Source: Halomonas sp.
GTDB taxonomy: Bacteria; Pseudomonadota; Gammaproteobacteria; Pseudomonadales; Halomonadaceae
Assembly: GCA_003560175.1 (NCBI GenBank)
Contig: PWIZ01000122.1
Location: 1 to 8,029, forward strand
Direction of reading: 5' to 3'
Length of the DNA: 8,029 nt
In this document: positions 1 to 8,029 of the stretch, in pieces
Layout: each line of letters starts with the position of its first letter
Numbering within the stretch: the stretch's first letter is position 1
Position numbers and translations under genes: made by a program
The notes under the pieces: generated by a model
What the model was told of the DNA's origin: nothing
Seen by the model: only the letters and a program-made list of their open reading frames with translations
Database searches by the model: none

Positions 1-183
1 ATCTACGAGGTGGTGCCGATCAGCCACGCCATGAGCCAGCTGATCATGAAGAACGGCAACTCCATGGATTTCCATGAGCTGGCCCGCCAGGAGGGCCACC
101 CGGACCTGCGCAGAAGCGGCCTGGTCAAGGCCATGCAGGGATTGACCAGCCTGGCCGAGATCAACCGAGTGACCAAGGATTGA
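1..183 (+). CDS. pilB: PilB, type IV pilus extension ATPase (3' end only)
   Basis: The window opens inside an open frame that gives 60 residues before a TGA at 181-183. The peptide starts IYEVVPISHAM and ends GLTSLAEINRVTKD. This matches the C-terminal tail of PilB-type GspE-family ATPases, which end in an L-x-KAMQG-x-TSL-x-E-x-NRVTKD pattern. PilB is the cytoplasmic hexameric ATPase that powers pilus extension at the inner-membrane platform. The Walker boxes, Asp box and His box lie upstream of the window and cannot be judged. The call is supported by complete pilC 83 bases downstream on the same strand. The gap to pilC shows no terminator, only a short direct repeat TCGAAAGC at 210-217 and 222-229, so the two genes are probably co-transcribed. 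Confidence 0.93.
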   Translation: MYEVVPISHAMSQLIMKNGNSMDFHELARQEGHPDLRRSGLVKAMQGLTSLAEINRVTKD

Positions 184-266
184 CGCCGGAACAGAAGCTC
201 GCACTGATTTCGAAAGCGTCATCGAAAGCCCGGCGCTGACCGTCAGGAACCCAAGGGATACGCACT

Positions 267-1502
267 ATGGCAACGGCACAGAAGCTCAGGGATCACCAGA
301 AAACCAAGCTCTACCGCTGGCGATGGACCGGCAAGGGCCCCGCCGGGCGCAAGGTGGGGGGCGAGATCGTCGCCGCCCAGAAGACCGAGGTGGAAAAGAT
401 CCTCGGCGGCCAGAACATCATCGTCAAGAACATCCGCCGCAAGGGGGGCTTCGGCGGCGGCATGGGCAAGATCAAGCCCCGGGACATCATGCTGTTCGCC
501 CGCCAGATGGCGACCATGATCCGCGCCGGCGTGCCGGTGCTGCAGGCCTTCCAGGTGGTGGCAGAGAGCATCAAGAAACCGGCCATGAGCGCGCTGGTCC
601 AGGAGCTGATGAACGACGTGGCCGCCGGCGCCAGCTTCTCCGATGCGCTGAAGCGCCACCCCCAACACTTCGACCGGCTGTTCGCCAACCTGGTGGAGGC
701 CGGCGAGCAGTCCGGCTCGCTGGACAGGATGCTCGAGCGGGTGGCCACCTATAAGGAGAAGATCGAGCTGCTCAAGGGGCGCGTCAAGAAGGCGCTCTGG
801 TACCCGGCGGCGGTGATCTCCGTGGGTCTCGGCGTCACCGCCCTGCTGCTGATCAAGGTGATTCCCCAGTTCGAGAGCCTGTTCCAGGGCTTCGGCGCAG
901 AGTTGCCCGCCATGACCCGCATGACCATCGCCATGTCCGAGTTCGCCCAGGCCTACTGGTGGTGGGGGGTGCTCGGGGTGGTGGCCTTCATCTACTTCAT
1001 CCGCACCGGCATGAAACGCTCCGAGACCTTCGCCTACCGCATGCATGCCATGGCCCTGAAGCTGCCGGTGCTGGGCCAGATCCTGGATAAATCCTCGGTC
1101 GCGCGCTACTCGCGTACCCTTGCCACCACCTTCGGCGCCGGCGTGCCGCTGGTGGAGGCGCTGGAGACCGCCGCCGGCGCCACCGGCAACATGGTCTACG
1201 AGCGCGCGGTGGCGCAGGTCCGCGAGGACGTCTCCACCGGCCAGCAGCTGGCCTTCGCCATGCGCATGACCGAGCAGTTCCCGGCCCTGGCCGTGCAGAT
1301 GGTCGGCATCGGCGAGGAGTCCGGCGCCCTGGACGCCATGCTCAACCGGGTGGCGGACTACTACGAGGAGGAGGTCGACAACATGGTCGATACCCTCACC
1401 TCGCTGCTGGAGCCCCTGATCATCGTGGTGCTCGGCGTGCTGGTGGGCGGCCTGGTCATCTCCATGTACCTGCCGATCTTCGAGCTGGGCAGCGTGATCT
1501 GA
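267..1502 (+). CDS. pilC: PilC, type IV pilus inner-membrane platform protein
   Basis: This 411-residue protein has the usual PilC/GspF length and two tandem T2SSF domains at about residues 73-196 and 277-400. Each repeat carries the family signature: GEQSG at 146-150 and GEESG at 349-353. Hydrophobic segments at about 178-200, 231-246 and 381-403 give the expected three-helix inner-membrane topology, with large cytoplasmic lobes that contact PilB. PilC couples ATPase motion to extraction of pilin from the membrane. The ATG at 267 is chosen because AAGGGA (253-258) lies 8 bases upstream and the N-terminus (a K/R-rich stretch then YRWRWTGKG) matches PilC starts. It sits between pilB and pilD. 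The 227-base gap to pilD is longer than usual for this operon because repeats occupy it. Confidence 0.97.
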   Translation: MATAQKLRDHQKTKLYRWRWTGKGPAGRKVGGEIVAAQKTEVEKILGGQNIIVKNIRRKGGFGGGMGKIKPRDIMLFARQMATMIRAGVPVLQAFQVVAESIKKPAMSALVQELMNDVAAGASFSDALKRHPQHFDRLFANLVEAGEQSGSLDRMLERVATYKEKIELLKGRVKKALWYPAAVISVGLGVTALLLIKVIPQFESLFQGFGAELPAMTRMTIAMSEFAQAYWWWGVLGVVAFIYFIRTGMKRSETFAYRMHAMALKLPVLGQILDKSSVARYSRTLATTFGAGVPLVEALETAAGATGNMVYERAVAQVREDVSTGQQLAFAMRMTEQFPALAVQMVGIGEESGALDAMLNRVADYYEEEVDNMVDTLTSLLEPLIIVVLGVLVGGLVISMYLPIFELGSVI

Positions 1503-1510
1503 GGACAAGC

Positions 1511-1540
1511 CGGTGGGTGCTGGGCTCAGTGGCCCGAGGG
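1511..1540 (+). repeat. Degenerate REP-like unit just after pilC
   Basis: GGTGGGTGCTGGGCTC at 1512-1527 matches GGTGGGAGCTGGGCTC at 1547-1562 with one mismatch, and both are followed by a CCCG-containing arm. It begins 9 bases after the pilC stop and looks like a decayed tandem copy of the REP unit that starts at 1545. Confidence 0.5.
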
Positions 1541-1543
1541 CAC

Positions 1544-1672
1544 TCTGGTGGGAGCTGGGCTCCGCCCGGCGAATGGCGGCGAAGCCGCCCCGCGGCATTA
1601 CCGGCCTGTGCTGTGGCCTCATCCCTTCGTCGATGCGTCGAACCGCCCGCAAAGCGTGGCTCCCACCAGAAG
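1544..1672. repeat. BIME-like element: two REP units in inward orientation (pilC-pilD gap)
   Basis: A plus-strand REP unit (about 1545-1586) begins CTGGTGGGAGC and ends GGCGGCGAAGCC. A minus-strand unit ends GCTCCCACCAG at 1659-1669. The outer ends 1544-1555 and 1659-1670 are perfect 12-base inverted repeats. The 48 bases 1625-1672 are the exact reverse complement of 2691-2738. The left unit is the reverse complement of the segment that begins GGCTTCGCCGCCATTCGC at 2604. The first unit also resembles Pseudomonas REPs, which have a GTGGGAGC foot followed by a GGGC/GCCC hairpin. In RNA the ends could pair into a long stem between the pilC and pilD messages. Confidence 0.85.
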
Positions 1673-1684
1673 CAACTGGCATTT

Positions 1685-1697
1685 GGTGGCAGCCACC
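1685..1697. other. Short palindrome GGTGGCAGCCACC upstream of pilD
   Basis: This is a perfect inverted repeat with 6-base arms and a 1-base centre, 32 bases before the pilD start codon. The 1-base centre does not suit an RNA hairpin of full length. It could be an operator half-site pair or a REP remnant. No function can be assigned. Confidence 0.4.
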
Positions 1698-1717
1698 GGG
1701 CCAACGTCCAATAACTC

Positions 1718-1722
1718 AAGGA
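1718..1722 (+). promoter_or_regulatory. Ribosome binding site that fixes the TTG start of pilD
   Basis: AAGGA lies 7 bases before the TTG at 1730. The first ATG in frame lies at residue 34, inside the conserved N-terminal region, so the site decides in favour of the TTG start. Confidence 0.75.
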
Positions 1723-1729
1723 ACGCGTT

Positions 1730-2581
1730 TTGCTGGATCTCCCCCCTTCCCTGCTCTGGCCGCTGGCCGCCTTTATCGGCCTCTGCCTGGGCAGCTTTCT
1801 CAACGTGGTGATCGTGCGCCTGCCGGTGATGCTGATGCTGGGCTGGCGGACCGAGGCCCGCGAGGCGCTGGAGCTGCCCACCGAGGAGCAGGTCCGCTTC
1901 AACCTGGCCACGCCGCGCTCGATGTGCCCCACCTGCGAGACCGCCATCGCCTGGCACGACAATCTGCCGGTGGTGGGCTGGCTCAAGCGCCGCGGGCGCT
2001 GCGCCAGCTGTGGCACGCGCATCAGCCCCCAGTATCCGTTGGTGGAGCTGGCCGGCGGCGCGCTGACGCTCTCTGTGGTGGCGATCTTCGGGCCGAGCTG
2101 GCAGGGGCTCTTCGTGCTGGGGGCCTGTCTTTCCCTGCTGGTCATGGCGGTGATCGATCTGCGCACCCAGCTCCTGCCGGATCTCCTCCCCCTGCCGCTG
2201 CTCTGGGCGGGGCTGCTCTATCAGCTGCTGTTCCAGCCGCTGCTGCTGCCCAGCGCGGTGATCGGCGCCATGGCGGGGTATCTGGTGCTGTGGAGCTTCT
2301 ACTGGGCCTTCAAGCTGACCACCGGCAAGGAGGGCATGGGCTACGGCGACTTCAAGCTGCTGGCGGCCCTGGGCGCCTGGATGGGCTGGCAAGCCCTGCC
2401 GCTGATGCTGATTCTCTCCGCGGGGATCGGCGCCATCATCGGCATCCTGGTGCAGCTGGCGATACGGCGGCTGCGCGGCGCGCCGATGCCCTTCGGGCCC
2501 TACCTGGCCCTCGCCGGCTGGGTGGCCCTGCTGGGTGGCGAACCGCTGATGGCGGTGTATGGGCGGTTTTTCCTGCTGTAG
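1730..2581 (+). CDS. pilD: PilD, type IV prepilin leader peptidase / N-methyltransferase
   Basis: This is a 283-residue polytopic inner-membrane protein of the A24 prepilin peptidase family. It cleaves the leader of type IV prepilins and pseudopilins and N-methylates the new N-terminus. The N-terminal signature GSFLNVVIVRLP (residues 21-32) is present. A CxxC pair of pairs (C66, C69, C91, C94) forms the zinc-binding cytoplasmic loop. The catalytic aspartates should be D143 (in AVIDLRTQLLPD) and D207 (in GYGDFK), spaced 64 residues apart as in Pseudomonas PilD. The remaining chain is a series of membrane helices. The start is TTG, supported by AAGGA 7 bases upstream. coaE, often the next gene, does not follow; the gene ends in a convergent gap facing hpt. 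Confidence 0.96.
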   Translation: MLDLPPSLLWPLAAFIGLCLGSFLNVVIVRLPVMLMLGWRTEAREALELPTEEQVRFNLATPRSMCPTCETAIAWHDNLPVVGWLKRRGRCASCGTRISPQYPLVELAGGALTLSVVAIFGPSWQGLFVLGACLSLLVMAVIDLRTQLLPDLLPLPLLWAGLLYQLLFQPLLLPSAVIGAMAGYLVLWSFYWAFKLTTGKEGMGYGDFKLLAALGAWMGWQALPLMLILSAGIGAIIGILVQLAIRRLRGAPMPFGPYLALAGWVALLGGEPLMAVYGRFFLL

Positions 2582-2603
2582 CATTTCGGCAGATTGAGGC
2601 TTC

Positions 2604-2767
2604 GGCTTCGCCGCCATTCGCCCGGCAGAGCCGATCTCCTACCAGTCACTTGAAGCCTTGGCGGTTATCCAGCTGCCGCCAAGGCTGTTCCTTCTGGTGG
2701 GAGCCACGCTTTGCGGGCGGTTCGACGCATCGACGAAGAGGCAAAGCCACAACACTGGAAAATCACA
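2604..2767. repeat. BIME-like composite repeat between pilD and hpt (copy 1, 164 bp)
   Basis: The element has four parts: a minus-strand GTAG-type REP (2604-2645, reading CTGGTAGGAG on the minus strand); a central hairpin (2654-2686); a plus-strand GTGG-type REP (from 2694, CTGGTGGGAGCCACGC); and a tail ending AAAATCACA. The two REP heads pair with each other (2636-2645 with 2694-2703, one G-T mismatch), so they enclose the central hairpin in a nested stem. It aligns with 7881-8029 with 5-6 substitutions and one 15-base length difference. The last five bases overlap the end of hpt. Confidence 0.9.
2654..2686. terminator. Strong hairpin between convergent pilD and hpt
   Basis: AGCCTTGGCGG (2654-2664) and CCGCCAAGGCT (2676-2686) are perfect 11-base arms around an 11-base loop. 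The hairpin sits midway between converging genes, so it may act as a two-way terminator or 3'-end protector. There is no proper T-run on either strand, only GTTCCTT after it on the plus strand, so termination is an inference. In copy 2 the right arm has three mismatching bases. Confidence 0.4.
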
Positions 2768-3341
2768 TTCCCCGGGGCGCGAAGATGCCGGGGGCGTTGC
2801 GCCAGTAGCCCATGTAGTCCATGCCGAAGCCGAAGACGTAGCGGTCGGCGACTTCCAGGCTGCAGTAGTCGGCCTTGAGGTCGGGAATCGCCTTTCGGTC
2901 GTGCTGCTTGTCCACCAGCACGGCGGTAGAGATGCTGGCGGCGCCGGCCTCGCGGCAGTAGGCGAGGATGGCGGCCAGGGTGGCGCCTTCATCCAGGATG
3001 TCATCGACGATCACCACGTGGCGGCCGGCCATGGGCACCTCCGGGGAGACCCGCCAGAAGAGCTCGCCGCCGCGGGTGCCGCCCCGGTAGCGGGTGGCGT
3101 GCAGGTAATCCACCTCCAACGGGAAGCCAAGGCGCGGCAGCAGGTGGCCAGTGGTGATCAGGCCGCCGTTCATCACGCAGTAGAAGACCGGCAGCTTCTC
3201 GCCGAGGTCGCGGGTGATCTCGGCGGCCATGCGGTCCAGGGCGAGCTCCACGGCCTCCTGGGTGATCAGGCAGTCCGCGTTGTCCATTACCTCGCGCATA
3301 TCGGCGAGGGACTGGTGAAAATCGGCATCGAGTTTAGGCAT
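2763..3341 (-). CDS. hpt: Hypoxanthine-guanine phosphoribosyltransferase
   Basis: This 192-residue type I phosphoribosyltransferase makes IMP/GMP from hypoxanthine or guanine and PRPP in purine salvage, and is presumably cytosolic. The PRPP-binding signature VIVDDILDEGATL spans residues 110-122, with the acidic pair D113-D114. The early loop MNGG is at 57-60. The C-terminal motif VFGFGMDYMGYWRN at 169-182 corresponds to the purine-binding VxGYGxDYxxxYRN segment of HGPRTs. Purine specificity is inferred from that motif; xanthine use cannot be excluded. It follows nagZ on the same strand with a 69-base gap containing repeats, and the ribosome site before the ATG at 3341 is weak (GAG about 10 bases upstream). 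It may depend on read-through from nagZ. Its TGA at 2763-2765 lies inside the end of the neighbouring repeat. Confidence 0.9.
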   Translation of the reverse strand: MPKLDADFHQSLADMREVMDNADCLITQEAVELALDRMAAEITRDLGEKLPVFYCVMNGGLITTGHLLPRLGFPLEVDYLHATRYRGGTRGGELFWRVSPEVPMAGRHVVIVDDILDEGATLAAILAYCREAGAASISTAVLVDKQHDRKAIPDLKADYCSLEVADRYVFGFGMDYMGYWRNAPGIFAPRGM

Positions 3342-3362
3342 GGCAGGGGCTCGCGGTCGAAG

Positions 3363-3435
3363 TAAAAATCGGGGTAAAAATCGGGGTCAGACCCCTCAGG
3401 GAACTTTGCCTCAGAGAACGTCGGGGGCTGACCCC
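3363..3435. repeat. GGGGTCAGACCCC-type palindromic repeat at the nagZ/hpt junction
   Basis: TAAAAATCGGGG occurs twice in tandem (3363-3374 and 3375-3386) and runs into the palindrome GGGGTCAGACCCC (3383-3395). A second, imperfect palindrome GGGGCTGACCCC lies at 3424-3435, inside the end of nagZ. Read in the direction of nagZ transcription, the GGGG/CCCC palindrome is followed by GATTTTTA twice, which looks terminator-like. The sequence is unlike the REPs elsewhere in this window and belongs to a different repeat family. Confidence 0.75.
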
Positions 3436-4439
3436 AGAGCCTCGAGGTGGGCGTGGACGCGGCGCCAGCGGGAGAGCGCGGTGAGGGTCGAGAGCTCCGG
3501 GCGGGCGCGGGCGTAGCGCAGCCGAGTGAGGCGGCTGGCACCGGGGCGCTCGCGACAGGCATCGAGTACCTCGAGTGCGGCGGCGCGGTCGTTGCAGACC
3601 AGCAGCATGTCGCAGCCGGCGTTCAGCGCTGCCAGGGCGCGCTCGCCGGGGGTGCCGGCGGAGGCGGCGCCGGCCATGCTCAGGTCGTCGGAGAAGATCA
3701 CGCCCTTGAAGCCCAGGCTCTGGCGCAGCATGCCGAGCCAGAGAGGCGAGAAGCCGGCGGGGCGCGGGTCGAAGGCGGAATAGACCACGTGGGCGGGCAT
3801 GATGCCGTCCAGGTAACCGGCCAGGCGGGTGAAGGGCACCAGGTCGCGCTGGCGTAATGTCTCCAGCGAGCGCGGGTCCACCGGCAGTTCATGATGGGAA
3901 TCCGCCGCCACGCCGCCGTGGCCGGGGAAGTGCTTGCCCACGGCGACCATGCCGGCCTCGTGGAGGCCGTTGACGAAGGCGCCGGCCAGGGCGGCGACGA
4001 TCTCGGGGTCGGCGGAGAAGCTACGATCGCCGATCACCGTGGAGATGCCGTCGTCGACGTCGAGCACCGGGGCGAAGCTCAGATCCAGGCCGCAGGCGGC
4101 CATCTCCATGCCCAGCAGCCAGCCGGCGTCCTGGCAGAGCCGCCGGGTGATCTCGGGCTGGCCGTCAACGCCCGCCGCCAGACGCCCCATGGCCGGCAGC
4201 CGGGTGACACCCTCGCGCAGGCGCTGCACCCGTCCGCCCTCCTGGTCGATGGCCAGCAGCAGCTCCGGGCGCACCCCGCGAATCGCGTTGCTCAGTTCGC
4301 GCACCTGCTCCGCGGATTCGGTGTTGCGGGCAAACAGGATCACCCCGCCCACCTCGGGACGCGCCAGCAGCGTGCGCTCCTCCAGGGTGAGGGCGGTGCC
4401 TTCCAGGTCGAGCATCACCGGACCGAGGGTCGGGGGCAT
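3411..4439 (-). CDS. nagZ: NagZ, beta-N-acetylglucosaminidase (peptidoglycan recycling)
   Basis: This 342-residue family GH3 enzyme is close to the 341 residues of E. coli NagZ. It removes N-acetylglucosamine from anhydromuropeptides in the cytoplasm, which feeds peptidoglycan recycling and, in bacteria with an AmpR/AmpC system, supplies the inducer signal. Visible motifs are GPVMLDLEG near the N-terminus, AIDQEGGRVQR (63-73), KHFPGHGG (169-176) followed by D180-S-H182, which form the Asp-His acid/base dyad, and FSDDLSM (249-255) with nucleophile D251. No signal peptide is seen, as expected. The ATG at 4439 has AAGGA (minus strand, 4447-4451) 7 bases upstream. It lies 116 bases downstream of psrA on the same strand; I see no convincing separate promoter. 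The last residues, GSAPDVL, are encoded within a repeat. Confidence 0.96.
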   Translation of the reverse strand: MPPTLGPVMLDLEGTALTLEERTLLARPEVGGVILFARNTESAEQVRELSNAIRGVRPELLLAIDQEGGRVQRLREGVTRLPAMGRLAAGVDGQPEITRRLCQDAGWLLGMEMAACGLDLSFAPVLDVDDGISTVIGDRSFSADPEIVAALAGAFVNGLHEAGMVAVGKHFPGHGGVAADSHHELPVDPRSLETLRQRDLVPFTRLAGYLDGIMPAHVVYSAFDPRPAGFSPLWLGMLRQSLGFKGVIFSDDLSMAGAASAGTPGERALAALNAGCDMLLVCNDRAAALEVLDACRERPGASRLTRLRYARARPELSTLTALSRWRRVHAHLEALGSAPDVL

Positions 4440-4555
4440 CTTCGATTCCTTGGTTCTGAACAGACAGGCGTGAAAGGGGCAGAGTTTTTTAGAGGGGCGA
4501 AAGTTTAGGGCATCGCTAGCGGGAGTAACAGTCGCCTCTGGCGATCAGGAGCCAT

Positions 4556-5221
4556 TCAGGCCTCCTGGACTGACTGGGGAGCCGGGGCCGTCATCGGGGC
4601 CTGCATGGCCGCGACCACCACAGGGCGCAGGCGGCGGATCAGTTCGCGCACCGTCACATGATCCCCATAATCCTTCTCGGCGATATCGCGCAGCGCGTCA
4701 AGGCCGGAGAGCGTAAAGATGACGGTGCCGAGCATAAAGTGCAGGCGCCAGAAGCGTTCGGCGTCGGGCAGCTCGGGAGTGGCCTGGCGCACCAGCTCGG
4801 TGAAGCGCGTGAAGACGCTGCCATACTCCTCCTGAATGTAGCGGCGCAAATGCCCCTGGGCCTGGCTGTAGGCGAGCCCCAGCAGGCGCATGAAGACCTT
4901 GAGGCTGTTGCGCTCGGCGGGCACCTCCAGCACGCTGCGAGCCATGGTCTCGAGCAGCGCCTCGAGGGGGATCACCGCGTCGCCGTAGTGCGCCTGGAGC
5001 TCGTCCAGGGCGCGGTGGAAGCGTTCGGTAAAGGGGTCGAGGTAGCGGGAGAACACCGCCTGGATCAGCGATTTCTTCGAGCCGAAGTGGTAGTTCACCG
5101 CGGCCAGGTTGACCTTGGCCTTACTGGTGATGGTGCGCAGGGAGGTCTCGGCGAAGCCGCGCTCGGCGAACAACACCTCGGCCGTATCGAGAATGCGGGT
5201 AACGGTGTCGGTCTGGGCCAT
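4556..5221 (-). CDS. psrA: PsrA, TetR-family fatty-acid-responsive regulator
   Basis: This is a 221-residue TetR-family regulator. The N-terminal DNA-binding domain spans about residues 8-59, with the recognition region NLAAVNYHFGSKKSL at 38-52. The remainder is the ligand-binding and dimerisation half, including FMRLLGLAYSQAQGHLRRY. The start MAQTDTVTRILD, the helix-turn-helix and the FMRLLGLA block closely resemble Pseudomonas PsrA. That protein represses itself and fatty-acid degradation genes, activates rpoS, and releases DNA on binding long-chain fatty acids. Divergent adjacency to lexA is the Pseudomonas arrangement. I chose the ATG at 5221 because the alignable protein begins there; a longer frame to 5293 would start inside the predicted -35 box. 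The ribosome site is modest (GGAA about 8 bases upstream). The Ala/Pro-rich C-terminal tail is not conserved. Confidence 0.9.
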   Translation of the reverse strand: MAQTDTVTRILDTAEVLFAERGFAETSLRTITSKAKVNLAAVNYHFGSKKSLIQAVFSRYLDPFTERFHRALDELQAHYGDAVIPLEALLETMARSVLEVPAERNSLKVFMRLLGLAYSQAQGHLRRYIQEEYGSVFTRFTELVRQATPELPDAERFWRLHFMLGTVIFTLSGLDALRDIAEKDYGDHVTVRELIRRLRPVVVAAMQAPMTAPAPQSVQEA

Positions 5222-5238
5222 CTGAGGATTCCAATGAT

Positions 5239-5255
5239 AAACAGCTGTTTCAAAC
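5239..5255. promoter_or_regulatory. Probable PsrA operator over the psrA start point
   Basis: AAACAGCTGTTT (5239-5250) is a perfect 12-base palindrome of the form AAAC-N4-GTTT. That agrees with the published Pseudomonas PsrA site, (G/C)AAAC-N2-4-GTTT(G/C), as I recall it. GTTTCAAAC (5247-5255) overlaps it. The site falls just downstream of the predicted psrA transcription start (about 5257), a standard repressor position, which suggests autorepression. Confidence 0.65.
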
Positions 5256-5263
5256 ATGCACCA

Positions 5264-5293
5264 ATTGTAAGCCAGCCGTGGGCTCAGGCTCAA
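5264..5293 (-). promoter_or_regulatory. psrA sigma-70 promoter
   Basis: On the minus strand, TTGAGC (5293-5288) and TACAAT (5269-5264) are separated by 18 bases. The -10 matches the consensus at 5 of 6 positions and the -35 at 4 of 6. The leader would be about 36 bases before the ATG at 5221. Confidence 0.6.
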
Positions 5294-5311
5294 TGCCTAC
5301 AGAGTAGGAGT

Positions 5312-5320
5312 GTTTTAAAC
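5312..5320. promoter_or_regulatory. Additional GTTT-N-AAAC palindrome in the psrA-lexA gap
   Basis: GTTTTAAAC has the same GTTT/AAAC outward form as 5247-5255 and lies about 20 bases upstream of the psrA -35 box. It could be a second PsrA contact or chance AT-rich sequence. Confidence 0.3.
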
Positions 5321-5350
5321 GCCAATGACCAGTTACCCCCCTGGCTCGCG

Positions 5351-5366
5351 GCTTCTTGCAAGAAGC
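5351..5366. promoter_or_regulatory. 16-bp perfect palindrome upstream of lexA
   Basis: GCTTCTTGCAAGAAGC is self-complementary along its full 16 bases. It lies about 38 bases upstream of the lexA -10 and about 58 bases upstream of the psrA -35. It matches neither the LexA consensus (CTGT-N8-ACAG) nor the PsrA site, so it may bind another regulator. Confidence 0.45.
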
Positions 5367-5400
5367 GACCACCGCCCGCATTACTGGATGGAACAACATG

Positions 5401-5416
5401 CTGTATACTTGATCAC
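5401..5416 (+). promoter_or_regulatory. lexA promoter -10 overlapping a degenerate SOS box
   Basis: CTGTATACTTGATCAC has the full left half of the LexA box (CTGT) but a weak right half (TCAC instead of ACAG). TATACT at 5404-5409 is a good -10 (5 of 6). No strong -35 is seen: TTACTG at 5381-5386 has the right 17-base spacing but matches poorly. Overlap of a LexA site with the lexA promoter is expected for autoregulation. The ATG is about 42 bases after the likely start point. Confidence 0.5.
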
Positions 5417-5458
5417 TAACGCACCCACTCAGTCGCCGCTTTCCGCTTTGGAGGTCGC

Positions 5459-6109
5459 ATGGCACGCCCCCTCACCCAGCGCCAGCAGAACGTCTATGAC
5501 TTCATCGTCAAGACCATCCAGGACCTTGGCTATCCGCCCACCCGGGCCGAGATCGCCCGGGCCCTGGGATTCCGCTCGCCCAACGCCGCCGAGGAGCACC
5601 TGCGGGCCCTCGAGAAGAAAGGCGCCATCCGCATGATCGCCGGCACCTCTCGCGGCATCCGCCTGCCCGCTCCGGAGCAGGAGGCCCTCGCCGAGGGCGA
5701 TGCCCCGCTCCAGGGGCTGCCGATCATCGGCGAGGTGGCCGCGGGCAGCCCGATCCTGGCCGCCGAGCATATCGACCGCTACTGCCCGCTGCCCCCGGAG
5801 TACTTCACCCCCCGGGCCGACTACCTGCTCAGGGTGCGGGGCCTCTCCATGAAGGATGTCGGCATCCTGGAGGGCGACCTGCTCGCCGTGCACCGCACCG
5901 AGCGGGTGCGCAACGGCCAGATCGTGGTGGCGCGCCTGGAGGACGAGGTGACGGTGAAGCGCTTCCAGCGCAGCGGTCACGTGGTCACCCTCACCGCCGA
6001 GAATCAGGAGTTCGTCCCCATCGAGGTGGACCTGCGCCATCAGGCGCTGGAGATCGAGGGCATCGGGGTGGGCGTGATCCGCGGCGGCAGCGGCCAGGCG
6101 CTGGGGTAG
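5459..6109 (+). CDS. lexA: LexA, SOS-response repressor
   Basis: This 216-residue LexA repressor (E. coli LexA has 202) represses DNA-damage genes until RecA filaments trigger its self-cleavage. The winged helix-turn-helix lies at about residues 1-68, starting [12 protein letters not shown] with the HTH around 28-48 ([21 protein letters not shown]). The cleavage site is the Ala95-Gly96 bond in GEVAAG. The Ser/Lys dyad is S130 (in RGLSMKD) and K167 (in EVTVKR). The linker, residues 69-85, is somewhat longer than in E. coli. The ATG at 5459 has GGAGGT at 5450-5455. The gene is divergent from psrA, and dinB follows after 33 bases on the same strand, consistent with one SOS-controlled transcript. 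All catalytic residues are intact, so it should be functional. Confidence 0.98.
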
Positions 6110-6142
6110 GCGCGACACCCCGCGCTTCCCGAGACTGCCCCC

Positions 6143-7192
6143 GTGAGAAAGATCCTCCACGCCGACTGCGACTGCTTCTTCGCGGCGGTGGAGATGCGCG
6201 ACAACCCGGCGCTGCGCGAGGTGCCGCTGGCCATCGGCGGCACCTCGGAGCGGCGCGGAGTGATCGCCACCTGCAACTATCCCGCCCGGGCCTACGGCAT
6301 CCATTCGGCGATGCCCACGGCCCGGGCGCTGCGCCTCTGCCCCCACCTCACCCTGCTGCCCGGCAGCTTCGAGAAATATCGCGAGGTCTCCCGGCAGATC
6401 GAGGCGATCTTCCACGAGCTCACCCCCCTGGTGGAGCCCCTCTCCCTGGACGAGGCCTTCCTCGACGTCAGCCAGGTGGAGCGCTTCTCCGGCAGCGCTA
6501 CCTGGATGGCCCGCTGGCTGAAGGCGGAGTGCCTGGCGCGCACCGGCATCACCCTCTCCGTGGGGGTAGCGCCCAACAAGTTTCTGGCCAAGATCGCCAG
6601 CGACTGGGAGAAGCCCGACGGCCTGACGGTGATCACCCCCGACCGCCTGGAGGCGTTCCTGCAGGCGCTGCCGGTGAAGAAGCTGCACGGGGTAGGCCCC
6701 GCCACCGGCGCGCGCCTGGACGCCATGGGCATCACCACCTGCGCGGCGCTGCGCGAGGTGCCCATCGAACGGCTGCTGGAGGCCTTCGGCAAGTTCGGCA
6801 AGCGGCTCTTCGAGCTGGCTCGGGGCATCGATGAGCGCCCGGTGCGCCTGGAGCGCGAACGCAAGTCGATCAGCGTGGAGAGCACCTTCGCCCAGGACCT
6901 GCCCGACCTCGCCAGCTGCCGCCAGGCCCTGGTACCGCTCTGCCAGCGTCTGGCGGAGCGCATCGCCCGCCACGGCCACCCGCCCCTGGCCGGGGTGGTG
7001 GTGAAGGTGCGCTTCGACGATTTCAGCCTGACCACCCTGGAGAGCCGCGGCCTGGCCCCCTCCCCCGAGAGCTTCGACCGCCTGCTGGAGCAGGCCTGGG
7101 AACGCGGCCGCCGCCCGGTGCGCCTGCTCGGCGTCGGCGCCCGGCTGCTGCCGGAATCGCATCGCCGCCAGCTGACCCTGCCGATCGAGTGA
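6143..7192 (+). CDS. dinB: DinB, DNA polymerase IV (Y family)
   Basis: This 349-residue Y-family translesion polymerase is close to E. coli Pol IV (351). It copies past damaged bases with low fidelity at stalled forks. The start MRKILHADCDCFFAAVEMRDNPALR has the metal ligand D8 and steric-gate F13. SLDEA at 101-105 supplies the catalytic D103 and E104. GVAPNKFLAKIASDWEKP is the conserved palm segment, followed by the helix-hairpin-helix thumb (GVGPATGARLDAMGI) and the little-finger domain. The tail QLTLPI (343-348) fits the sliding-clamp binding motif. GTG at 6143 is the start because the family N-terminus begins there; the ribosome site is weak (GAGA at 6131-6134), which suggests translation helped by coupling to lexA 33 bases upstream. 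No separate SOS box is evident, so control probably comes from the lexA promoter. Confidence 0.97.
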   Translation: MRKILHADCDCFFAAVEMRDNPALREVPLAIGGTSERRGVIATCNYPARAYGIHSAMPTARALRLCPHLTLLPGSFEKYREVSRQIEAIFHELTPLVEPLSLDEAFLDVSQVERFSGSATWMARWLKAECLARTGITLSVGVAPNKFLAKIASDWEKPDGLTVITPDRLEAFLQALPVKKLHGVGPATGARLDAMGITTCAALREVPIERLLEAFGKFGKRLFELARGIDERPVRLERERKSISVESTFAQDLPDLASCRQALVPLCQRLAERIARHGHPPLAGVVVKVRFDDFSLTTLESRGLAPSPESFDRLLEQAWERGRRPVRLLGVGARLLPESHRRQLTLPIE

Positions 7193-7253
7193 ATCAACCT
7201 GACGCCCCCCCTACATCCGATAGGTCTTCCCGCTACCACCTAGACTGTTCATT

Positions 7254-7292
7254 CTGGTGGGAGCCACGCTCCGCGGGGCGAAGGCCGAGCAC
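7254..7292 (+). repeat. Single REP unit upstream of the RAYT gene
   Basis: CTGGTGGGAGCCACGCTCCG and the following GCGGGGCGAAGG match the GTGG-type REP at 7971-8004, with CC replacing TT in the loop. It carries the short form GCGGGGCGAAG, as does the copy downstream of the RAYT gene, and not the longer form found around pilD. AGACTGTT occurs just before it (7242-7249) and again just before the downstream repeat (7860-7867). Confidence 0.8.
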
Positions 7293-7415
7293 AGAACGTC
7301 GTGCGATAACGCCGTCCGGAGGAAAAATCTGACAACGCCTCTGGCACTCGGCTTACAGTCTGGCCAAGCTTTCCAACCTAACTTTCGGAGAGTGAGAAGG
7401 CCGAGGGACTGAAAT

Positions 7416-7850
7416 GTGGAGCGCTATCACACCCATTGCCTGCGGCGCGGTCGCGTCTCTCTTGCCGGGCACTGCTACCTGATTACGATCGTGACTGAGC
7501 GCCGCCAACCATGGTTTGGTGAGTACACGAATGCCGCGCACGCGTGCCGCAGTTTCTACGCCGACTCTGTTCGCACCCACGGCGATACTCTGGCGTTTGT
7601 GGTGATGCCCGATCACGTCCACTGGCTGCTTCAGGTTGAAGGCAGGCTCTCCGAGGCGGTTCGCATCTACAAGGCGAGGGTGTCATTGGCGCTGGGGGTG
7701 AAACCCTGGCAGCGCGGGTTTCATGACCATGGGCTGCGACGCGAGGAGGATCTGCGGGCAATAGCTCGATATATGGTTGCCAACCCTCTGAGGGCCGGGC
7801 TGGTAGATAATGTGCTCGACTATTCCTATTGGGATGCGGCGTGGTTGTAG
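7416..7850 (+). CDS. REP-associated tyrosine transposase (RAYT, Y1/IS200-like HUH nuclease)
   Basis: This 144-residue protein has the typical single-domain Y1 transposase size. The HUH motif is HVH at residues 67-69, within FVVMPDHVHWLL. The likely catalytic tyrosine is Y119, in ARYMVANPLRAGLV, the classic RAYT block. WQRGFHDHGLRREEDL (98-113) is also family-typical. Such enzymes bind and nick single-stranded REP hairpins next to a GTAG/GTGG tetranucleotide and are thought to drive REP dispersal. The start is GTG at 7416, with GAGGG (7403-7407) 8 bases upstream; the ATG at 7414 is out of frame. Codons end in A or T visibly more often than in lexA or dinB, which suggests a different history. 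It stands alone after dinB, 223 bases away, and appears intact. Confidence 0.92.
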   Translation: MERYHTHCLRRGRVSLAGHCYLITIVTERRQPWFGEYTNAAHACRSFYADSVRTHGDTLAFVVMPDHVHWLLQVEGRLSEAVRIYKARVSLALGVKPWQRGFHDHGLRREEDLRAIARYMVANPLRAGLVDNVLDYSYWDAAWL

Positions 7851-7880
7851 CCATCTTCCAGACTGTTAACACCGCCAGGC

Positions 7881-8029
7881 GGCTTCGCCGCCATTCGCCC
7901 GGCAGAGCCGATCTCCTACCAGTCACTTAAAGCCTTGGCGGTTATCCAGCTGCCACCATGGCCGTTCCTACTGGTGGGAGCCACGCTTTGCGGGGCGAAG
8001 AGGCAAAGCCACAACACTGGAAAATCACA
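7881..8029. repeat. BIME-like composite repeat downstream of the RAYT gene (copy 2)
   Basis: A minus-strand GTAG-type REP (7881-7922), a central imperfect hairpin (7931-7941 with 7953-7963, 8 of 11 pairs) and a plus-strand GTGG-type REP (from 7971) are followed by the tail AACACTGGAAAATCACA. It is nearly identical to 2604-2767 apart from a 15-base shortening after GCGGG. The match continues to the last base of the window, so the true right end is unseen. Confidence 0.9.

What the first reader, a model, noticed from the sequence alone, without database searches (positions are those of the whole stretch)
7254..8029. Intact RAYT gene flanked by its probable REP substrates
The sequence shows an HUH nuclease with its HVH motif and tyrosine block intact, with REP-type units on both sides. 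From the RAYT literature, such flanking REPs are normally the enzyme's own recognition substrates. A complete, possibly active REPtron next to an SOS operon is the best candidate in this window for a mobile or domesticated system.
Basis: partly seen in the sequence, partly recalled or inferred. Interest (0 to 1): 0.72.

Follow-up and report, generated by a model that had tools for sequence, protein, structure and literature searches.

The report
Repeat-spreading transposase beside dinB repair gene
In this Halomonas-group genome an intact gene of the REP-associated transposase family (RAYT) sits among short hairpin repeats next to the DNA-repair gene dinB; it is predicted to cut and spread those repeats, and because its DNA is almost identical in another species whose neighbouring genes differ clearly, it has likely passed between species recently.

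Summary
Window 7416-7850 is an intact 144-residue RAYT (NCBIfam NF047646, E 5.6e-35) with H67-V68-H69 and Y119 invariant in a 51-row alignment. A REP lies on each side in inverted orientation (7254 +, 7922 -). REPs read GTRG-GA-hairpin, like group 3 REPtrons. It is a new member of a known kind.

New here: (1) The gene fills the gap between convergent dinB and a CbiM-type gene; in five close relatives that gap is 9-74 bp and empty. (2) The RAYT core (7295-7905) is 605/611 identical to that of another species (G063), dS 0.019, while seven linked genes have dS 0.11-0.28; a second pair (G004/G079) shows 0.019 against dinB 0.373. (3) RAYT and dinB trees conflict. (4) 7 of 13 strict REPs of the genome lie on the two contigs at this locus. 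Together these point to recent transfer followed by local REP spread, against the usual picture of vertical inheritance.

Against: Cutting, mobility and cognate binding are untested. The contig's right end (7880-8029) may be chimeric.

The parts
7416..7850 (+). RAYT gene (TnpA-REP), 144 aa
7614..7622 (+). HUH motif H67-V68-H69
   Evidence: both histidines invariant in 51 rows
7770..7772 (+). predicted catalytic tyrosine Y119
   Evidence: invariant in 51 rows
7254..7282 (+). left REP, type A (CTG-GTGG-GA-7 bp hairpin with one mismatch, 3 nt loop)
7878..7922 (-). right REP, type B (GTAG head, short stem, second hairpin), inverted relative to the left REP; counterpart in G063
   Evidence: not picked up by the scan
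7971..7999 (+). second right REP, type A; may belong to a chimeric contig end
7295..7905 (+). core block, 605 of 611 bases identical to G063; near-identity runs on to 7923 and stops at the head of the right REP
1541..1676 (.). REP doublet between pilC and pilD; absent in G006 and G005
2603..2733 (.). REP doublet between pilD and hpt; absent in G006 and G005
6143..7192 (+). dinB, left border of the occupied gap
5459..6109 (+). lexA

Best explanation
The window carries an intact RAYT gene, the only over-cut-off copy in the held genome, inside an array of GTRG-headed REP hairpins between dinB and a CbiM-type gene; the enzyme is predicted to bind these hairpins as single strands and cut beside them, and the RAYT core has likely been exchanged recently between Halomonas-group species. 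Shown: gene, conserved catalytic residues, REP sequences, empty site in relatives, near-identity of the core with a species whose linked genes are 6-15 times more diverged at synonymous sites, REP concentration at the locus. Inferred: that cbiM follows directly (C43 is placed there by synteny), that this RAYT cuts these REPs with the GTRG head guiding the cut (CT, CA or CC as in studied group 3 enzymes), that it copied the REPs found at pilC-pilD and pilD-hpt, and that incoming cassettes enter by recombination or strand transfer between REPs, since the near-identical block runs from beside the left REP to the head of the right one.
For: Family, motifs. REP folds, GTRG + 2 nt + 6-7 bp stem, in 5 of 6 types folded. 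Empty dinB/cbiM gap of 33, 61, 9, 74 and 50 bp in G071, G006, G005, G014, G062. Core 605/611 with G063 while window 1-5224 is 88-89% and cbiM-purU 94%; dS RAYT 0.019 against 0.11-0.28 in 7 of 7 linked genes; G004/G079 RAYT dS 0.019 against dinB 0.373, G055/G088 0.045 against 0.232. Tree conflict: dinB rejects G049+G004+G079 (AU p 3.8e-5), a starred group in the RAYT tree. GC of RAYT lower than dinB for 21 of 21 RAYT copies with dinB at hand (20 genomes). Clustering: 7 of 13 strict REPs on C205+C43. No stop inside any of the 23 over-cut-off RAYTs of the genus; dN/dS 0.05-0.37 in 16 of 16 pairs of like RAYTs (of 3 further, distant pairs two were saturated).
Against: Type A REPs persist in six relatives without over-cut-off RAYT, and RAYT-bearing G063 and G014 hold only 4 each. 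G000 and G063 are both fragmented, incomplete assemblies. In other pairs RAYT divergence follows dinB (nucleotide identity in G055/G047 and G040/G081; dS ratio 0.59-0.73 in 10 pairs, above 1 in two), which fits vertical descent there and means RAYT dS often runs somewhat under dinB anyway. In G004/G079 the near flanks are rather alike too (mostly 91-100% per 100 columns, dips to 86), so the contrast is mostly with dinB 10 kb away. No close plasmid or phage carrier: best plasmid match 43%. REP patterns were chosen from RAYT loci, which favours finding them there. If the contig's right end is chimeric, 6 of 13 strict REPs lie at the locus.
Confidence: 0.74

Rival explanations
1. Ordinary vertically inherited, domesticated RAYT whose DNA is unusually conserved by selection; the empty sites are losses.
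For: dN/dS well below 1; several species pairs show RAYT divergence like dinB; PMC8049555 (passages) states that RAYTs are single-copy and vertically inherited.
Against: Near-identity covers synonymous sites and the non-coding leader (6 differences in 611) with dS 6-15 times lower than linked genes; RAYT and dinB trees conflict; five relatives have clean short gaps.
Confidence: 0.15
2. The REPs were spread by another enzyme or an extinct RAYT, and this gene merely landed in a REP-rich gap.
For: REPs in relatives without over-cut-off RAYT; a second Y1 protein, ORF 319 aa, on C61; G049 has an array of a different REP in the same gap.
Against: No CTGGTRGGAG on C61; strict REPs cluster at the RAYT locus; in the ventosae-type clade the four RAYT-bearing genomes have the four highest counts of their REP among 90.
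Confidence: 0.2
3. The dinB-RAYT junction is an assembly or binning artefact.
For: The contig's right end repeats hpt flank; 439 contigs, 72% complete.
Against: G063, another assembly, places the same RAYT directly before cbiM, the gene that follows dinB in relatives; G063 matches window 1-5224 at only 88-89%, so C205 is not a stray of that species; four other genomes have a RAYT in this gap.
Confidence: 0.06

Closest known systems
Group 3 REPtrons (TnpASm of Stenotrophomonas, TnpAMb of Marinomonas; PMC8266576, passages)
   Same: HUH plus tyrosine enzyme without the ~20-residue C-terminal extension of group 2; REP with GTRG head, 2 nt before the stem as in Mb; REPs crowded near the gene, read there as recent arrival
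   Different: Here heads are mixed GTGG and GTAG and stems mostly imperfect; the gap is occupied by different RAYT/REP types in different clades; no biochemistry
RAYT genes flanked by inverted REPs (PMC2817692, passages)
   Same: gene with a REP on each side in inverted orientation, GT(A/G)G head
   Different: low REP number (tens) and near-identity of the core between species
E. coli TnpAREP (PDB 4er8; organism recalled)
   Same: sequence relative, catalytic residues
   Different: distant (E 9.4e-7), longer chain (165 residues), group 2
IS200/IS605 TnpA
   Same: Y1 HUH chemistry expected; Y1_Tnp profile matched weakly
   Different: under the Pfam cut-off; one copy in the held genome; borders are REPs found also elsewhere

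Membership tests
RAYT / TnpAREP | sequence family | tested here: met
   NF047646 120.4 bits over cut-off 80
RAYT / TnpAREP | HUH motif and catalytic tyrosine | tested here: met
   H67, H69, Y119 invariant in 51 rows
RAYT / TnpAREP | REPs on both sides, inverted | tested here: met
   heads at 7254 + and 7922 -. In the genus a GTRGGAG-seeded hairpin scan found units within 600 bases on both sides in 12 of 23 loci, the nearest two inverted in 8 of those 12; there the window counts by its 7971 unit, not by 7922
RAYT / TnpAREP | same REPs dispersed in the genome | tested here: met
   13 strict hits, 0 for the reversed control; fewer than the >100 of the PMC2817692 abstract (listing)
RAYT / TnpAREP | REP abundance depends on the RAYT | tested here: inconclusive
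   clear for the ventosae-type REP, not for type A
RAYT / TnpAREP | cleaves cognate single-stranded REP | not testable with these tools
   needs purified protein
Group 3 RAYT | no C-terminal extension; GTRG head with short spacer | tested here: met
   144 aa; folds; group features from PMC8266576 passages; the extra N-terminal residues of group 3 were not tested
IS200/IS605 insertion sequence | Y1_Tnp over curated cut-off | tested here: not met
   20.4 bits, cut-off 23
IS200/IS605 insertion sequence | multicopy autonomous element | tested here: not met
   one over-cut-off copy in the held, 72% complete genome

The most novel reading that the evidence does not exclude
REPtrons here are themselves mobile units: the REP-RAYT-REP block moves between species and replaces one another at fixed chromosomal gaps (dinB/cbiM, and a site 6.5-7.3 kb beyond hpt), entering through their REPs, and each newcomer then seeds its own REP type nearby.
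Probability: 0.3. Interest if true: 0.72.

Novelty: new member of a known kind. Interest (0 to 1): 0.45.

Why it matters
RAYTs are described as single-copy, vertically inherited domesticated transposases (PMC8049555, passages). Recent exchange of a REP-bounded RAYT block between species, at an otherwise clean intergenic site with sequenced empty relatives, would make the old question of how REP systems enter genomes and whether they still move directly testable in culturable Halomonas.

Tried and rejected
First reading rejected: after I took contig C43 for an empty site elsewhere and G063 for a relocated copy (notes). One search showed that the C43 genes follow dinB in relatives, so both genomes have the RAYT at the same site, and C43 is the likely right-hand continuation across an assembly gap. 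Gap lengths in my notes were estimates; one search measured them.

SOS link: only position was looked at; the gap behaves as an insertion site. Plasmid or phage carriage: no close match. Second Y1 protein on C61 as the REP enzyme: no CTGGTRGGAG on that contig. Single ancestral occupation of the dinB/cbiM gap: not excluded (AU p 0.076 for all six RAYTs as one clade), but dinB rejects G000 with the ventosae-type clade (p 0.0015). G014a grouping with the G007 group in the RAYT tree is starred, yet dinB does not reject that grouping (p 0.09). The AU groups were chosen after seeing the trees, so their p values are optimistic. Four RAYTs (G007, G050, G018, G064) had no GTRGGAG-headed unit within 1 kb; their REPs were not pursued.

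Full report
What is there. The window is a whole contig (G000:C205, 8029 bases) of a 2.63 Mb, 439-contig, 72% complete genome. Genes: pilC, pilD, hpt(-), nagZ(-), psrA-type TetR(-), lexA, dinB, then the RAYT at 7416-7850. The RAYT passes NF047646 (120.4 bits, cut-off 80); Pfam Y1_Tnp is matched below cut-off. H67, H69 and Y119 are invariant in the window protein and 50 homologues chosen from the 120 listed. 3377 of 3451 candidate proteins matched at E <= 0.001.

REPs. Units read CTG-GTRG-GA-stem-loop-stem-GAA. Type A: GCCACGC/GCGGGGC with one mismatch and 3 nt loop; type B: GATCGGC/GCCGGGC or GCTGGGC/GCCCGGC, followed by a second hairpin. Of six units folded, five show a stem of 6-7 pairs starting 2 nt after the head; the GATCGGC form of type B, the one right of the RAYT, shows only 4 pairs. 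CTGGTRGGAG occurs 48 times in the genome against 28 for the reversed pattern. The stricter type A pattern (up to 1 mismatch) occurs 13 times against 0; 7 of the 13 lie on C205 and C43 (20.8 of 2626 kb; binomial 3e-12; on C205 alone 4 of 13, 6e-8). These tests treat hits as independent, the pattern came from this locus, and one of the 7 (7974) lies in the doubtful contig end.

Genus survey. Of 90 genomes, 22 hold a RAYT over the cut-off (23 genes). Type A REPs occur in 12 of 90: G038 15, G000 13, G029 7, G005 6, G006 6, G062 5, G071 5, G014 4, G063 4, G067 4, G061 1, G079 1. Of these G000, G014, G038, G061, G063 and G079 have an over-cut-off RAYT, six do not: REPs outlive or precede the gene, as PMC3686654 (abstract and section 8 seen) also describes for pseudomonads. 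A second REP type occurs in 10 of 90: G047 22, G088 16, G077 12, G055 10 (all four with RAYT at dinB) and G020 8, G065 6, G030 3, G086 2, G021 1, G059 1 without. Within 10 kb of the RAYT lie 9 of 22, 6 of 16, 6 of 12 and 3 of 10 (my count of the positions; binomial 1e-15 to 1e-5). A GTRGGAG-seeded hairpin scan of 23 RAYT loci found 92 units in 53.1 kb within 1 kb of the gene against 54 in 165.3 kb beyond 2 kb, and units within 600 bases on both sides in 12 of 23; the far DNA is mostly coding, which inflates the contrast, and four loci have less than 600 bases on one side.

The site. In relatives dinB and a CbiM-type gene (Pfam CbiM) followed by purU converge. I looked at this gap in 14 genomes: G000 and G063, G055, G047, G077, G088 have a RAYT with REPs (in G000 and G063 only one border gene is on the contig); G049 has a 675 bp array of another REP and no RAYT there; G067 ends in REPs at a contig end; G065 has a 950 bp insert ending in a REP-like unit, not analysed; G071, G006, G005, G014 and G062 are empty (33, 61, 9, 74 and 50 bp). 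REPs between pilC-pilD and pilD-hpt are likewise missing in G006 and G005, so REPs spread here after these lineages parted, or were lost there.

Movement. G063 carries the core 7295-7905 with 6 differences in 611 bases; near-identity continues to 7923 and breaks off at the head of the right REP, and left of the block the REP and spacer differ. Window 1-5224 is 88-89% identical to G063 contig C308, cbiM-purU 94%. dS: RAYT 0.019; pilC 0.234, pilD 0.210, hpt 0.205, nagZ 0.206, psrA 0.281, cbiM 0.114, purU 0.266. On the cbiM-purU tree G063 groups with RAYT-less G071 rather than G000 (AU p 0.019 against G000+G063). G004/G079: RAYT dS 0.019, dinB 0.373; G055/G088: 0.045 and 0.232; in ten further pairs RAYT dS is 0.59-0.73 of dinB, in G052/G011 and G007/G025 it is higher than dinB. 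Between clades RAYT falls to 60.5-69.1% nucleotide identity where dinB is 78.4-87.6%, even at the same site (G004 against G040: RAYT 66.7, dinB 87.3). The RAYT tree joins G049 with G004 and G079 (starred), dinB joins G004, G079, G040, G081 and rejects the RAYT grouping (p 3.8e-5); in the RAYT tree holding G004, G079, G040, G081 together is only just disfavoured (p 0.045), and holding G000, G063, G014b, G049 together is disfavoured (p 0.013). This suggests exchange and replacement of RAYT blocks, not only descent. RAYT GC is below dinB GC for 21 of 21 RAYT copies compared (20 genomes).

Literature. PMC2817692 (passages) defines RAYTs by two inverted flanking REPs with GT(A/G)G head and already proposes local REP growth after horizontal transfer (marine gammaproteobacteria, Thauera). 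PMC8266576 (passages) shows CT/CA cleavage and the guide role of GTAG for group 3, and reads crowding near the gene as recent arrival. PMC8049555 (passages) states vertical, single-copy inheritance. PMC3686654 (abstract and section 8) allows horizontal transfer. The searches naming Halomonas or REPtron (listings only) showed no title on RAYTs in Halomonas; most subscription papers are not held, and the 2017 RAYT paper cited there was not read.

Verdict. A true RAYT with its probable REPs, of a known kind. The interest lies in a well-bounded case of likely recent interspecies exchange and site turnover.

Noticed in passing
window 7996-8029 and 2734-2767: The contig's last 34 bases equal hpt-side flank of the pilD-hpt gap, after a 115-base doublet 96% identical (7880-7994 and 2603-2717): either a copied tract or a chimeric contig end.
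   Followed up: partly
window 2718-2733; similar in G055, G077, G088 arrays (L210, L211, L209): A palindromic insert around GGTTCGACGCATCGAC inside or behind REP hairpins recurs in two different REP types (seen by eye).
   Followed up: no
G000:C61 (L009 1222-2181): A second, longer Y1 transposase-like protein (ORF 319 aa) without CTGGTRGGAG on its contig; a similar one in G005 (L197 3980-4687).
   Followed up: partly
L209 (G088) 8196-11672: A second dinB 3' fragment lies between dinB and the RAYT, about 2.3 kb from the whole gene.
   Followed up: no
L205 (G049) 5574-6260: The same dinB/cbiM gap holds an array of a different REP (GTAGGAGCGCAGATTCTGCGCGAT) and no RAYT there; this genome's RAYT is about 10 kb away.
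   Followed up: partly
G014:C12:13317 and C44:2470: Two RAYTs of different clades in one genome, both open.
   Followed up: partly
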